Below, piece by piece: positions 1 through 64,000 of a stretch of 64,000 nucleotides of DNA. The notes under the pieces were generated by a model. The model made no database searches, was not told the DNA's origin, and was given only the letters and a program-made list of their open reading frames with translations. Source of the DNA: an uncultured Elioraea sp. (GTDB lineage Bacteria; Pseudomonadota; Alphaproteobacteria; Acetobacterales; Acetobacteraceae); NCBI GenBank assembly GCA_938010425.1, contig CALLUO010000005.1, positions 62,001-126,000 on the forward strand, read 5' to 3'. Both the position numbers and the translations under genes were made by a program. Position 1 is the stretch's first letter. Each line of letters opens with the position of its first letter.

Positions 1-1620
1 CTCCTCGGGGTGCTTTTCGACCAGTTCAGCGATGCGGCGAATCGAGGAAGCGCGCATTTTTCCCTCGATGTTGGCAATATTGATCATGTTCTCTGGTTCG
101 GGCAGCGCCCCGAGGGAATCCGTTTCCGAGGCGATCTGTTCGCTTGTTCCCGCCGCCGTAGCGAGCGGCTGGCTGCCCGATGGTCCAGGCAGGGCGGCCA
201 CACCTGAAACCGAGGCGAGCGCGCCCGACGCGTCGCTGCCCGCCCGTCCAAGCCGTTCGATGGCGCGGCCGGCGAGCGGTCGAGCAACCAAGAGGAGGGC
301 GAGCAGGGCGACGATGCCGAACACGATCGTCTCCACCACTCTCACGAGCTCTGCACGTCCGATCGGAAGCCCGAACAGACTTTCCTCTGCCATGGGTGTC
401 GGGTCAGCATCGGCAAAGCGCAGGTTGACCACCTCGATCCGATCGCCACGCGACTCGTCGAAGCCAACCGCGGAACGAACCAGGGCGGCAAGACGATCAA
501 GTTCCTCCGCCGTTCGCGGCCTCGGCTCTCCACCCGCCACAGGAGCGTGATCGACCAGCACGGCGATGGACAGGCGACGCACGGTTGGCGTGTCGCGCGT
601 GATCTGGCGCAGCACGCGTCCGATCTCGTAGTTTGTCGTCTCCTCCGTCCGGCTCTCCTGCGAACCCGCCTGGCTTCCTTGCGGCTGCGCATTCGGCAGG
701 TTGTTGCCGACGGTCACGTTTTCAGCCCGATCTACGCTGCGGCTTTCCTCCGTGACGCTGTGCACGGATCGCGCGACCTGCTGATCGGGGTCGAAGCTTT
801 CGCGGCTTTCGGTGACGCGGTCGAAATCCATCTCCACCGTGGCCTCGACCCGCACACGGCCTACCCCGACCGTTCGCTCAAGCATCTCCTCGACGGCGCG
901 GGCGAGGCGCATCTCGTGCGCACGGCGCAACTCCTCGGCGTTCAGGGCAAGACCGAGCCCGCCCACGGCCTGGCCGGAGCGGGCGAGGAGGGAGCCGCGA
1001 TTGTCGATCACCGAAATATTTTGCGGTTTCAGGCCCGGCACGGCAGCAGCCACGAGATGAACGATCGCCTGCACTTGTTCGCGGTCGAGGCGCTGCGCTC
1101 CGCTCATCGTCAGCACGATCGAGGCTTGGGCCTCGGCCTCGCGCCGCGAGAACGGATCGCGCCGCGGCAGCACCAGATGCACGCGTGCGCCCCGCACGCC
1201 CGCAAGCGAGCGGATGGTTCGCGCCAACTCGCCCTCGAGTGCGCGAAGGCGATTCATCTCTTGCTGAAACGAAGAGGCGGTAAGTCCATCCGCTCGGTCA
1301 AAGATCTCATAGCCAACGGAGCCCCCCGACGGCAGGCCTTCGCTGGCCAAAGACAGGCGAAGCCGGGGCACCTGCTCGATCGGAACAAGGATTTGCGTTC
1401 CGTTGCCGGCAAGGCGGTAGGGCACGCGTTGGCGTTCAAGCGCTTGGACGATTTGCGCCGCGTCGCGTTGGTCGAGTTCGCCGTACAACAAAGCCATCGG
1501 CGGTTCGCTGGCGCGGATGGCGAGGAAGAGAATGACCCCGAGCACCGCAGTCCCGACCGCGCCGAGCACCGCCAGCCGCACTGGCCCCAAACTCTTCAGC
1601 CCGACGAGCAGACCGTTCAC
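1..1620 (-). CDS. fliF: Flagellar MS-ring protein FliF (3' end outside the window)
   Basis: FliF forms the MS ring of the flagellar basal body in the inner membrane and anchors the rotor and export gate. The 540 visible codons show an N-terminal membrane segment (about residues 15-35), the YscJ/FliF ring-building domain (about 40-215) and a second membrane segment (about 425-450). The last visible residues, SSIRRIAELVEKHPEE, match the C-terminal tail that contacts FliG, so only a short piece is missing at the window edge. The start is taken as GTG at 1620 because a GGGAG ribosome site lies a few bases upstream. It follows flgD after a 150-base gap in the same direction. The partial length comes from the window, not from damage. 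Confidence 0.93.
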   Translation of the reverse strand, partial: MNGLLVGLKSLGPVRLAVLGAVGTAVLGVILFLAIRASEPPMALLYGELDQRDAAQIVQALERQRVPYRLAGNGTQILVPIEQVPRLRLSLASEGLPSGGSVGYEIFDRADGLTASSFQQEMNRLRALEGELARTIRSLAGVRGARVHLVLPRRDPFSRREAEAQASIVLTMSGAQRLDREQVQAIVHLVAAAVPGLKPQNISVIDNRGSLLARSGQAVGGLGLALNAEELRRAHEMRLARAVEEMLERTVGVGRVRVEATVEMDFDRVTESRESFDPDQQVARSVHSVTEESRSVDRAENVTVGNNLPNAQPQGSQAGSQESRTEETTNYEIGRVLRQITRDTPTVRRLSIAVLVDHAPVAGGEPRPRTAEELDRLAALVRSAVGFDESRGDRIEVVNLRFADADPTPMAEESLFGLPIGRAELVRVVETIVFGIVALLALLLVARPLAGRAIERLGRAGSDASGALASVSGVAALPGPSGSQPLATAAGTSEQIASETDSLGALPEPENMINIANIEGKMRASSIRRIAELVEKHPEE

Positions 1621-1770
1621 CGAGTGTCACTCCCTTCTGCACCGCCGTGGCAAAGCCAAAAACGCGCCCGGCGCCATCACGCGCAAGCGTGGAGGAAATG
1701 CGTTGCGACAGGGTTAACGCGGCAAAACTTGCCGGGCGGAAAAACCTGCCCAGCCCTGCGACCGGGCACC

Positions 1771-2436
1771 TTAGCGGTCGGGCGAGACAGAGCGGATGGC
1801 GGAACTGTCTATCGCAAGCCCTCCGATGAAGAGCTTGAGCCCGCCCTCGGTCCTCTCCGCCCCGGTGATCCGGCCAATCACTGTGGTCGGAACCGGCTCC
1901 ACGCCCGACCCGCGCCGGGCCTCGACCGAAACCCGATAAACCCCGTCGGGCAGCCTGCGGCCAAACGCGTCTCTGCCGTCCCAGGCAAACTCGTGCCGTC
2001 CGGCTCGGCTCTCCCCCGCCAACTGGGCGAGGATCCGACCCGCAGCGTCTCGGATGACCACCGTGGTCGCGGTGGCATCTGCGCGCAGCGTGTACGCGCC
2101 GCGGCCTACGCTGTTCTGCAGCACAATCGCTCCGGCCTCCGCTTCCACCGTGCGTCCGATCAGCCCGGTGAGAGCGGTGAGCTGGCTCGTCTCCTGCAGT
2201 CTGATCAGGCGCTCGAGGCTTTGGTTGGTGGCGAGCTGCTGTTCGACCTGGGCAAACATGACAAGCTGTTGGGTGAATTGGTTGGTATCCAGCGGTGCCG
2301 TCGGGTCCTGGTTGCGCAACTGGGTGGTGAGCAACTTGAGGAAATCCTGAAAGTTCGACGCGATCTGCCGGCGGGAAGCGATTGCCGTCTGCTGCCGCTC
2401 TGTCGGGTTGAGGGTGGCAGTGACTTGGGCGGTCAT
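1771..2436 (-). CDS. flgD: Flagellar hook assembly scaffold protein FlgD
   Basis: FlgD is the cap that guides polymerisation of hook subunits and is discarded when the hook is complete. The 221-residue product has the hallmark N-terminal stretch FLKLLTTQLRNQDPTAPLD (from about residue 32), followed by NQFTQQLVMFAQVEQ, and a C-terminal beta-rich part with the FlgD Ig-like pattern (VVIRDAAGRIL, WDGRDAFGRRLPDGVY). The ATG at 2436 has GGAG upstream; a longer open frame upstream runs through fliK and is not used. It lies 16 bases after fliK and upstream of fliF on the same strand, so a fliK-flgD-fliF transcript is likely. Length is normal for the family. Confidence 0.93.
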   Translation of the reverse strand: MTAQVTATLNPTERQQTAIASRRQIASNFQDFLKLLTTQLRNQDPTAPLDTNQFTQQLVMFAQVEQQLATNQSLERLIRLQETSQLTALTGLIGRTVEAEAGAIVLQNSVGRGAYTLRADATATTVVIRDAAGRILAQLAGESRAGRHEFAWDGRDAFGRRLPDGVYRVSVEARRGSGVEPVPTTVIGRITGAERTEGGLKLFIGGLAIDSSAIRSVSPDR

Positions 2437-2452
2437 GGTGTGATGTCTCCAA

Positions 2453-4111
2453 TTAGACAGCGATGTCGAGGAGGGCCGTGGCCGAAGAACTTGGCGCCTG
2501 TGCCAGCGTGCCGCGTTCGGGCTCAGCGGTGCGAGGACCGCGCTGACCGCCATGGCTGTCACCCGCTCGTCCGCCGGGCTCGCCGAAAGCGAAGGAGAGG
2601 CTGCGCCCTTCCGAACCCACCCCCGCCTGCGCCAGCGCACGGTCGAGCAGGGCCGAGTCGCGCTGCAGCAGTATGAGCGTCTCGGCCCGTTCGGCGACGA
2701 TGGCGATGCTGAGGCGCCCTTCGCCCACCCGCTCCACCGCAACCTCGATCCGGCCAAGCTCCTCGGGCTCTAGCAAAAGGGTGAGGCGCGCGGGCCCAAG
2801 TTGCGGCGCGATGGAGAGGGTGATCAGCACCGGCGCGATCTGTTGTATCACCGGAATGAACCTGGCGGCGGGCGCCCTTCGGACGAGGGCCGCAGGCGCC
2901 CCCGAAGCGGGAGACGCCTCAGCCACGCCAGGCATGCCAGGGGTCAAGAGCCCGGGAGCCTCGATGAAAGGCCGCGGAGGGGAGTCCGGGCGGAAGTCGG
3001 CGGGCAGCGGGATCGAGGTTCGAACGGGAGCGGGTTCGGGTGTGAGAACCCCATCGTTCCCATGCGCTGCGCTGCGCGCGAACACGGAACGGAAAAGAGC
3101 CGACACCGTCTTTGCCTCCGCTTCGTCACGGCGGGAGGGCGGGCTTCCCTCTGAGTCCTGGCGGGTGCCGTTCGTGGGGGGTTCGGTGCGGGGCCGCGGA
3201 TCAAACCTGCGCCTGGCAAGGAACTGCGACAGTACGGCTTCGCCATCGGCGTGGCGCGTTGGCGCAACACCCTTCGCCGCCGCCTGGTCAGACGTGTCCG
3301 CCTGGCTGGTTTCCCGTTCCGCTGTTGGCGCCTCGTCTCCGGGCTCTATCGGGGGTAGTGACATCGCCCCGGGCGAGCGAAGGGTTGGCAAAACCGTTGT
3401 GCCCACCTGCTGGAAGGGCGAGCCGACCCTTGGCGGCGTCACTGCTGCGCTGGCAGTGTCAGCGGCAAGCCTCGTCTGCAACGACCCTTCGCCACCCTGC
3501 AACCCGAGGCAGGACGGGTCCGTGGTGTCCGCCCATCCTGCGATCGGCCCCGTCTCCACCGTCTCGGGGTTAGACTGGAAAGTTACGGGAGCAAGGGGCG
3601 GATCGATTACCGCTGAGGCGGTTTCCGTTGCGGGATCCGACTGGACGGCGTCGGACGGGAGGGGGGGATCGATCACCGCCGGGGTGGCAGGCGCCGGTGC
3701 TTCGGCATCCCTTGGCGTATCCTTTTCGGTCGACTCAACTGCCGGCGCGCCAGAGGCCGGCGCGCTGGTCTGCTCCGCTGTCAGGACGGCCGCAAGCAGG
3801 GTGGGAAAGTCTGACGCAGCCGCAGGTGCGGCTTCCGTCCAGTCCAGACAGGTCTGGCGAACAGGTGCGGCAATCGCGACGGCATCGACGGCTGGTTGCA
3901 TGGCAATTGAACCAGCGCAACTTCCGGGCCAAGCCGCGGATGGCGCGATCAGGCCGGCAAAGCGAGACCTTGTGGTGGCCGTTGGCAAGCCCATGGGCAA
4001 AGCTTGTCCTGACGGGGATGCAGGACTTGCCGCAGCCTGAGCGGATGTTGCCGCCTGCGCGCCGCGCCAGCGCCTCAGCGGGCCGGCTGCCGCCCCTGGC
4101 GCGATCGGCAC
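2453..4111 (-). CDS. fliK: Flagellar hook-length control protein FliK
   Basis: FliK measures hook length and switches the export apparatus from hook to filament substrates. Recognition rests on the C-terminal hook-length control domain (about residues 410-510): a stretch containing LTLLLEPEELGRIEVAVE followed by LLQRDSALLDRALAQAGV. The N-terminal two thirds are low-complexity and rich in Pro, Ala, Thr and Ser, as usual for the ruler part, and give little family signal. The start is uncertain. The frame is open to 4318 but that would overlap flbT head to head; GTG at 4111 has a GGCAGG-like site upstream and gives 552 residues. The gene is immediately upstream of flgD, the expected context. Confidence 0.85.
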   Translation of the reverse strand: MPIAPGAAAGPLRRWRGAQAATSAQAAASPASPSGQALPMGLPTATTRSRFAGLIAPSAAWPGSCAGSIAMQPAVDAVAIAAPVRQTCLDWTEAAPAAASDFPTLLAAVLTAEQTSAPASGAPAVESTEKDTPRDAEAPAPATPAVIDPPLPSDAVQSDPATETASAVIDPPLAPVTFQSNPETVETGPIAGWADTTDPSCLGLQGGEGSLQTRLAADTASAAVTPPRVGSPFQQVGTTVLPTLRSPGAMSLPPIEPGDEAPTAERETSQADTSDQAAAKGVAPTRHADGEAVLSQFLARRRFDPRPRTEPPTNGTRQDSEGSPPSRRDEAEAKTVSALFRSVFARSAAHGNDGVLTPEPAPVRTSIPLPADFRPDSPPRPFIEAPGLLTPGMPGVAEASPASGAPAALVRRAPAARFIPVIQQIAPVLITLSIAPQLGPARLTLLLEPEELGRIEVAVERVGEGRLSIAIVAERAETLILLQRDSALLDRALAQAGVGSEGRSLSFAFGEPGGRAGDSHGGQRGPRTAEPERGTLAQAPSSSATALLDIAV

Positions 4112-4190
4112 GGCGGTTGCCTGCCAAAATTCGGGATACGCGCATCGGTTGTGCAGATCGACACGGATGCGAGAAGGATGGAAGGGCAGG

Positions 4191-4547
4191 ATGCCGCTGA
4201 AGGTGGTTCTACGTCCGGGGGAGACGATGGTGGTGAATGGTGCGGTGATTGGCGCCGGCGACCGGACAGCGACGATCTTCCTGCATAACCGGGCGCAGTT
4301 CCTGCGCGGGCGTGACATGCTGCGCGCCGAGGATGTGGATGGGCCGGAGCGCGCACTCTATTTCGCGATCCAGTGTCAATATCTTGGCATGGAGACGGGG
4401 CACGATGTTGAGGCCGCCTTGGCCGACGCCCGCGCAGCGAGGCCCGAGGCGGCCGCAGTGCTCGATCGCGTGCGCGCTCTGGTAAAGGAGGGGCGGGCCT
4501 ACGAGGCGCTTCGGCTGTGCGCTGGGCTCTTCCGGGTGAAGGCCTAA
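4191..4547 (+). CDS. flbT: Flagellin synthesis repressor FlbT
   Basis: FlbT proteins of alphaproteobacteria bind the 5' leader of flagellin mRNA and delay flagellin translation until the hook is finished. The 118-residue product is full length and reads MPLKVVLRPGETMVVNGAVI, then AVIGAGDRTATIFLHNRAQFLRG, the conserved N-terminal core; YFAIQCQYLGM also fits the family. The ATG at 4191 was chosen over an upstream ATG at 4149 because the FlbT family begins MPLKV and a purine-rich AGGATGGAAGGGCAGG lies just before it. It is divergent from fliK with about 80 bases between the proposed starts. Its usual partner flaF and a flagellin gene are not in this window. Confidence 0.92.
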   Translation: MPLKVVLRPGETMVVNGAVIGAGDRTATIFLHNRAQFLRGRDMLRAEDVDGPERALYFAIQCQYLGMETGHDVEAALADARAARPEAAAVLDRVRALVKEGRAYEALRLCAGLFRVKA

Positions 4548-5272
4548 CGGCCGCTCGCTTTGGCGACGTGGATTTTTCGCGTCCCCCTTCTGGGGTCGCA
4601 TCTAAAGCCAGGGGGCGCGAGTGTGGCGCGCGGTCTGACAAATCGAGGTCGAGGGACAGAGAGAAAGCGAAATCCACGACGCGAGCCTCGTCTTGTGGGG
4701 CCCCTCGATCAGCCTTGACCGTCACGCTCTTGCCCTGCCGCGTACAGACATCTGCAGGCGGCGGTCTCTGTTGCCTGTGGCGTTCTCGATCACGGGTTTG
4801 CGCCATCGCCCCGCGCGTGGGCGGAACAGTCGGCACAAGCGCGCCGTCCTGGTCGGCGTGGACGAGTGCGATCTGCGCGAGGGGGGGAACGGGGGCGGCC
4901 GCTTTTTCCACGCGGCCAGCCCGCCAAGCGGCAGGCCGGGCCATAGTCTTTCGCCGCAGGTGCGGCTTGGAACGGGCCCACCTCAGCCCAACAGGCAGCC
5001 ATGCCCGCAAAGCCAAGGTTGAGAGCGAGACAAACGCCAATCCTGCCATCTCAGGATCCCGAGGGCCTGTTCGTCCGTGAGCCGGACATGATTGCGGCCT
5101 CCTCGCTTTGGCCAAACCGTCCTTCCCAGCGCGCATGAGGGGAGCAGGGTATGGCCAACAAGGGGGCGGCGGCTGTGCCATCCGCCCAGCGTTCTGAGAC
5201 ACGGTGCGGCAAAAGGGCAGGGGGCGGCCGACTGTCGCTCGCCTGGGTGCTGATCTCTGCGTTGTTCTGGTG
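4548..5272. other. Intergenic stretch without a supported gene
   Basis: About 725 bases between flbT and the next gene. Several frames stay open on both strands, as is common at this GC content. None shows a ribosome site combined with a recognisable protein. The longest (minus strand, 4075-5325) would have to run antisense through all of flbT and into the fliK start region. The segment at about 4600-4960 on the minus strand gives a partly protein-like reading (KSVTVKADRG...VVDFAFSLSLDLDL), so a decayed gene is possible but not shown. Confidence 0.5.
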
Positions 5273-5294
5273 TTGCAAATGCGACTGAGTTGCA
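5273..5294. promoter_or_regulatory. Candidate Fur-type operator (inverted repeat)
   Basis: The site has arms TTGCAA and GTTGCA around a centre ATGCGACTGA, 55 bases before the start of the small secreted protein at 5349. The arms and the central ATGCGA resemble Fur boxes found before iron-uptake genes. The call is by eye only. It could also be bound by another dimeric repressor or be chance. Confidence 0.35.
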
Positions 5295-5348
5295 GTACCT
5301 GTTCAACACGCTCGCGAGCTTGCAACCCAAACGACGAGAGGTCACCCG

Positions 5349-5648
5349 ATGCGCTACCTTGTCGCCTGCGCCGCTGTCGTCCTGCTGCCAGCGCTCGCCC
5401 TTGCCTCGCCGTCCTGTCGCATCGCCTATGCGGAGTTCGAGCCCAACGTGCCGCACATCGATCTTACGGATTGTCCAGGCCAGCCCGAACGGGAGGGGGT
5501 GTTTTGTCGGGCCCAAATTCAGGGCGTTCACATCACCATCTATCGCTTCGAACCAGGCCCGAACGGGTCAAGCTGCCTAGCGGACGCCGAAACCATGGTG
5601 ATCAGGGACTTTGTCAACCGCTTTGGCAGCATGACGACGGGCCGATGA
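5349..5648 (+). CDS. Small secreted four-cysteine protein, function unknown
   Basis: A 99-residue protein with a clear Sec signal peptide: MRY, a hydrophobic run LVACAAVVLLPALA, then a likely cleavage at ALA-SPSC. The predicted mature part (about 80 residues) contains four cysteines (SPSC, LTDC, VFC, SSC), enough for two disulfides in the periplasm. It alternates hydrophobic and polar residues in a beta-like pattern (GVHITIYRFEPG). ATG at 5349 follows GACGAGAGGTCACCCG, with AGAGG as ribosome site. The gene stands alone between noncoding stretches, and the Fur-like inverted repeat upstream suggests iron control. I do not recognise a named family. Signal peptide, conserved-looking cysteines and ribosome site make it a probable real gene. 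Confidence 0.7.
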   Translation: MRYLVACAAVVLLPALALASPSCRIAYAEFEPNVPHIDLTDCPGQPEREGVFCRAQIQGVHITIYRFEPGPNGSSCLADAETMVIRDFVNRFGSMTTGR

Positions 5649-5766
5649 CTGGTCCGAACAGCGCTGCAGCCCGGGGGCTTGCGACTGGGGTGTGAGCGTT
5701 GAAGGGCAGCAATCCCCTTAGCCTCGCCGAAGCCGCCCACGCGTTAACCAGCGCAGGCCTTCACCA

Positions 5767-5782
5767 CCCGCTGACCAGCGGG
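5767..5782. terminator. Possible hairpin between convergent genes
   Basis: CCCGCT-GACC-AGCGGG forms a 6-bp GC stem with a four-base loop, 119 bases after the small secreted gene and 122 bases after the end of ppx on the other strand. There is no T run on either side, so this is only a weak terminator candidate. Confidence 0.25.
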
Positions 5783-5903
5783 GGGCGCTTAAGGCCGAAA
5801 GGGCCATCAAGGGGGGGGAGCGAAGGCAAGGAAGCACCCGCCAGGGCAAAGTCATCTGCAGGCTGCTGGTTCCAGCTGACGCGGCCGCGAGGCAGCTCAT
5901 CGC

Positions 5904-7412
5904 TCAAGCGGCGGCGACAGCCTGCGGCGCAAGCTCCGTCGCCGGCTCCCGCCCCACCGCCTCGGCCAGACGCTCGAGCCGCCGCCAGACCGCTTCACCC
6001 GCAAACACGCCGCCGCCGCGCGCAAGCCTCAGCACGAGCCGCTCCTGTTCGATGCGGATCGAGGTCAGCGCAAGCAACGCCGAGGTGCCGCCGCAGAGCG
6101 TGTAGGCAAGCCGCAACGCTGCCCCCAGCACCTCGGCCCTCTTCGCCGAGGCGACATCGAGCAGAGCGCGCGCCGGCGCAAGCCACGGCGCAAGCGGGTC
6201 TGCCTCGTGGCGCATCGCCAAAGTCAGGGCAAGAAAGGCCCGCGCATGGTGATCAACGCCGATGCCCGGTTGACGCAACAAGCGCAGAAACGCCTGCTCT
6301 GCCTTGTAGTCCGGGTGCTCGTGCGCGCCGATGTCCGACACCCAGCATGCGGTCTCGCGCAAGCGTCGCAACATCGGGGTTTCGTCGGGAAAAATCGGTT
6401 CGGTCCAGAGGATCAGCGCGGGGGGAAGGTCCTCGCTGCGCCCGAAGCGGCGACAGAGATCGCGCCCCGCGGCGAGCACAGGGTCTTCGGCCGCAACTCC
6501 GGGGTCGAGATGCATCGCATACCACCCCTCGCGCAGACCGTTGGCGCTGAACACGACGCGGCGGGCGCCAGTGGCGCGCAGCAGCCGGCGCAGCACCACC
6601 GCGGCGAAGGGCAAAGTGTCGAGGCGTCGGCGCGACACGCCCGGAACGCGCTCCAGTGCTTTGCGCGAGAGATTGGTGATAACGCCGGTCAAGTCGCGCG
6701 CCTCCTCACGCGTGAGCGTGTAGTGGTGCACGACGGAAAGCGGATAGCCGGTCTGGCCGATGTGGATGCGGGCAAGCGTTCGCCAGGAGCCGCCCACTAG
6801 GTAGAGGTCGCGCCCCGCCCCCTCCGCAAGCCATGGAATCTCGCGCAATGTCTCCTCAACAATGGCGCGCGCGCGCACCACGTTGTTGCCCGAACGGTCA
6901 ATCAGTCGCAGCACGCCGATCGGCACAGTGGCGGTGCGCACCACGCCGCGATCGAGCCGAACGAGTTCAAGGCTGCCGCCGCCCAAGTCGCCAAGGATGC
7001 CATCTGCTTGCGGGATGCCGCACAAGACTCCGAGGCCGGAGAGCCGCGCCTCCTCCTCGCCCGACAGCACGCGGATCGGCACGGATGGAAATCGCCGGCG
7101 CAGCATCTCAACATAGGCTGGTCCATTCTGCGCATCGCGTACCGCGGCGGTGGCGAGGATTTCAACAGGGTCGGCGCGCATCGCAGCGGCGACAACGGCA
7201 TAGCGTTCCAGCACCGTGACGGATTGCGCAATCGCCTCCTCATTCAGCCGCCCCGTCACCTGAAGCCCGCGCCCAAGGCCGAGGATCGCCTTCTCGTTGA
7301 ATACGATCTGCGGGTTGCGCGTTAGCCCCTCGAACACGACGAGACGAACCGAGTTCGAGCCAAGGTCGATTACTCCAAGCCGCGGCGGATGCGGCGAAAG
7401 CGGCGCGTGCAT
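5904..7412 (-). CDS. ppx: Ppx/GppA family exopolyphosphatase
   Basis: The 502-residue product belongs to the Ppx/GppA phosphatases, which release phosphate from polyphosphate ends or hydrolyse pppGpp to ppGpp. Visible signatures are the phosphate-1 loop GVIDLGSNSVRLVVFE near residue 13, ILATAAVRDAQNG, the catalytic-glutamate region VLSGEEEARLSGLG, and the second phosphate loop ILGDLGGGSLELVRL. About 200 further residues form the helical C-terminal part. The ATG at 7412 lies 11 bases after the end of ppk, so the two share a transcript and polyphosphate synthesis and breakdown are coupled. Ppx and GppA activity cannot be told apart here; the ppk neighbour favours polyphosphate. Confidence 0.92.
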   Translation of the reverse strand: MHAPLSPHPPRLGVIDLGSNSVRLVVFEGLTRNPQIVFNEKAILGLGRGLQVTGRLNEEAIAQSVTVLERYAVVAAAMRADPVEILATAAVRDAQNGPAYVEMLRRRFPSVPIRVLSGEEEARLSGLGVLCGIPQADGILGDLGGGSLELVRLDRGVVRTATVPIGVLRLIDRSGNNVVRARAIVEETLREIPWLAEGAGRDLYLVGGSWRTLARIHIGQTGYPLSVVHHYTLTREEARDLTGVITNLSRKALERVPGVSRRRLDTLPFAAVVLRRLLRATGARRVVFSANGLREGWYAMHLDPGVAAEDPVLAAGRDLCRRFGRSEDLPPALILWTEPIFPDETPMLRRLRETACWVSDIGAHEHPDYKAEQAFLRLLRQPGIGVDHHARAFLALTLAMRHEADPLAPWLAPARALLDVASAKRAEVLGAALRLAYTLCGGTSALLALTSIRIEQERLVLRLARGGGVFAGEAVWRRLERLAEAVGREPATELAPQAVAAA

Positions 7413-7423
7413 GGCGAGGCAGT

Positions 7424-9667
7424 TCAGTCCTGCAGCACGCGGTCAGGCCGGTCGCGACCGAACACCGAGGGCGGAACGTTCACCGTGGCCGGCCCGTGCA
7501 GCGCGCTACCGCGGCCGGAGAGGGAAGGATTGGTCATGAAGTACTCATGCGCGGAAACCGCCCCTTCGCGCGCTGTGCATCGTTGGTATTCCCCCGTCGG
7601 CAGCAGGTCCCAGGTCTGCATCTCGTCGCGCAGGTTCACCACCATGATCTGGTCGAGGATCTGCGCATGCACCGTTTCATTGAAGATCGGCACCATCACC
7701 TCGACGCGCCAGTCCATGTTGCGCGTCATCCAGTCAGCCGAAGAGATAAACACCTTGGCGCGTCGAGAGGGCATCGCTTCGCCGTTGCCAAAGCAGAAGA
7801 TCCGGCTGTGTTCGAGGAAGCGCCCGACGATCGACTTCACGCGGATCGTCTCGGACAGGCCGGGTACGCCAGGGCGGAGGCAGCAGATTCCGCGGCAGAC
7901 AATGGCGATCTCCACCCCCGCTTGCGAGGCGCGATAAAGCGCATCGATCAGCGTCGCATCGACCAAGCTGTTCATCTTCAGCCAGATCGTGCCAGGGCGG
8001 CCCGCGCGCACATGCGCGATCTCCTCCTCGATCAGTTCAAGAAGGCGCGGTCGCAGTGTTGCAGGCGCGTAGGCGATCGCGTCCATCGTCTCGGGGCGCG
8101 CATAGCCCGTCATGAAGTTGAACAGCCGTGCCGCGTCGCGCGTGAGAGCGGGATCGCAGGTGAAGAATGAGAGGTCAGTGTACACGCGCGCGGTGTAAGG
8201 ATGATAGTTTCCCGTGCCATAGTGCACATAGGAGCGGAGCGCGCCACCTTCGCGGCGCACGACGAGGCTCACCTTGGCGTGGATCTTCAGTTCGACGAAG
8301 CCGTACACCACCTGCACGCCGGCCGCTTCCATCTCCCGCGCCCAGCGGATGTTCTGTTCCTCGTCGAAACGCGCCTTCAGCTCCACCATAGCGGTGACGG
8401 ACTTGCCGGCTTCGGCGGCTTCGATCAGCGCCCGCACAATGGGGCTGTCGCGGCTCGTGCGGTAGAGGGTTTGCTTGATCGCGACCACGTTCGGGTCGCG
8501 CGCCGCCTGGCGCAAGAACTGCACCACAACGTCGAAGGACTCGTAGGGGTGGTGAACGACGATGTCCTTGTGTCGGATGGCGGCGAAGCAATCGCCGCCG
8601 AAGTCGCGGATCCGTTCGGGGAAGCGGGCGGTGAACGGCTTGAAAAGGAGATCGGGGCGGTCATCGACGATGATCTGCTTGACGTCACCAATGCCGAGCA
8701 TGCCATCGACTATGAACAGTTCGGTTCGAGGTGCATCGAGCTCGTCGGCAACGAACTCGAGCAAATCAGGCGGCATTTCGCGATCGACTTTGAGGCGGAT
8801 GACGCGCCCGCGCCTGCGCCGCTTCAGTGCCGTCTCGTAGGAGCGCACAAGATCCTCCGCCTCCTCCTCGAACTCCACGTCTGAGTCGCGGATGATGCGG
8901 AAAATGCCGCGCCCGGTGACGATGAATCCGGGAAAGAGACGATCCAGAAACTGGTCGATCACATCCTCGACGACGAGGAAACGGATACCCTCACGGTCTG
9001 GCAGGCGAACAAAGCGGTCGACCTGCGGTGGGATGGGCAAAAGCGCGCGCATCACCGTGCCGTCATCCCCGCGCGCGAGCTTCAGTACCATCACAAGGCC
9101 AAGCGAGGGGATGAACGGGAATGGGTGGGCGGGATCGATGGCGAGTGGGGTGAGGACGGGAAAGATCCTCTCCATGAACCACTGCTCAAGCCAGGCGCGA
9201 TCCTCGGCGGCGAGTTCGGCGGGCTCGATGACAGCGAGGCCCTGGTCGCGCAACAGCCCGCGGAGTGTGCGCCACACGCGCTGCTGTTCCGCCATCAGCG
9301 CCTGGGCACGGGTGTGGATGGCGGCGAGTTGCTGGCCGGGGGTTAGCCCGTCCTGGCTCACCACGTTTAGCCCGGCGGTCGCTTGGCCGACCAGCCCCGC
9401 GACACGGACGGAGTAGAACTCGTCGAGGTTGGTGGCGGAAATGGAGACAAAGCGCACGCGCTCAAGCAAAGGGTGGCGAGGGTTGTCTGCCTCCTCTAGC
9501 ACGCGCGCGTTGAAGGCGAGCCAGGAAAGCTCGCGGTTGATGAAGCGGGCCGGATCGTCGAGCCCTAGGGGCGGAACCGCCGTGGGCTCGTTCGCCGTCT
9601 CCGCTGGGCGATCGCGACGCTCGCTCACGGTCGTCTCCTGCAACGGGTGCGCGGCCGCCTGCCGCAT
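7424..9667 (-). CDS. ppk: Polyphosphate kinase (PPK1)
   Basis: PPK1 reversibly transfers the gamma phosphate of ATP to long-chain polyphosphate through a phosphohistidine. The product is 747 residues with all four PPK1 regions: an N-terminal helical part ([37 protein letters not shown]), a head domain ([18 protein letters not shown]) and two phospholipase-D-like catalytic domains. The histidine segments [12 protein letters not shown] and [19 protein letters not shown] are present, as is [14 protein letters not shown]. The ATG at 9667 has GGGAGGA eight bases upstream and was preferred to a TTG at 9703. It sits between hdaA and ppx on the same strand. Confidence 0.96.
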
Positions 9668-9736
9668 GGCGCTTTCCTCCCATGCCTGCCCGAGGGGCAG
9701 CAAGTGGTGGCGCGTGCAAGACCGCGACGATCAGGA

Positions 9737-10423
9737 TCATCCCTCCGCCAGGGCAGCGAGCACGCGCGCAGCCTGCGCGCGGCCGATGCGTCGCCCCTCG
9801 GCAAGTGCGATCTCATCAAGCAGCCGGGCGGCGCGGGCGATGGCGGCATAACTCCGCGGCAGCCGCGCCACGAGATAGCGCAGCAGAGCGGCATCGCAGG
9901 CAAGCTGGCGATCCGCGAGCTGCTTGGCCAGCATGGCGGCAAGCAGGGCCTCGTCCGGGGCGCCGATCGCCACGCTGGCCGATGCCGTCAGGCGTGAGCG
10001 GAGATCGGGCAGCGTGAGCGGCCAGCGCGGAGCGGGCAGGCGCGCGGTCAGCAGCACCGTTCCGCCATGTTCATAGACAAGGTTGAGCAGATGCAGAAGC
10101 GCCCGTTCGCGCGCAGCGTCGCTGGCAGCACCGTCTGCGTTCTCGACCAGCAGATGCAGCGCCGAACCAAGGCGATGCGGCACGTCGGCGATGCTGAGCG
10201 CTGCGGCGGAAACCATGGCAGCGCCGCTGCGCTGCCGCCAGATCGCCCCGAGATGGCTTTTCCCCGACGCCTCGGGCCCCACCAGCACGAGCCGCCCCGC
10301 CGGCCAGTCCGGCCAGAGAGCAAGCCAGCGCCGGGCCGCCTCCGTGGCAGGCGAGTAAATGAAATCCTCGGCGGCGAAAGACGCTGCGGCCGGAAACGCA
10401 AGGGCCATCTGCTCCGCGCTCAC
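9737..10423 (-). CDS. hdaA: DnaA-related regulator HdaA
   Basis: HdaA/Hda proteins are short DnaA paralogues that act with the beta clamp to stimulate ATP hydrolysis by DnaA and prevent re-initiation. The 228-residue product carries only the AAA+ part: the P-loop GPEASGKSHLGAIW at about residue 50, a degenerate Walker B/sensor region (HGGTVLLTARLP) and the C-terminal lid with RLPRSYAAIARAARLLDEIA. The DnaA DNA-binding helix-turn-helix is absent, as expected. The N-terminal QMALAFP fits a clamp-binding motif. The GTG start at 10423 overlaps the stop of the upstream permease gene by GTGA. Location in a perM-hdaA-ppk chain is common in alphaproteobacteria. Confidence 0.88.
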   Translation of the reverse strand: MSAEQMALAFPAAASFAAEDFIYSPATEAARRWLALWPDWPAGRLVLVGPEASGKSHLGAIWRQRSGAAMVSAAALSIADVPHRLGSALHLLVENADGAASDAARERALLHLLNLVYEHGGTVLLTARLPAPRWPLTLPDLRSRLTASASVAIGAPDEALLAAMLAKQLADRQLACDAALLRYLVARLPRSYAAIARAARLLDEIALAEGRRIGRAQAARVLAALAEG

Positions 10424-11505
10424 AGCCTCCCCTCGTCGCGGTAGAGTTCGCTCGCGAGATAGCGCTTAAGCCAATGGCGCACGATGACCCCAATCGCCGC
10501 TGCGACCGGCACGGCAAGCAAGACGCCGAGGAAGCCGAACACGGCCCCGCCGGCGAACAGGGCGAAAATCACCCATACGGCGTGCAGTTCGACGCGCTCG
10601 CCAAGCAGGCGCGGATAGAGCACATAGCCCTCGACCACGTTGCCGAACACGAAGATCGCCGCAATCATCGCCACACCCGACCAGGTGCCGAACTGGGCCG
10701 CCGCCATGCCGACGCCGACGACGAAGCCCGTCAGCGTGCCGACATACGGGATGAAGGAGAGGATACCGGCGGTGAGCCCGACGATGAGGCCGAGCTGCAG
10801 CCCTGCAGCGGTGAGCGCGGTGGCGTAGAACAAAGCGAGGATGAGACAGACCAGCGCTTGGCCGCGTACCCAAGCAGAGAGAATGCGGTCGATCTCGGAG
10901 GCGATGTCGCGCACGGTGGGAGCGTAGCGGCGCGGCACCCAGGATTCGAGGCGGGCCATAATCTTCGGCCAGTCCCGCAGCAGGTAGAAAGCGACGATGG
11001 GGGTAACGACGATTAGAGCGAGCACGTTGATCAGCTGCACGCCGCCACCAACCACAGAGGCGATCGCCCCCGTTAGCCACCCAATCATCGTGTTGACCTG
11101 GCTCAGGGCAAGCTGGCGCAGCCTCTGGTCGACAAACTCGGGCCCAAGATTCTCCTCCAACCATAGAAGAGACTGCTGGATCAAATCACCAAGCAGACGA
11201 ATGTACTGCGGAATCAAAGAAATCAGGATAGTGATCTGCGCCAGGATTAACGGATAGAACAGCAGCAGGAAGGCAATAATGAGCGCGAGCAAGGCGACCA
11301 CGAGCAAGATGGCGGCCAGACCGCGCGGCACGCCAATCGCTTCCAATCGACCAGCGATCGGATCGAGCAAATAGGCGACGAGGGCGGCGAGCACGAAGGG
11401 GAGCAGGATCGAAGAAAAGAGGTGCAGGGCAAAAAGCAGCGCCCCGACCGTGGCCAGGGTCAGCAACAAGCGCTGCCGGCGCGCTGCGATTTCTGGCGGT
11501 GTCAT
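10420..11505 (-). CDS. AI-2E/PerM family membrane permease
   Basis: A 361-residue multi-pass inner-membrane protein of the AI-2E transporter (PerM/TqsA/YdiK) superfamily. It has paired hydrophobic helices at the N terminus (about residues 10-75), an amphipathic middle stretch (IRLLGDLIQQSLLWLEENLG...), and a C-terminal block with the family segments RYAPTVRDIASEIDRILSAWVRGQ, GILSFIPYVGTLTGFVVG and LEGYVLYP-like NVVEGYVLYPRLLGERV. The substrate is unknown; members export diverse small molecules or act as Na+/H+ antiporters. ATG at 11505 lies five bases after the upstream phosphatidyltransferase gene; a longer open frame through that gene is not used. Its stop overlaps the hdaA start. Confidence 0.88.
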   Translation of the reverse strand: MTPPEIAARRQRLLLTLATVGALLFALHLFSSILLPFVLAALVAYLLDPIAGRLEAIGVPRGLAAILLVVALLALIIAFLLLFYPLILAQITILISLIPQYIRLLGDLIQQSLLWLEENLGPEFVDQRLRQLALSQVNTMIGWLTGAIASVVGGGVQLINVLALIVVTPIVAFYLLRDWPKIMARLESWVPRRYAPTVRDIASEIDRILSAWVRGQALVCLILALFYATALTAAGLQLGLIVGLTAGILSFIPYVGTLTGFVVGVGMAAAQFGTWSGVAMIAAIFVFGNVVEGYVLYPRLLGERVELHAVWVIFALFAGGAVFGFLGVLLAVPVAAAIGVIVRHWLKRYLASELYRDEGRL

Positions 11506-11510
11506 GATGG

Positions 11511-12053
11511 TCACAGCGCCGCCGCCCCGCCGCCGCGCACCCAGCGCGCAAGGTAGGCCGCACCGGACGCCAGCGTGCTCGCCGCCACCAGCCACACCAG
11601 AGCCGTCACCGCCCTTTCGCTGGGCACGCCGTAGGCAGCGTGCAAAAGCACGGCAGCGGCGAGCACGATCTGCGCGGCGGTGTTGGCCTTGCTCACAAAC
11701 AGCGGCCGAATGACGACCTCCTCGCCGAGGACATAGAGGGTGAGCACCCCGCCCACGATCAGCATGTCGCGGAACACGACCAGGATGACAAGCCAGGAGG
11801 GCAAAGCCCCGATCGCGCCGAGCGTGACGTAGACGCTAACAAGCAGAGCCTTGTCGGCCACGGGGTCAAGCACCGCGCCGACCCGAGAGCGCAGGCCGAA
11901 CCGCTTGGCAATGAACCCATCCACCGCGTCCGAAATGCCGGCGGCGACGAACAGCCAGAACGCCCAAGCCATTTCGCGCTGCAGAATCAGCCAGACGGCA
12001 GCGGGCACCGCACAGAGCCGAAGCAGCGTGATCAGATTGGGTGCCGTCATCAT
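11511..12053 (-). CDS. CDP-alcohol phosphatidyltransferase family protein
   Basis: An integral-membrane enzyme of 180 residues that transfers a phosphatidyl group from CDP-diacylglycerol to an alcohol, in the PgsA-like branch. The active-site signature is visible at about residues 40-68: D-x2-DG-x2-A-K-x8-G-x3-D-x3-D in SDAVDGFIAKRFGLRS followed by GAVLDPVADK, with lysine at the position often occupied by arginine. It starts TAPNLITLLRLCAVPAAVWLI, typical of phosphatidylglycerophosphate synthases, and has about five further hydrophobic segments. Whether it makes phosphatidylglycerophosphate or another lipid cannot be decided. It starts nine bases after the DUF2066 gene and precedes the permease in the same operon. 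Confidence 0.88.
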   Translation of the reverse strand: MMTAPNLITLLRLCAVPAAVWLILQREMAWAFWLFVAAGISDAVDGFIAKRFGLRSRVGAVLDPVADKALLVSVYVTLGAIGALPSWLVILVVFRDMLIVGGVLTLYVLGEEVVIRPLFVSKANTAAQIVLAAAVLLHAAYGVPSERAVTALVWLVAASTLASGAAYLARWVRGGGAAAL

Positions 12054-12062
12054 CGCCGCGGC

Positions 12063-12698
12063 TTAGTCGCTGGTCCGGCCCTCGGCCGCCGGCGGGGCAG
12101 CGAGGGAGAGAGTGGGCAGCTCGCCCTCCGTTTCCAGCACGAGGCCCGCGGTGGCGAAGGCCGATTTCGCCCTCGCTGCACCACCCAACAGGGTCAAGGC
12201 AAGGCGCGCCTCACCGGCGCTAAGGCCGCGCGGCTCGACTCGCGAAACGATCGCTATGGCGGCAAGGCGACGCCGAAGCTCCGCCCACTCGCCGGGCGAG
12301 GCGAAGCGCGCCCTCACCTCCACGGTTTCGCCAGGGCCAAGCTCGCGCGCGAGCAGGGCGCGCACGGCCTCGGGGCGAAACAGCACGGCGAGAGTCGCAC
12401 GGTACCGTCGCGCCGTGATCTCTTCCTCGACAACCTCGAAGCCCTCGATCAGGCGGTCGAGCTCGCGCTCGGGCAATCGCCGCAGACGTGCCGCCTCCGG
12501 CGCCTCGCGGGCCAGGAAACGCTCCCAGGCCAGCTGACGGCCGGTCGCCTGCGCTGCCGTCCTCGCCGCCACCGCGTCCGCTGCCGTCTCGTCGACCACG
12601 ATGCCGCCGATGCGGAAGCCCCACTCGCCCGCGCGTGCGACCCCGCACCCGACCGCGAGGGCGAGAACCGCCCCGATCAACCTTGCTCTTGACGACAC
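12063..12698 (-). CDS. DUF2066 family exported protein
   Basis: A 211-residue protein with an N-terminal signal-like stretch ([18 protein letters not shown]) followed by a domain resembling DUF2066: [20 protein letters not shown] and [16 protein letters not shown] near the start, then the [19 protein letters not shown] segment. DUF2066 proteins are envelope proteins of unknown role, often beside CDP-alcohol transferase and purM genes, as here. The frame stays open to 13106 antisense to purM, but GTG at 12698 places the signal peptide at the N terminus and has AAGGGG close upstream. It is the first gene of the operon running to ppx and is divergent from purM. Confidence 0.75.
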
Positions 12699-12758
12699 GC
12701 CCCTTCCCCGACACGACCCAGCGAACGTGCATGCTGCCTTAGCCGATCGGGGGAGACC

Positions 12759-13817
12759 ATCGCCAGAGCCACCTATCGCGACGCCGGCGTCGACATCGAG
12801 GCGGGCGAGGCGCTCGTCGAGCGGATCAAGCCGCTTGCGCGCGCGACCGACCGGCCGGGCACGCTCGGCGCCCTGGGTGGGTTCGGCGCGCTGTTCGACG
12901 TGCGCGCGGCGGGCTTCACCGACCCCGTGCTGGTCGCCACCACAGACGGGGTGGGGACGAAGCTCAAGATCGCGATCGAGACCGGCCGCCACCATGGCGT
13001 GGGGATCGACCTCGTCGCGATGTGCGTCAACGACCTGGTGGTGCAGGGGGCCGAGCCTCTGTTTTTCCTCGACTATTTCGCCACCGCCCGGCTTTGCGTT
13101 GACCATGCGGCCGAGGTGATTGCCGGCATGGCCGAGGGATGCCGCATCGCTGGCTGCGCTCTCGTGGGCGGGGAGACGGCGGAAATGCCGGGACTGTACG
13201 CCGCCGGAGATTACGACCTCGCCGGCTTCGCCGTGGGCGCGGCCGAACGCGGCACTTTGCTTCCTAGGCCTGACATCGCACCCGGCGACGTGGTGCTTGG
13301 GCTTGCCTCATCGGGCGTGCACGCGAACGGCTTTTCGCTCGTCCGCCGCATCGTTTCTGAGGCGGGGCTTGGCTGGTCCTCGGCCTGTTCGTGGGACGGC
13401 GAGAGGACGGTGGGGGAGGTGCTGCTCGAGCCGACGCGCATCTACGTTGCACCGTTGCTGGCCGCTCATCGCGAAGGGCTAATCAAGGCGGCTGCCCACA
13501 TCACAGGCGGCGGTCTGCCGGGAAACTTGCCGCGAGTCCTGCCAGAAGGGGTTGTCGCCGCAATCAACGCCGCCTCCTGGCCGGTGCCGCCGGTGTTCGC
13601 CTGGCTCGCGCGTACGGGCGGGGTCACGGCTCAGGAGATGCTGCGCGTGTTCAACTGCGGCATCGGCATGGCGGTGGTGGTCGGCCCCGCCGATGCTGAG
13701 CGCGCGACCTCTATCCTCTCCGCACAGGGCGAAAAGGTCTTCCGCATCGGCACACTCGTCGCTGGGGAGGGGCCAGCACGGGTCGAGGTGTCGGTCCCGG
13801 CCGGCTGGCTCACATGA
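12759..13817 (+). CDS. purM: Phosphoribosylformylglycinamidine cyclo-ligase (start codon abnormal)
   Basis: PurM closes the imidazole ring in purine synthesis (FGAM + ATP to AIR). The family sequence is continuous from [20 protein letters not shown] through [51 protein letters not shown] and [15 protein letters not shown] to the usual C terminus. The oddity is the start. In this frame there is no ATG, GTG or TTG between the stop at 12690-12692 and a GTG at 12900 that would remove about 45 conserved residues. The best boundary is ATC at 12759 with GGGGGAG just upstream, or a one-base error in the G run at 12749-12753 joining a GTG frame from 12727. It overlaps purN by ATGA. Confidence 0.9.
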
Positions 13818-14452
13818 AGGCACGGGTCGCGGTGCTGATCTCCGGCCGCGGCAGCAACCTGCGCGCCCTCATCGAGGCCTCGGCCGACCCTGCGTTCCCG
13901 GCTGAGATCGCGCTCGTTGTGTCCAACGAACCAAAGGCGGCCGGGCTCGCCATCGCGCGGGCAGCCGAGGTGCCGACGGTGGTGATCGACCACCGCCCGT
14001 TCCGCGGCGACCGTGCGGCGCACGAGGCGGCGATCCAGGCCGCTCTGCACGGCGCTAGGGTGGACCTCGTCTGCCTCGCCGGATGGATGCGCCTGCTCAC
14101 CCCTTATCTCGTGGGCCTGTGGCGGGGGCGGATGCTGAACATCCACCCGAGTCTTCTGCCGGCCTTCCCTGGGCTTGAGACGCATGCCCGCGCTCTCGCT
14201 GCCGGCGTTAAGCTGCACGGCTGCACCGTCCATCTCGTCACCGAAGCGATGGATGACGGGCCGATCCTTGCCCAAGCGGCTGTGCCCGTTCTGCCGGAGG
14301 ATACGGTGGAAAGCCTTGCGGCACGGGTTTTGGCGGCCGAACATCGCCTCTATCCGACCGCGCTTGCTGCCCATCTCGGTGTGACCGCCGGCCCGGTATC
14401 GGCTGCCACGGTGTTGTTCAACCCCTTGCCCCTGGTGCCGCACTCCGCTTAA
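13814..14452 (+). CDS. purN: Phosphoribosylglycinamide formyltransferase
   Basis: PurN uses 10-formyltetrahydrofolate to formylate GAR, step three of purine synthesis. The 212-residue protein has the N-terminal nucleotide loop [16 protein letters not shown], the [13 protein letters not shown] segment, the catalytic block [22 protein letters not shown] (N, H) and [21 protein letters not shown] with the conserved aspartate. The ATG at 13814 overlaps the purM stop (ATGA), so translation is probably coupled to purM. The length is typical. Confidence 0.95.
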
Positions 14453-14487
14453 GCAAGGGCGATTTGACGATGAAGGGGAGGGTGAGG

Positions 14488-14646
14488 ATGGCAGGGTCAG
14501 CGGGCGTGGCGAGGATGGACGACCCAAAGCTTGAGGAATTCCTCCGTTCGCGCGAGGAAACCTACCGCGCCTTCAACCGGGCGCTCGTCTGGGGGGTCGG
14601 GTCAGTCGCTGCGGTGCTGATCTTGCTCGCGCTCTTCTTGCTCTAA
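14488..14646 (+). CDS. Small single-span membrane protein, possibly aa3 oxidase subunit IV-like
   Basis: A 52-residue product: a short charged N-terminal part (MDDPKLEEFLRSREETYRAF) and one C-terminal membrane helix (ALVWGVGSVAAVLILLALFLL), N-in by charge. This layout resembles alphaproteobacterial aa3-type cytochrome c oxidase subunit IV proteins, but the match is by shape rather than a clear motif. Of the in-frame starts (TTG 14464, ATG 14470, 14488, 14515), ATG 14488 is preferred because GGGGAGGGTGAGG lies directly before it. It follows purN by 35 bases and its stop lies inside the first copy of a 36-bp direct repeat. Confidence 0.6.
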   Translation: MAGSAGVARMDDPKLEEFLRSREETYRAFNRALVWGVGSVAAVLILLALFLL

Positions 14647-14746
14647 GCCTCTCGGCGCTGGGGCCAGCAGGGGGCGGGTTTGGGCGCGACGTCGTGGGCC
14701 ACGCCGTATCCTAAGCCTCTTGGCGCCGGGGCCAGCAGGGGACGGG
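14643..14746. repeat. 36-bp imperfect direct repeat, two copies
   Basis: Copies at 14643-14678 and 14711-14746, both starting CTAAGCCTCT and containing GGGGCCAGCAGGGG, agree at 33 of 36 positions and lie 68 bases apart. The first copy includes the stop codon of the small membrane protein. The second lies in the gap before the end of ndk. The function is unknown: a local duplication or a family of intergenic repeats. Confidence 0.8.
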
Positions 14747-14779
14747 GGCGACCCAAGCCGGCCAGCCCCCGTCACAGAA

Positions 14780-15202
14780 TCAGCCCACAATCTCGGTTTG
14801 GGAAAAAAAGAAAGCGATTTCGCGCGCCGCGTTTTCCGCACTGTCCGAACCGTGCACAGAGTTTGCCTCGATGCTTTCGGCGAACAGCGCGCGGATGGTT
14901 CCCGGCGCTGCCTTGGCTGGGTCGGTCGCGCCCATCAGCTCGCGGTTTTTTGCCACGGCGTTCTCGCCCTCGAGCACCTGCACGACAACGGGGCCAGAAC
15001 ACATGAAGTCGACGAGGCTTGTATAGAACGGCCTCTCCGCATGCACCTTGTAGAATTCCTTCGCGTGCGCGCGGCTCATCCATATCCGCTTCTGCGCGAC
15101 GATGCGCAACCCGTTTTCTTCGAGGATCGCGTTGATCTTTCCCGTCAGGTTGCGCCGTGTTGCGTCAGGCTTGATGATGCTGAGGGTGCGTTCAACGGCC
15201 AT
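14780..15202 (-). CDS. ndk: Nucleoside diphosphate kinase
   Basis: Ndk transfers the terminal phosphate of ATP to nucleoside diphosphates through a phosphohistidine and balances NTP pools. The 140-residue length is exactly typical. The N terminus [20 protein letters not shown], the segment [30 protein letters not shown] and the active-site block [19 protein letters not shown] with the catalytic histidine are all present. The ATG at 15202 has GGAG upstream; an open frame to 15247 gives a non-family extension. The gene is divergent from the ABC-F gene at 15329 and convergent with the purN side. Confidence 0.97.
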
Positions 15203-15328
15203 GCGGCCACTCTCCATGCGTGTGGGTGAACGATCGCGGGATTGCATGCGCCCTCTAGGCGAGTCGACGCTGGATGGGAACCCCTGCCTCGCGCGAGGGA
15301 GCGGTTCTGGTACGGGTGAGGCACAGCG

Positions 15329-17203
15329 ATGACGGTTCTCGCCATCGAAGGAGCGGAGCTGCGCGTTGCTGGACGGGTCCTTATCAAGGGGGCGGACCTT
15401 GCCGTCGCGCCGGGGCAGAAGATGGGCCTTGTCGGGCGAAACGGTGCGGGCAAGTCGACCTTGCTGCGGGCCATCTTAGGCGAGGTTCCGCTTGATGGCG
15501 GAACGATCCGGCTCGCCCGCGGAATCCGCCTCGCCGCTGTTGCCCAGACCGCTCCGTCCGGCGAGGCGAGCCTCATCGACACCGTACTCGCAGCCGATGT
15601 CGAGCGCGCACGTCTTCTCGCCGAAGCCGAGCACGCCCCGCCCGAACGCCTTGCCGAGCTTCACGAGCGTATGCGTGCCATCGGGGCGGATGCCGCCCCG
15701 GCGCGGGCCGCTGCAATCCTTGCCGGGCTTGGCTTCGACGAAGCAGCGCAGCGTCGGTCTCTGTCGTCTTTCTCCGGGGGCTGGCGTATGCGCGTTGCCC
15801 TCGCCGCCGCCCTGTTCCTCGCTCCTGATCTCCTCCTTCTCGACGAACCGACCAACCACCTCGACCTCGAAGCAACGCTTTGGCTTGAGGGCTGGCTTGC
15901 GCGCTTCCCCGGCGCGGCCATCATCGTCAGCCATGATCGCGGCTTGCTCGATCGCGCTGTCGATGCCATCGCCCATCTCGATCGCGGCCGCATCACTGTG
16001 TATCCAGGTGGGTTCAGCGCGTTTGTTCGCCTGCGCGAAGAGCGGGCAGCGCGCGAGGCGGCGGTGGCGGAACGCGTGGCGCGCGAACGGGCTCGGCTGC
16101 AGGCCTTTGTCGATCGCTTCCGCGCTAAGGCAACCAAGGCACGGCAAGCACAGTCGCGGCTGAAGGCGATCGCACGCCTACCGGCCATCGAGGCGATCGT
16201 TGAGGACACACCGACGCGCTTCGCCTTTCCCGCGCCCCTCCCCCTTGCCCCCCCACTCCTCGCGCTTGACCGCGTCGCGGTGGGCTATGACAGCCGTCCT
16301 GTGCTGCGCGAGGTGAGCCTACGCCTGGACGCCGACGACCGCATCGCGCTCTTGGGCCGCAACGGCAACGGCAAATCGACTTTGGCAAAACTGCTGGCAG
16401 GACGGCTCGAGCCGCTTGCGGGAAGCGTGTTCCGCACGCCGCGCCTCTCGGTCGGCTTTTTTGCTCAGCACCAGGAGGAGGAGCTGGTCGCAAGCGAGAC
16501 GCCGATCGACCATATGGCGCGCGCCCTGCCGCGCGCGACACCCTCAGAGGTTCGCGCCCAGCTCGCTCGGTTCGGCCTCGATGCGGATCGGGCCGAAACA
16601 CCCGTTGCCGCCCTGTCGGGCGGAGAGAAGGCGAGGCTTTTGCTCGCGCTCGCCACGCGGCACGCCCCGCAGCTCCTGATCCTCGACGAACCGACGAACC
16701 ATCTCGACCTTGACGCGCGCGAGGCGCTGATCCGGGCACTTGCTGAGTATGAAGGCGCGGTGGTGCTGATCACGCACGACCCGCATGTCGTTGAGCTCGT
16801 TGCAGATCGGCTCCTGTTGGTTGCCGACGGCACGGTGCGACCCTTCGAGGGCGATCTCGATGACTATCGCGCCTTCGTCACGGCACAGGAACGGCCCGCA
16901 GCGCGCGAGGAACCTGTTTCAACTCGGGTGGAGGAGAGGCGACAGAGAGCGCAGGCCCGCGCCGCAGCGGCCCCGTTGCGCAAGCGCATCACCGCCCTCG
17001 AGGCCGAGATCGCGCGCCTTTCCGCCGAACAGACGCAGCTCGAGACGGCGCTTGCCGACCCGGCCCTCTACGCCAAAGGCGGCAACGCGGCGATGATCGC
17101 GGCGCATGGCGCGCGGCTTGCCGAAGTGCGACGCTTGCTCGCCGCCGCCGAGGAGGAATGGCTCAGCGCGTCTGAGGCGCTGGAAGCCGCCGCGCAAGCA
17201 TGA
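15329..17203 (+). CDS. ABC-F family ATPase (ribosome-associated type)
   Basis: A 624-residue soluble protein with two ABC ATPase domains and no membrane segments, the ABC-F layout of YheS/Uup/EttA proteins that act on ribosomes. First domain: Walker [15 protein letters not shown], signature [15 protein letters not shown], Walker [14 protein letters not shown]. Second domain: [47 protein letters not shown]. Between them lies a charged linker ([20 protein letters not shown]...), and a C-terminal coiled coil occupies about residues 540-624 ([18 protein letters not shown]), most like YheS/Uup. Exact subfamily is uncertain. The 3' end overlaps the end of rsmA on the other strand by 41 bases. Confidence 0.92.
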
Positions 17204-18008
17204 GCCGTGCGAGGCGGTCGAACTCGGCCACACTCAGCGTCTCCGCCCGACGGTCGCCGGCAATCTTCGCCTCGCTAAGAAGCCGGTCCGCCTCGCCGAG
17301 GGGTCTCAGCGCGGCGCGCAACATCTTGCGCCTTTGACCGAACGCCGCTGCGGTGACCTTTTCCATCGCCGCGAACAGATCGCGCCCAGGTTGATCCCCG
17401 TAAGGAACAAGACGGACCAAGGCGGAATCGACCTTCGGCGGGGGGGTGAAGGCGCGGGCTGGCAGGCGAAGCACGATGCGCGCCTCCGCCACCCATTGCA
17501 CGAGCACGGCGAGGCGTCCGTACGCGCTGGCGTTGGGGCTTGCCGTGATCCGCTCCGCCACCTCCGCCTGGAACATCAGGGTAAGGCTTTCATAAGCCGC
17601 GATCTCGCGCAGCCAGCCGACCAGAAGCGGGCTGGCGATGTTATAGGGCAGGTTAGCGACGATCGCCCGCGGCGGCGGGACGAGCCCGGCAACCTGCACG
17701 GTCAGCGCATCGGCCTCGATCACGCGAAGCCGCCCTTCGCTCTCTTCCACGAGTTCGGCAAGCGCAGCCACACAGCGTGGGTCGCGCTCGATCGCGGTCA
17801 CGCTCGCCGTGCCCGCATCAAGCAGAGCGCGAGTCAACCCCCCGGGCCCAGGCCCGATTTCGATCACATTCCGCCCGGCAAGCGGTCCTGCTTCGCGCAC
17901 AATGCGCGCAAGGAGATTGGGGTCGAGCAAAAAGTGCTGGCCGAGCGCCTTGCGCGCGGTGAGCCCGTGTTCCGCGATGACCTCGCTGAGCGGGCGTCGC
18001 GCGCTCAC
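17163..18008 (-). CDS. rsmA: 16S rRNA (adenine1518/1519-N6)-dimethyltransferase
   Basis: RsmA (KsgA) dimethylates two adjacent adenines in helix 45 of 16S rRNA late in small-subunit assembly. The 281-residue product has the N-terminal HGLTARKALGQHFLLDPNLL, the SAM-binding loop VIEIGPGPGGLTRALLDAG, ERDPRC, and the catalytic motif VANLPYNIASPLLVGWL. It ends the minus-strand chain beginning with cysQ and overlaps the end of pdxA by ATGA. Its 3' end overlaps the convergent ABC-F gene by 41 bases, leaving no room for a separate terminator. Confidence 0.96.
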   Translation of the reverse strand: MSARRPLSEVIAEHGLTARKALGQHFLLDPNLLARIVREAGPLAGRNVIEIGPGPGGLTRALLDAGTASVTAIERDPRCVAALAELVEESEGRLRVIEADALTVQVAGLVPPPRAIVANLPYNIASPLLVGWLREIAAYESLTLMFQAEVAERITASPNASAYGRLAVLVQWVAEARIVLRLPARAFTPPPKVDSALVRLVPYGDQPGRDLFAAMEKVTAAAFGQRRKMLRAALRPLGEADRLLSEAKIAGDRRAETLSVAEFDRLARLMLARRLPAPQTR

Positions 18009-19006
18009 GCCGCGCGGGCAAGGCGCCGCCGGGCGGCGATCTCGGCAGCGAGGCGAAGCGCGGCGATCAGGCTCGAGGGGTTGGCCTTGCCCTGGCCTGC
18101 GATGTCGTAGGCGGTGCCGTGATCGGGGCTCGTGCGCACGATGGGAAGCCCCAGAGTGACATTCACCGTGCCCGAGAAGTCGAGCGTCTTCACCGGGATC
18201 AGCGCCTGGTCGTGATACATGCAGAGGGCGGCATCAAACCCTTGCCGCGCGCGGTCGTGAAACAGGCTGTCCGCCGCGTGCGGGCCGCTGACCTCGAGAC
18301 CCATCCCGCGCAAAGTCGCGATAGCGGGGCGGATGACGCGCTCCTCTTCGTCTCCGATCGTGCCGCCTTCACCCGCGTGCGGATTGAGGCCGGCAACAGC
18401 GAGGCGCGGCCGGGCGAGGCCGAAATCGGCCGCGAGAGCGGCGGCGACGACGCGTCCTACGGTGATGATCCGTTCCGTCGTCAGAGCGCGTGGCACTGCG
18501 GCGAGGGGGACGTGCACCGTGACGGGAACGACGCGCAGCCGGGGTGAGGCGAGCATCATCACGGGCTCTCCGCCACCGGCGAGGTCCGCGAGCCATGCGG
18601 TGTGGCCGGCATGCGGCAGCCCAGCATCGAACAGCGTGGTCTTGGCGATCGGGTTGGTGACGATGCCCGCCACCTCACCGGCAAGGGCGAGGGCGACAGC
18701 ACGACGGATCGCGCCGAGAATGGCGGGCCCGTGCGCGGGGTCGGGGTGGCCAGGCCGGACAGGAGTCGGCAGAGGGTGCGGCAGCACCGGCAGCGCGTGC
18801 GCAAACAGGGCGGCAGCTTCCGTTATTGACCCGACAGACTGGAGAGGGACCTCGCGTCCGAGTGCGCGGGCAAGAGCGGCGAGCCGCGCGGGATCGTCGA
18901 TCACGACGAAGGCTGGGCCCTGGCAACGCAGCGCTTGCCAGGCGGCGAGCGCGATCTCGCCGCCGATCCCCGCCGGGTCGCCCATGGTCAGGGCGAGCAC
19001 GGTCAT
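18005..19006 (-). CDS. pdxA: 4-hydroxythreonine-4-phosphate dehydrogenase
   Basis: PdxA oxidises 4-phosphohydroxy-L-threonine in the DXP-dependent pathway to pyridoxal phosphate. The 333-residue product starts LALTMGDPAGIGGEIALAAW, the family hallmark, and contains the metal-ligand histidines in GHTAWLADLAG, SLFHDRARQGFDAALCMYHDQALIPVKTLDF, plus NVTLGLPIVRTSPDHGTAYDIAG. Start and stop overlap surA and rsmA by four bases each, so it is probably translationally coupled. The surA-pdxA-rsmA order is conserved in many proteobacteria. Confidence 0.97.
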   Translation of the reverse strand: MTVLALTMGDPAGIGGEIALAAWQALRCQGPAFVVIDDPARLAALARALGREVPLQSVGSITEAAALFAHALPVLPHPLPTPVRPGHPDPAHGPAILGAIRRAVALALAGEVAGIVTNPIAKTTLFDAGLPHAGHTAWLADLAGGGEPVMMLASPRLRVVPVTVHVPLAAVPRALTTERIITVGRVVAAALAADFGLARPRLAVAGLNPHAGEGGTIGDEEERVIRPAIATLRGMGLEVSGPHAADSLFHDRARQGFDAALCMYHDQALIPVKTLDFSGTVNVTLGLPIVRTSPDHGTAYDIAGQGKANPSSLIAALRLAAEIAARRRLARAA

Positions 19007-20271
19007 GTGCGGAACTCGATGTCAGCCCGGCGGCGCAGGTCGCGCATCATCTGCCGCGACAACAGATCGATGCGCTCGCGCAGAATGGTTTCCGCCACCG
19101 CCTCGGGTGTGGGGATGGCAAGGTTCTCCTGGCGACGGTTGCAGACCATGAACAGCACGATGCCGTCGGGGGCGATTAGAGGCTCGCTTGGCCGCCCCGG
19201 CTGGAGCCCTGCCAGGATCCGCTGCAGTTCAGCCGGCTGCTGGTCGAGCCGGAGGTCGCCTGCCGGTGCGGTCAGCCGCGCGTTCGGGCTCGTCTGCACC
19301 GCCCGATCGAACGCCTCGCAGCCGCGCGCCGTGTCCGAGATCCGGCGCGCCGTCTCAAGGGTGCGGATCTGCTGCGGAGTCGGCGCGCGCGGGTCGAGCA
19401 CCGTCTCGAAGGGCAGGAAGGCCTGGCGCAGCGTGAGCAGGGTGGCGATGTCGCGGCCAACTTCGCGCCTCGCCCTCAGCGTCACCACCGTGTAACCGCC
19501 GGCCGTGCGAATGGGCAGCGAAATGGCTCCAACCGGCATCTGGCGCAGCACAGCTTCCACTTCCGGCTCGAGCTGGCCTAGCCGGACCCAGCCGAGATCA
19601 CCCCCTTCCTCAGCCGTCAGCGACTGGCTGAACTGGGTGGCGACGGCGGCGAAAGGCGCGCCGCGACGAAGCTGGTCGATCAGATCGGCCGCCGTCCGTT
19701 CCGCCTCCCGCTCCTGGGACGGATCGTCGACCGCGATGAAAATCTCCGAGACCAGGAACTCTGGCTGGCCGGTTGCCGCCTCGATCTCGCGCAAGCGCTC
19801 GCGTACCTGGTCGGGGTCGATCTCCGCCTGGGCACCGAGTTCGGCCCGCACCAGTTTGGCCCAAGCAATGGTGGCACGCACTTGCCCGTGCAGTGCGCGT
19901 ATGTCGATGCCCTGGCGAGCGAGGTTGGCGCGTAAGGCACCTTGGGGCAGGCTGTTTTGCCGTTCGATGCGCGCGATCGCGCTGGCGACCTCGGCATCCG
20001 TGACCGGGATGCGTCGCCGCAACGCCTCCTGCAAGCGAAGCCGCTCATCAACCAGAAGGCGTCGGACCTGCGGTGTAATGCGTTCCAGCACCTCAGGCGT
20101 GAGCGGCAGGCCGGCGGTGGCGGCGAACAGGCGCCGACGCGAATCGACATCGAAGGTGGTGATGATGTCGCCGTTCACCACCGCGACGATGCCGGCCGAT
20201 TGCGCCGAGGCGGCCGCAGCCGCGACGAGAAGCGTGACCGTGGCGGCAAGGCTGAGTGCGAAACGTCGCAT
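19003..20271 (-). CDS. surA: Periplasmic peptidyl-prolyl isomerase/chaperone SurA
   Basis: SurA escorts unfolded outer-membrane proteins, including LptD, through the periplasm. The 422-residue product has a signal peptide (MRRFALSLAATVTLLVAAAAASAQ), the SurA N-terminal domain (IVAVVNGDIITTFDVDSRRRL) and a parvulin domain with FAAVATQFSQSLTAEEGGDLGWVRLGQLEPEVEAVL and ISLPIRTAGGYTVVTL at about residues 190-310. Only one clear parvulin domain is seen, as in many alphaproteobacterial forms. The ATG at 20271 gives the signal peptide; the frame is open further upstream inside lptD. It lies 50 bases after lptD, its probable client. Confidence 0.93.
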   Translation of the reverse strand: MRRFALSLAATVTLLVAAAAASAQSAGIVAVVNGDIITTFDVDSRRRLFAATAGLPLTPEVLERITPQVRRLLVDERLRLQEALRRRIPVTDAEVASAIARIERQNSLPQGALRANLARQGIDIRALHGQVRATIAWAKLVRAELGAQAEIDPDQVRERLREIEAATGQPEFLVSEIFIAVDDPSQEREAERTAADLIDQLRRGAPFAAVATQFSQSLTAEEGGDLGWVRLGQLEPEVEAVLRQMPVGAISLPIRTAGGYTVVTLRARREVGRDIATLLTLRQAFLPFETVLDPRAPTPQQIRTLETARRISDTARGCEAFDRAVQTSPNARLTAPAGDLRLDQQPAELQRILAGLQPGRPSEPLIAPDGIVLFMVCNRRQENLAIPTPEAVAETILRERIDLLSRQMMRDLRRRADIEFRT

Positions 20272-20321
20272 GATCGACTTGCTTAGGCGCAGGTCGTGGC
20301 CGCGGCAACGGTCTCGGTCGG

Positions 20322-22502
20322 TCACAGGGCGGAGAAGCCGAATTCGCCCACGGTCTTGAACACGATGGTGAACAGAAGGTCGGTGCCCGCCCCGTTCGCC
20401 AAGCCTGCGCCTCCATCGCGCGCCGAGCTGAAGCGCCGGAGGTAGGTGAGGGCGAAGACGAAACACTCGTCCTCGTAACGCAAGCCGCCGAAAGAGGCGA
20501 CCATCTGTTCGCGCGCGAGGTCGCGTCGCCCGCCGACGAAGCCCGACCAGCGGGCGGCGATGCGTCCGCCGAAAGTGCCGCCGATCTCGCGCCGGGCGAA
20601 GGGCTGTAACGCCTCAGGCTGGGCAGGGGCGGTGAGGTAGGACACCGTGATGTAGCGACCGAAGGCGGAGAGCGTGGTCGAGATGTCGGCAAATTCGGTC
20701 GCCAACGTGTCGCGCGCGAGCCGGGTGCGGTAGGAGAGGCTTAGCTGCTGCGAGGGGACGACGGTCAGCCGCGCGACATAGTCGGACCGCTTGCCCTCAA
20801 GCCCTGAGCCTACGGGGTAAAGATCGTCGGCGGCGGCGCGGAAAGCCTGGCCGAACAAGCCTTCCACGCTCTGGCCTCCGGGCAGATACCAAGCCCCGCG
20901 AAGGCCCGCGTTCAGTCGTGCCCCGCCATCGAGCCGGTCACGCCCCGGAAAACGGTTGAAGCCAAAAAGTGTCGCATCGGTGAACTCGAGGTCGACGCTG
21001 TCCTCGTTCGGGATGCGCGGGTTTCGTCCTCGGTTCGGACCAACCACGCCCTGCAGGATCGGCTCAATAAGCTGGCTGCCCCACTCCCCGCTCGTGCGCA
21101 GAAACGGCCAGCGCCAGGTGAGTGCGATCTGTGGCTGAATTCTGCCATCCTCGCCAGTGATGCCGCCTGGCACAGGCGTGCTGCGCGGGTCACCGCGCAC
21201 GGCGTAGCCGATCAGGTCGAGGTTGCCGTCAAGCGACCAGACTTGTCCGATCGGTCCCCGCCAGGGGAGCGTGTAGCGGAGGCGCGAGGCGATGCGTTGC
21301 GTATCCGTCCCTTGCCGCCGCGCGGCGACGAAAATGCCCGCCTCAGCGCGCAAGGATCCGCCAATCCGGTCGGGGCCGGTCTGGAATTCGGCGAACAGAC
21401 GCGGCAGCACGATAGGCGTGCGACGATCATCGTCCTCGGAGCCGAGCCCCTGAAAGAAGAAGGCGTCGGCACGTAGGTAGCCTGTGGGCGAAAACCCTTC
21501 CAGAAACGGTGTCGAAACGAGCACGGGCTGGTTGGTGAGCGACCCGACGCGATAGCGCCGAAGGTAGGTGTTGTCGGATGAGCGTTGCAGGTCGAGGCCC
21601 GCGCGAAAGGTTTCGTTCAAAGTGAAGCGCAGCGAACCGAAGACGTGGCCGCGCTGACGATCGTCACGGCTGTCGCGCGCCCCGCTGCCCTGCAGCGTGA
21701 CGAGGCCCGCATTGAAGCGCTGGCGGTACTCGGCAAACAGGGCGGGTCCGCGGTTGCCCGTGATCATCGGTGCGATGGTGGCGTCCGCCGAAGGCGAGAT
21801 CACCCAATAGTATGGTTGACGGAAATAGGGACCGAGGTAGGTCGATCGGCCGAACTGCGGGACTAGAAAACCCGACTTGCGGCGTTCGGACGGGTCGGCG
21901 TGCCAGAAATACGGCACATAAAGCACTGGCACACCGGCGAACTGCAGCGTGGCGTCAAAATATTCGACGATTTTGTCCTGCTCGTCATGAACGACGCGGT
22001 CGGCGCGGATTTGCCACAGCGGTGGCCGGAGGGGATCGCGCGGGCAGGCCTCGCAGGTGGTGTAGACGGCGCGGCGCATGGTGGTGAGCCTTCCTTGCGA
22101 GCGAACGGCGCCCGGGGCGGCAAGCCGGCCGCCCTCGGCGAGCAAAGCGCGCAACTCCCGAATCACCCCTTCGCGCAGGTCCTCTGTGAGTTCAGCTTCT
22201 TCGGCAAAAAAGACCTGCCCGTCTGGCTCCATCAGCACCACATCGCCGCGCGCTGCGGCGCGCCCGATTCGCCGCTGGAACGTGACCTCTTGCGCGCGCA
22301 GGATCCTCTCGCCTTGCCAGGCTTCCACACCCCCGCGAGCGATCACCACGTCCGTGGCATCGTCATAGAGCACTTCTCCCGCGGTGAAGATCACCGGTTG
22401 GCGGTCGGCCTCAGAGAGGCGCCGCGGTTGTGAGAGCGAACCGTCCGCGGCAAGCAGGGCAGCGAGGGCGACAAGCGCCCCACTGAGCCGGTGCTGGGGC
22501 AC
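20322..22502 (-). CDS. lptD: LPS-assembly outer-membrane protein LptD
   Basis: LptD is the outer-membrane beta-barrel that inserts lipopolysaccharide with LptE. The 726-residue protein has a signal-like N terminus (LSGALVALAALLAADGSLS), an N-terminal OstA/LptA-like jellyroll (VIFTAGEVLYDDATDVVIARGGVEAWQG, LRAQEVTFQRRIGRAAARGDVVL), the family motif VPVLYVPYFWHADPSERRKSGFLVP and a long C-terminal barrel with alternating beta strands. The start is a GTG directly adjoining the lptG stop (TGAGTG). CEACPRD preserves the paired cysteine region. It sits between lptG and surA. Confidence 0.95.
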   Translation of the reverse strand: MPQHRLSGALVALAALLAADGSLSQPRRLSEADRQPVIFTAGEVLYDDATDVVIARGGVEAWQGERILRAQEVTFQRRIGRAAARGDVVLMEPDGQVFFAEEAELTEDLREGVIRELRALLAEGGRLAAPGAVRSQGRLTTMRRAVYTTCEACPRDPLRPPLWQIRADRVVHDEQDKIVEYFDATLQFAGVPVLYVPYFWHADPSERRKSGFLVPQFGRSTYLGPYFRQPYYWVISPSADATIAPMITGNRGPALFAEYRQRFNAGLVTLQGSGARDSRDDRQRGHVFGSLRFTLNETFRAGLDLQRSSDNTYLRRYRVGSLTNQPVLVSTPFLEGFSPTGYLRADAFFFQGLGSEDDDRRTPIVLPRLFAEFQTGPDRIGGSLRAEAGIFVAARRQGTDTQRIASRLRYTLPWRGPIGQVWSLDGNLDLIGYAVRGDPRSTPVPGGITGEDGRIQPQIALTWRWPFLRTSGEWGSQLIEPILQGVVGPNRGRNPRIPNEDSVDLEFTDATLFGFNRFPGRDRLDGGARLNAGLRGAWYLPGGQSVEGLFGQAFRAAADDLYPVGSGLEGKRSDYVARLTVVPSQQLSLSYRTRLARDTLATEFADISTTLSAFGRYITVSYLTAPAQPEALQPFARREIGGTFGGRIAARWSGFVGGRRDLAREQMVASFGGLRYEDECFVFALTYLRRFSSARDGGAGLANGAGTDLLFTIVFKTVGEFGFSAL

Positions 22503-23615
22503 TCACCCGTCCTCCAGGTGAAGGAGGAGGGACACCGCCAGCATCAGCCCAACCAAGGTCGGCGTCCAGGCGGCGAGGGCGATTGGCAGCGCGCCGCCGA
22601 CGCCGAACTCTCCCACCACCTTGGTGAGCGTGAAGAGGCTGAACCCCGCCCCCACACCGCACGCCGCCAAAAACGCGGCGCCGCCGCGGCGCGCCGGCCG
22701 CATCGCGAAGCCAGCCGCCAACAAAGCCATGGTCGCGGCCAGAACCGGAAGCGCGAGCAGCATGTTAAAGCGCAGGCGGTGACGCTGGGCCGGCAAGCCC
22801 GCATCCTCGAGCAGGCGAGCGAACCTCGGCAGATCCCAAAACGAGAGCGTATCGGGCGGGGCGAGCCCTTCCTGCAGTCTCTCGAGGGTGAGATCGCTGG
22901 GCAGGAGGAGGACTGGCACAGGGGTCGTGAAGCGATCATGGGCGAGCACGGCCGCGTTCTCCAGACGCCAGAAGCCGGGCTCCAGCACGGCGCGCTCCGC
23001 CTCGATGCGCCCAAGTGGCCGGTCGTCCTGGCCGAGCCGGAAGACAGACACGCGCTCCAGCATCAACCGCTCGGCGGACGCCTGCACGCGCGCACCGAAT
23101 AGGATGGCGCTGCCCTGCGCAACGAGGCCACTGTCGCGCTGTTTCAGCCACAGCCCAGCTCCCGTCAGGCCCAAGGTGCCCGCACCGCCACGCAGCAGAG
23201 TCGCATCCAGGCGGTCGGCACGCGCGAACAAGATGGCCGCGACAGGACTGACCGCGGTGACTGCAACGATGCCGAGGGCAAGCCCGGCCAGAACAGGAAG
23301 GGCAAGGAATTGCCAGGCGGAAAGCCCGGCAGCGCGTGCGACGATCAGTTCAGAGGTGCGCGTAAGGCGCCAAAATGCAATGAGGCCGCCGATCAACACC
23401 GCAAAAGGCAGGATTTCGATAGCGAGGAACGGCAGCTTCAAGGCCGTGATCTCAGCCAATCGCGAAAACGGCACCTCCGTTCGCCCCGCTGCCCGACGCG
23501 TGAGTTCGATCACGTCGAGGAGCGCGACAATGGCAAGCAAAGCCGCGAGCACGGACAGAGTCGAGGCCAGGAACACCCGTCCGACATAGAGGGGAAGCAC
23601 GCGCGGCAGCCGCAT
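22503..23615 (-). CDS. lptG: LPS export ABC transporter permease LptG
   Basis: LptG and LptF form the membrane part of the LptB2FG transporter that extracts LPS from the inner membrane. The 370-residue protein has the YjgP/YjgQ layout: membrane helices at about residues 10-115, a large periplasmic beta-jellyroll (about 120-270) and three C-terminal helices (FNMLLALPVLAATMALLAAGF, LTKVVGEFGVGGALPIALAAW). ATG at 23615 was chosen over an upstream start at 23669 because the family begins with the first helix. It lies 11 bases after lptF and touches lptD. The LptB ATPase gene is not in this window. Confidence 0.93.
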   Translation of the reverse strand: MRLPRVLPLYVGRVFLASTLSVLAALLAIVALLDVIELTRRAAGRTEVPFSRLAEITALKLPFLAIEILPFAVLIGGLIAFWRLTRTSELIVARAAGLSAWQFLALPVLAGLALGIVAVTAVSPVAAILFARADRLDATLLRGGAGTLGLTGAGLWLKQRDSGLVAQGSAILFGARVQASAERLMLERVSVFRLGQDDRPLGRIEAERAVLEPGFWRLENAAVLAHDRFTTPVPVLLLPSDLTLERLQEGLAPPDTLSFWDLPRFARLLEDAGLPAQRHRLRFNMLLALPVLAATMALLAAGFAMRPARRGGAAFLAACGVGAGFSLFTLTKVVGEFGVGGALPIALAAWTPTLVGLMLAVSLLLHLEDG

Positions 23616-23626
23616 GGTCGCCGGCC

Positions 23627-24745
23627 TTAGCGTGCAGCCACCATGCCAGCGGGGCGGCGGCCCTGCCACGGCGCGCGCAGCCAGATGAGGGCAACGATCC
23701 CAGGCAGGAGAGCGTGCAGCCAGATCATCGGCACGAGCACGGGGTGCCGCGCCGCGAGATTGCCGAGCGTGACACCGGCTGCGATTAGGCCAGCGCCGAC
23801 CAGCACCGCGGCGACCAGCCGCCGCGTCTTGCCGAATCGGCTAAAATCTCCGCCGAGCAGGAACGCCAGCGCGACCAAGACAAGCGAGACGGCGATGAAA
23901 GGGCCGCTGAGCCTTTGGTGTGCCTCAGCGACAAAGCGGCGTCGGTCGCGCTCGCCGATCTGGTCCGTAGGATCGGGGAATAAGAGCTCGCCTACGGTCC
24001 GTTCACGCGCCTCCCGGTAGCGTGCCTCCTCGCGCATCGCCGGTGTGGCGATGGTGATCCTGTTCTCTCTGAAGCTCAGCGTTCGCACGGTACCGGTGCG
24101 AGGCTCAAGCTCTTGGCGCGAACCGTTGATGAGGATCGCCCTTGGCACACCCTCCTCGACTGCGAACCAGGCACGCTCGGCGAAGACGGTGGCCGGGGCA
24201 CGAGGGTCACGCGCATCGTGCAGAAAGATGCCGCGGAAAGAGCCGTCTGGGTCACGTGCGCGCACGAACACCGTCAGCCCGTCGCCGAGGTTTGAGAACA
24301 CGCCCTCCTGTAGCAGCACCGCTGCCATGCGGTGGCGAATGTCAAACTGATATTCGCGGAACGCGCGATAGCTCTCGGGCACCACCCAGAGGTTCATCGC
24401 CCAGCCGATCACGGCGACGGCGCTGGCGACGATTAGCGCCGGACGGGCCAGTGCGAGCGGGCTGAGGCCTGCTGCGCGCATCACCACCAGTTCGCGGTCG
24501 TTCTCCAGCCGATGATAGACAGCGAGCACCACGATGAAGGTCGTTACCGGCAGCACGACCGCGATGAAATTCGGCAGCATGTACGCCGTCAGCTCGAGGA
24601 ATACGCCAAGCGAGAGCCCGCGATTGAGCACAAGTTCCAAAAACCGTAAGCTTTGCGTCAGCCATACGAGAAGAGCGAGCCCAAGCGTCACAGCGACGAG
24701 GCCGACGCAGAGCTGGTAGAGAACGTAGCGGGTTAGCCGGGACAT
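23627..24745 (-). CDS. lptF: LPS export ABC transporter permease LptF
   Basis: The partner permease of LptG. It has 372 residues starting MSRLTRYVLYQLCVGLVAVTL, with SLRFLELVLNRGLSLGVFLELTAYMLPNF and the coupling-region segment YHRLENDRELVVMRAAGLSPLALARPAL, both family signatures. A periplasmic jellyroll (about residues 125-255) and three C-terminal helices follow (ISLVLVALAFLLGGDFSRFG-like). It starts 22 bases after the FAD oxidoreductase gene, in the same chain. Confidence 0.93.
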   Translation of the reverse strand: MSRLTRYVLYQLCVGLVAVTLGLALLVWLTQSLRFLELVLNRGLSLGVFLELTAYMLPNFIAVVLPVTTFIVVLAVYHRLENDRELVVMRAAGLSPLALARPALIVASAVAVIGWAMNLWVVPESYRAFREYQFDIRHRMAAVLLQEGVFSNLGDGLTVFVRARDPDGSFRGIFLHDARDPRAPATVFAERAWFAVEEGVPRAILINGSRQELEPRTGTVRTLSFRENRITIATPAMREEARYREARERTVGELLFPDPTDQIGERDRRRFVAEAHQRLSGPFIAVSLVLVALAFLLGGDFSRFGKTRRLVAAVLVGAGLIAAGVTLGNLAARHPVLVPMIWLHALLPGIVALIWLRAPWQGRRPAGMVAAR

Positions 24746-24767
24746 AGGCGCGCGATCGCTCCGTCGC

Positions 24768-26210
24768 TCAGGGCACGACCTTGCCGGGATTGAAGAGGTC
24801 CGTCGGATCGAGCGCCTGCTTGAGGCGACGCATCACCTCAAGCTCGGGCTTTTTCCGCCAAGCAGCGAGGGTGGAAGTCTTCAGCCGGCCAATACCGTGT
24901 TCCGCGGCAAAACTGCCCCCGAGTTCCCGCACCACCTCATTCACCGCACCGACGATGTCGTCCCAGCGGGCGAGGAAGTCTTCGTCGCGCATGCTAAGCG
25001 GACGGGAGAAGTTGAAGTGGATGTTGCCGTCGCCGAGGTGGCCGAAGGCGCAGGGACGCACATCGGGGATGATCGCGCGCACCGCGGCGGTGCCCTTGCG
25101 CAGCAGTTCGGGAACGCGAGAAATCGGAACTGAGACGTCGTTCTTCACAGAGGCACCCTCGCGCTTTTGGGCCTCTGCATGCTCCTCGCGCAGGCGCCAC
25201 AGCGCGCGTCGCTGTGCCTCGCTTTCGGCCAGCGTGGCGTCGCGAACAACTCCGTCCTCGATCGCTTCCGCCAGCACCGCCTCTAAAACCGCACGCAACC
25301 CGGCCTCCGCTGCGGGCGAGGAGAGCTCAACGAGGCAGTAGTGAGGGTGGGGCTCGGCAAGCGGATCCTGCGTGCCGGGGATGTGCTTCAGCACAAGAGA
25401 GATGCCAAAACGATCCATCAGTTCGAAAGCGTTGAGTGACGGCCCGGCACGTCTTCGCACGCGACCGAGGAGATCAAGTGCTGCCTCGACCGATTCCACA
25501 GCCGCCAGCGCGATAGCGGTTTCCGTGTTCGCCGGCTGGAGCCTCAGCACCGCGCGGGTGACGATGCCGAGCGTTCCTTCCGCGCCGATGAAAAGATGGC
25601 GGAGGGCGTAGCCCGTGTTGTCCTTGCGCAACCGTCGCATTAAGTCGAGCACGTTTCCATCCGCGAGCACCACCTCAAGCCCCAGCACCTGCTCGCGCAT
25701 GTTGCCGTAGCGCAACGTCGTGTTCCCGCCCGCGTTGCTGCCGATCAGCCCGCCGATCTGCGCGGTTCCTTCCGAAGAAAGGGAGAGCGGAAAAAGGCAT
25801 CCCGCCGCCTCTGCCGCCTTCTGCACCTCGGCAAGCACCGCGCCCGCCTCGACCTCCATGGTCAGATCCACCGGATCGATGGCAAGAATGCGGTTCATCC
25901 GCGCCACCGACAGGATCACCTCGTCGCCTCGCCCGAGCGGGGTCGAGCCGCCGACGAGGGAGGTGTTGCCAGCCTGCGGCACGATCTTCAGCCCTGCTGC
26001 CGCACAGATTTGCACAGCGGCGGCACACTCTTCGGTTGTGGCCGGCCGTAGAACGGCGAGCGCCGATCCTTGGAACGAGCCACGCCAGTCGGCAGCGTAG
26101 GGCGCGACCTCGCCCGGCTCGACCACAAGCCCGCGCGGGCCGAGCGCGGCGAGAAGACGGTCGCGCACGGCGCGGGGCAGCGAAGGGGTTTGTGCTCCGG
26201 TGTCGGGCAT
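24768..26210 (-). CDS. FAD-binding oxidoreductase, GlcD/D-lactate dehydrogenase type
   Basis: A 480-residue flavoprotein of the FAD_binding_4/FAD-oxidase_C family, which oxidises 2-hydroxyacids such as glycolate, D-lactate or D-2-hydroxyglutarate. The PCMH-type FAD domain shows VPQAGNTSLVGGSTPLGRGDEVILS, IGGLIGSNAGGNTTLRYGNM and GAEGTLGIVTRAVLRL; the C-terminal cap shows FGHLGDGNIHFNFSRP and the conserved AAEHGIGRLKTSTL. The substrate cannot be assigned. The ATG at 26210 follows Sua5 by 32 bases. It is the only catabolic-type gene in the LPS-export chain. Confidence 0.88.
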   Translation of the reverse strand: MPDTGAQTPSLPRAVRDRLLAALGPRGLVVEPGEVAPYAADWRGSFQGSALAVLRPATTEECAAAVQICAAAGLKIVPQAGNTSLVGGSTPLGRGDEVILSVARMNRILAIDPVDLTMEVEAGAVLAEVQKAAEAAGCLFPLSLSSEGTAQIGGLIGSNAGGNTTLRYGNMREQVLGLEVVLADGNVLDLMRRLRKDNTGYALRHLFIGAEGTLGIVTRAVLRLQPANTETAIALAAVESVEAALDLLGRVRRRAGPSLNAFELMDRFGISLVLKHIPGTQDPLAEPHPHYCLVELSSPAAEAGLRAVLEAVLAEAIEDGVVRDATLAESEAQRRALWRLREEHAEAQKREGASVKNDVSVPISRVPELLRKGTAAVRAIIPDVRPCAFGHLGDGNIHFNFSRPLSMRDEDFLARWDDIVGAVNEVVRELGGSFAAEHGIGRLKTSTLAAWRKKPELEVMRRLKQALDPTDLFNPGKVVP

Positions 26211-26242
26211 ACAGCGAGGCTTGCGCCCGAAGCGGGGCCAGG

Positions 26243-27232
26243 TCAACCGCCGTCGAGGGCGGACGGGCAGCGCGGCGCCGCCGCCCGGCGCAGCCGGTCA
26301 GCGAGAGCAAGGCCAAGCCCCCGGGCGGGGATCGGCATCACGGCGATCCGCGTCAGCCCCCGCTGGCGGGCTTCCGCATCGAGGGCACGCAGGGCGGCAT
26401 AGAACTGCGCCGCCGCTTCCGTCAGGTCGCCTTTGGGCGAGAGGTTGATCGCTAACGCCGCGGGCGGAGGGGAAGGGCCAAAAGCGAGCAGGGCCTCATC
26501 AGGGGCGATGCTCAGCGCATTGAGCCGAAGCGGAAGGCTTGGCGCATAGTGGCTCGTGAGGCGGCCGGGGCTCCGTGGCGCGGACTCGTTGGCCTGCCTT
26601 GGAGGGGTAATCGGCCCGATCACAGCCTCGATTGCTTCCACCGTCACGCCCCCAGGGCGGAGCAGTGCTGCGCTCTCGTCACTGAGGTCGAGCACCGTAC
26701 TTTCCACGCCTAGCGGGCAGGGGCCCCCGTCCAGCACCGCATCGATGCGGCCGGCGAGATCGTCAAGCACATGGGCCGCGGTGGTTGGGCTCACATGGCC
26801 AGAGCGATTGGCCGAGGGGGCAGCAACTGGCAGCCCGGCCGCAGCGAGCAGGGCTTGGGCGAGGGGATGAGCTGGTACCCTGACGGCAACGGTGTCGAGC
26901 CCAGCGCGGGCGAGAAGCGACACCGGACAATTTGCGGCAGCGGGCAAGACAAGGGTGAGTGGACCGGGCCAGAACGCTGCGGCGAGGGCATGCGCACGGT
27001 CGTCGCAGCACCCGAGGCGGAAGGCCGCCTTCGAATCAGAAACGTGGATAATCAGTGGGTTAAAGCGAGGCCTTTCTTTTGCCGCAAAAATCTGCGCGAC
27101 AGCGCGGTCGTCGGTCGCAACCGCCCCAAGCCCGTAGACGGTCTCGGTTGGGAAGGCGACCAGTCTGCCCTCGCGCAGCAGCACAGCCGCCTCGGCGATG
27201 CCGGCCGCATCAGCAGCAAGAACGCGAGTCAC
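26243..27232 (-). CDS. L-threonylcarbamoyladenylate synthase (Sua5/YwlC type)
   Basis: This enzyme makes threonylcarbamoyl-AMP from threonine, bicarbonate and ATP for the t6A modification at position 37 of ANN-decoding tRNAs. The 329-residue product carries the YrdC domain with LVAFPTETVYGLGAVATDD, AAKERPRFNPLIIHV, FWPGPLTLVLP, VAVRVPAHPLAQALL and PVAAPSANRSGHVSPTTAAHV (residues about 10-205), followed by the Sua5 domain with RSPGRLTSHYAPSLPLRL. The longer two-domain Sua5 form, not the short TsaC form, is present. The GTG start overlaps the end of cysQ. Confidence 0.95.
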   Translation of the reverse strand: MTRVLAADAAGIAEAAVLLREGRLVAFPTETVYGLGAVATDDRAVAQIFAAKERPRFNPLIIHVSDSKAAFRLGCCDDRAHALAAAFWPGPLTLVLPAAANCPVSLLARAGLDTVAVRVPAHPLAQALLAAAGLPVAAPSANRSGHVSPTTAAHVLDDLAGRIDAVLDGGPCPLGVESTVLDLSDESAALLRPGGVTVEAIEAVIGPITPPRQANESAPRSPGRLTSHYAPSLPLRLNALSIAPDEALLAFGPSPPPAALAINLSPKGDLTEAAAQFYAALRALDAEARQRGLTRIAVMPIPARGLGLALADRLRRAAAPRCPSALDGG

Positions 27233-27990
27233 GAACGGCCGCGGCAGACAAAATCAGGGTTGACAAAGTCCCGCTTGCCGTAGGTGAGGGGAACGCCAGC
27301 GAGGGTGGTAACGCTGCCGCCGGCCGCCTCGACGATCGCCTGCGGCCCTGCCGTATCCCACTCCATCGTGCGGCCGAAGCGGGGATAGAGGTCGGCCTGA
27401 CCTTCGGCCACGCGGCAGAACTTGAGAGCCGATCCCGCGTTCACCACGCGGGCCACCGGAAGCCCTGCGACGAAGCGCCCTAGCCGCGGGTCGTTGGCGT
27501 GATGGCGAGAGGCGAACACGGTAAGCCCCTCCGGCGGCGGCGCGCGCGCTGCAATCGGCCGCCGCCCCGTGCGGTCCTCCTTCCACGCGCCGTGGCCCAC
27601 TCCGCCCCAAAACAGTTCCGCCGAGGCGGGCAAAGCAATCGCCCCAAGCACAGGCCGCCCTGCGCGCACGAAGCCGAGGCAGACAGCGAAGTCGTCCTGC
27701 CCTTCTATGAAGCCGCGCGTGCCATCGAGCGGATCGATCAACCACCATGCCTCGCCGAGCGGCCCAACCTGCCCTGCCGCCACCTCCTCCTCAGCGATTA
27801 CCGCAACACCCGGGTCCTCGGCCCGAAGGGCACAGACGATCAGCCGTTCCGCCGCGTGGTCGGCTTCGGTGACGGGGCTTAAATCACCCTTCGCCGCGAC
27901 AGTCACCCCTGCCTTGCGCGCGGCGAGGATCACCCCCGCCGCCTCGCGGGCCAGCCGTACGGCAAGCGCCAGTCTTTGATCGTCGGTCAT
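27229..27990 (-). CDS. cysQ: 3'(2'),5'-bisphosphate nucleotidase CysQ
   Basis: CysQ hydrolyses 3'-phosphoadenosine 5'-phosphate left from sulfate assimilation. The 253-residue inositol-monophosphatase-fold protein shows the metal-binding elements: DLSPVTEADHAAERLI, VIAEEEVAAG, WWLIDPLDGTRGFI (the DPLDGT motif) and MEWDTAGPQAIVEAAGG (the WD motif). The ATG at 27990 was preferred to 28026 because the family starts near here. It heads the nine-gene minus-strand chain. The 87 bases to the divergent pepA gene must carry both promoters. Sibling inositol phosphatases cannot be fully excluded. Confidence 0.9.
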   Translation of the reverse strand: MTDDQRLALAVRLAREAAGVILAARKAGVTVAAKGDLSPVTEADHAAERLIVCALRAEDPGVAVIAEEEVAAGQVGPLGEAWWLIDPLDGTRGFIEGQDDFAVCLGFVRAGRPVLGAIALPASAELFWGGVGHGAWKEDRTGRRPIAARAPPPEGLTVFASRHHANDPRLGRFVAGLPVARVVNAGSALKFCRVAEGQADLYPRFGRTMEWDTAGPQAIVEAAGGSVTTLAGVPLTYGKRDFVNPDFVCRGRS

Positions 27991-28077
27991 GTGTGCCGTG
28001 TAGCGTCCGAGAACCAACCCTGGCAAAGCCTCGCGCCATTGCTACAGTCCTGTCACGGTTATTGCACGGGGAGTCGC

Positions 28078-29592
28078 ATGCTCGACGTCAGTTTTGCTAA
28101 GCCCGCCCTGCCCGAAACCGGGGCGCTCGCCCTGTTGGTGGGGGAGGACGAGCCGCCTTCGGGGCTGCGCGCTGCCGTCGACGACGCCACGGGCGGGGCC
28201 ATCGGGCGGGCACTCGCCGCTGCTAACTTTAAGGCGAAGAAGAACGAAGCCGTGACCATCCTGGCCCCGGGGGCCGGTTTGTCGCGCGTGGTAGTGGTGG
28301 GTTTGGGCAAGCGGGCGGAGGCGGCGGGCCGTGCCACCGAGGAGGCGGCGGGCACTGCAGCAGCGGCCTTGGCGCAAGAGCCCTCCGCCGTGCTCGACCC
28401 GGGCCCTGTTGGCCCGACCCAGGCGGCAGAGGCGGCACTGGGTGCAGTGCTGCGGGCCTGGCGCTTCGATCGCTACCGAACGAAGGAAAAGCCCGAGGAC
28501 AAGCCGAAATTCGCGCGCCTGACCGTGGCGCACGACGAGCCGGCGAAAGCGCGCACTGCCTGGGGCGCTCTGAAGGCGGTGGCCGAGGGGGTGTTCTTCA
28601 CCCGCGAGCTGGTGACGGAGCCGCCGAACGTGCTCACCCCGGCCGTCTTTGCTGAACGCTGCCAAGGCCTCGCCCGGCTCGGGCTCGAGGTCGAGGTTTT
28701 GGGGCCAAAGGAGATGAAGAGGCTGGGCTTCGGCGCTTTCCTTGGTGTCGCTCAAGGCAGCGCGAACGAACCGCGCCTGGTCGTGCTGCACTGGCGCGGT
28801 GCGACGGGCGGCGAGGCGAAGGCGGCAAAAGCGCGGGGCAAGGGCAAGGAAGAGGCCACGAAGCCGCTCGCTTTTATCGGCAAGGGAATCACGTTCGACA
28901 CAGGAGGTGTGTCCCTCAAGCCGGCCCAGGGCATGGAGGATATGAAGTGGGACATGGCGGGAGCGGGCGCCGTGGCCGGGCTGATGGCCGCCCTGGCTGG
29001 GCGCAAGGCAAAAGTGGACGCGGTGGGCCTGCTCGGGCTTGCCGAAAACATGCCCTCCGGCACCGCCCAGCGGCCAGGTGATGTCGTCACCACTGCCTCG
29101 GGCCAAACTGTCGAGGTGTTGAATACGGACGCAGAGGGCAGGCTCGTGCTCGCCGATGTGCTCTGGTACTGCCAAGACCGGTTCGAACCGCGCGTGATGA
29201 TCGACCTCGCCACGCTGACGGGAGCGATCGTGATCAGCCTGGGGCACGAGTACGCTGGACTGTTTTCCAACGACGAGGAGCTTGCTCAGAAGCTGATCGC
29301 GGCCGGCCAGGCGACCGGAGAACTCCTCTGGCGCATGCCGCTCGCTGAGGCCTACGACAAGATGCTCAAATCCGACATCGCCGACATGAAGAACGTTGGC
29401 GGCCGGCCGGGCGGGGCGATCACGGCCGCACAATTCCTGCAGCGTTTCGTCAACGGCAAGGCTTGGGCGCATCTCGACATTGCCGGCACCGCCTGGGCAA
29501 CGAAGGACAAGCCCTGCGTGCCCAAAGGGGCAACCGCCTTCGGCGTGCGTTTGCTCGATCGGCTCGTTGCCGAGCACTTCGAGCGAGGCTGA
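28078..29592 (+). CDS. pepA: Leucyl aminopeptidase (M17), PepA
   Basis: A two-metal cytosolic aminopeptidase of family M17. The 504-residue product has the N-terminal domain (ALALLVGEDEPPSG...VVVVGLGKRAEA) and the C-terminal catalytic domain with FIGKGITFDTGGVSLKP (metal Lys and Asp, catalytic Lys), MEDMKWDMAGAGAVAGLM and VLNTDAEGRLVLADVLWY (Asp, Glu, catalytic Arg). All metal ligands are kept. A lysine/alanine-rich insertion (about residues 245-258, KAAKARGKGKEEATK) precedes the catalytic core. The ATG at 28078 follows GGGGAG. pepA divergent from lptFG and upstream of holC is a known proteobacterial arrangement. Confidence 0.95.
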   Translation: MLDVSFAKPALPETGALALLVGEDEPPSGLRAAVDDATGGAIGRALAAANFKAKKNEAVTILAPGAGLSRVVVVGLGKRAEAAGRATEEAAGTAAAALAQEPSAVLDPGPVGPTQAAEAALGAVLRAWRFDRYRTKEKPEDKPKFARLTVAHDEPAKARTAWGALKAVAEGVFFTRELVTEPPNVLTPAVFAERCQGLARLGLEVEVLGPKEMKRLGFGAFLGVAQGSANEPRLVVLHWRGATGGEAKAAKARGKGKEEATKPLAFIGKGITFDTGGVSLKPAQGMEDMKWDMAGAGAVAGLMAALAGRKAKVDAVGLLGLAENMPSGTAQRPGDVVTTASGQTVEVLNTDAEGRLVLADVLWYCQDRFEPRVMIDLATLTGAIVISLGHEYAGLFSNDEELAQKLIAAGQATGELLWRMPLAEAYDKMLKSDIADMKNVGGRPGGAITAAQFLQRFVNGKAWAHLDIAGTAWATKDKPCVPKGATAFGVRLLDRLVAEHFERG

Positions 29593-29623
29593 CAGCGGAA
29601 TAGGCGAGAGTTTGGCAGGGCCG

Positions 29624-31051
29624 ATGCTTTCGGTCCGCTTTCGCAAGCGCGATCGGCACCCCGAGGCGGCACGCGCCCGGCTGCTGACAGCCGATCAAGC
29701 GGCGGCCGATCCGCTGGCCCGCGCCATCGGCTTTGCCGGCGCGGCGGACGAGGCGGCCGTGGGGCGGGATGCGACCGGGCGTCTGGTCGTACTTGCGGGG
29801 CTTGGCGCGCGAGCAGACGCCTGCTCCGTGCGTGCCGCCGCAGGGCGGGCTGCCGGCGCGGCGATCACCGAGAAGCGGCTTGTCGTCGAAGCGCTTGGGC
29901 TTGCGCCGGAACTGGCAGCGGAAGCAGCGGCCGGCGCCAGCCTGCGCGCTTGGCGGTTCGATCGGCTAAAGACCCGCGCCGATGCGGCCGAGCCGCTGCC
30001 GCGCCTAAAGCACCTTGAGGTGCTGACCGAGGCCAAGCGCGATGCGGGCGCAGTGTGGGAAACGCTCTCGGCCAGCGTGGCGGGAACCTTATTTGCCCGC
30101 GATCTTGTCTCCGAACCCGCAAACCGTCTGACTCCCACCGTGTTCGCCGCTCGCTTGCGTGGCCTCGCTGAGGAGGGGATCGAGGTTGAGATCCGCGATC
30201 GCGACTGGCTCGCTCGCCGCGGCTTCGGGGCCCTGCTGGGCGTTGCGCGCGGCTCTGCCCATCCGCCTTGTTTGGCCGTGCTGCGCTGGAAGGGAGGCCT
30301 TGATCACGCGCCGATCGCTTTCGTCGGCAAGGGGGTGACGTTCGACACCGGCGGCGTGAACCTCAAACCGGCCGACAGGATGTGGGAGATGCGTGCTGAC
30401 ATGGCTGGTGCGGCGGCCTGTGCAGGCGCCATTCTGGCCCTCGCGCGGCGTCGGTCGCCCTGTTCCGCGGTCGCCGTGCTCGGTCTTGTCGAGAACATGA
30501 TTGGAGCGGACGCGCAACGACCATCGGATGTGGTGCGCGCGGTTGATGGCACCACGATCGAGGTGATCGATACCGACGCGGAAGGGCGTCTGGTGCTCGC
30601 TGACTGCCTCGCCTGGACGCGCATCGCCTACGCGCCTGCGGCGATGATCGATCTCGGCACACTGACGGGCTCGATTGTGGTGGCGCTGGGCAAGCATCGC
30701 GCCGGCATGTTCGCCTCCGACCCCGCTCTGGCCACCCATGTCGCTGCAGCGGGGGAGCAGGTTGATGAACCCGTTTGGCCGATGCCGCTCGATGACGCGT
30801 ACGCTGAGGCGCTAAAAAGCGACATCGCAGAGGTGAAGAACTGTGTAGCCGAGCGGTTCCAACCGGATGCCTGCCACGCCGCGATCTTTCTCAAGCGTTT
30901 CGCCGGCGACACGCCCTGGGTGCATCTCGACATCGCCGGGGTCGATCTCCGCGCCGAGGATGGCGATCTCGGCCCGGCGGGCGCCTCAGGGTTCGGCGCG
31001 CGGTTGCTCGATCGGCTGGTCGCCTTGCGCTTCGAGGACCCCGACGCGTGA
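29624..31051 (+). CDS. Second M17 leucyl aminopeptidase family protein
   Basis: A 475-residue paralogue immediately after pepA. The catalytic domain keeps the full set: FVGKGVTFDTGGVNLKP, EMRADMAGAAACAGAI and VIDTDAEGRLVLADCLAW, plus ATLTGS-like IDLGTLTGSIVVALG, so it should be active. The N-terminal domain is more divergent (LLTADQAAADPLARAIGFAGAADE). The ATG at 29624 follows pepA by 31 bases with GGCAGGG upstream; the frame is open into pepA but that part is a shadow. The pair probably arose by duplication and may differ in substrate range. Confidence 0.9.
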   Translation: MLSVRFRKRDRHPEAARARLLTADQAAADPLARAIGFAGAADEAAVGRDATGRLVVLAGLGARADACSVRAAAGRAAGAAITEKRLVVEALGLAPELAAEAAAGASLRAWRFDRLKTRADAAEPLPRLKHLEVLTEAKRDAGAVWETLSASVAGTLFARDLVSEPANRLTPTVFAARLRGLAEEGIEVEIRDRDWLARRGFGALLGVARGSAHPPCLAVLRWKGGLDHAPIAFVGKGVTFDTGGVNLKPADRMWEMRADMAGAAACAGAILALARRRSPCSAVAVLGLVENMIGADAQRPSDVVRAVDGTTIEVIDTDAEGRLVLADCLAWTRIAYAPAAMIDLGTLTGSIVVALGKHRAGMFASDPALATHVAAAGEQVDEPVWPMPLDDAYAEALKSDIAEVKNCVAERFQPDACHAAIFLKRFAGDTPWVHLDIAGVDLRAEDGDLGPAGASGFGARLLDRLVALRFEDPDA

Positions 31052-31061
31052 GGGCCGAACG

Positions 31062-31508
31062 ATGGCCGAGATTGGCTTTTATCACCTCACCCGCACTGCG
31101 CTCGAAGTTGCGTTGCCGAAACTGCTCGGCCGCGTGCTCGCTTCCGGTGGGCGGGCAGTGGTGAAGGCCGCGACGGCCGAGCGGGTCGCAGCCCTTGACA
31201 CCGCGCTGTGGCTGTCGTCCGACCCGGACTGGCTGCCGCATGGCTCCGCGGCGACCGGTGAGGCCGACCTGCAACCGATTTGGCTCACCACCGCAGATGA
31301 GGCACCGAACGGCGCGCGCCACCTCTTTCTGGTCGAGGGGGCGGAAAGCGCGATGCTCGATCGGTTCGATCGCGTGTTCGACCTATTCGACGGTAATGAC
31401 GAGGCGGCGGTGGCGGCAGCGCGGGAGCGCTGGCGTCGTGCCAAGGCGGCGGGCCATGTGCTGACCTACTGGCGGCAGACCGAAACGGGGTGGGAGAAGG
31501 CGGGCTAG
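31062..31508 (+). CDS. holC: DNA polymerase III chi subunit HolC
   Basis: HolC links the clamp loader to single-stranded DNA-binding protein. The 148-residue protein begins IGFYHLTRTALEVALPKLLGRVLASGGRAVV, the family hallmark, and has LDTALWLSSDPDWLPHGSA, QPIWLTT and LFLVEGAESAMLDRFDRVFDLFDGND, all typical. It starts 11 bases after the second aminopeptidase gene and shares the pepA-holC neighbourhood. Its TAG stop and the TAG stop of the convergent DUF3891 gene overlap in one CTAG. Confidence 0.95.
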   Translation: MAEIGFYHLTRTALEVALPKLLGRVLASGGRAVVKAATAERVAALDTALWLSSDPDWLPHGSAATGEADLQPIWLTTADEAPNGARHLFLVEGAESAMLDRFDRVFDLFDGNDEAAVAAARERWRRAKAAGHVLTYWRQTETGWEKAG

Positions 31509-32275
31509 CGCGGTGTGACGAGCACGCGATGATCGAACTCGTCCGCCTCGCGCACCGCCTCCCGCATCGCCGCCTCGTCGGCAAAGGTGATGGCGGAAAG
31601 GCGGCGGGCTCGACAACTGACCTCAAAGCGAGAGGTTCGGAACGGCCACGGATCGATATCAAGCCGGTTCGGCTCGGTATGATAACGAAGAGTGAGGCGC
31701 ACGTCACCAGCGGCGAGCCGTGCCGGGGGAGCGCGCTTCTCGCCCTCGCCAAAGGCGCCGCAAGCGACCAGGGCGAGAAGGTCGAACAGGAACAAAAGCC
31801 GCGCCCGCTCGGCCAGGGTGGCGTCGTCGTGCGCAACCTTCGGTCGCAGCCGTGCCTCGACGCCGTCCTGTTCGGCACGGAAGCGCGCGATGGCGGCGCG
31901 ATCCTCGGTACTGCGCGCCTCGTCCGGAGTCAGCGCATACACCGCACGGCCGTGGCGGGAAATCAGCAGCGCCACTTCTGCCCCGTAGCAGGCCTCCGCT
32001 GTCGCCACGCCATCCGACCACAGCGCGGTGTGCAAAGGCCGCGGCAGAGTGAGGAAGTCGTAGGGCCTGCCGGTTGCAGGGTCGCGCAACGGTGCTCGTT
32101 CGAGCCCATGCCATCCGATGTCGTGCTGTTCGATGGCGAGAATCAGCATGGCGTCCAGACACTCCACCCCTGCCACGGGCCCTCCCCAGGCGTGCGCGAA
32201 CTGGGCGGAGACCCAGGCATGGGCGGGCTGGGGGATGGCGATGCCGCCGCCGTCTTTGGTTTGGCTGAGGATCAC
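31505..32275 (-). CDS. DUF3891 family protein
   Basis: A 256-residue soluble protein matching the DUF3891 pattern: ILSQTKDGGGIAIPQPAHAWVSAQFAHAWG, then AMLILAIEQHDIGWHGLE with a histidine/aspartate pair, PYDFLTLPRPLHTALWSDG, and a C-terminal half with VRLTLRYHTEPNRLDIDPWPF. The HD-rich first half suggests a metal-dependent hydrolase-like fold, but no activity is known to me. The GTG at 32275 has GGAG nine bases upstream, inside the tctC stop region; an ATG at 32398 would add a segment reading antisense through tctC. It is four bases after tctC on the same strand and ends in a shared CTAG with holC. Confidence 0.78.
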   Translation of the reverse strand: MILSQTKDGGGIAIPQPAHAWVSAQFAHAWGGPVAGVECLDAMLILAIEQHDIGWHGLERAPLRDPATGRPYDFLTLPRPLHTALWSDGVATAEACYGAEVALLISRHGRAVYALTPDEARSTEDRAAIARFRAEQDGVEARLRPKVAHDDATLAERARLLFLFDLLALVACGAFGEGEKRAPPARLAAGDVRLTLRYHTEPNRLDIDPWPFRTSRFEVSCRARRLSAITFADEAAMREAVREADEFDHRVLVTPR

Positions 32276-32279
32276 GGCC

Positions 32280-33233
32280 TTACTCCATGCGAATGCCAGT
32301 GAGCGCCGCGAGTGCGGTCCAGCGCGCAACCTCTTCGCGCTGGAAGCGAGCGAACTCGGCCGGGCCGAGAGGGGCAGAGACGAAGCCCATGCTGGCAAGC
32401 TTCTCTTTCATTGCGGGTTCGCCGACGATCGCCACCGCCGCCTTACCCAGTTTGGTGACGATCGTCTCCGGCGTTCCCGCTGGCGCCCACAAGCCGAACC
32501 AGGCATCCACGGCAAGTCCCTGGGCGCCGATTTCGTCGAAAGTTGGCACGTCGGGCAGGTCGGGGTGGCGGGCGGGAGAGCCGATGGCGAGCGCGCGCAC
32601 GCGGCCCTCGCGCAACAGCGGAATCATCGTCGGCAGGGTAGAAACGTAGTAGTCGACGACGCCGCTGACCGTGTCCTGGGTCGCTGGGGCGGCGCCGCGA
32701 TAGGGCACGTGGGTCGCTTCGAGGCCGAAACGGCGCGCGATCCCCTCGCCGATGACATGGCTCGCGCTACCCACGGAGGAGGAGGCGTAGGTCACCCGCC
32801 CTTTCGCCCTCAGTTCCGCGATCGTTCGCGCGCCAGAAGCGGGAACGATGATCGCATGCGGGACGGAGGCGAGGCGGGCGATGGGGACGAAACTGTCGAG
32901 CACGTGGTAGGGCAGCACGCGCATCATCGCTTGATTCGAAGCATGGGTCTGGTTGTTGCCGAGGGTGAGCGTGTAGCCATCGGCAGGCGCTTGCGCTGCA
33001 GCCACGGTGCCGACGATGCCGCCGCCTCCAGCGCGGTTTTCCACCACCACAGCTGCCCCATGGAAGTGGGCGGAGAGGCGTTCGGCGAAAGCGCGCGCGA
33101 GCAGATCGGTCGACCCGCCGGGAGGGTAGGCGACGATGATACGGATCGGGCGTGTGGGATAGGCTGGGGCTTGGGCGCGTGCGGCGAAGGGAACAAGCGC
33201 GGCAGAAACGAGCAGGGTACGGCGTGGTGTCAT
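32280..33233 (-). CDS. Periplasmic tricarboxylate-type binding protein (TctC/Bug family)
   Basis: Bug-family solute receptors bind carboxylates for tripartite tricarboxylate transporters or act in sensing. The 317-residue protein has a signal peptide (MTPRRTLLVSAALVPFAARAQA), then the family hallmark YPTRPIRIIVAYPPGGSTDLLAR, VVVENRAGGGGIVGTVAAA, THVPYRGAAPATQDTVSGVVDYY and VPTFDEIGAQGLAVDAWFGLWAPAGTP. The ATG at 33233 follows GGGAGG by seven bases. No TctA/TctB membrane genes are nearby, so this is an orphan receptor. A decayed tartrate/malate dehydrogenase lies 0.8 kb upstream, hinting at a lost dicarboxylate pathway. Confidence 0.92.
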   Translation of the reverse strand: MTPRRTLLVSAALVPFAARAQAPAYPTRPIRIIVAYPPGGSTDLLARAFAERLSAHFHGAAVVVENRAGGGGIVGTVAAAQAPADGYTLTLGNNQTHASNQAMMRVLPYHVLDSFVPIARLASVPHAIIVPASGARTIAELRAKGRVTYASSSVGSASHVIGEGIARRFGLEATHVPYRGAAPATQDTVSGVVDYYVSTLPTMIPLLREGRVRALAIGSPARHPDLPDVPTFDEIGAQGLAVDAWFGLWAPAGTPETIVTKLGKAAVAIVGEPAMKEKLASMGFVSAPLGPAEFARFQREEVARWTALAALTGIRME

Positions 33234-34067
33234 TGGCTTTCCTCCCAAACACTACGCTTCTCGGCTGCCGCTCTCGACGGGTCAAGCGTGCAGATGGACG
33301 CCATGGCAGCACGTCCGCCTACGGGATTTGCGCGTGCACGATGCCGGATTTGTCAGCGTGCGATGTCAGATTATGCGACTTCCGCCCGCCTGAGACTTTC
33401 GGGGCAAGCCAGGCTCAGGACACATGCAGCTGCCGTGCAGCGTGCGATCGATGAAGCCAGGGCGGAGCAGCACGTGCAGGGATCGGAGGTCGCGAGACGG
33501 ACGCTTCGCCGGCCGGCGAACGCGCGGCTAGCGCACGGACGAGCCTGAACCACGCAACGGCAAGGCTTTCTTTGCAACCGACAAGGGAGAGGTCTGCGCC
33601 CCTGTTGCGCTGGTTGGAACGTCGGGCCTTACCCTCTTGTCGCTTGCCGAGAGGCTTTGTTGCTCACCAGGCCAAAATGGCGGCGGCTGACTGGCTTGAG
33701 AGCGATCCGGCCCGAGGCTTTTGCGCGACGCCATGCTGACGCAAAGCATGTGCAGGCGCCTCGACGATGGGGGGATTTCCTTACCCAAATCCCGGCCCGT
33801 TGCGCAAACGCACCGACCCTGAGCCTATGCGGCGCGGCCCGACAAACGTTCGCAACCCCGTCGCTGGTCATGGTGATGAGGCACCACCCGTGCCGTGAGG
33901 CTCGCTGGATGGGGTGAACTCATGCGGCCCTTGTTCGCTGCAGTCTGCGCCTGCAGAAGCGTGGCTCCGCGGCGGCGACGAGGCAGCGCGGCGGCGGCAG
34001 CGGAGTGATGTGATCGCGCCGCCTGCCGAGCGTTTGCGCATTCAGCTTCGACCGGTGGGAGCGTTTG
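33234..34067. other. Intergenic stretch, no supported gene
   Basis: About 830 bases between the tctC start and the dehydrogenase pseudogene. It must hold the tctC promoter at its left end. The rest shows only short frames broken by stops on both strands. A 61-codon frame from ATG 33363 to 33548 has no ribosome site and no recognisable content. It looks like decayed or spacer DNA. Confidence 0.5.
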
Positions 34068-34709
34068 ATGGCCAGCGCACGTCGCGACACCATTGCAGAG
34101 ATCCCAGGCGGATGGAATCGGGCGCGAGGGTATGCCCGAGGGGGGTGCGCGTGCTGGAGGCGGCTGGGCGCGGCTTTGGCATCAGCCTGGTCTGCGCCGA
34201 CTACGAGTGGTCTTGCGACCGCTGCCTGACCACCGGCGCGATGATGCCCGAGGATAATCTCGACCGCCTGAGCGAGACAGATGGGATTTTCCTCGGCGCC
34301 GTCGGTTGGCCAGGCGTGCCTGACCACGGCTCGATCTATTTTGGTGGCCATCCGCCTCGGCTTTGGCCTGTCTGTGACCCTCCGGCCCGTTTGGTTGCTT
34401 CCCGGCATGCGCAGCCCCCTTGCTGGGCGCGGGCCTTGGGGCATCGATGTCGTCGTGCGCGAAACCACGGAGGGTGACAACGCGACCTTGGGCGGCATCA
34501 CCTTCACCATGCCTTTTTGGAACGAAGGCTTTGCCGCGATTGGCCAGGAGTATCCCGACGTGCGGCAAGACCAGTTCCACAACGACATCCTGAGCGCGAT
34601 TGAACGAGTGCTGGCCGAAGGGTCGCGTACGCGCGACCTTGGCGGCCGCGTGGGCACCCGGGAGGTGGGGGAGGCGATTGCCGCGATCCGGCTGAGCGTC
34701 GCCGGTTGA
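34068..34709 (+). pseudogene. Decayed tartrate dehydrogenase/D-malate dehydrogenase-like gene (TtuC type)
   Basis: Readable pieces of an isocitrate/isopropylmalate-dehydrogenase-family enzyme occur in all three frames: ASARRDTIAEIPG from 34068 (frame 3), DGIGREGMPEG from 34111 (frame 1), RVLEAAGRGFGISL...YEWSCDRCLTTGAMMPEDNL to GAVGWPGVPDHG (frame 2), then RPVWLLPGMRSPLAGRGPWG...ETTEGDNATLGG (frame 3). Then comes MPFWNEGFAAIGQEYPDVRQDQFHNDIL joined directly to AIERVLAEGSRTRDLGGRVG. At least three frameshifts and large internal deletions (642 bases against an expected ~1.07 kb) remove the Mg2+-binding aspartates. The gene is dead; it once probably oxidised tartrate or malate. Confidence 0.88.
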
Positions 34710-34744
34710 ATGACCTCCCTTTGTAGACTACACTCCCAGCGCTG

Positions 34745-34763
34745 TTGCGAGTCATTCTCAGTT
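34745..34763. promoter_or_regulatory. Candidate Fur box
   Basis: The 19-base TTGCGAGTCATTCTCAGTT contains TGCGAGTCATTCTCA, which agrees at 13 of 15 positions with TGAGAATCATTCTCA, a classic Fur-box half-site pattern. It lies about 50 bases before the small gene at 34813, a normal operator distance. The call is by eye; binding is not shown. Confidence 0.45.
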
Positions 34764-34812
34764 CCTTCGCGGCGGCTCAGAGCGTCGGGTCAACAGTGAG
34801 GGCTGACAGACG

Positions 34813-35052
34813 ATGGGGCGGGACTTCAGCTACATCGCGCGGCGGTGCGAACGGGCCGTCATCTCCGCCTATCGCGAGCTGCGCGCCCATGGAACGGACG
34901 ATCCTGAGGCCTTCCGCGCCTGCACGATTCTGTACCGGATCCATCACCCAGAGGCGTCGATGAACGAGGCCCGCAGGCTGGTCGCCGAATGGATCGACCA
35001 TCACGTGGTGCGCGAGAGCACGGGCCCGACGCCCGGCTGTCCGTGCGATTGA
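34813..35052 (+). CDS. Small hypothetical protein (79 aa), possibly iron-regulated
   Basis: A small, soluble, mostly helical protein: YIARRCERAVISAYRELRAHG, then DDPEAFRACTILYRIHHPEAS and NEARRLVAEWIDHHVV, ending PGCPCD with two cysteines. Charged and hydrophobic residues are spaced as in amphipathic helices. There is no signal peptide or membrane segment. The ATG at 34813 has GAGGG somewhat far upstream, so the start is moderately supported. The Fur-box-like site upstream suggests iron control. The phosphodiesterase gene starts 47 bases downstream and may share the transcript. I do not recognise a named family. Confidence 0.6.
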   Translation: MGRDFSYIARRCERAVISAYRELRAHGTDDPEAFRACTILYRIHHPEASMNEARRLVAEWIDHHVVRESTGPTPGCPCD

Positions 35053-35099
35053 GAGGTTGAGGGGCGCAGTCAGCCAGCGGCGCGGACGTAGCGCCCCAA

Positions 35100-36020
35100 A
35101 TGCGTTGCTTTGACCTGCAGGGCCACCGTGGCGCGCGCGGGCTCGCTCCGGAAAATACGCTTGCTGGTTTCGCCCGCGCTCTCGCCATCGGCGTCAGCAC
35201 GCTGGAGATGGATATCGCGGTGACGGCGGACGGGGTGGTTGTCGTCAGCCATGATCCGGTTTTGAACCCAGATCTCACCCGCGGGCCTGACGGGACTTGG
35301 CTCGACACACCAGGTCCTTCTATCTGCAGCCTTACTCTTGCGGAGCTTCGCTGCTACGACGTCGGGCGCTTGAAGCCCGGCAGCCCCACGGCCGTGCTGT
35401 TTCCCCACCAGTGCGCCGTCGATGGCGAACGCATTCCCACCCTTGCCGAGGTGATCGCGTTGACCAAAGCGCTAGGCGCTGATCACATCTGGTTCAATAT
35501 TGAGACGAAGCTCTTTCCCCATCGTCCTGACCTGACGGTTTCACCCGAGGAAATGGCGGAGAGGCTGGTGGCTGTCCTGGTCGCGGAGGGGGTGGCGGAA
35601 CGGGCCATGGTGCAGTCGTTTGACTGGCGCAGCCTGCTTTGGGTGCAGCGCTGGTACCCGCAGATCACCACCTCGTACCTGACCAGTGCGCGCACGCTTG
35701 CCCCGTGCGGATCGGCGCCGTCGCCCTGGTTGGCTGGCTTTGATCCACGTGCGCACGATGGCTCCATTCCGGCAGTTGTGCGCGCTGCAGGCGGCACTCT
35801 CTGGTCACCGGATCATCAGGACATCGGCAAAGAAACGGTGGCGGCGGCGCACGCCCTCGGGGTCGCGGTTATCCCGTGGACGGTCAACGTGCCAGCCGAG
35901 ATGGCGCGACTGATCGATTGGGGCGTTGATGGGTTGATCACGGACTATCCGGACCGGGCCCGCTTGGTGCTCGAACAGCGTGGGATTGCACTTCCGCGCG
36001 CCGTTGGGTCAACCGGCTGA
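35100..36020 (+). CDS. Glycerophosphodiester phosphodiesterase
   Basis: A TIM-barrel GDPD enzyme of 306 residues that hydrolyses glycerophosphodiesters to glycerol-3-phosphate and an alcohol. Catalytic and metal residues sit in the usual places: QGHRGARGLAPENTLAGFARAL (HRG, ENT), TLEMDIAVTADGVVVVSHDP (E, D, second H), then WFNIETKL with the metal-binding glutamate, MVQSFDW, and the C-terminal VIPWTVNVPAEMARLIDWGVDGLITDYPD. No signal peptide is seen, so the enzyme is probably cytosolic. The start has no obvious ribosome site. Its last 12 bases overlap the convergent gene ending at 36009. Confidence 0.93.
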   Translation: MRCFDLQGHRGARGLAPENTLAGFARALAIGVSTLEMDIAVTADGVVVVSHDPVLNPDLTRGPDGTWLDTPGPSICSLTLAELRCYDVGRLKPGSPTAVLFPHQCAVDGERIPTLAEVIALTKALGADHIWFNIETKLFPHRPDLTVSPEEMAERLVAVLVAEGVAERAMVQSFDWRSLLWVQRWYPQITTSYLTSARTLAPCGSAPSPWLAGFDPRAHDGSIPAVVRAAGGTLWSPDHQDIGKETVAAAHALGVAVIPWTVNVPAEMARLIDWGVDGLITDYPDRARLVLEQRGIALPRAVGSTG

Positions 36021-36659
36021 GTGTTCGGTCGGCGTTTCGTAGAAATTGGCCGCGGTCGACAGCCGGCTGAGCAGGGCCTGCATGGCTGGCGCCTCATAGC
36101 CCCGATCGGCGGTCAGCGCCGTCATCGGGCAAAAAAACTCATGAGCGTGCGGCACCTGGCCCTCGGCGAAGGGCCGGTAATGCTTGTCTTTTAGACCGTA
36201 GAGCACGCGCACATCGCGCACCGGTAAAGTGAGGGGGCCGGTCGGTTCTGACTCAAGAACCCCTGTCAGGCGCCAGCGCGGCGTGGGATCTCCGCCGCTA
36301 GCAGAGGCAAGAAGCCAAGGCAGCGGACAGACGGCGAGGAGGGAGTGGGTCGAGGGGGCGAACCTGGCCCGCTTGTCGAGCAGGTTTTGAAACGAGGAGC
36401 AGGCTTCGATCGCGACCACATCGCACCAGGGCTCGGCCGGCGTGCCGCCGAATTGCAGCCACATACCATCCGGCAGGGTCTTCAGCCGGTCTGTCCCTGG
36501 GATTTTGAGAAAGGGCGAAACAGCATTCGTTGCGTCCGCCGGACGCCCGCGCAAGACGCGCGGCGTGCCGTTGAGGCGTGTCCAGAGCCCAGGGGGATGC
36601 TCGGGCCACTTCCGCAACTGATGGCGGACCAGCGCATCCAGGCTCGCGTACCGTTCCAT
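36009..36659 (-). CDS. Hypothetical protein, no recognised family
   Basis: A 216-residue soluble protein, rich in Trp, Pro and Leu. Its notable stretches are PEHPPGLWTRLNGTPRVLRG, CDVVAIEACSSFQNLLDKRARFAPST, LLAVCPLPWLLAS, VRDVRVLYGLKDKHYRPFAEGQ and HAHEFFCPMTAL. The DVVAIE and DKRARF stretches hint at an acidic/basic active-site arrangement, but no function can be given. The ATG at 36659 has GGAGG eight bases upstream, a strong site; the frame continues open to 36713. A perfect 13-bp palindrome lies 40 bases upstream. The gene is isolated, beside a locally AT-richer stretch and a pseudogene, which suggests acquired DNA. Confidence 0.65.
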   Translation of the reverse strand: MERYASLDALVRHQLRKWPEHPPGLWTRLNGTPRVLRGRPADATNAVSPFLKIPGTDRLKTLPDGMWLQFGGTPAEPWCDVVAIEACSSFQNLLDKRARFAPSTHSLLAVCPLPWLLASASGGDPTPRWRLTGVLESEPTGPLTLPVRDVRVLYGLKDKHYRPFAEGQVPHAHEFFCPMTALTADRGYEAPAMQALLSRLSTAANFYETPTEHSAG

Positions 36660-36698
36660 GGGGCTACCTCCAGGGGGTGCGTTCCATGCGTCCGGTCC

Positions 36699-36711
36699 GT
36701 ATTCTGAATAC
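36699..36711. promoter_or_regulatory. Perfect palindrome, possible operator
   Basis: GTATTC-T-GAATAC is a 6+1+6 perfect inverted repeat located 40-52 bases upstream of the ATG of the hypothetical gene ending at 36009. Size and position fit a dimeric repressor operator in the promoter. The regulator is unknown. Confidence 0.4.
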
Positions 36712-37067
36712 AACCATAGGAAAAGCGCAAGCGGTGCTGATCAACCTATGATAGAAAATTCACGCTGTGCTGCCTTCCGGGGCGCATGTGTCAGCCTGTG
36801 AGTCGAAGCCTGGAAAACGTGTGAGCCTTCCCTGCAATGATCAGCGTATCAACGCCCTTCGGCCAAAACGGCCCGGTGTCAGTCATGTGGACAACACGCT
36901 AGCGCAACGTAACTTTTGCCCAGCCGGTGAATCGCCGTCAAGACATGGCAGACAATGCATCGTGGGGTGAGTCCGCCTCGCGCGGTGGGACGGTATCGTC
37001 CCGATAAGCCTGAGTGTGGTTAGAGGTTATCTTGGGATCGACTGGACACGCCTCTTCGCGCCGCCTC
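36712..37067. other. Intergenic stretch with a short hairpin
   Basis: About 355 bases between the hypothetical gene and the end of gltA. It is locally AT-richer around 36712-36765. No protein or RNA gene is recognised. At 36987-37002, GGGACG-GTAT-CGTCCC forms a 6-bp hairpin 66 bases after the gltA stop. It could help end gltA transcription, although no T run follows it on the minus strand. Confidence 0.45.
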
Positions 37068-38384
37068 TTAACCCCGCTCGGCGAGCGGGATAACGTCCCG
37101 TTGTGCCGCGCCAGTGTAGACTTGGCGCGGTCGCCCGATCCGTTGCGAGGGGTCGCCGATCATTTCCTTCCACTGACTGATCCAACCCACCGTGCGCGCC
37201 ACTGCAAAGACGGCGGTGAACATGCTTGTGGGCAAACCCATCGCCTTAAGGATAATGCCCGAATAGAAATCCACATTGGGATACAGCTTACGGCTGATAA
37301 AATACTCGTCGGAGAGAGCGATTCGCTCAAGCTCCATTGCGATTTCGAGCAAAGGCTCGCGTTCGATACCAAGCTCCGTAAGAACCTCGTGGCAGGTTCG
37401 TGCCATGATCTTGGCGCGCGGGTCGTAATTTTTATATACGCGATGCCCGAAACCCATCAGCCTGATATTGCTAGTTTTGTCCTTCACCTTGGCGATGAAT
37501 TCCGGGATGCGGTCCACCGAGCCGATCTCGGCCAGCATCTTCAGCACCGCCTCGTTCGCTCCGCCATGCGCCGGCCCCCACAGGGTAGCGATCCCGGCGG
37601 CGACACAGGCGAAGGGGTTAGCCCCTGTCGAGCCAGCGAGCCGCACCGTCGAAGTGGAGGCATTTTGTTCGTGATCTGCATGCAGGATTAAGATTCGGTC
37701 CATCGCCCGCGCAAGCACGGGATTAATCACGTAAGGCTCGGTCGGCACAGCGTTCAACATGTAAAGGAAGTTCTCCGCATAGCCGAGATCGTTGCGCGGA
37801 TACATGAACGGCTGACCGATGGAGTATTTGTACGCCCAAGCGGCGATGGTCGGCACCTTCGCGATCAAGCGATGGGAAGCGATTTCCCTCTGCCGTGGAT
37901 CGTTGACATCGCTCGAGTCTGGATAAAACGCGCTCATCGCTCCCACCACAGCGGTCAACACCGCCATCGGGTGGGCGTCACGGCGGAACCCGTCGAAGAA
38001 CCGCCGCAGCTGCTCGTGGATCATGGTATGGCGCATAATCGTGCGCGAAAACGCGTCGTGCTGCGCCTTGGTTGGCAATTCGCCATACAGAAGAAGGTGG
38101 GCAACCTCGAGGAAGGTACACTGTTCGGCAAGTTGCTCGATCGGATAGCCACGATGCAGCAGGATCCCCTGATCACCATCAATGTAGGTGATGGTGCTCT
38201 CGCACGCTGCCGTCGCCCCATAGCCGGGATCGTAGGTGAATAGACCGAGATCCTGGTAAAGACGCCGGATGTCGATCGCCGATGGGCCGAGCGTGCCGGG
38301 GATAACCGGCAGGATGGCAGAGCGGTTGGTGCCGTCGAGCGTGATGGTTACCGTCTGCGCGGCGGGCTTCGACATCTCGTTCAT
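37068..38384 (-). CDS. gltA: Citrate synthase
   Basis: The type-II, hexameric-type citrate synthase that condenses acetyl-CoA and oxaloacetate. The 438-residue product contains [84 protein letters not shown] (catalytic His) and [21 protein letters not shown] with the second active-site His, plus VDFYSG with the catalytic Asp. The ATG at 38384 follows GGAGAG. A perfect 8-bp stem lies just upstream in the leader. It is transcribed alone and follows the BASS transporter gene on the same strand by 132 bases. Confidence 0.97.
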
Positions 38385-38404
38385 GGCGGTTCTCTCCGAC
38401 CCCT

Positions 38405-38428
38405 AGGGGCGCGTCCCGCAGCGCCCCT
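38405..38428 (-). promoter_or_regulatory. Stem-loop in the gltA leader
   Basis: AGGGGCGC and GCGCCCCT pair perfectly over 8 bp around an 8-base loop, 20 bases before the gltA ATG. It could terminate the upstream transporter transcript, but no T run follows. It could instead shape gltA mRNA translation or stability. Confidence 0.4.
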
Positions 38429-38516
38429 CTCGTTCACGGCTTCGTCAGATTAGGTCGGTCTCTGCGCCAGGGCAATCTGCCGCAGTGCAGCAAAGCCGCG
38501 TCTTCAACGGTGATGG

Positions 38517-39470
38517 TCAAACCAGCCGGCGGTAGAGGGGCTTGAGAAGAAAAGGACTGAGAAAAAGGGGAAACTGGCACAGCGCGAAGAACGCAAGAAT
38601 GTCAAACCCCGTGTCGGGCGGCAGCACAGCAAGATAGAGCGCCATATTGCGATTGCCGGACAAAAGCCCGGTTGCCAGTGCAATCTTTCGCCCAAACGGC
38701 AGGAAGGCCAAGGCAGTCGCCGCGTTGAGCCCATAATTGCCGAGGAAGGCCAAAGCAAGCGCCACCGCCATGAATCGCGGTCGCTCGATGAAGCCGGCGA
38801 GAATGCCGTCCATCACCCCAACTCCATACAGGCCGACCAGCAGAACCGCCGCACCGTCAATTGCCCGTCCCCAGGGTGACAGCCGCTCCTCCCTCGCAAG
38901 CCGGCGGATGGCGAGGCTGAGCAGCAGCGGCACGCCAACGACGAGGGCAAGCCGTGCCGACAAGCCGCCGATGGTCAGCGGCAGGGCAACGCCAAGGAGG
39001 CCCAAGGCAAGCGGCGGCGCGGTGAACGGCACCAACAGGGTGGACAAGACGGAGGCGACCAAGGAGAGCTGCGGATCGAGCCCGACAAGTCGGGCGAACG
39101 CGGGGGCAGAGGTGGCAGCGCACCCGGTCGCCATGATCACCAGCGCCTCGGCAAGCGCGCCGTCGAACCGCGCCAGCCGAACCAGCGCAGCGGTGAGCCA
39201 CGGTGCCCCCACCATCAGCCACACCACAAGCCAGAGCACGAGCCAGGGGCGACGGAGGTAGCCAAGTACAGCGGCGAAATCGACGCGCAGCAGCACAAGT
39301 GTCATCAGCCCCACCACCGTCGGTGTGATGATGAACCGCATCGCGCGCGCGACTGGCGGGACGAGGAGGCCAAAAAAGATCGCGACCGCAAGTAGGGCCG
39401 AGCCGTGCCAGGCGCAGGCCTCGAGGAAGCGGCGGAGAAACAAGGCGGGTCGCGGGCCTTTGCGGAACAA
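38517..39470 (-). CDS. Bile acid:sodium symporter (BASS)-like membrane transporter
   Basis: A 317-residue multi-pass inner-membrane protein with about nine or ten hydrophobic helices. The order of segments resembles sodium-dependent BASS transporters: LLVPPVARAMRFIITPTVVGLMTLVLLRV, ATGCAATSAPAFARLVGLDPQLSLVASVLSTLLVPF, and near the end FLPFGRKIALATGLLSGNRNMALYLAVL, which resembles the conserved C-terminal crossover with its SGNRN motif. The substrate is unknown. The TTG at 39470 leaves only 24 bases to the divergent pentapeptide-repeat gene; an internal TTG at 39443 is a possible alternative. Confidence 0.72.
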   Translation of the reverse strand: MFRKGPRPALFLRRFLEACAWHGSALLAVAIFFGLLVPPVARAMRFIITPTVVGLMTLVLLRVDFAAVLGYLRRPWLVLWLVVWLMVGAPWLTAALVRLARFDGALAEALVIMATGCAATSAPAFARLVGLDPQLSLVASVLSTLLVPFTAPPLALGLLGVALPLTIGGLSARLALVVGVPLLLSLAIRRLAREERLSPWGRAIDGAAVLLVGLYGVGVMDGILAGFIERPRFMAVALALAFLGNYGLNAATALAFLPFGRKIALATGLLSGNRNMALYLAVLPPDTGFDILAFFALCQFPLFLSPFLLKPLYRRLV

Positions 39471-39494
39471 GGCCCCTGTTCTATATGCCCGCCC

Positions 39495-39989
39495 ATGCCC
39501 GCGCTACCCGCCCTCGTCGCGGCGCTGCTCCTCACCGGCGCCGCGCCTGCCTTCGCGTCCTGTTCGGATCCCGCCGCACCCGGTGTGAACTGGCGACGGT
39601 GCCTGCTCGATCGACGCGACTTCAGCGGCGCGGACCTCACGGGCGCTGTTCTGCGCGACGCCTCGCTGCAACGCGCCGAACTCGCGCGCGCCAAGCTCGT
39701 CGAGGTCGATGGGGCGGATGCGCGCTTTGTCTCCGCCAATTTGCGCGAGGCCGATCTCTCTCGCTCGACGTTCCGCAGCGCCGATTTCACCCGTGCTGAT
39801 CTGCGGGGCGCGATCCTGCGTGAGGCCGACCTGCGGCGCGCACGCTTCTTCCGCGCCGATCTGCGCGGGGCGGATTTAACCGGGGCCAACCTGGCTGGAG
39901 TTGATCTAAACGGCGCCGAGCTCGGCGGCGCACGCTGGATCGACGGAACACGCACCTGCGCCGAAGGCTCGGTCGGGGTCTGTCAGTAA
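39495..39989 (+). CDS. Exported pentapeptide-repeat protein
   Basis: A 164-residue protein with a signal peptide (MPALPALVAALLLTGAAPAFA) and a right-handed quadrilateral beta-helix built from A(D/N)LXX repeats: DFSGADLTGAVLRDASLQRAEL, then DGADARFVSANLREADLSRSTF and DFTRADLRGAILREADLRRARF, then ADLRGADLTGANLAGVDLNGAELGGA (about residues 40-145). Two cysteines flank each end (CSDP, RCLL; RTC, GVCQ), consistent with disulfides capping the helix in the periplasm. The role is unknown; no gyrase-protection link can be drawn. The start has a TATATG box eight bases upstream and no ribosome site, so leaderless translation is possible. Confidence 0.85.
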   Translation: MPALPALVAALLLTGAAPAFASCSDPAAPGVNWRRCLLDRRDFSGADLTGAVLRDASLQRAELARAKLVEVDGADARFVSANLREADLSRSTFRSADFTRADLRGAILREADLRRARFFRADLRGADLTGANLAGVDLNGAELGGARWIDGTRTCAEGSVGVCQ

Positions 39990-40036
39990 CGCGTCCGTTT
40001 CTGTTGCACGACGCGCCGCCGCGGCAGAGTGCAGAC

Positions 40037-42256
40037 ATGACGGCTCAAGCGGCGACTCCTGAGCCCTACGACTACCTCGCGCGGCTGAACCCGGAACAGC
40101 GCGAGGCGGTGGAAACGCTCGACGGCCCCCTGCTCGTGCTGGCAGGGGCAGGCACGGGCAAGACGCGCGTGCTCACCACGCGCTTCGCCCACCTGCTCCT
40201 TACCGGCCGTGCAGCACCTGGCCAAGTCCTCGCCGTCACCTTCACCAACAAGGCGGCGCGCGAAATGCGCGACCGGATCGCCGCGCTGATCGGACGTCCT
40301 GTGGAGGGGCTTTGGCTCGGCACCTTCCATGCCCTGTGTGCCCGCCTATTGCGACGCTATGCCGAGCGTGCGGGCCTTACCCCGTCCTTCACCATCCTCG
40401 ATGCTGACGACCAGCTTCGGCTGCTCAAGCAGGTGATGGAGGCCGAGCGCGTCGACACAAAACGTTGCCCGCCTGCGCAGCTGTTGGCCGAAATCCAGCG
40501 TTGGAAAGATCGCGGCCTTCTTCCTGATGCCGTTTCGCCCGAAGACGATCGCGGCCTCGCCGATGGCCGCGCCCGCGCCCTTTACGCTGCCTGGCAAGAA
40601 CGGCTCAGGGCGCTCAATGCGGTCGATTTCGGCGACCTTTTATTGCATGTGGTCGAACTCCTTCGCCGCGACCCCGAGGTGCTCGCCGAGGCGCATCGCC
40701 GCTTTCGCTGGATCATGGTCGACGAGTACCAGGACACCAACTTGGTGCAGTATCTCTGGCTTAGGCTGCTTGCGCAGGGCCATCGCAACATTTGCTGTGT
40801 CGGCGATGACGACCAGTCGATCTATTCCTGGCGCGGTGCGGAGATCGAAAATATCCTCCGCTTCGAGCGCGATTTTCCGGGTGCTAAGGTGGTGCGGCTC
40901 GAGCGCAACTACCGCTCCACCGCGCCTATCTTGGCCGCAGCCTCGGCTTTGATCACCCATAACGAAGGCCGGCTCGGCAAGACGCTGCGCGCCGCCGCCA
41001 AGGGTGCCGAGGCGGGCGAGCCCGTCGAGGTGCAGGCGCTGTGGGATTCGGAGGAGGAGGCGCGTTTCGTCGGTGCGCGTATCGAGGCGCTGCGCGCAAA
41101 GGGCCACGCTCTTGCCGAAATCGCCATTCTGGTGCGCGCGGGCTTCCAGACGCGGGCCTTCGAGGAAAGGCTGATCGTGCTCGGTATCCCTTACCGCATC
41201 GTCGGCGGGCTTCGCTTCTATGAACGGCAGGAAATCCGCGATGCGCTGGCCTATATGCGGCTCCTCGTCCAGCCTGCCGACGATCTCGCCTTCGAGCGCA
41301 TCGTCAACGTACCGAAACGAGGCTTGGGCGAGGCGGCGTTGAGGGCGATGCATGAACGGGCACGCGCCGATCGCGTCCCTCTTTCGCGCGCCGCCGCCGA
41401 TCTTGTGCGTTCCGACATTCTGAAAGGCAAACCCCGCGCCGCGCTTGCCCAGTTTCTCAACGATCTCGATCGCTGGCGGGCTATGCTCTCGCGCGAAGGG
41501 CACGCCGCGACAGTCGCTGCCATGCTGGACGAGTCGGGCTATACTGAGATGTGGCGCAAGGACGCGTCACCCGATGCGCCCGGGCGTCTTGAAAACCTGC
41601 GCGAGCTCGTCCGCGCACTTTCAGAGTTTGAAACGTTGGCAGGGTTTCTCGAGCACGTCGCGCTCGTCACCGAGAACGACGAGGTAGCGGAGGGAGACAG
41701 AGTGAACCTCATGACCCTGCATGCAGCGAAAGGGTTGGAGTTCGACACCGTGTTCCTTCCCGGCTGGGAGGAGGGGCTGTTCCCGAACCAGCGCGCGCTC
41801 GACGAGGGTGGGGAAAAGGCACTAGAGGAGGAACGGCGGCTTGCTTATGTGGGGCTGACGCGCGCGCGTCATCGCGCCATCATCTCCTGGGTGGCGAACC
41901 GGCGCATCTACAACGCCTGGCAGTCTGCCATCCCGTCGCGCTTCCTCGATGAACTGCCCGAGGCTGAGGTGCGCCGTGTGACGACGCCCCTTGTTGCGCA
42001 ACGGCGCTTTGATGCGGCGTCATCTGTCTTCCCTGCTGTTGCGTTCGGCGGGGCCGGGCGGAGCCGCGTGGTCGAGATAGGAGCGTGGGAGGTGGCTGAA
42101 CGGCCGCCGTCGACGGAACGTTTCGCGCCTGGGGACCGGGTTTTCCACGAGAAATTCGGGTACGGAATGGTTCAGGCGGTGGAGGAGGATCGTCTCGACA
42201 TCGCGTTCGGCACCGGGGTGAAGCGTGTGCTTGATCGATTCGTTCGCCGCGCATGA
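40037..42256 (+). CDS. uvrD: ATP-dependent DNA helicase UvrD/PcrA
   Basis: A 739-residue superfamily-1A 3'-5' helicase acting in nucleotide excision and mismatch repair. Helicase motifs appear in order: LNPEQREAVETLDGPLLVLAGAGTGKTRVLT (Q motif and Walker A), VTFTNKAAREM, WLGTFHALCARLLRR, IMVDEYQDTN (motif II), CCVGDDDQSIYSWRGAE, RLERNYRS, RIVGGLRFYERQEIRDALAY, NLMTLHAAKGLEFDTVFL and EERRLAYVGLTRAR. The C-terminal end FAPGDRVFHEKFGYG with the following beta-rich tail is the Tudor-like RNA-polymerase-binding fold. The ATG at 40037 fits the family. It overlaps prmA by four bases. Confidence 0.96.
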   Translation: MTAQAATPEPYDYLARLNPEQREAVETLDGPLLVLAGAGTGKTRVLTTRFAHLLLTGRAAPGQVLAVTFTNKAAREMRDRIAALIGRPVEGLWLGTFHALCARLLRRYAERAGLTPSFTILDADDQLRLLKQVMEAERVDTKRCPPAQLLAEIQRWKDRGLLPDAVSPEDDRGLADGRARALYAAWQERLRALNAVDFGDLLLHVVELLRRDPEVLAEAHRRFRWIMVDEYQDTNLVQYLWLRLLAQGHRNICCVGDDDQSIYSWRGAEIENILRFERDFPGAKVVRLERNYRSTAPILAAASALITHNEGRLGKTLRAAAKGAEAGEPVEVQALWDSEEEARFVGARIEALRAKGHALAEIAILVRAGFQTRAFEERLIVLGIPYRIVGGLRFYERQEIRDALAYMRLLVQPADDLAFERIVNVPKRGLGEAALRAMHERARADRVPLSRAAADLVRSDILKGKPRAALAQFLNDLDRWRAMLSREGHAATVAAMLDESGYTEMWRKDASPDAPGRLENLRELVRALSEFETLAGFLEHVALVTENDEVAEGDRVNLMTLHAAKGLEFDTVFLPGWEEGLFPNQRALDEGGEKALEEERRLAYVGLTRARHRAIISWVANRRIYNAWQSAIPSRFLDELPEAEVRRVTTPLVAQRRFDAASSVFPAVAFGGAGRSRVVEIGAWEVAERPPSTERFAPGDRVFHEKFGYGMVQAVEEDRLDIAFGTGVKRVLDRFVRRA

Positions 42257-43125
42257 AACGCTTGGCACTGTTCTCCGTGCGCGTGCCGGAGGCGGCGGTG
42301 CCCGCCTTTGTCGCCGCTTTCGAAAGCGTGTGCGACAGCGTGGAATTTGTACGCGAGGATGAGAGCTGCGCCACTTGGGTCGTTTCGGGGCTGTTGCGCG
42401 ACCCGTCGCGACGCGGCGGGCTTGACGCAGCACTTGCTCTTGCTGCTGCTGCAACCTCCATCGCGCCGCCCGAGGTGGCTGAGGGCGAGGTCGAGCAGGA
42501 CGGCTGGCTCGCGCGCAGCCTCTCCTCCTTTCCCCCTCGGCCGATCGGGCGGCGTTTCCTTATCCGCGGCACGCACGATGCGCACATCACGAACCCCGGC
42601 CGGCTTGCGCTCACCATCGACGCTGGTCTGGCCTTCGGTTCGGGCGAGCACGCCACCACGCGCGGTTGCCTGATCGCGCTGGAACAGCTTCGGCGTCCTG
42701 CTGGGCCCGTAGCTGACATCGGCACTGGGTCGGGCGTGCTTGCACTTGCGGCCGCCAAGCTTTGGCATGTGAAGGTGGTTGGCGTCGACTGTGAGTGCTG
42801 GGCCGCACACACGGCAGCGCAGAACGCGAAAGCGAACGGGCTTGCCCGCTTCGTGCGCGTCGTGCGTGGCGATGGTTGGCGGGCGCCGGCGATTCGACAC
42901 CGCGCGCCCTATGCCTTGGCCTTGGCCAATATTTTCGCCCGGCCGCTCTGCACCATGGCACGTGAGGCCTCGCGCCGGCTTGCTCGCGGCGGGCGGCTTA
43001 TCCTATCGGGGTTCCATCCCGCCCAGGCGCGGCTGGTTCTCACCGCGCATCGACGCGTCGGTTTCGTGCTCGTCAGGCGGCACGAGGTCGAGAGCTGGAC
43101 CACGCTGGTTCTGGCCAAACGCTGA
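42253..43125 (+). CDS. prmA: Ribosomal protein L11 methyltransferase
   Basis: PrmA trimethylates lysines and the N terminus of ribosomal protein L11. The 290-residue product has the substrate-recognition half followed by the SAM-methyltransferase domain: LTIDAGLAFGSGEHATTRGCLIAL, VADIGTGSGVLALAAAKLW, VVGVDCECWAAHTAAQNAKAN and ALANIFARPLCTMA (in place of the usual ANILA.PL). The ATG overlaps the uvrD stop (ATGA). A strong GC hairpin begins inside its stop codon. Confidence 0.92.
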   Translation: MKRLALFSVRVPEAAVPAFVAAFESVCDSVEFVREDESCATWVVSGLLRDPSRRGGLDAALALAAAATSIAPPEVAEGEVEQDGWLARSLSSFPPRPIGRRFLIRGTHDAHITNPGRLALTIDAGLAFGSGEHATTRGCLIALEQLRRPAGPVADIGTGSGVLALAAAKLWHVKVVGVDCECWAAHTAAQNAKANGLARFVRVVRGDGWRAPAIRHRAPYALALANIFARPLCTMAREASRRLARGGRLILSGFHPAQARLVLTAHRRVGFVLVRRHEVESWTTLVLAKR

Positions 43126-43154
43126 GGGCGGCGCTGGTTGTCGACGCCGCCCTC
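43124..43154. terminator. Hairpin between convergent prmA and DUF1127 gene
   Basis: GAGGGCGGCG (43124-43133) pairs perfectly over 10 bp with CGCCGCCCTC (43145-43154) around an 11-base loop. The stem starts within the prmA TGA. The position between two convergent genes suits a bidirectional terminator, although there is no T tract. Confidence 0.6.
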
Positions 43155-43182
43155 CAAGACCGTGTTGGAAAAGGCTACCGTG

Positions 43183-43575
43183 TCAGGCTGCGCGCGCAGC
43201 CGCGACGTTGGTGTTGGCCGGTTGCGGTGTAGCCACAGACTCGTCACGCGCGGCAGCGGGCTGCGGGGCGGCGAAATCAGGGTCGAACACCCGGGCCAAG
43301 TCGCCGCGGGTCAGCCCGATGTCGCGCAGCTCCCGATCCGACATCCCGTTGAGCTGGTCATAGAGGGCCCGGCGTTGACGGTAGGTGGCGAAAAAGGTCA
43401 CCACCTCGCGCACCGCGTTCCACAGCCAACGCGCGGCGGAGGCAATGGCTCGGCCGATCGCCTCGTCGCGGGCACGGATGGCGGCCAGCCTGATCTCCTC
43501 GATGTCCATCGCTCGGCGAGACGGCGTGAGGGTCGGGTCGAGCTTAACCTCGTCCCTTGGCATGCGGGCATCCAT
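43183..43575 (-). CDS. DUF1127 domain protein (long form)
   Basis: The C-terminal half holds the DUF1127 signature: TYRQRRALYDQLNGMSDRELRDIGLTRGDLARVFDP (about residues 64-99). These small basic proteins in alphaproteobacteria bind RNA or affect phosphate and carbon metabolism. At 130 residues this one is longer than the usual 45-75, with an N-terminal extension (IEEIRLAAIRARDEAIGRAIASAARWLW) and an Ala/Pro-rich tail. The ATG at 43575 has GGATG upstream. An ATG at 43563 is an alternative. Confidence 0.85.
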   Translation of the reverse strand: MDARMPRDEVKLDPTLTPSRRAMDIEEIRLAAIRARDEAIGRAIASAARWLWNAVREVVTFFATYRQRRALYDQLNGMSDRELRDIGLTRGDLARVFDPDFAAPQPAAARDESVATPQPANTNVAAARAA

Positions 43576-43695
43576 GGTTCAGCATCCTTGCTCGTTGGGC
43601 GGGACACTCTCGGCCACCGGCCTGTGCCGGCAGGCTGCGCCCGGCCTCTTCGCACCTGCAACATAGTCTTCTACAGCCTGTGGAAAACGCGAGAA

Positions 43696-43726
43696 CATTC
43701 CATGTCCGCCATGCGATTTTGGAATG
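43696..43726. promoter_or_regulatory. Inverted repeat and candidate promoter before the M24 aminopeptidase gene
   Basis: CATTCCA (43696-43702) and TGGAATG (43720-43726) are perfect inverted arms 17 bases apart. TTGGAA at 43719-43724 followed by TATGTT at 43741-43746 (16-base spacing) resembles a sigma70 promoter. Its -35 overlaps the right arm, so a regulator bound there could block it. This is inferred by eye. Confidence 0.3.
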
Positions 43727-43752
43727 CCTAAGCAGGGAGCTATGTTACAAAG

Positions 43753-45543
43753 TTGACGCACAGACACCGGCTTTCCGCTCTCCGCGCCGCTCTTGCCGAA
43801 CGCGGCCTCGACGGTTTCCTCGTCCCCCGCGCCGACGAGCATCTCGGCGAATACATCCCGCCCTGTGCGGAACGTTTGCGTTGGCTGACGGGCTTCACGG
43901 GCTCGGCGGGGCTTGCTGTCGTGCTGCGCGATCGCGCCGCTTTCTTCACCGACGGCCGCTACCAGACCCAGGCGCGCGCCGAGGTCGACCTCGACGCATT
44001 CGAACTCCACCACCTCATTGACGAACCGCTTGACGCCTGGCTCGCCCAGGCGGTCCGCCCGGGCGAAGCGATCGGCTACGACCCCTGGCTGCACTCCGCC
44101 GAGAGCGTGGATCGCCTACGCCGTGCACTCGCGCGGGCAGGGGGGCAGCTTGTCGCAATCGAACCGAATCCCATCGACGCGCTGTGGACAGATCGCCCGG
44201 CACCGCCGGCCACTTCGGTGAAGCCACATCCTGCCCAATTCTCGGGTGAGGAGGCTGCGGCGAAGCGGGCCCGCATCGGCGCCGCCCTGGCCGCAGCCGG
44301 AGCTGAGGCCGCCGTGCTCACCGCTCCCGACAGCATCGCCTGGCTGTTCAACATCCGCGCTGACGATGTGCCCTTCACCCCAGTACCGCTCGCTTACGCT
44401 CTCCTGCAGGCGGATGGGCGCGCCACCCTGTTCCTCGATCCCGCCCGCATCGACCCCGCAGCACGCACTCACCTCGGCAACCAGGTCGCGGTTGAACCTC
44501 GCTCTGCCTTCCTCGCCGTGCTCGCGCGGTTCGGCGCAGAACGGGCGACGGTTTTGCTCGATCCACGCACAACTCCAGCACGGGTCGCGCAGCGCCTCGA
44601 AGAGGCGGGGGCAAGAATTCTCGCCGAACCCGATCCCGTCGCTTTGCCAAAGGCGTGCAAGAACAGCGTGGAACAGGCAGGCGCGCGCGCAGCACACCGC
44701 CGCGACGGCATGGCCCTCATCCGCTTCCTTGCCTGGCTCGACCGGACAGCGCCGGTCGAGCCGGTGAGCGAACTCGAGGCAGCAAGCCGCCTGCTTGCGT
44801 TCCGTGCTGAGGGCGATCGTTTCCGCGGAGAGAGTTTTCCTGCCATCAGCGCGGCAGGGCCAAACGGGGCCATCATCCACTATCGCGTGACCGAGGCGAC
44901 CAATCGTGCGCTTGGCGCGGGCGATCTCTACCTCATCGACAGTGGCGGGCAGTATCTCGACGGCACAACGGACGTCACGCGGACCGTGCTGATCGGCGAG
45001 CCGGGGGAGGAGATCGCTGAACAGCGCGACCGTTACACGCGCGTGCTCAAAGGCTTGATTGCGATTGCGACGTTGCGCTGGCCCAAAGGTGTTGCCGGGC
45101 CGCATCTCGAGGCCTTCGCCCGCCGTGCGTTGTGGGAGGCGGGGCTCGATTACGATCACGGCACGGGCCACGGCGTCGGGTCGTATCTCGGCGTGCACGA
45201 GGGCCCGACGGGGCTGTCGCGCTCCGCCCGCCCCATCCCGCTTGCTGCCGGCATGATCCTCTCGAACGAACCGGGCTTCTACCTGCCCGGCCGCTGGGGG
45301 ATCAGGCTCGAGAACCTGGTGATGGTGCGCGAGGAGCCGATCGCGGGCGCAACCAAACCCTTTCTCAGCTTCGACACACTCACCCTCGCCCCATTCGACC
45401 GCCGCCTGATCGAGCCCGACCTGCTCACAGAGGCGGAACGGTGTTGGATCAATTCATACCATGCGCGCATCGTCACCGACATCGGTCCCATGCTCGATCG
45501 GTTGGATCGCACCTGGCTGGAGCAGGCCTGCGCGCCGCTCTAA
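43753..45543 (+). CDS. Xaa-Pro aminopeptidase, long three-domain form (M24B)
   Basis: A metal-dependent peptidase removing N-terminal residues before proline. The 596-residue protein has two creatinase-like N-terminal domains (RLSALRAALAERGLDGFLVPRADEHLGEYIPPCAERLRWLTGFTGSAG; about 1-310) and a pita-bread catalytic domain. The metal ligands are visible: LYLIDSGGQYLDGTTDVTRTV (two Asp), YDHGTGHGVGSYLGVHEGP (His) and ILSNEPGFYLPGRWGIRLENLVMV (two Glu). A C-terminal peptidase_M24_C piece follows. The start is TTG at 43753 without a close ribosome site. It resembles eukaryotic-type APP1 rather than short PepP. Confidence 0.93.
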   Translation: MTHRHRLSALRAALAERGLDGFLVPRADEHLGEYIPPCAERLRWLTGFTGSAGLAVVLRDRAAFFTDGRYQTQARAEVDLDAFELHHLIDEPLDAWLAQAVRPGEAIGYDPWLHSAESVDRLRRALARAGGQLVAIEPNPIDALWTDRPAPPATSVKPHPAQFSGEEAAAKRARIGAALAAAGAEAAVLTAPDSIAWLFNIRADDVPFTPVPLAYALLQADGRATLFLDPARIDPAARTHLGNQVAVEPRSAFLAVLARFGAERATVLLDPRTTPARVAQRLEEAGARILAEPDPVALPKACKNSVEQAGARAAHRRDGMALIRFLAWLDRTAPVEPVSELEAASRLLAFRAEGDRFRGESFPAISAAGPNGAIIHYRVTEATNRALGAGDLYLIDSGGQYLDGTTDVTRTVLIGEPGEEIAEQRDRYTRVLKGLIAIATLRWPKGVAGPHLEAFARRALWEAGLDYDHGTGHGVGSYLGVHEGPTGLSRSARPIPLAAGMILSNEPGFYLPGRWGIRLENLVMVREEPIAGATKPFLSFDTLTLAPFDRRLIEPDLLTEAERCWINSYHARIVTDIGPMLDRLDRTWLEQACAPL

Positions 45544-45546
45544 GCC

Positions 45547-50617
<5,071 letters not shown>

Positions 50618-50639
50618 CGGCGCACTCGGGACCGCAGGC

Positions 50640-51455
50640 TCAGAAAATCGACGACCACCAGCGGGCGAGCATGCCGGCCCGACGCGGCTCGGCAGGTTCG
50701 GCGCCGGGGACGAGCAGGGCGTAGCTGTCCTGGTACCAGGGTGAGCCCGGGAAGTTGTGCCCGAGCACAGCCGCAGTTCGACGCGCCTCCTCGGTGAGGC
50801 CGAGCGCGAGATAGGACTCCGTCAGGCGGTGAAGGGCTTCGGCGACATGGTTCGTCGTCTGGTAGAGCTCGACCACCCGGCGGAAGCGGTTGATCGCCGC
50901 GAGATGAAGGTTTTGGCGCTGGTAGTAGCGCCCGATCATCATTTCGTGTCCGGCAAGATGATCGCGGGCAAGGTCGATCTTCAGCCGCGCGTCACGGGCA
51001 TAGGGCGTGTCGGGGAAGCGGTTCACCACTTCCGAAAGTGCGGCGAGGGCCTGCTCTGTAATCCGCTGGTCTCGGGTCACGTCGGCGATCTGTTCGTAAT
51101 AGGAGAGTGCACGCAGGTAGTAGGCATAGGCAATGTTTGGATTCGCAGGGTGCAGACGAATAAATCGGTCCAGTGCAGCAATGGCCTCAGTATACTGACT
51201 GCGCATGTACTGTGCATACGCGGCCATAAGTTTTGCCGTCACTGCCCAAGACGAATAGGGATGTTGTCGCTCAACCTCGTCGAATAGAGTCGCTGCGCGC
51301 GCATACTGTCCTGCCTCAAGCGCATCAGCGGCGTCGTTGTAGAGGTCTTCCACCGGCCGCTCCTGGGCGAGCGGCATGTCGAGGGTATCGCGGCCGCTAC
51401 AGGCGGAAACCGCGATCATGACCAGAAGCAAGGCGGAGATAGGACGGGGAGCCAT
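50640..51455 (-). CDS. bamD: Outer-membrane protein assembly lipoprotein BamD
   Basis: BamD is the essential TPR lipoprotein of the BAM complex that inserts outer-membrane beta-barrels. The 271-residue protein has a lipoprotein signal ending VSAC-SG (Cys about residue 20) and five TPR-like repeats: VEDLYNDAADALEAGQYARAATLFDEVERQHPYSSWA, then SQYTEAIAALDRFIRLHPANPNIAYAYYLRALSYYEQI and FPDTPYARDARLKIDLARDHLAGHEMMIGRYYQRQN, then ALHRLTESYLALGL. The ATG at 51455 has a TATAGA box nine bases upstream and no clear ribosome site. It lies between lpxC and recN. Confidence 0.95.
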   Translation of the reverse strand: MAPRPISALLLVMIAVSACSGRDTLDMPLAQERPVEDLYNDAADALEAGQYARAATLFDEVERQHPYSSWAVTAKLMAAYAQYMRSQYTEAIAALDRFIRLHPANPNIAYAYYLRALSYYEQIADVTRDQRITEQALAALSEVVNRFPDTPYARDARLKIDLARDHLAGHEMMIGRYYQRQNLHLAAINRFRRVVELYQTTNHVAEALHRLTESYLALGLTEEARRTAAVLGHNFPGSPWYQDSYALLVPGAEPAEPRRAGMLARWWSSIF

Positions 51456-51504
51456 TGCGTGGGTCTATAGCACGCGCCCAGGGGCTGCGAGAGCGGGGCG
51501 GCGA

Positions 51505-52479
51505 TCAGACCGGAGCGGCTGCAGCTGCGGCAAGCGGGGCGGCGATGCCGTCGCGGATCGCGCAAGCGGGCAGGGCCGGGGTGAAGCGATAGGCCGTGCC
51601 ATCGGCGAACAGGGCCCGCAGCGCGAGAGCGTTCAGCCGATGCCCGGCGCGGCGGGCAACCACGCGGCCGCGCAGGGGTGCGCCAGCAAGAGCGAGATCT
51701 CCGATGAGATCGAGCAGCTTGTGGCGCACAAACTCATCCGTGTAGCGCAGGCCCCCGACGTTTAGGACCGTCGCCCCACGCAGGACGACGGCATTGTCGA
51801 GGCTGCCGCCACGGGCGAGGCCTGCGTCGCGCAGCGCGTCAAGCTCCTCGACAAAGCCAAAGGTGCGGGCGCGGGCAAGGTCGCGCTTGAAGGCGCCCGG
51901 GACAAGACGAACCAACCGGTGCTGGCGGCGGATTGCGCTCGATGGGAACTCGATGTCCATCTCATACACCGGCACGCTGGACAAATCCGGCAGGAAGGTG
52001 ATCGACCCCGACTCGTCCTCGACCCGGACCGGGCGGACGATCTCCAACACCCGGCGGACTGCGCCCTGGGTGACGAAACCCGCACATTCGACCAAGAACA
52101 CGAACGGCGCGGCCGAACCGTCCATGATCGGAACTTCTGGTCCGTCGACGTCGATCAACGCGTTGTCTACGTCGCTGCCAGCAAGGGCGGCGAGCAGGTG
52201 TTCCACCGTGCCGACTCTCGCCTCAGGACGGTCAGGCAGGCCGAGCGTGGTGTTGCGGCGGGTATCGACAATGTGCTCCCAGCGCGCGGCGATGAGAGGT
52301 TGGTCAGGCAGATCGACCCGCCGGAATACGATGCCAACATGCTCAGCAGCCGGACGAAGGGTGAGGGAGACCTTCCGCCCCGAGTGCAGGCCCACACCGG
52401 TGCAGCCAATCGCTGCCCGCAGGGTCCTTTGGAAGGGCTGCACGCTGTCGCCGAGGTGAGTGTCAAGAGAAAGTTGCAC
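51505..52479 (-). CDS. lpxC: UDP-3-O-acyl-N-acetylglucosamine deacetylase
   Basis: LpxC is the zinc amidase catalysing the committed step of lipid A synthesis. The 324-residue product shows FQRTLRAAIGCTGVGLHSGRKVSLTL, VGTVEHLLAALAGSDVDNALIDVDGPEVPIMDGSA, the zinc ligands in EFVRHKLLDLIGDLALAGAPLRG and the catalytic His in RRAGHRLNALALRAL. The GTG at 52479 was taken as start; a GTG at 52443 gives a shorter N terminus that also fits. It follows ftsZ by 301 bases, the usual end of the dcw cluster, and probably has its own promoter in that gap. Confidence 0.96.
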   Translation of the reverse strand: MQLSLDTHLGDSVQPFQRTLRAAIGCTGVGLHSGRKVSLTLRPAAEHVGIVFRRVDLPDQPLIAARWEHIVDTRRNTTLGLPDRPEARVGTVEHLLAALAGSDVDNALIDVDGPEVPIMDGSAAPFVFLVECAGFVTQGAVRRVLEIVRPVRVEDESGSITFLPDLSSVPVYEMDIEFPSSAIRRQHRLVRLVPGAFKRDLARARTFGFVEELDALRDAGLARGGSLDNAVVLRGATVLNVGGLRYTDEFVRHKLLDLIGDLALAGAPLRGRVVARRAGHRLNALALRALFADGTAYRFTPALPACAIRDGIAAPLAAAAAAPV

Positions 52480-52780
52480 GATCCAACCAGGCGTCGCGGA
52501 AGGCTTCCGTCCTTGCGATGACGTCAGCCGAGAGGAGCTGCCGTCAGGAGCGAGGAGCTGCGCGGCCTTTGCCTTTTGGGAGACGGAGGCCAGAGACGAT
52601 CACGCTCCTTGCGCCCAAGCAAGGTGTAAATGCCGCGAAGGCATCTGGGCAAGTCAAGGTTCTTTTCTGAGTGTATCAGCCTACCGCCTTCACTTTTCCA
52701 CATTTTGGCAAAAGTCAGGCAAGGCGAGCTTATCTAACTCATCTAAGGAGTGCAGTGGCGACCGGCCGGTCGGCACTATG
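52480..52780. other. ftsZ-lpxC intergenic region
   Basis: About 300 bases with no gene. Near its right side, GCGACCGGCCGGTCGGC (52756-52772) is a GC-rich self-complementary core just after the ftsZ stop and may end part of the ftsZ transcript. On the minus strand TTGACT at 52657-52652 resembles a -35 box for lpxC, but no convincing -10 follows at 16-18 bases. Function is inferred only. Confidence 0.35.
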
Positions 52781-54322
52781 TCAATTGCTCTGTCGGCGCA
52801 GAAAAGCCGGAATGTCGAGGCCGCTTTCTTCGAGGGAGCCGCGGCCCTGCGGCTTAGCAGCGCCCTGGCTGATCGGTGTGAGGATCGGCTCTGCCCGGGC
52901 TGGCATGGAGGGCCGCGGAACAGGGGCGGGGCCCTCGCCGCCAGAGATCAAGCGCGTCATGCGCTGAAACAGGCTGCGGGCCGGCGGTTGGGACGGCGCA
53001 GCCTTAGCGGCGGCGGGCATGGGGGAAGTAGACCCGGTCGTGTCCGTGCCTGGGGCCGGGTCGCGAGGCGTGAACAGAGAGGGTGCGGGCTCCGCCTGCG
53101 GCTCGGCCGGGGCGGAGTGGCGCGCCGGCTCAACCGTGTTCGGCTTTTCCACCGTTCCCGCCGCCGGTTCGGTGGCGAGCGGGGCCGTTTGTAGGACGGT
53201 GTTGCCCACGATCTTGGTCGAGGCTGCCGTCAGCGGCGCCGACACCGGCGCCGTCACCACTGGTGCAGCCACAGGCGCCGCCGAAGCCGCCCGCATGACA
53301 GGCGCGCCATCCACCGCCACCAGGGCGGGGCGCTGGCGTGGCTGCTGGTTCGCTTCCATTCCCGTCGCCACCACTGAGACGCGGATCCGTCCTGCCATCG
53401 TATCGTCGATCGAGGAGCCGAAAATGATATTGGCTTCCTCGTCTCCCACCTCGCGGCGAATTCGGTTCGCCGCCTCATCGACCTCGAACAGGGTCATGTC
53501 CGGCCCGCCGGTGATGTTGATCAGCACCCCCTTTGCCCCCTTCATCGAGGCGTCCTCGAGAAGCGGGTTGGAGATCGCGATCTCGGCGGCGCGCACGGCG
53601 CGATCCTCTCCTTCCGCCTCGCCGGTGCCCATCATCGCCTTGCCCATCTCCGCCATCACCGTTCGGATGTCGGCGAAGTCGAGATTGACGAGGCCGGGAT
53701 GAACGATGAGGTCGGTCACGCCGCGCACGCCCATGTACAGAACGTTGTCGGCCATTTTGAACGCTTCTGCAAACGTGGTACGTTCGTTGGCTATGCGGAA
53801 CAGGTTCTGGTTCGGAATCACGATCAGCGTATCGACGTACTGCTGCAGCTCCTCGATGCCGGCCTCCGCCGCGCTCTTGCGCTTGGGCCCCTCGAAATCG
53901 AACGGCTTGGTGACCACGCCGACGGTGAGAATACCGCGCTCACGCGCGATGCGCGCCACCACCGGCGCCGCGCCCGTGCCAGTGCCGCCGCCCATGCCCG
54001 CGGTGATGAACACCATGTGTGCGCCGGCGAGATGGGAAGCGATCTCCTCCACCGCCTCCTCCGCTGCGCCGCGCCCGACCTCCGGCCTACCGCCGGCGCC
54101 GAGCCCCTGCGTGAGATGCGGACCGAGCTGGATCTTGCGGTCGGCCCGGCACTTCATCAACGACTGCGCATCGGTGTTGGCGACGATGAACTCCACGCCG
54201 TCGAGCTGCGAGGCGATCATGTTGTTCACCGCGTTGCAGCCGCCGCCACCGACACCGATCACAGTGATTCGGGGCTGAAAATCGTTCAGCGCTTGGGCAG
54301 GCACGGTCAGCGTGATGGCCAT
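52781..54322 (-). CDS. ftsZ: Cell division GTPase FtsZ
   Basis: FtsZ polymerises into the Z ring. The 513-residue protein has the tubulin-type GTPase domain ([42 protein letters not shown] with the tubulin signature, [36 protein letters not shown]) and the T7 loop region [12 protein letters not shown] long Pro/Ala-rich linker (about residues 325-490) follows, ending in the conserved C-terminal peptide [10 protein letters not shown] that binds FtsA. The long linker explains the length above 400 and is usual in alphaproteobacteria. It starts 52 bases after ftsA. Confidence 0.98.
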
Positions 54323-54374
54323 GACAGTTCTCCTCGGGAGGCGGATGGGTTGCGGGGAAGGGCTCGCATCGGCG

Positions 54375-55688
54375 TCACAGCCGCTCGCGAAGCCAGGTGA
54401 ACAGCCGCTTTAGCGGCCCGGGCACACCGGCAAAGCCGACCGGAGCAAGATCGCGCGCGATCTGACCTTCAGTGGCAGCCCAAATCAGCAGGCCGACGGG
54501 GACAGCAAAGCTTGGTCCTTGGGCGATGTCAGGCAGGCCGCGCAAGGCGGGCGGGCGGCCGAGCCGGACCTGCTTGTCGAGCATCGCCGCGGCAAGATCG
54601 CGTACACCGATCAGTTGCGATGCCCCCCCGGTCAGCACGACCCGGCGCCCGGTCAGCGAACCAAGCCCAGCCGCATCAAGACGGGCACGTACCAGTTCGA
54701 AGGTTTCCTCGAGCCGCGGCCGAATAATGCCAACCAACATCGACCGCGGCACCTTAGCGATCGCGTGATCGTCCTCGCCCACCAGCGGCACGGGGAAAAG
54801 TTCGCGATCGTCCCCGGGCGCTGCATCGGTCGAGCCGTGCAGAGTCTTCATTCGTTCCGCGTGCGCGACGGTGGTAGACAGACCGCGCGCGATATCGTTG
54901 GTCACATGCTGGCCGCCGATCGGGATGATGTCGATGTGTTGGAGCTGACCGTCGGCGAACACAGCGAGGCTGGTGGTGCCACCCCCCATGTCGATCACCA
55001 CCACGCCGAGCTCGCGCTCGTCTTCAACAAGGCAGGCAAGCCCTGCGGCGAACGGCGCAGCGACGAGCGACTCGATCGCGAGATCGCAGCGCCCAAGACA
55101 GGCGGCGAGATTGCGCAACGTGCCGACCGAGGCATCGACCACGTGCAGCCGCGCGCCGAGCAGCTCGCACACCATGCCGCGCGGATCGCGCACGCCGGAC
55201 GTACCATCCACCGCATAGCCGAGGGGAATGGCATGCACTACTTCGCGACCCTCGGCATAGGCGCGCAGCCGGCCTTCGGCGACGATGCGGCGGAGATCTG
55301 CATCCGTCACCGCATCTCCGTGCATCGCCATCCGCACATCGAAGTGGCGGCTCTGCGGCTGACCGCAGGAGAGGTTGACCACCATCTCGTGCACCGGCTG
55401 GTCGGCCTGCTCCTCGGCCTGAGCCACGGTGGCGCGGATGGCGCCTTCCGCTTGTTCGAGATCGACGATCGAGCCCGCGCGCACGCCACGCGAGCGTTGG
55501 TGGCCGACTGACAGCACGCGGATCGTCCCGTCGCTGTCCACGCGACCGATCAGGCAGGTGATCTTGCTCGAGCCGATGTCGAGCACCGCGATCGGCCCCG
55601 AACGGCCACGCGGCCGGCCACGCGAGGGGGAGGAGAGCGTGGCCAGCCCCTCAGGTACCAAAGTGGGACGGTTCGGCATCTCGTTCAT
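54375..55688 (-). CDS. ftsA: Cell division protein FtsA
   Basis: FtsA is the actin-like ATPase that tethers FtsZ to the membrane. The 437-residue protein shows the phosphate-1 loop [38 protein letters not shown], the 1C region with [12 protein letters not shown], phosphate-2 [21 protein letters not shown], the [13 protein letters not shown] segment and the adenosine loop [10 protein letters not shown]. It ends in an amphipathic helix [13 protein letters not shown] that binds membrane. The start overlaps the ftsQ stop (ATGA), and ftsZ follows. Confidence 0.97.
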
Positions 55689-56542
55689 CCGCGCCGTCCT
55701 CTCTCCGGGTTTGCCGCCGGCGCGGGTGCCGCATCCGTCGCAGGCCGCAGCACAAGCCGATCCGCAAGCCTAAGGTCGACCACCTTCAGAGCGCGGTCGA
55801 GCACGGCGCTGTCGCGATGCAATTCGGCAAGGCGCGCTAGTGCCGCCGCCTCATGCCCCTCCGGCAACAGCACATCCGCGCCGGAGGCAAGCCTGAGGTT
55901 CCACCGCCGCTGATTGACACGCACGATGGCGATGATGCGTTGCTTCACCTCGGGGTGGCGATCAAGCAGGTCGAGAAGCGCTGCGGCTGCCTCCGCCGCC
56001 CCTTCTCCAACCACGTGTGGCAGATGAGCGAAACGCTCCACGCCGTCGCGGGTGATCACGCGACCATCCCGGTCGATGACAGCGAAGGTGCCGCGATTTT
56101 GCCAGATCGCGAACGGTGTGCGCTCGGTGAGCGCAAGATGGACGTGGCTGGGCAAGCGCCGATGCACAGAGGCCTGTTCGACCCACGGCAGCTCCTCGAG
56201 CCGCCGACGCACCATGTCCGGCGAGACAGCGAGTATCGGCTGCCCAAGTCGCAACCCGGAAGCGGCGAGGATGGCGTCGCGGTCCTCGTGCACGCGACCT
56301 TCCACGGTGACAGTGCCGACGACAAACCCGGCATCGGCGGCGGCGTCCTCGATCGCGCGCACGGTATCAGCGAGGAGGCGCTGCGGAGTGCCTGAAACGG
56401 CAAGGGCGATCACCGCCGCGCCGGCAACCATGACGCCGACGCTGACCAGAAGGGCAGGGCGCACGAGACAGCGCAAACGCCGAAGGAGCAAGCGCAACCG
56501 CCCGGGCCGTTGTGGGCGGCGATCGTTTCTCAGGCGCCGCAT
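55685..56542 (-). CDS. ftsQ: Cell division protein FtsQ
   Basis: FtsQ is a bitopic divisome scaffold. The 285-residue product has a basic, Arg-rich cytoplasmic tail, one membrane helix (LLVSVGVMVAGAAVIALAV, about 35-53), a POTRA domain (VGTVTVEGRVHEDRDAILAASGLRLGQPILAVSPDMVRRRLEELPWVEQASVHRRLPSHVHLALTERTPFAIWQN, about 75-145) and the beta domain with FAVIDRDGRVITRD. The ATG at 56542 has GGAGGAGG just upstream; a start at 56569 would include that site. It overlaps ddl by 13 bases and ftsA by four. Confidence 0.95.
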   Translation of the reverse strand: MRRLRNDRRPQRPGRLRLLLRRLRCLVRPALLVSVGVMVAGAAVIALAVSGTPQRLLADTVRAIEDAAADAGFVVGTVTVEGRVHEDRDAILAASGLRLGQPILAVSPDMVRRRLEELPWVEQASVHRRLPSHVHLALTERTPFAIWQNRGTFAVIDRDGRVITRDGVERFAHLPHVVGEGAAEAAAALLDLLDRHPEVKQRIIAIVRVNQRRWNLRLASGADVLLPEGHEAAALARLAELHRDSAVLDRALKVVDLRLADRLVLRPATDAAPAPAANPERGRRG

Positions 56543-57450
56543 CGCGCCTCCTCCACCATCCAGGTGCAAAGGGCAACGAACGGCATGCCGCAGTGCAGGG
56601 CCTGCTCTGGCAGGAGTGAGGTCGGCGTCATGCCGGGCTGAGTATTCACCTCGAGCAGCACAAGACGGCCGGGCTCGCCCGCACTGTCGTCGTAGCGTAA
56701 GTCGGCTCGGCTGGCACCACGACAGCCGAGCGCGCGATGCGCCGCTGCCGCAATGTCCAAGGCGCGCTGATAAGCCTCAGGATGGATCGGTGCGGGCAGG
56801 AGGTGTCGGCTTTCACCCGGACGGTACTTCGCCTCATAGTCGTAAAATCCGTGTTCGGTTGTGATCTCGGTCACCGCCAGCGGGCGATCCCCAAGCACGC
56901 CGACGGTCAGTTCTCGCCCCGGAACATACGCCTCGGCCATAGCATGCGTGCCGTAGATCCAGTCACGGACAATCCGATCACGCCGGTTGTCGCCGTCGCG
57001 CACGATGACCACGCCAACAGAGGAGCCTTCAGACAGCGGTTTCAGCACGTAGGGGGTGGGCAGCGGGTGGCCACGCGCGACGTCCTCGCGGGTTACCAGC
57101 CGGTGCGGAGCAACGGGTAGACCCGCCGCAGAGAAGCAGGCCTTAGCTGCCGCCTTGTCCATGGCAAGAGCCGAGGCCCGCACGCCCGAGTGCGTGTAGG
57201 GAATGCCGAGCCACTCGAGGATGCCCTGGATGCAGCCGTCTTCGCCGTAGCGTCCGTGCAAGGCGTTGAATACGACGTCCGGGCGGGCGGCGGTGAGAGC
57301 GGCGATAACGGCCGCGAGGTCGCGACCGACTTCGATCGGCACCACATCGTAACCGGCCTCGGCGAGCGCCTCAGCGACTTTCGCCCCCGAAACGAGACTG
57401 ACCTCGCGTTCAGCCGAGATGCCGCCGTACAGCACCGTCACACGCTTCAT
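56530..57450 (-). CDS. ddl: D-alanine--D-alanine ligase
   Basis: Ddl joins two D-alanines for the peptidoglycan stem peptide. The 306-residue ATP-grasp enzyme shows RVTVLYGGISAEREVSLVSG, VVFNALHGRYGEDGCIQGILEWLGIPYTHSGVRASALAMDK, YVLKPLSEGSSVGVVIVRD, EAYVPGRELTVGVLG, SRADLRYD and LLEVNTQPGMTPTSLLPEQA. The ATG at 57450 overlaps the murB stop by four bases. Family length and motifs are intact. Confidence 0.97.
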   Translation of the reverse strand: MKRVTVLYGGISAEREVSLVSGAKVAEALAEAGYDVVPIEVGRDLAAVIAALTAARPDVVFNALHGRYGEDGCIQGILEWLGIPYTHSGVRASALAMDKAAAKACFSAAGLPVAPHRLVTREDVARGHPLPTPYVLKPLSEGSSVGVVIVRDGDNRRDRIVRDWIYGTHAMAEAYVPGRELTVGVLGDRPLAVTEITTEHGFYDYEAKYRPGESRHLLPAPIHPEAYQRALDIAAAAHRALGCRGASRADLRYDDSAGEPGRLVLLEVNTQPGMTPTSLLPEQALHCGMPFVALCTWMVEEARCGA

Positions 57451-58385
57451 CGGCCGGCACCCTCCGCCAAGGGCCGACCGATGCGTCGGATCTCCCACTC
57501 AAGCGCGACACCTGTGGCAGCGCGCACGCGCGTGCGCACCTCCTCGCCCAGCGCTTCGAGATCGGCAGCGGTGGCTTGGCCGAGATTAAGCAGGAAGTTG
57601 CAGTGCTTCTCGCTCACCTGCGCATCACCGCGACGAAGCCCGCGACACCCAGCGGCGTCGATCAGTTCCCAGGCCTTGGCGCCGGGGGGGTTTTTGAAGG
57701 TCGAGCCGCCGGTACGGCCGCGCACCGGTTGCGTTGCTTCGCGCGCAGCGCGGATGCGTGCCATCTCGGCCGCAATCGCGACGGTATCGCCGGGCCGCGC
57801 CCGCAGCCGCACGCGCGTAACGATGGCACCGGGCGGTGGCCGAGCGTGGCGATAGGAGAAGGCGAACGCGCACGCAGCGAGACGCAGAGTCGTGCCATCG
57901 CGCGTGACGATCTCCGCCCAGTCGAGAACGTCAGCGATCTCCGCCCCGTAGGCGCCTGCGTTCATCGCCACCGCCCCGCCGAGGCTCCCGGGGATGCCGG
58001 AGAGGAAGGAGAGCCCGGCAAGCCCTGCCTTCGCCGCGGCCTCTGCCACTGTGCGATCGAGCGCCGCCGCGCCGGCGACGATGCCGTCCGCCTCGATCGC
58101 GATGCAACCGAAGCCCGAGGCAGGAAGGCGAACGACGATGCCAGCCACCCCGCCGTCGCGTACCAGTAGATTCGACCCTGCACCGACCACGGTCACGGGG
58201 ATGCCCGGGTCGAGAGCGCGCAGGAAAGTGGCAAGATCCTCCGTGTCCGCCGGCCGGAACAAGACCTCTGCCCTGCCGCCGGCGCGGAACCAGGTGAGCG
58301 CGCCGAGCGGTGCATCAGCGACGAGCCGGCCGCGAACAGAGGGCAGGGGGCCAAGGCTGGGCCTGGCAAGCGGGACGGCGCTCAT
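57447..58385 (-). CDS. murB: UDP-N-acetylenolpyruvoylglucosamine reductase
   Basis: MurB is the FAD-dependent reductase making UDP-MurNAc. The 312-residue protein shows [74 protein letters not shown] (FAD binding), [33 protein letters not shown] (catalytic Ser) and [20 protein letters not shown] with the final acid. It overlaps both murC and ddl by four bases. The frame is open further upstream but that extension lies inside murC. Confidence 0.97.
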
Positions 58386-59824
58386 AACGCGCCTCCCCCG
58401 GCACGGCGTGGAATGGCGGCCTGCAGGGCAGCAAGCTCGCGTGGCAGGGCCTGCGCCCACTGCGTGATCGATCCGGCACCGAGACAAACTACGTAATCCC
58501 CGGGCCTAGCAATCGCATGCACCATCTCGGCGAGATGCGAAGGATCAGGCAGGGCGACCACCGACCGGTGCCCGCGCGCAATCAGCCCATCGACCAGCGC
58601 GTCGCGATCGATCCCTGGGATGGGTTGTTCTCCCGCCGGGTAGATGTCGGCGACGATCACGGTCGAGGCGTCGTTCATGCACGTGCAGAACTCCTCGAAC
58701 AAGGAGGCGACGCGCGTGTAGCGATGCGGCTGTACCACCGCGATAACCTCGCGTGCGCCCGCCTGGCGCGCCGCCTTCAGCACGGCGGCGATTTCCACCG
58801 GGTGATGGCCATAGTCGTCGATGATGGTGACTCCGCCGACCTCGCCGACACGGGTGAAGCGCCGTTTCACGCCCTTGAAACCGAGCAGGGCGGAGCGGAT
58901 CACGTCCTCGGCAATGTCCATCTCCACCCCGACCGCAATGGCGGCGAGCGCGTTCTGCACGTTGTGCGCACCGAGCATGGGAAGGCGGAACGGTTTTAGC
59001 CGTCGCGCGCGCCCGCCGTGCCGGTCCGAGACCACGACCTCAAAGGTCGCGCCAAGCCGATCCATCACCAGTTTTTCCGCCCGCACATCCGCCTGCGGTG
59101 AGAAGCCGTAGGTGACGATGCGCCGATCAGCCAGCCGCGGGATCATCGCCTGCACCTCGGCGTGGTCGAGGCAAAGCACGGCGAAGCCGTAGAAGGGGAT
59201 GTTGCCAACAAACTGGGCGTAGCCGTCCCTCATCGCCTCAGCGCTGCCCCAATGGTCAAGATGTTCGGGGTCCATGTTGGTCACGATCGCTATCAACGCT
59301 GGCAGGCGGAGGAACGAGCCGTCCGACTCGTCTGCCTCCACCACCATCCAGTCGCCGGAACCAAGCCGCGTGTTCGACCCATAGGCGTTCACGATGCCGC
59401 CGTTGATCACGGTAGGATCGAGATGCGCGGCCTCTAGCACGGCAGCGATCAGGCTTGTCGTCGTTGTCTTGCCATGGGTGCCGCCAACCGCGATCGACCA
59501 TTTGAGCCGCATCAGTTCAGCGAGCATCTCTGCCCGCCGCACGACGGGGATTAGCTGCTGGCGAGCAGCGACCACCTCGGGGTTGTCGCGCTTAATCGCC
59601 GAAGAGACGACGACGACCTGCGCCTCGCCGAGATTCTCCGCCGCGTGGCCGATGGTGACGGGGATGCCAAGCTCGCGCAGGCGCTTCACCGTGTAGCCCT
59701 CGGCGATGTCGCTGCCCTGCACGCGATAGCCGAGATTGTGCAGCACCTCAGCGATCCCGGACATGCCGATGCCGCCGATGCCGACGAAGTGAATGGTGCC
59801 GATGGAGAGGGGAAGGGCGCGCAT
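58382..59824 (-). CDS. murC: UDP-N-acetylmuramate--L-alanine ligase
   Basis: MurC adds L-Ala to UDP-MurNAc. The 480-residue product shows [41 protein letters not shown], the ATP loop [64 protein letters not shown] and [21 protein letters not shown] at 59824 shares its A with the murG TGA stop; a GTG at 59827 directly precedes it and is an alternative start. It overlaps murB by four bases. Confidence 0.97.
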
Positions 59825-60936
59825 CACTTGGTCTCCATCGGCGCGAGCGCGAGGACGGCCGCAGCGAGATCGTGCGCGGCGTGCGGACGGGCGAAGCGGC
59901 GTGCAGCCTCCGCCATCGCTTGCAGGCGGGCAGGGGAGCCGAGGAGGGTGGTGATCCGCTCGGCCAGGGCGCGCGGTGTGAGCGTCGACTGGTCGAACAC
60001 CTCCGCCGCCCCAGCCGCAGCGAGCGCGCGCGCGTTCGCGCTCTGATGGTCGTCGGTCGCGTACGGATAGGGCACGAGGAGTGCGGGCCGCCCAGCACAG
60101 GCCAACTCCGCGATTGTAGAGGCGCCGGCGCGGCAGAGAACGAGATGCGCGGACATATAAAGCCCCGCCATGTCATCGAAAAAGGGCGCCAGACGAAAGG
60201 CGAGGCCAAGCCGGCCGAGATCTTCCTCGGCTCGCGCCATGTCTTCGGTGCGGCATTGCATCGTCAGAACGAGCCGCTGGCGAAGGGCTTGCGGCACGAG
60301 CGCGAGGGCGGCCGGGATCAGGTCGGCGAACACGCGCGCGCCAAGGCTGCCGCCGACCACCAGCAGTCTGATCGCCTCTCCCGGTCCGGCCGGCGCGTAG
60401 GCTTGCCTGGCGAGCGCCGCAATGCCGGGACGGATGGGCGTGCCGATCAGCGCCGTTCGCGTCCTCTCTGGCACGCGCGCTGTCTCTGCGAAGGAGAGGG
60501 CGAGCAGGTCGGCGAAGCGGGCGAGCAGACGATTAGCGCGGCCGAGCACAGCGTTCTGCTCATGCAAGACGATACGCGAACGGTGCTTGGGCACGCGCGT
60601 GCGCGACGCCAACACCGGAGCGACCGAAGGATAACCGCCGAAGGCGACGATGGCTGCCGGCGCCAGACGCTCGAGGATGGCGCGTGCCTCGATCGCGCCC
60701 AAAGCCAGCGAGGCGAAGGCCCTCGGTGCTCGGGTCAGTCCTCTGCCGGCAATCCCTTCCCCCCGGAGCACGTGGACCTCGGCCGAAGCAAAGGCGACCG
60801 AGGAGCGCTCCGCCGTGCGTCGATCGGTGAGCAAGACGACACGCTCACCGCGTTCGGCGAGGGCGGCGGCCGTGGCGATCGCTGGATAGAGATGCCCGCC
60901 CGTCCCGCCTGCCGCGATCGCGATCGGACGCATCAT
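59824..60936 (-). CDS. murG: Lipid II synthase MurG
   Basis: MurG transfers GlcNAc to lipid I at the inner face of the membrane. The 370-residue glycosyltransferase shows [121 protein letters not shown] and the final helices. The start is taken as the first of two tandem ATGs at 60936, after GAGGGGG; an ATG at 60948 overlapping the ftsW stop is possible. Confidence 0.96.
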
Positions 60937-60944
60937 CGTCCCCC

Positions 60945-62066
60945 TCATGGCGCGTCGCTCCGCGTGCGTTTGCGCGTCAGCGCGAGCAGCATCCCAAGCC
61001 CGAGCGCGATCGCAAATACCGACGAGCCACCATAGGAGATGAAGGGCAAGGTCATTCCCTTGGTCGGTATCAAGTGCAGGGTCGAGCCCATGTTGATGAA
61101 GGCCTGCAGGCCGAACTGCATGGCGAGACCAGACCCGGCGAGGATGACGAACGGATCGCTCTCGCTCATCAGGCGAAAGAGCGCGCGCAGCACGATGAAG
61201 GCGAACAGAGCGATGATGAACAGACAGACCAGCATGCCGAACTCCTCGCCGAGCACAGCAAACACGAAGTCGGCATGCGCGTCGGGCAGCACGGATTTCA
61301 CCCGGCCCTCGCCTGGGCCGCGGCCAACCAGCCCGCCATAAGCAAAGGCTTCGAGCGCGCGATCGATCTGGTAAGTGTCGCCAACGGAGGGGTCGAGAAA
61401 ACGGGCGACCCGGCTCTGCACATGGGGAAACAGCATGTAGGCCGCGACGGCAGCCGCAGCGACGAGGCCACTCAGCAGTACCACCCAGACAATGCGCAGC
61501 CCGGCGACAAACCATTGCGCGAGAAAAACGGCAAGCACCACCGCAGCCATACCAATGTCCGGCTGCAGCTTCAGCCCAACCAGCACGACGCCAAGGAGGA
61601 CAGAGGCGATCACCGCTGCCGGAAAATCGCGTGTCTGCACCCCTTCGGCAAACAGCCAGCCAGTGACGACGGCGAAGCAGGGCTTGAGAAACTCAGAAGG
61701 CTGCAACGAAATTCCGGGCAGCGAAATCCAGCGCCGTGCTCCTTTAATCTCGGGCCCAATCAGCGGCGCGGCAAAGGTGAGGGCGAGCGAGACAACGAAG
61801 CCGACGAGGGCAAGCCGACGGATGCTGCGGAGACCGACGAAGCTGACCGCAACCATCAGTGCTGCGGCAAGGGGCAGGAACAGCATCTGCCGACGCACGA
61901 AGGCAAACGCATCGAGGCCGATCCGTTCCGCCACCGCAGGGCTTGCGGCGAGCGAGCTCAACATACCGATCACGATCAGAAGCGCGATCGTGGCCAGCAT
62001 CCAGCGATCGACCGTGAACCACCACCGGCCGAGCCGAGAGCCATCGTTGCGCGCCAGCGCCGTCAT
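60945..62066 (-). CDS. ftsW: Peptidoglycan glycosyltransferase FtsW
   Basis: FtsW is the SEDS-family septal polymerase of lipid II. The 373-residue protein has about ten membrane helices and the conserved segments GARRWISLPGISLQPSEFLKPCFAVV (with the Glu region), LKLQPDIGMAAVVL, DTYQIDRALEAFAYGGLVGRGPGEG, PDAHADFVFAVLGEEFG and STLHLIPTKGMTLPFISYGGSSVFAIALGLGML. ATG at 62066 overlaps the murD stop; an open frame continues upstream into murD but is not used. Confidence 0.97.
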   Translation of the reverse strand: MTALARNDGSRLGRWWFTVDRWMLATIALLIVIGMLSSLAASPAVAERIGLDAFAFVRRQMLFLPLAAALMVAVSFVGLRSIRRLALVGFVVSLALTFAAPLIGPEIKGARRWISLPGISLQPSEFLKPCFAVVTGWLFAEGVQTRDFPAAVIASVLLGVVLVGLKLQPDIGMAAVVLAVFLAQWFVAGLRIVWVVLLSGLVAAAAVAAYMLFPHVQSRVARFLDPSVGDTYQIDRALEAFAYGGLVGRGPGEGRVKSVLPDAHADFVFAVLGEEFGMLVCLFIIALFAFIVLRALFRLMSESDPFVILAGSGLAMQFGLQAFINMGSTLHLIPTKGMTLPFISYGGSSVFAIALGLGMLLALTRKRTRSDAP

Positions 62067-63460
62067 GCCGAAGCCTTCGCCCGCAAGGAGGCGACCAGTC
62101 GACGGAAAGCTTCGCCGCGTGCCTCGAAGCCCGGGAACTGGTCGAACGAGGCGCAAGCGGGGGAGAGGAGAATCACAGTCGGTGCCTCGCGTCGCGCCGC
62201 TTCGAAGGCGGCCCGCACCGCGTTCTCCAGCGTCCCGCAGTGCTCGTGCGGCACGCCCGCTTCGGTCAGGGTGCGCGCGAACTCTTCGGCCGCCTCGCCA
62301 ATCAGCCAAGCCTGAGCCACACGCGGGAAGAAGGGGGCAAGGGGCTCAATGCCGCCCGCTTTGGCGCGCCCGCCGAGGATCCAATGAAAACGGTCGTAGC
62401 AGGCCATGGCACGCGCGGCCGAGTCGGCGTTTGTGGCTTTGCTGTCGTTGATGAACACCACGCCATCGATTTCCGCCACGCGTTCCTGGCGGTGCGGCAA
62501 GCCGGCGAAGGTCGCGATTGCAGACGCGATGTCCTCGCGCGAGACGCCGAGGGCGAGCGCAAGCGCGGCGGCAGCGGCGGCGTTTTGTGCATGGTGCTGC
62601 CCGAGCAGAGAACGATGCCCGATGAGGCTCGCAAGGCGCGTGCGCGACGCGTCGCGATCGTCGATCAGCCGGCCGTGTTCGACGTAGACGCCGCCGGGAA
62701 CCGCGCCTTCGCCGCTGATTCGCACCACCCGGGCAGGGCCGTGGGCAAGGTCCTCGGCGATGGCCCGAGACCACGCGTCATCCACACCGACCACGGCAAT
62801 GCAGCCGGCATCCTGGCGGTCGAAGATCGCGCGCTTCGCCGCCGCGTAGCCAGCCATGTCGCCATGCCGGTCGAGGTGATCCGGCGAAAGGTTCAGCATC
62901 GCTGCGGCATCGAAGCGGATCGATGCGAGTCGCTCCAAGGCGTAAGACGACATCTCGAGGACAAACACGCCGTCGTCCCCCAACATGTTGAGGGCGAGGG
63001 CGGGCGTGCCAAAGTTCCCGCCAACCGCGACCGGCATGCCCGCACGGGCGAGGATGCTGCCCACAAGCGCCGTCGTCGTGCTCTTGCCGTTCGTTCCCGT
63101 GATGCCGACGAAGCGCGCGCGCGACCCTTGCATGCGCACAGCGCGCCACAAAAGGTCGGCCTCGGCGAGAATGGGAACCCCCGCCGCCAGGGCGCGCGCG
63201 GCGACTGGATGCGGTGCAGGCAGACGATGCGGAATGCCGGGCGACAGCACAAGCCCGTCAAAGCCCCGAAGATCGATCGTGCCGAGGTCAGCGACTGGCA
63301 CTCCGGCATCCGCCGCAGCACGGCGCGAGGGTTCCGCATCATCCCACGCGACAATGTCGGCCCCATAGGCAAGGAGAGCGCGCGCCACCGGCAGCCCCGA
63401 CCGGCCGAGGCCCATCACGGCATAGCGTTCGCCCGCGAAGGGGATGAAGGCCGCGCTCAT
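62063..63460 (-). CDS. murD: UDP-N-acetylmuramoylalanine--D-glutamate ligase
   Basis: MurD adds D-Glu to UDP-MurNAc-L-Ala. The 465-residue protein shows [65 protein letters not shown] (ATP loop), [56 protein letters not shown] and [19 protein letters not shown], then ILGGRAK. Its start overlaps the mraY stop by ATGA. The order mraY-murD-ftsW is the standard dcw order. Confidence 0.97.
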
Positions 63461-64000
63461 CTCAGCTTTAGGGTGGAGAGACCGATCAGGGCCAGGATCA
63501 TCGAAATGATCCAGAAGCGAATCACGATGGTCGGTTCTGCCCAGCCCTTCTTCTCGAAATGGTGGTGCAGCGGCGCCATACGGAACACGCGCCGGCCGGT
63601 GATTTTGTACGATACGACCTGGACGATGACAGACACCGTCTCTAGCACGAACAGGCCCCCGATAATGATCAGCACCAGCTCGTGCTTGGTGGCGACCGCA
63701 ATCGCGCCAAGCGCGCCACCCAGGGCGAGGCTCCCCGTATCGCCCATAAACACCATGGCCGGTGGCGCATTGAACCACAGGAACCCCATGCCGGCGCCGA
63801 TCAGAGCCGAGCAGAACACGGCAAGCTCTCCTGCCCCGGAGACGAAATGGAGCTGCAGGTAGTTGGCGAAAACCGCGTTGCCAACGAGATAGGCGATGAG
63901 CGCGAAACAGGCGGCAGCGATCATCACCGGCACGATGGCAAGCCCATCCAGCCCGTCTGTCAGGTTCACCGCATTCGAGGTGCCCATCATCACGAGCGCG
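63457..64000 (-). CDS. mraY: Phospho-MurNAc-pentapeptide transferase MraY (5' end outside the window)
   Basis: MraY links the UDP-MurNAc-pentapeptide to undecaprenyl phosphate, forming lipid I. About 180 C-terminal residues are visible, with the catalytic [13 protein letters not shown] segment, [46 protein letters not shown], the HHH motif in [26 protein letters not shown] and a final helix. The missing 5' half is cut off by the window edge. Its TGA stop overlaps the murD start. Confidence 0.96.

Follow-up and report, generated by a model that had tools for sequence, protein, structure and literature searches.

To our knowledge, bacterial genes with conserved non-canonical start codons are few. 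The classic weak-start gene is infC, which encodes IF3 and is autoregulated by IF3. Known infC starts are AUU, AUC and AUA. In E. coli the codon is ATT, in Streptomyces it is ATC, and non-canonical starts are repressed by IF3 (PMC5472188, available in part), which disfavours weak third-base pairs (PMC10158994, available in part). The GTC start of sigR is well conserved in Streptomyces, and according to the same report (PMC5472188) there is no evidence of it in other actinobacterial genera. In S. aureus, reporters with non-canonical starts yielded about 10% of the AUG output in poor medium, and the ccpN start responded to the medium (PMC13009471, available in part).

The purM locus and its reading frame

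The window, the whole 64,000-nucleotide stretch of DNA analysed here, comes from an uncultured Elioraea sp. and hosts a purM gene. The gene has no ATG, GTG or TTG in frame between the stop at 12690-12692 and a GTG at 12900, as the sequence-only reading of this DNA had claimed and as frame reading confirmed. The features of the locus are as follows.

12759..13817, + strand: purM coding sequence with ATC as its start, 352 codons and a TGA; supported by the TIGR00878 match and by third-position substitutions
12759..12761, + strand: putative ATC start codon, the sole near-cognate codon in frame ahead of the conserved N-terminus; the homologous codon is ATC in two and ATA in three other species of the genus
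12749..12755, + strand: putative Shine-Dalgarno (SD) sequence GGGGGAG; GGGGG ends 5 nt before ATC, at the position of GGAGG in relatives
12739..12750, + strand: TTAGCCGATCGG, just 5' of the SD; small variants occur in many relatives, ATG-starting ones included
13814..14452, + strand: purN, identified by motif; its start codon and the purM stop overlap (ATGA)
12900..12902, + strand: GTG, first canonical start in the purM frame; rejected, as 47 codons of conserved coding sequence precede it
12727..12729, + strand: GTG that would be in the purM frame only if one G were added; rejected, as it is not conserved

The frame is bounded by TGA codons at 12690-12692 and 13815-13817. The sole in-frame CTGs before GTG 12900, at 12873 and 12891, both lie within the conserved coding part, and ATC 12759, which directly follows GGGGGAGACC, is indeed the sole near-cognate boundary 5' of the conserved PurM N-terminus. 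The run of five Gs falls at 12749-12753 as described, and the arithmetic by which one added G would put GTG 12727 in the purM frame is correct. A start at GTG 12900 had been said to cost about 45 conserved residues, and 47 codons were counted. Started at ATC, the protein matches the NCBIfam purM profile TIGR00878 with 428.8 bits (cut-off 236.35) over profile positions 2-330 of 332, and the gene is PurM, phosphoribosylformylglycinamidine cyclo-ligase; started at GTG 12900, the protein covers profile positions 49-330 only. Translation of purN is probably coupled to that of purM, given the overlap of the purN ATG with the purM stop. The region of TTAGCCGATCGG is perhaps a promoter -10 region; a sigma-70 promoter scan and an Rfam search around the purM start returned nothing. 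In the window's family, many purM genes (many of L112-L132 and L223-L282) carry the element TAGCCGATCGG, or a close variant of it, 5' of the SD (window 12739-12750), with canonical and non-canonical starts alike.

A window-wide test for the first canonical start inside BLAST alignments is confounded by conserved upstream DNA, and mismatches have been counted by codon position instead. In the 47 codons from ATC to GTG 12900, mismatches at the first, second and third position number 1/0/11 against the genus species G001 and 3/0/5 against the genus species G004; the changed codons are synonymous in 12/12 and 6/8 cases, respectively. When the stretch 5' of ATC is included, the third-position share of mismatches for purM is 0.92 against G001 and 0.50 against G004. 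In 18 ORFs of the window, 20 or more codons align ahead of the first canonical start, and the third-position share reaches 0.5 in two of them, purM and a gene fragment (0.69) apparently derived from a broken gene. The pattern indicates that the purM reading frame is under protein-level selection from ATC onward. Protein-like substitutions and the lack of a canonical start together imply that PurM begins at or before the conserved N-terminus, for which ATC is the sole candidate. Elsewhere in the window, at 45547-46861 on the minus strand, EQRHVKPFIDLHLLLGLARARH and its neighbours are pieces that overlap one another in different frames; they look like remnants of one gene, and are probably a pseudogene.

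Start codons of purM in the genus and in Alphaproteobacteria

Seven species of the genus have been compared at the purM start codon. ATC preceded by five Gs, as in the window, is found in two other species (G001 and G004; loci L002 and L003), where GGGGGAGACC-ATC is identical. ATA occupies the homologous codon, behind CCGATCGGAGGCCGCC (GGAGG) and with no G run, in G002, G003 and G006 (L004, L005 and L008). G005 has ATG and is the single exception in the genus. As expected of a start of the infC kind, the homologous codon is a near-cognate one in six of the seven species. The GTG at 12727 has no equivalent in G004, which reads GGGCATG, and is listed as absent for L002; in G001, the frame is closed by a stop just 12 codons 5' of the ATC. 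Beside its own ATG-started purM, G005 has a second purM contig (L031; G005:C99), in which GGGGGAGACC-ATC, with the same G run, is again identical and one base differs upstream. The PurM fragment encoded there, 126 residues long, is 100% identical to that of the window, and the contig probably stems from a strain near-identical to the window's species, binned into G005.

Relatives with a normal start codon in the same frame had been named beforehand as evidence against an AUC start. They exist, since G005 and many other relatives have ATG, but six of the seven species of the genus are not among them. The lack of ATG at purM in these six argues for a labile trait, and not for an error.

For the class, purM loci were collected from family and class matches and from the start regions of 120 further genomes, 282 in total, or 281 once L031 is set aside. 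Almost all carry an alphaproteobacterial name or code; the title of L073 says no more than Proteobacteria, and the tree places this locus with the window's family. The fetched start regions are mostly the best-scoring among the matches listed, rather than a random sample of the class, and close relatives are not independent. By a strict criterion, a locus lacks a canonical start when no ATG, GTG or TTG occurs from the upstream stop (or from 35 codons back) to 6 nt before a conserved Tyr. Such loci are 54 of 281. All but one (53/54) hold ATC, ATA, ATT or CTG, behind a strong SD in 45 cases and with a weak SD or none in the other 8 of the 53. Start calls over the 281 loci are 169 ATG, 26 ATC, 24 CTG, 21 ATA, 17 ATT, 11 GTG and 2 TTG, with 11 loci uncalled. 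Non-canonical calls amount to 88/281, 52 strict and 36 based on context, the latter because a canonical codon is also in frame within 105 nt 5' of the anchor. Seven loci (L018, L030, L057, L059, L110, L168 and L243) were set by hand to no call, and three loci with a variant anchor were included by hand. Calls at L202 (strict) and L203 (context) are weak, as their positions are unusually far upstream, and in genus g16 an ATC immediately 5' of the called CTG could be the start instead.

Non-canonical purM starts occur in 47 of 151 genus groups, where one group pools the loci that lack a genus, and some genera may be counted under both a name and a code. Among named members are Azospirillum (4/4 loci) and Kiloniella, Terasakiella and Rhodovibrio, with one locus each. 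Canonical calls have been made for named loci of Rhizobiaceae (15), Phyllobacteriaceae (5), Methylobacteriaceae (5), Paracoccaceae (9), Roseobacteraceae (4) and Caulobacteraceae (3). The four Azospirillum strains, represented by complete replicons, all read GAGGATACC-ATC and, with the next codon, GCGAGGATACC-ATC-AGC. In the laboratory strain A. brasilense Sp7, the ATC of purM is on NZ_CP012915.1 and would give the N-terminus (M)STQSNN. The codon may switch inside one genus, between ATC and ATA in that of the window and between ATA and ATT in g299; three loci of g70 (L112, L128 and L131) are context-called ATC. Limited as it was to one sequence, the sequence-only reading could not reveal the recurrence of weak purM starts in a sizeable share of the class.

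A strong SD at a fitting distance, as expected of the infC kind, is present in the window as GGGGG at 5 nt, a form found in 3 of the 88 non-canonical loci; GGAGG or GAGG lies exactly 5 nt 5' of the start in 70 of them. In the set of 55 strict loci, L031 included, near-cognate codons exceed expectation behind a strong SD (ATC 16 observed against 2.6 expected, ATA 10 against 1.5, ATT 8 against 2.0, CTG 12 against 4.0). ACC and AGC are likewise enriched there, which probably reflects second codons. The median predicted SD pairing is -7.8 kcal/mol for the non-canonical group (47 genus groups) and -5.8 for ATG (101 groups), a difference that is partly circular, since the calls themselves drew on SD strength; for strict loci alone the median is -7.4 kcal/mol.

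A FastTree phylogeny was built from 161 PurM proteins, with a start call for 154 tips, 39 of which are non-canonical. The tree requires at least 15 changes between canonical and non-canonical states (mean 35, minimum 27 in 500 shuffles) and, among the 39 non-canonical tips alone, at least eight changes of codon (mean 21, minimum 17 in shuffles). The purM start state thus appears on the tree as inherited but labile. With equal costs, parsimony places mostly changes from ATG to non-canonical codons, i.e. repeated gains, and leaves the root unsettled; deep ancestry is therefore not demonstrated. Strict avoidance of AUG, also considered, is unsupported in view of these changes between states and of the eight among non-canonical tips.

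Control genes and infC

Under the same strict criterion, purN lacks a canonical start in 0/133 loci, against 22/133 for purM in those same loci. In relatives, the counts are 0/21 for purD, 0/24 for purH and 0/23 for purF; some of these control loci are weak off-family matches. Control counts are unchanged between slightly looser limits and limits identical to those of purM. Control loci with no recognised anchor were left out (purN 28/161, purD 9/30, purH 6/30, purF 7/30, infC 8/30). Outside the class, purM is without a canonical start in 1/70 loci, with a doubtful anchor; the 70, 30 of which come from few families, include L477, apparently mis-anchored. In these out-of-class loci (L427-L496), the nearest canonical codon within 60 nt of the purM N-terminus is GTG in 35/70, ATG in 26 and TTG in 6. 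Judging from nearest codons, which are not called starts, purM may favour weaker starts more widely than in Alphaproteobacteria.

The positive control is infC, which has ATC behind GGAGG in 7/7 species of the genus, the window's own genome (L285) among them. ATA or CTG were read by eye at the start of infC in other relatives (infC loci L284-L308); CTG, seen in L290, L292 and L293, may be unusual for this gene. No canonical start at all is found in 8/22 anchored infC loci, and the other 14 have ATG, GTG or TTG in frame nearby; in 3/7 loci of the genus a TTG lies further 5' in frame. Given the ATC of infC throughout the genus, this cell is expected to be capable of AUC initiation. The non-canonical codons of purM are here the ones also used by infC.

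The probable AUC start of purM and known systems

AUC 12759 is very probably the physiological start of purM. The rare AUC start, the first option of the sequence-only reading, is supported by the ATC and ATA codons of relatives and by the coding signal. The best reading is that the start is weak and initiation-limited. The initiator fMet-tRNA would read AUC through a weak third-base pair, and the strong SD would compensate for the weak codon. As at infC, initiation at purM would be slow and exposed to IF3 proof-reading, which would hold PurM and the coupled PurN at low levels that depend on the condition of the initiation machinery. An initiator-tRNA pattern found no match in the genome, which is 88.6% complete, a result uninformative either way. 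The weak start, being kept, looks like a device holding PurM output down. A regulatory role is conceivable, at somewhat less than an even chance; set-point tuning and true regulation cannot be separated by sequence alone, and both the control of purM by IF3 and the purpose of the weak start are what we infer.

Chances are about equal that the non-canonical start is real and merely sets a level, weak codons drifting in as little PurM is needed and a stronger SD compensating. The approximately 15 changes of state, the stronger SD of the non-canonical group and the sufficiency of ATG in other lineages fit such drift, which does not readily explain the zero cases in purN, purD, purH and purF, nor the fixed 5-nt spacing (70/88). 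A bolder and rather unlikely hypothesis is that in a large part of Alphaproteobacteria start-codon discrimination acts on purMN as a second target in addition to infC, so that purine synthesis would track the initiation machinery via AUC, AUA, AUU or CUG. Were this true, the state of the machinery would comprise the level of IF3 and the formylated initiator tRNA, hence 10-formyl-tetrahydrofolate, also consumed by PurN; a translational link of purine and one-carbon supply to protein synthesis would have arisen many times.

Explanations that bear on the position or the reality of the start fare worse. The AUC could be reached by re-initiation after a tiny upstream ORF (ATG 12731 CTG CCT TAG; window 12731-12742), whose three codons end just 5' of the purM SD and which is present in L001, L002 and L003. 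The genus's ATA species lack the ORF, no copy of it was seen in the leaders of Azospirillum or Kiloniella, and this route is very improbable. Still less credible is that PurM starts at GTG 12900, where the frame has its first canonical codon, and lacks its N-terminal 47 residues: changes 5' of the GTG are mostly synonymous, and the alignments of the ATC-started protein with TIGR00878 and with the three best-matching solved PurM chains begin at its residue 4 or 5. Hardly any weight attaches to a sequencing or assembly error, either a G missing from 12749-12753 that hides GTG 12727 or an ATG miscalled as ATC, for though the assembly is of MAG quality (88.6% complete, 101 contigs) and one extra G opens the frame, two other species and a further contig have the identical run and ATC, the run is missing from the ATA species, GTG 12727 is not conserved, and ATC is also found in complete Azospirillum replicons. 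The homopolymer error, the second option of the sequence-only reading, is refuted by the ATC and five Gs shared by two other species, and a frameshift from GTG 12727 is rejected, as the GTG is absent in G004 and run and ATC are common to relatives.

A start of purM at AUC would add to the known cases a core metabolic enzyme and dozens of genus groups, among them that of the tractable Azospirillum brasilense. It poses a testable puzzle, namely why the purM step is weak-started, and purN, purD, purH and purF are not. Gene finders limited to ATG, GTG and TTG would probably shorten purM or assign it a wrong start; the Azospirillum records examined are unannotated there. No report of a non-canonical purM start was found among the titles and abstract openings listed by searches of an open-access library, a scope that mostly excludes subscription papers.

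Like purM, infC has a conserved non-canonical start behind an SD, and is itself ATC-started in this genus. In contrast to infC, purM does not encode an initiation factor, and an autoregulatory loop is therefore missing; dependence on IF3 is presumed for purM. Streptomyces sigR, repressed by IF3, is a further non-infC gene with a non-canonical start, but encodes a regulator and not a metabolic enzyme, starts at GTC, and has been proven by mutation (PMC5472188, in the part available). In Listeria, ATG to ATA or ATT mutants of rsbW similarly lower the output of one gene by weakening its start codon, but arose under laboratory selection and are not conserved (PMC13068326, available in part). The S. 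aureus genes ccpN (AUA), cvfC1 (AUU) and citZ (AUA) resemble purM in having a non-canonical start and a strong SD, and two of these starts are conserved, according to the available part of the report (PMC13009471). They are other genes in another phylum, whereas the purM case spans many genera of one class. The kind, a conserved non-canonical start, is known; purM as the gene, and the breadth of its distribution, appear to be new.
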